The notes beneath the pieces are model-generated. The model saw only the letters and a program-made list of their open reading frames with translations. It had not been told where the DNA came from and did no database searches. A stretch of 6,137 nucleotides of DNA from Thermoplasmata archaeon (GTDB lineage Archaea > Thermoplasmatota > Thermoplasmata > Thermoplasmatales > Thermoplasmataceae), in assembly GCA_021811635.1 (NCBI GenBank), contig JAJZNS010000010.1, forward strand, positions 1 through 6,137, in the 5' to 3' direction. Position numbers and translations under genes: made by a program. How positions within the stretch are numbered: the first letter of the stretch is position 1; each line of letters begins with the position of its first letter. Of the stretch, positions 1 through 6,137 are shown one piece after another.

Positions 1-58
1 GGAAAGGAAGGGAATCAGGCCGGAACCATACGACGAAGCATATTATGCCGGCCTGTGA
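1..58 (+). CDS. possible 3' end of an unidentified plus-strand gene (partial)
   Basis: Reading from base 2, one frame is open from the window edge to a TGA at 56-58 and encodes 18 residues ending in PEPYDEAYYAGL. The peptide is rich in charged and aromatic residues and looks more protein-like than the other frames. An inverted repeat overlaps its end and a T-tract follows, as expected at a gene end. The fragment is too short to assign to a family. The opposite strand is also open across the left edge in one frame (no start codon seen), so the strand is not certain. Confidence 0.3.
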   Translation, partial: ERKGIRPEPYDEAYYAGL

Positions 59-66
59 CCTCTTTT
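16..66 (+). terminator. inverted repeat plus T-tract, possible terminator
   Basis: CAGGCCGG (16-23) and CCGGCCTG (48-55) form a perfect 8-bp inverted repeat with a 24-base loop, and five T residues follow at 62-66. Archaeal termination depends mainly on T-rich stretches, so the T-tract is the more relevant part. The stem overlaps the last codons of the putative upstream gene. The pairing could be chance in GC-rich coding sequence. Bases 67-134, between here and the hemerythrin stop, show no gene. Confidence 0.35.
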
Positions 67-134
67 TAAGGAGAAAATCATAAAAGCTGGCAATTTCCTG
101 GATGCAGTTGCAGAAGGACAGGGTACGGAAAATA

Positions 135-590
135 TTACCGCTTTCTGCTCTTCCTTAGGCGTCTGCAGATCCAGCCTTCAGGAAGGGCTGCCTGTTCCAG
201 ATTTGGAACCCTTTCATCCTTTATCTTTGGATAGATGTTTGTGCTTTCCACCGCATTATGCACTGCCAGTATTCTCTCCATCTCGTCGAGATATTTCGGC
301 GACTTGCGTACCTCCCCGGAAGCGGTTTCCTCAAGTATCCTGTCCATAAGCATCCAGAGGGACGCATGTTCCATTTCAAGGCCAGAAATTGGCCCCTTCA
401 GATTACTGTCAAGACCAATCAGATCCGGAAAAATTATCTCCTCCTCAATGTAGATGTGCCTTCTGATGTTGTTCACGAATTCCAAAAAGGAATCTTTATC
501 CAACTGTCCGCGGATCATTGAAATACGGGCTTCTACCAGTTTCCCATGTTCCAGATCGTGGTCTCTCTCGAGCGATTCCCTGATGATCAC
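135..590 (-). CDS. hemerythrin-like HHE cation-binding domain protein
   Basis: This 151-residue protein is a single four-helix hemerythrin/HHE domain, predicted to hold a non-haem di-iron centre in the cytoplasm; no signal peptide or membrane segment is visible. The likely ligands appear in the expected order: His11 (in RDHDLEH), His45 with Glu49 (HxxxE), His75 (in EMEHASLW), and His111 with Glu115 (a second HxxxE). HHE proteins bind O2, NO or iron, or act in repair and sensing; which applies here cannot be told. The start is GTG (588-590). An in-frame TAA lies four codons upstream, and the next Met (residue 25) would remove His11. A basic tail (RRLRKSRKR) preceded by Cys142 follows the domain, and I do not recognise it. 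The gene stands alone, with a TATA-like element about 30 bases upstream, suggesting a leaderless or nearly leaderless mRNA. Confidence 0.9.
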   Translation of the reverse strand: MIIRESLERDHDLEHGKLVEARISMIRGQLDKDSFLEFVNNIRRHIYIEEEIIFPDLIGLDSNLKGPISGLEMEHASLWMLMDRILEETASGEVRKSPKYLDEMERILAVHNAVESTNIYPKIKDERVPNLEQAALPEGWICRRLRKSRKR

Positions 591-616
591 TCGTGGTTAA
601 TGTCACAACATACTTT

Positions 617-625
617 GATATTTCT
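617..625 (-). promoter_or_regulatory. putative TATA box of the hemerythrin-like gene
   Basis: On the minus strand this reads AGAAATATC, centred about 31 bases before the GTG start at 590. That spacing would place transcription initiation within a few bases of the start codon, so the message would be leaderless or nearly so. The match to the archaeal TATA consensus is only moderate. No Shine-Dalgarno motif is seen before the GTG, which fits a leaderless mRNA. Confidence 0.45.
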
Positions 626-695
626 ACCGTTTCCTGCACCTGAAGCGATTAACATGTGGGAACTGCGATTCTTTCTTGGCAGGCCTGGTGGCAGT

Positions 696-703
696 TTTAA
701 ATA
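696..703 (+). promoter_or_regulatory. TATA box of tRNA-Arg(CCU)
   Basis: TTTAAATA is an exact match to the classical archaeal TATA consensus. It is centred about 27 bases before the first base of the mature tRNA, which puts the transcription start at or a few bases before the 5' end of the tRNA. No protein gene lies between 591 and 726; this element is the main feature of that gap apart from the hemerythrin promoter. Confidence 0.75.
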
Positions 704-726
704 TTTACCAGCAATCAAAGGCAACG

Positions 727-801
727 GGGCGCGTGGCCCAGTCCGGATAAGGCAACAGCCTCCTAAGCTGTAGATCAGGGGTCCAAATCCCCTCGCGCCC
801 G
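727..801 (+). tRNA. tRNA-Arg, anticodon CCU
   Basis: A full cloverleaf can be drawn. The acceptor stem GGGCGCG (727-733) pairs perfectly with CGCGCCC (794-800). The D-arm covers 736-753, with GG at 745-746. The anticodon stem ACAGC/GCTGT (755-759/767-771) is perfect. The anticodon loop CTCCTAA has CCU at 762-764, reading the Arg codon AGG. The variable loop is 5 bases, and the T-stem AGGGG/CCCCT (777-781/789-793) is perfect. The discriminator is G801; no CCA is encoded and there is no intron. Two oddities are a C·A mismatch at the last D-stem position (C739/A750) and a T-loop reading TCCAAAT, which puts C instead of U at position 55. AGG appears to be the preferred Arg codon of the neighbouring genes, so this is probably a heavily used tRNA. 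Confidence 0.97.
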
Positions 802-829
802 TAAACTACCTGTTGCGCCAGAAGACGCA

Positions 830-3475
830 TCAGCGTGCTGCACTGGCTTTCTTCGGGTTCTGTGTTCCGGCCGCAATCACCGTCTCATATATCCGGATCA
901 TCAGATCATTTCTGCCATCCTCTCCAGAGAGCTTTGAGTACACAATTGAAGGGTCGATCTGGAACTTATGGCTGATCAGCTTCGCCTGCACTATTCTGAG
1001 TAGACCATTCAGAGCTTTTGGAATGCTGTTCTGGCAGGCAGAATCGATCTTCAGAATCACCAGGGTTGTAAGGTCAGAGGAGGCATGGTGTTCAAATACC
1101 TGTTTGACGCTGTTTATCATTGCGTCCACAAATGGAAAATCAGTGAACTTTCCCGCGAACCTGCTTGCATCTGCCCCAATATTGCCCAGATCATTCCTGA
1201 TAATGGCTGAAACAAACCTTGCTGCAGTTGCCCACCCTTCATAGAAATGATCGGAATAATTTGAGGCAGATTCTTCGATATTGCCCAGGCATCTCACTGA
1301 ATCGTCTTTGTTGCCGACCGCAAGAAATGCCAGGGCGCCGATCATGTAAAAATACGGCAGGAAGCTCTCACCCGGGTCCAATTTGTCCAGGAAATGACTG
1401 AGGTCAGTGCCATTTGATAAATCTCCCCTGAAAACCCTGATGACAGACTGGAATGAAGCCATTACTTTTGAGGCCTCATCATCATTCAGCTTCTTCGCAA
1501 GGTCAGTTGCATCATTTAGGGAATTCTCAAGGCCGAGAAGATCAAGATCGAGCAGGGATGTTACAGCGACGGTTCTCCTGTAATATAACTGCATCGGCAG
1601 GTTGCCTGTTATCCTGAGCAGGTCAGCTTCAGTACGGAGATATGATTTTGCCTCATTTATCCTGCCGAGATTGTACTGTACATCAGCCAGAGAAGAGACG
1701 GTAAATGACCTTACGGCAATGTCGCCGATGGAATATGAAATCCTCAGGGCATTGATGTACCCGGATACCTCCTCGTTATACTGGCCCCTGGAGTCCAGGA
1801 TAAACCCCTTGTTTATGATATTGTACATGAGTTGCGTTTTCAATCCGTGTTCTTCGGAGACAACCATGCTCCGGTCATAGCTCTGGATCGCTTTCTCCTG
1901 GTCTCCCATCGCGAGGTAATTGTTGCCCATCAGCGTCAGGGCCTTGCCTGAGAGATCAAAGAAATTGTTTTTTTCAGACTCCTCAAGCAGGGATTTTGCC
2001 AGATCCATGGACTTCTCTCCTTCTCCACTGTTGAGATAAACCTCGCTCAGGATCGAGATCGCGTCCAGCCTGTTCCTGACGGTAATTTTAGGCCTTTTAA
2101 GTACGTCCTGCGCCATAGCCTCAGATTTGGAATATTCTCCCTGCAGGTTGTAAATAAACCCAAGGAGTATATTTCGCTGGATGCTGTATTCTGAATCTTC
2201 CAAGAGAGGCTCCAACCCCTCAATGGCCTTTGCAGCGTATCCCAGGTAATACAGGTGGGTGCTCCTTATGAGCTGCAGCTGTCCTATGACCTTGCTGTCC
2301 TGAATGTTGTTCCTTGCTAGATCGATGAACCGATCAAGCTGATCAAGTGAATGGAAAGACTTGACAATCGACATTCCCATGTTCCTGACAATCCCGCTGA
2401 CTGCCTTTGTGTCCCCATTCAGAAGTAAAGAGATAAGCTGCAGATGCAGCGGCAGCTTATCAAAAAGTTTATGGCTCCTGACTTCGAAAAGCACGTTCTC
2501 CGGTAAAGATTCAGCCCTGTTTTTAAGGAAATATCTGTAAAAACTTGTGCTCACGAACTTCACCTCTCCGGAAGCTATGTCCACAATTTTTTTTGCCTTC
2601 AGCTCTTCCAGCGCTTTTGGAGTACCATATTCCTTCGCGGGGAGAAGCACTTCAAGTGTTTCAAGGCCAATCGAACCCGATTCCATGGAGAGGAAGTCAA
2701 GAACCAGCAATTCACTGTCTGATAAGGAGGAGAAAGTGCTTTGGTAATACTCTTCAACCGACCCAGGGATCGGAAGAAATCTGAATACTGCCCAGTCGAT
2801 GGACTTGGATCGATTTATAATACCTATTTCTGAATAATATTGCAGCGTGCGATCTATAAGCCACAAGTTCCCGGAACACATCTCAAAAACTTCCGAGATA
2901 AATTCCATGGGAAGGTCATATCCAAGGCTGCGGATCAGGGAAGTGACATCTTCAATCGAAATTTCCCGAAGCTCCAGAAGATCAATTTTCGGTTCCTTTG
3001 AAACCAGGGTCCTGAAGAGATCGTAATTCTTCCACCCGCCGGTGGAATTGACCACGGTTCCTATCAGAATAAACGATCCCCTGGATTGAAGTTCTGCGAG
3101 ACGTATGAAGAGCGCCCTGCTCTGGTCGCTTCCCTCCTCAAGATTCTCGATCATTACCACGATTGTGGACGGATATCCTCTCTGGGCGTTGCGCTCGAAC
3201 GATGAAACCAGTTCGTCAGGATCTGAAAGCCTTGAGGTTTCTCCAATCTGGGAAAGGATGTCATTGAATTCCTGATATCCGGTCTGGTTCGATCCAGGGA
3301 AAATCTTTGTGTGAAATACCCGTGATCCGCTGGAGATCAGGGATTCCTTGATAATTCGCGCTAATGAACTGTTTTCTGAAGCATCCCTTCCGCTTATCAC
3401 AAAAGATCTGAGGTCCCTGCCAGGGGCTTCCGTGATCTTCCTGTACGCAGATATGACGTCCGTATAGCTTATCAA
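830..3475 (-). CDS. STAND/AAA-type ATPase-like protein with TPR repeats, degenerate P-loop
   Basis: This is an 881-residue cytoplasmic protein. Residues 20-215 follow the layout of an AAA_16/STAND NTPase domain: a P-loop strand and turn (VISGRDASENSS, 26-37), a Walker B-like strand (IVVMIENLEE, 105-114), a sensor-like strand (FILIGT, 135-140), and the GN element of the usual GNPxxL motif (202-203). Residues 240-320 look like the winged-helix linker of such proteins. From about 400 to 760 there are repeated helical pairs of TPR type (for example 439-459, 517-544, 597-624). The Walker A Lys is Asn35, its preceding Gly is Glu34, and the Walker B acidic pair reads Glu110-Asn111, so ATP hydrolysis is doubtful. 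No DNA-binding or cyclase domain is evident at either end. Such proteins usually act as signal-responsive scaffolds or regulators; the target here is unknown. The start is TTG (3473-3475), chosen because a TATA box lies 31 bases upstream and no ATG is nearby. Confidence 0.85.
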   Translation of the reverse strand: MISYTDVISAYRKITEAPGRDLRSFVISGRDASENSSLARIIKESLISSGSRVFHTKIFPGSNQTGYQEFNDILSQIGETSRLSDPDELVSSFERNAQRGYPSTIVVMIENLEEGSDQSRALFIRLAELQSRGSFILIGTVVNSTGGWKNYDLFRTLVSKEPKIDLLELREISIEDVTSLIRSLGYDLPMEFISEVFEMCSGNLWLIDRTLQYYSEIGIINRSKSIDWAVFRFLPIPGSVEEYYQSTFSSLSDSELLVLDFLSMESGSIGLETLEVLLPAKEYGTPKALEELKAKKIVDIASGEVKFVSTSFYRYFLKNRAESLPENVLFEVRSHKLFDKLPLHLQLISLLLNGDTKAVSGIVRNMGMSIVKSFHSLDQLDRFIDLARNNIQDSKVIGQLQLIRSTHLYYLGYAAKAIEGLEPLLEDSEYSIQRNILLGFIYNLQGEYSKSEAMAQDVLKRPKITVRNRLDAISILSEVYLNSGEGEKSMDLAKSLLEESEKNNFFDLSGKALTLMGNNYLAMGDQEKAIQSYDRSMVVSEEHGLKTQLMYNIINKGFILDSRGQYNEEVSGYINALRISYSIGDIAVRSFTVSSLADVQYNLGRINEAKSYLRTEADLLRITGNLPMQLYYRRTVAVTSLLDLDLLGLENSLNDATDLAKKLNDDEASKVMASFQSVIRVFRGDLSNGTDLSHFLDKLDPGESFLPYFYMIGALAFLAVGNKDDSVRCLGNIEESASNYSDHFYEGWATAARFVSAIIRNDLGNIGADASRFAGKFTDFPFVDAMINSVKQVFEHHASSDLTTLVILKIDSACQNSIPKALNGLLRIVQAKLISHKFQIDPSIVYSKLSGEDGRNDLMIRIYETVIAAGTQNPKKASAAR

Positions 3476-3501
3476 TTCAATACTGTTACAGCATACTGCT
3501 A

Positions 3502-3510
3502 CATATATTA
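3502..3510 (-). promoter_or_regulatory. putative TATA box of the STAND-TPR gene
   Basis: The minus strand reads TAATATATG, centred about 31 bases before the TTG codon at 3475. This places initiation close to the TTG and supports a leaderless or very short-leader message with that unusual start codon. No Shine-Dalgarno motif is visible between the two. Confidence 0.55.
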
Positions 3511-3588
3511 TGGCAGGACGGGTGAAAAACGGTTACGTTCCCCGGCCAGGGAACTCACGGACCAGGTACACCAGACACCAGAACTGGC

Positions 3589-3639
3589 TTTGCACCTGAA
3601 GTAAATCTTACACCTGAAATAATTCACTTGCACCTAAAT
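3589..3639 (-). repeat. three spaced copies of TTYAGGTGYAAG
   Basis: Read on the minus strand, copies end in TTCAGGTGCAAAG, TTTCAGGTGTAAG and TTTAGGTGCAAG. The shared CACCT cores (plus strand) lie at 3593-3597, 3611-3615 and 3631-3635, so they are spaced 18 and 20 bases apart, close to two helical turns. A related copy in inverted orientation lies at 3655-3666. The array is 115-165 bases upstream of the STAND-TPR start. Regular phasing suggests binding sites for a multimeric regulator, but that is inference. Confidence 0.5.
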
Positions 3640-3667
3640 TCCCCATAAATGGTCTCTTAAGTGCAAG
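3627..3667. repeat. inverted repeat CTTGCAC / GTGCAAG
   Basis: CTTGCAC (3627-3633) pairs perfectly with GTGCAAG (3661-3667), and after one mismatch three further pairs form (3635-3637 with 3657-3659). The left arm is the third copy of the direct-repeat motif, so this dyad may be an operator rather than an RNA hairpin. The right arm also belongs to a competing stem, GCAAGGC (3663-3669) with GCCTTGC (3681-3687). Confidence 0.4.
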
Positions 3668-3755
3668 GCCACCAGAACCTGCCTTGCTGAATGAATATTA
3701 CAACTCGAATTATCGGGAGTTACCAGTACAATTCTCAGTGAGCTTTCCCATCTCC

Positions 3756-3785
3756 TTCCCGGGTAGCGGGGGCTTCCCGCTGGAA
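3756..3785. repeat. GC-rich hairpin
   Basis: AGCGGG (3765-3770) and CCCGCT (3776-3781) form a 6-bp stem with a 5-base loop. TTCC (3756-3759) and GGAA (3782-3785) extend it across a 5-base bulge. No T-tract follows directly, so it is not a clear terminator for any gene. On the minus strand the loop and stem resemble hairpins at the ends of IS200/IS605 elements, but no transposase gene is next to it. Confidence 0.35.
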
Positions 3786-3964
3786 TACCTTTCCCTGTGC
3801 TTTCAGAGATATTGGATCACTTCACTGCTGCTCTCTTTTCTCACAAGGGTGAGATGATTGACTCAAGGAAATAATTCCATAAGAACCGCATCATGCTTTG
3901 GGAAGAGGCTCGAATCCATGATTCATTCAACAGAGCACCGGAACCAAAATACTTAAGTACTCGT

Positions 3965-3972
3965 TGTAAATA
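3965..3972 (+). promoter_or_regulatory. putative TATA box of the hsp20-regulator operon
   Basis: TGTAAATA differs by one base from TTTAAATA. Its position predicts transcription starting near 3994-3998, giving a leader of about 15 bases before the hsp20 ATG. A second candidate lies just upstream within the perfect palindrome TACTTAAGTA (3950-3959), which would put the start near 3981. Either way the operator-like dyad at 3979-3997 overlaps or abuts the start site. Confidence 0.55.
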
Positions 3973-3978
3973 TCAGGA

Positions 3979-3997
3979 TGACAACGTATGGTTGTCA
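3979..3997. promoter_or_regulatory. operator-like dyad TGACAAC-N5-GTTGTCA
   Basis: Two perfect 7-bp arms (3979-3985 and 3991-3997) flank a 5-base spacer, directly downstream of the probable TATA box and 3 bases before the Shine-Dalgarno site of hsp20. The motif reported for the Archaeoglobus heat-shock regulator HSR1 is CTAAC-N5-GTTAG; the AAC-N5-GTT core and spacing agree. The second gene of this operon encodes a protein of that family, so this is the best candidate for its autoregulatory operator. As RNA, the dyad would form a hairpin if transcription starts upstream of it. Confidence 0.6.
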
Positions 3998-4000
3998 AGT

Positions 4001-4006
4001 AGGTGA
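4001..4006 (+). promoter_or_regulatory. Shine-Dalgarno site of hsp20
   Basis: AGGTGA matches the archaeal Shine-Dalgarno sequence and lies 5 bases before the ATG at 4012. This decides the start in favour of that ATG over the in-frame GTG at 4003, which overlaps the site itself. Confidence 0.75.
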
Positions 4007-4011
4007 ATGAA

Positions 4012-4575
4012 ATGGTAGGAAAAAAGAACAGAGACAATGACGACTGGCGCAGGGATTTCTTTGGAGACTTTTTCGGCGACTTTGATTTCGATTTCAGGAG
4101 GCTTAATGACAGGATGATGAAGGTCTTCGGCAGACTCAGGGACAGCATAGAGGAAACTGGGGATGAGCCCTTTGTCTACGGGTTTACTTACCGGGTGGGA
4201 TCGGATGGCAAGCCAATATTCCAGGAATTCGGGAACGTTCCAGGGCTTGTCAGGACTCCAAACCTTGTTGACAATTCGTCCAAGGGGGCAAATATCAGGG
4301 AGCCCATAACTGATCTGAATGAGGACGATGAGAAGTATTACATGACGTTTGAGCTTCCAGGGGTAACTAAGAGCGACATTCATCTGGAAGTGAACGAGAG
4401 CAACATCATAGTCAGAACCAACGACGAATCCAGGCAGTACTACAAGGAGCTAGAATTCCCATCTCCCATTAATACAGACTCGGCCAAGGCAAAGTTCGTG
4501 AATGGGATACTTGATGTCTCAGTGACAAAGCAGAAGAAGGGAAAGCCGTCCGGGAAGAACATTGACATCGAGTGA
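4012..4575 (+). CDS. hsp20: Hsp20 / alpha-crystallin family small heat-shock protein
   Basis: This 187-residue ATP-independent chaperone should form cytoplasmic oligomers that hold unfolded proteins for refolding. The N-terminal arm (1-50) carries an unusual Phe/Asp/Gly tract (FFGDFFGDFDFDF, 16-28). Residues 54-75 (YGFTYRVGSDGKP, then EFGNV) match a segment typical of archaeal Hsp20 proteins just before the crystallin domain. The alpha-crystallin domain spans about 97-176, with FELPGV at 113-118 and the signature AKFVNGIL (A-x-x-x-N-G-x-L) at 160-168. The short tail carries the I-x-I motif (IDI, 184-186) used in oligomer contacts. The ATG at 4012 is preferred because AGGTGA lies 5 bases upstream. 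It is the first gene of an operon with the Phr/HSR1-like regulator, whose ATG lies 10 bases after this stop, and it probably responds to heat through the dyad at 3979-3997. Confidence 0.93.
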   Translation: MVGKKNRDNDDWRRDFFGDFFGDFDFDFRRLNDRMMKVFGRLRDSIEETGDEPFVYGFTYRVGSDGKPIFQEFGNVPGLVRTPNLVDNSSKGANIREPITDLNEDDEKYYMTFELPGVTKSDIHLEVNESNIIVRTNDESRQYYKELEFPSPINTDSAKAKFVNGILDVSVTKQKKGKPSGKNIDIE

Positions 4576-4585
4576 AGACCCACCC

Positions 4586-5182
4586 ATGGATGAGCTGATA
4601 GACTATTTCCTGTCCGCCATTGAAAACGAGACGCGAAGGGAGATACTCAGGATGCTCACCATGGACCCTTCATACGCCCTGGAGATGAGCAGGAAGATCG
4701 GAATTTCCCAGCAGGCAATTAACAAGCAGCTCTATTTCCTCGAAAGGGCTGGCCTGATTGCACTTGACGGCGTTATCCCAAGCAGCACCGGTCCGCCAAG
4801 GAGAATTTACAGGCCAACCAATTTTCATACCCTTGTTTTTGACTATTCACCGAATTTTGTAAGGGTCAAGCTCTATGACCTGACTGACGAAGATGAAGAC
4901 GCAACCCTTTCCTCAATAAAGAACGGCGAGAAGCCCATATCCATGCTCAGGGAGATCGATCAGAGAATTGACAAAATAATGGAGGAGAGAGGAGAATTGC
5001 TCAAGGTGAGGGATTCCATCATCTCTGCGCTCAGGGAAGAAATTGGGAGAAAATATTCGGACTCCGTCAGCAGGGAGGCTGCCCTGCGTTACATTGACTC
5101 TCTGGACGTAGTGGATGTTGCGAGGAAAACCGGCATTCCAGTATCAATGGTACAGGCAATAATCAAGGAAATAGATCCCTAA
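4586..5182 (+). CDS. winged-helix regulator of the Phr/HSR1 heat-shock repressor type
   Basis: This 198-residue protein is a probable DNA-binding repressor of its own operon. Residues 12-60 form an ArsR-like winged helix-turn-helix (NETRREILRML, then the recognition helix SQQAINKQLYFLERAGLI), followed by a basic wing (PPRRIYRP, 70-77). A beta-rich stretch (80-100), an acidic loop (101-107) and a long charged helix (117-157), probably a dimerising coiled coil, come next. This order and the EIDQRIDKIMEERGELLKVR pattern resemble Pyrococcus Phr as I recall it. The last 35 residues (ALRYIDSL, then VARKTGIPVSMVQAIIKEI) look like a second helix-turn-helix. The start is ATG 4586; an in-frame TTG at 4562 would overlap hsp20 and has no ribosome site. 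GTGA overlapping the hsp20 stop may serve as a weak Shine-Dalgarno. Coupling to hsp20 and the upstream dyad supports heat-shock autoregulation. The family call is from memory of sequence pattern, not alignment. Confidence 0.82.
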   Translation: MDELIDYFLSAIENETRREILRMLTMDPSYALEMSRKIGISQQAINKQLYFLERAGLIALDGVIPSSTGPPRRIYRPTNFHTLVFDYSPNFVRVKLYDLTDEDEDATLSSIKNGEKPISMLREIDQRIDKIMEERGELLKVRDSIISALREEIGRKYSDSVSREAALRYIDSLDVVDVARKTGIPVSMVQAIIKEIDP

Positions 5183-5187
5183 GGTAT

Positions 5188-5922
5188 CTATTCCTCCATT
5201 CTTGGTGCAAGATAGAAGGCGCCGTTGATGAGGGAATCCCTTCCGAACCTGAAATCTATTGTGAGCGGATAGTCATCCCTGAAGCTGAGCTTGAACTCCT
5301 CGCATGACTGGAGTGCCCGTGTGAATTTTATAAGATACTCTATTGGATATGAACTCTTGACTGGGTTCTCGCACCTGATTTCCTTGAGCAGATCCTTAGG
5401 CAATATGAGCTCAGATTCTTCTGTCTCGGAGCTGGATCGGGCCTTGAATTCTGTTGCCGTCAGCGAAAGGCGAATGGAATCAGAAACATCTTCTGCAGCC
5501 CTCAGCCCCTTGTCAAACTCCTGCTTGGCAAGAACGACAAAGTAATCTGAACTGATCTTCGGAATCCTGGGAATCGTCACGGCGTTTCCGTCAAGAAGAT
5601 TTATGGTCTTGATCACAGCGCCTATTTCAAAGGCGATCTTGTCCTTTTCAATTCTCATGGTGATCTCGTCGGAATCCCTGGCAACCTTGAGTACGTTTTT
5701 GAGCTTCTCAATGTCAATAGCCAGCTCCTCGTCCCGGTCAAGGGAATATTCAGCAAACAGCTCCTTGGGTATATCGAGGCTTATCATTGCCACATGAGAC
5801 GGATCCACCGCCTTGATGGAAATTCCCGTTTGATCGAGTTTGAATTTTGTTTCCGTGACCACGGTATTGAGCAGATCTGCTATCTCTTTTAAATTCTTGA
5901 CAGAAAGGGTTAACCTAGACAT
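5188..5922 (-). CDS. pcn: DNA polymerase sliding clamp (PCNA)
   Basis: This 244-residue protein is the archaeal sliding clamp, a homotrimeric ring that tethers DNA polymerase, ligase, FEN1 and other PIP-box proteins to DNA. It has the family's usual length and landmarks: the N-terminal clamp domain with DPSHVAM at 40-46, a connecting region around 112-130, the second domain with DDYPLTIDF at 216-224, and the C-terminal FYLAPRMEE that matches the canonical end of archaeal clamps. The start is taken as ATG 5922. The in-frame ATG at 5967 would add 15 residues not typical of the family and would lie on top of the probable TATA box. AAGGT on the minus strand, 8 bases before ATG 5922, is a plausible ribosome site. 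The stop lies 5 bases from the converging regulator stop. No sign of truncation or transfer is seen. Confidence 0.96.
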   Translation of the reverse strand: MSRLTLSVKNLKEIADLLNTVVTETKFKLDQTGISIKAVDPSHVAMISLDIPKELFAEYSLDRDEELAIDIEKLKNVLKVARDSDEITMRIEKDKIAFEIGAVIKTINLLDGNAVTIPRIPKISSDYFVVLAKQEFDKGLRAAEDVSDSIRLSLTATEFKARSSSETEESELILPKDLLKEIRCENPVKSSYPIEYLIKFTRALQSCEEFKLSFRDDYPLTIDFRFGRDSLINGAFYLAPRMEE

Positions 5923-5965
5923 GATATCATACCTTACCTTATCAGGCTCGTTAATCAACACTGCC

Positions 5966-5974
5966 ATAATTAAT
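5966..5974 (-). promoter_or_regulatory. putative TATA box of PCNA
   Basis: The minus strand reads ATTAATTAT, centred about 48 bases before the ATG at 5922. It predicts transcription starting near 5944 with a leader of about 20 bases carrying the AAGGT ribosome site. This supports the shorter PCNA start. A weaker alternative (GATTAA, near 5950-5957) would give an almost leaderless mRNA. Confidence 0.5.
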
Positions 5975-5997
5975 GGTTTTGATCTGAACTGCTCTGT

Positions 5998-6137
5998 TTA
6001 ACAAATCCTCCCGGTACCCTCCACGTGAGATTCCATCCCGATTATTTTCCCTGTCCTGACATCCGCCGTTATTATGACGACGGGATGTTTTCTTTTCCCT
6101 GCATCCGGATCACCGTATTTCATGATGCGGTATGATC
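5998..6137 (-). CDS. 3' fragment of an open frame, possibly a DDE transposase remnant (partial)
   Basis: One minus-strand frame is open from the window edge to a TAA (5998-6000) and encodes 45 residues, including KYGDPDAGKRKH, a hydrophobic strand (PVVIITADVRTGKII) and GMESHVEGTGRIC. The pattern KYG, then KRKH, then VVII, then AD-x-x-T-x-K-I resembles the beta-strand region of IS4/IS5-type DDE transposases, where the sequence normally continues well past this point. If so, the frame ends early and this is a truncated copy. I cannot exclude the natural end of an unrelated host gene. It lies on the PCNA strand, 75 bases upstream of that start, so readthrough into PCNA is possible. Confidence 0.35.
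   Translation of the reverse strand, partial: SYRIMKYGDPDAGKRKHPVVIITADVRTGKIIGMESHVEGTGRIC

Follow-up and report, generated by a model that had tools for sequence, protein, structure and literature searches.

The accessible part of a 2022 review (PMC9133787) names Phr and HSR1 as the only archaeal heat-shock transcription regulators identified so far; as outlined there, Phr covers the start site of hsp20 and blocks polymerase recruitment, and HSR1, encoded in the same operon as an hsp20, binds CTAAC-N5-GTTAG. According to the portions of the published work available to us, Phr controls at least ten genes, and genes for an sHSP and an AAA+ ATPase belong to the HSR1 regulon. Both proteins are assigned to arCOG01684, which a second, partially available source (PMC5852551) describes as present in most euryarchaea and holds to be ancestral.

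A locus on contig JAJZNS010000010.1 of a Thermoplasmata archaeon (GCA_021811635.1) very probably represents an HSR1/Phr-type autoregulated heat-shock operon with a winged-helix repressor. In the 6,137-nucleotide stretch analysed (the window), hsp20 (4012..4575, plus strand, ATG start) encodes a small heat-shock protein of 187 aa that matches PF00011 (E 5.6e-11) and the NCBIfam archaeal Hsp20 model NF041800 (144.8 bits against a cut-off of 140). Its ribosome-binding site, AGGTGA, can be read from the sequence at 4001..4006 on the same strand; the GTG at 4003 that the open reading frame list gives as the hsp20 start falls within this motif, and AGGTGA-like sequences occupy the same position among the relatives listed. 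Ten bases beyond the hsp20 stop, a Phr/HSR1-type winged-helix regulator of 198 aa is encoded at 4586..5182 on the plus strand (PF12840, E 1.6e-7). The sequence-only reading had proposed this arrangement, with a winged-helix gene 10 bases downstream of an Hsp20 gene; a re-reading of the sequence bore out its coordinates and gene order, and PF00011, the archaeal Hsp20 model and PF12840 agree with its gene names. The regulator gene is followed by a convergent sliding clamp (PCNA) gene (5188-5967), with the stop codons 5 bases apart. Elsewhere in the window, a hemerythrin-domain protein (PF01814; 135-590, minus strand) is encoded near a tRNA-Arg (CCT) at 727-801, which is separated from the hsp20 operon by a gene for an 881-aa protein with TPR repeats (830-3475, minus strand). 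The nearest relative also carries this TPR gene (91% identity over the 583 aa compared), and in two congeners the same tRNA-Arg ends approximately 120 nt before the hsp20 start codon.

Between the promoter and the hsp20 ribosome-binding site lies the operator dyad (3979..3997, unstranded), with arms TGACAAC (3979-3985) and GTTGTCA (3991-3997) around the spacer GTATG (3986-3990). The core promoter (3944..3959, plus strand) comprises a BRE-like CCAAAA (3944-3949, identified by eye) and a weak TATA-like CTTAAGTA (3952-3959), at the position of which two congeners (L007 and L008) have TTTATATA. From the centre of the window's element to the first A of the left AAC is 27 bp; this distance was read by hand, as the automatic scan chose a nearer octamer, and it agrees with that of locus L006. 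In 56 of 71 family promoters the best TATA-like octamer is centred at the same 27 bp from the left AAC, and in 62 of 71 at 26-28 bp; in the remaining nine, the octamer scan picked another place. Given this distance, transcription should start inside the dyad. The perfect seven-base arms and their placement at the expected start had been recognized from the sequence, and both stand. The accompanying TATA box was correctly positioned, but its sequence is weak, which counts against the autorepressor-operon reading.

The dyad itself is real and not a chance occurrence. The perfect TGACAAC-GTATG-GTTGTCA is the sole perfect copy in the 1.39 Mb genome, and the window holds two dyad matches at up to 3 mismatches, one of them perfect, versus an average of 0.20 in shuffled sequence (two matches are attained in 6 of 200 shuffles). 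Genome-wide at the same tolerance there are 33 sites versus 44 for a reversed control pattern; imperfect matches are thus uninformative, and the perfect site alone is distinctive. With a relaxed operator pattern the genome gives four sites; the three besides the dyad fall within reading frames or, in one case, on the border of one.

The regulator combines an ArsR-like winged helix with a Phr-like C-terminal helical region; its parts are a helix-turn-helix (about residues 13-60), a wing, a long helix (117-156) and C-terminal helices. A sequence search of the PDB returned 2p4w (Phr of Pyrococcus furiosus) first, over residues 3-149 (E 6.2e-11), and SurR second (E 1.1e-7). An AlphaFold2 model built from 31 aligned relatives (mean pLDDT 87.2, pTM 0.70) likewise had 2p4w as its top Foldseek match (E 8.5e-10; 205 alignment columns, TM 0.53-0.59, rmsd about 7), in keeping with the Phr/HSR1-like label that the protein had been given from its sequence. 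With 46.7 bits it scores far below the cut-off of 320 of the NCBIfam Phr model (NF053602), and by this measure the regulator is a relative of Phr rather than Phr itself. All 31 aligned family members match the Phr model at E <=1e-5 (best 1.4e-13), and 28 also match the SurR model. In the recognition helix, S41, Q43, A44 and K47 are invariant among the 31 and Q42 and I45 nearly so; this helix is as constant as the operator core. A search for covariation between operator bases and regulator residues placed its top-ranked columns outside the recognition helix, where they seem to follow lineage. Among the best 120 of 314 relatives from a database search, names are all generic ("ArsR family transcriptional regulator", "hypothetical protein"), and most entries are unnamed.

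Conservation of the dyad in related genomes had been set beforehand as a test of the operator, and it is kept throughout the family. Seventy-five of 77 family genomes gave a regulator match, and 74 of them yielded 76 loci; G074 has only a weak match, probably to a paralogue. Among its named members, drawn from another collection, are Ferroplasma acidarmanus, Acidiplasma aeolicum and a Cuniculiplasma. For Cuniculiplasma, a partly available study (PMC7285479) reports two Hsp20 proteins that are slightly lower in the cold. All but three of the 76 loci include hsp20, those three starting at the regulator because the contig ends there, and in all 73 with hsp20 it lies directly upstream of the regulator on the same strand, with gaps of -2 to 56 nt. 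At two of these 73 loci the promoter is cut by a contig end, leaving 71 readable promoters, one per genome. All 71 contain the AAC-N5-GTT dyad with invariant AAC and GTT, and in 70 the core is found no more than 80 nt ahead of the start codon, versus 2.77 expected from dinucleotide shuffling. Around this core the arms vary; 17 distinct pairs occur, among them GTTGTCAAC-N5-GTTGACAAC, GTTGACAAC-N5-GTTGTCAAC and GTTAACAAC-N5-GTTGTTAAC; the window's dyad has 7 bp compared with 8 or 9 possible pairs in most relatives because the two outermost positions are unpaired in its genus. In one family member (L076) the dyad is degraded, and the neighbouring hsp20 frame is interrupted by a stop codon. The three genomes G009, G018 and G074, in which the regulator is missing, do not have this hsp20 either, although at 70-86% completeness gaps are possible.

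The arrangement is not peculiar to this archaeon, since beyond the family it recurs at further loci of the same order. A search of the class with the regulator profile found a match in 210 of 400 genomes at E 1e-8 (132 of the 192 of good quality), and outside the family we read 20 hand-chosen high-scoring loci (E 1.7e-50 to 8.4e-36) and 20 from 18 chosen lower-ranked genomes. In other families of the order, all 15 loci read have the hsp20-regulator arrangement, and 14 have the strict core before hsp20 (9/9 high-scoring, 5/6 lower-ranked); at the fifteenth (L239), the dyad has a spacer of 6 bases, judged by eye. In other orders, the core is present at 18 of 21 orthologous loci (11/11 high-scoring, 7/10 lower-ranked), the seven lower-ranked cases comprising five before the regulator and two before hsp20; L231, L242 and L243 have no strict core. 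At the 11 high-scoring loci it lies 24-78 nt before the regulator start, versus 0.39 expected in 90 nt, and five of them have GTATAC before the left AAC. Considering all 16 lower-ranked orthologous loci outside the family, 12 carry the core, compared with none of four weak matches (L244-L247; E 4e-10 to 9e-9) judged non-orthologous, two of which come from genomes with a better match elsewhere.

In these other orders the regulator is usually the first gene of its operon, and its partners differ. Regulator-hsp20-Cdc48/VAT occurs at L205, L208 (with a small frame in between) and L211, regulator-VAT at L206, L216 and L218, regulator-GrpE-DnaK at L217 and L229, and regulator-hsp20-GrpE-DnaK at L235; at L232 and L234, two different small heat-shock genes flank the regulator. 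Partner genes were checked with Pfam in L205, L208, L216, L217 and for the hsp20 of L235, and were otherwise named by eye. The operator therefore appears to go with the regulator and not with one particular gene. On a tree of 59 regulators, one change between the hsp20-first order and the others is enough, though its support is modest (85/65) and some branches are long and uncertain. By eye, GrpE- and DnaK-like genes lie downstream at L234, and at L205, L208, L211, L213 and L214 a tRNA-endonuclease-like gene diverges from the regulator, with the operator between the two.

Among described systems, HSR1 of Archaeoglobus fulgidus resembles the window in being an autoregulator (putative in the window) that shares an operon with hsp20, and its operator has the same AAC-N5-GTT core and spacer. 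The outer bases differ, as the sequence-only reading had noted: HSR1 has T before AAC where the window has C, and with flanks CAAC/GTTG the window does not match CTAAC-N5-GTTAG. A T in this position occurs in only 1 of the 71 family promoters. In the HSR1 operon the regulator comes first with hsp20 downstream, an order closer to the regulator-hsp20-VAT of L205 and L208 than to the hsp20-regulator of the window, where, compared by published description rather than by sequence, the regulator is the last gene and the operon has no Cdc48. The HSR1 regulon, with its sHSP and AAA+ ATPase, likewise resembles the regulator-first operons with hsp20 and Cdc48/VAT of other-order relatives.

Phr (Pyrococcus furiosus, PDB 2p4w) is the top match by both sequence and fold, and in the published descriptions as available it controls hsp20 and itself from a site that overlaps the start. 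In contrast, identity with the window regulator is only 25-26% and TM only 0.53-0.59, the recognition helix reads GQKAVLEH in Phr against SQQAINKQ in the window, and the elements given for the Phr site in the text at hand (TTTA, TGGTAA and AAAA) are not those of the window dyad. The Phr regulon also spans several operons, compared with one clear site for the window regulator in its own genome. SurR (PF0095, P. furiosus) shares the fold class and is the second-best PDB match by sequence, but it is a sulphur-metabolism regulator by NCBIfam name and has a CxxC redox switch in its HTH, whereas the window protein is free of cysteine. HrcA-CIRCE of bacteria also pairs a heat-shock repressor with an inverted repeat, the repressor often being encoded in its own target operon, but the protein is unrelated and the repeat has a spacer of 9 bases.

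Taken together, these features suggest a simple circuit. At normal temperature, the repressor, presumably as a dimer, would sit on TGACAAC-N5-GTTGTCA, covering the transcription start and keeping RNA polymerase off a promoter bound by TBP and TFB. Upon heating, the repressor would loosen, allowing hsp20 and the repressor gene to be transcribed together, and new repressor, perhaps along with a restored folding state, may then switch the operon off again. Elsewhere in the class, outside this order, the regulator and its core operator are found at Cdc48/VAT and GrpE-DnaK operons as well.

Other readings of the locus deserve consideration. The dyad could be an RNA thermometer, that is, a hairpin in the mRNA leader that controls hsp20 translation rather than a protein-binding site; it lies directly upstream of the ribosome site and, fully transcribed, folds to -8.9 kcal/mol (z -2.94). 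However, the predicted start lies inside the left arm, and a transcript from 3983 would retain no stable hairpin (-1.4 kcal/mol, z 0.30), so the dyad probably acts as DNA. The fold would also leave AGGTGA uncovered, and changes among the 17 arm pairs are not chiefly of the G.U type: 130 of 153 pair cells are Watson-Crick, with 5 G.T, 3 A.C and 15 other, though the numbers are small. The three innermost bases of each arm are constant in all 71 family promoters, as expected for protein contacts, and in other-order relatives the core precedes the regulator instead of hsp20, making control by a leader hairpin very unlikely.

Alternatively, the regulator may bind the dyad but respond to a different stress (redox, metal or acid), Hsp20 then serving as a general output for protein damage. 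SurR is the second-best match in both the PDB and NCBIfam comparisons, the latter extending to 28 of the 31 family members, and a source available in part (PMC9426492) places it in the same arCOG as Phr/HSR1-type regulators; heat as the signal therefore rests on the neighbouring genes. Many of these archaea are also acid-dwelling, according to the literature as available. Yet the translated 198-aa regulator contains no cysteine, and thus neither a SurR-like CxxC nor a thiol metal site, which argues against a thiol or SurR-type switch, and Phr outscores SurR in sequence and fold comparisons. The partner genes in other orders (hsp20, VAT/Cdc48, GrpE and DnaK) further point to protein damage by heat as the likeliest signal, and we regard a different stress signal as improbable. 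The regulator might also be an activator or a global regulator instead of a local repressor. Some archaeal winged-helix proteins do activate transcription, and the family operator, searched at <=1 mismatch, has more than one match in 24 of the 77 family genomes. An operator downstream of the TATA element and over the start is, however, in a repressing position in archaea, one clear site exists in the window's own genome, and family genomes with exactly one match (48 of 77) or none (5 of 77) leave such a role highly improbable.

The autoregulated repressor operon thus remains the favoured reading, and its reach can be judged from the operator matches. In the window's own genome, the AAC-N5-GTT core is absent from the promoters of VAT, both thermosome genes, GrpE, DnaK and the second Hsp20, the last a shorter gene (G000 contig C10:36500-36748, L223) with a 136-aa frame matching PF00011. 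The expectation of further dyads ahead of cdc48/VAT, thermosome and AAA genes accordingly fails here for VAT, for both thermosome genes and for GrpE-DnaK but is borne out in front of VAT and DnaK operons of other-order relatives. Candidates for a wider regulon were rejected: two sites with 2 mismatches (L002 and L003) lie inside reading frames, that of L003 transposase-like by eye; two relaxed-pattern sites lie inside genes that by eye are ribonucleotide-reductase-like and RmlC-like; and L220 lies at the edge of a RadB-like gene, with its outer arms unmatched. The best reading of these site searches is that the regulator's only clear target in its own genome is its own hsp20 operon. The 24 family genomes with extra matches may hold a second target. 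Among the matches listed, the same or a near-identical operator-like sequence recurs in several copies per genome in G012, G029 and G037; these copies look like a repeat and are possibly parts of mobile elements. A perfect dyad near a contig end in G031 (L107) is probably a repeat of the same operon promoter.

The regulon thus looks to have shrunk to one operon in this genome, and perhaps across the order. We tentatively propose that an ancestral multi-operon HSR1-type regulon (hsp20, Cdc48/VAT and GrpE-DnaK) was reduced in Thermoplasmatales to a single closed loop of one repressor, one operator and one chaperone. As part of the same speculative scenario, the order-wide position of the regulator behind hsp20 could mean that a heat pulse makes chaperone first and repressor second, and the chaperone itself or the burden of unfolded protein might gate the repressor, such that the operon would be its own thermometer and timer.

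No description of this operon or its regulator in Thermoplasmata was found in the literature searched, which covered few subscription journals. Judged on sequence and predicted fold, the regulator would belong to the Phr/HSR1 kind as a new member, set apart by a different gene order, by operator flanks of its own and, apparently, by having just one target. The regulator and its operator can now be named in advance for Ferroplasma, Acidiplasma, Cuniculiplasma, their family and many class relatives, making archaeal heat-shock control, and the possible shrinkage of a regulon to one target, testable in a cultured strain.
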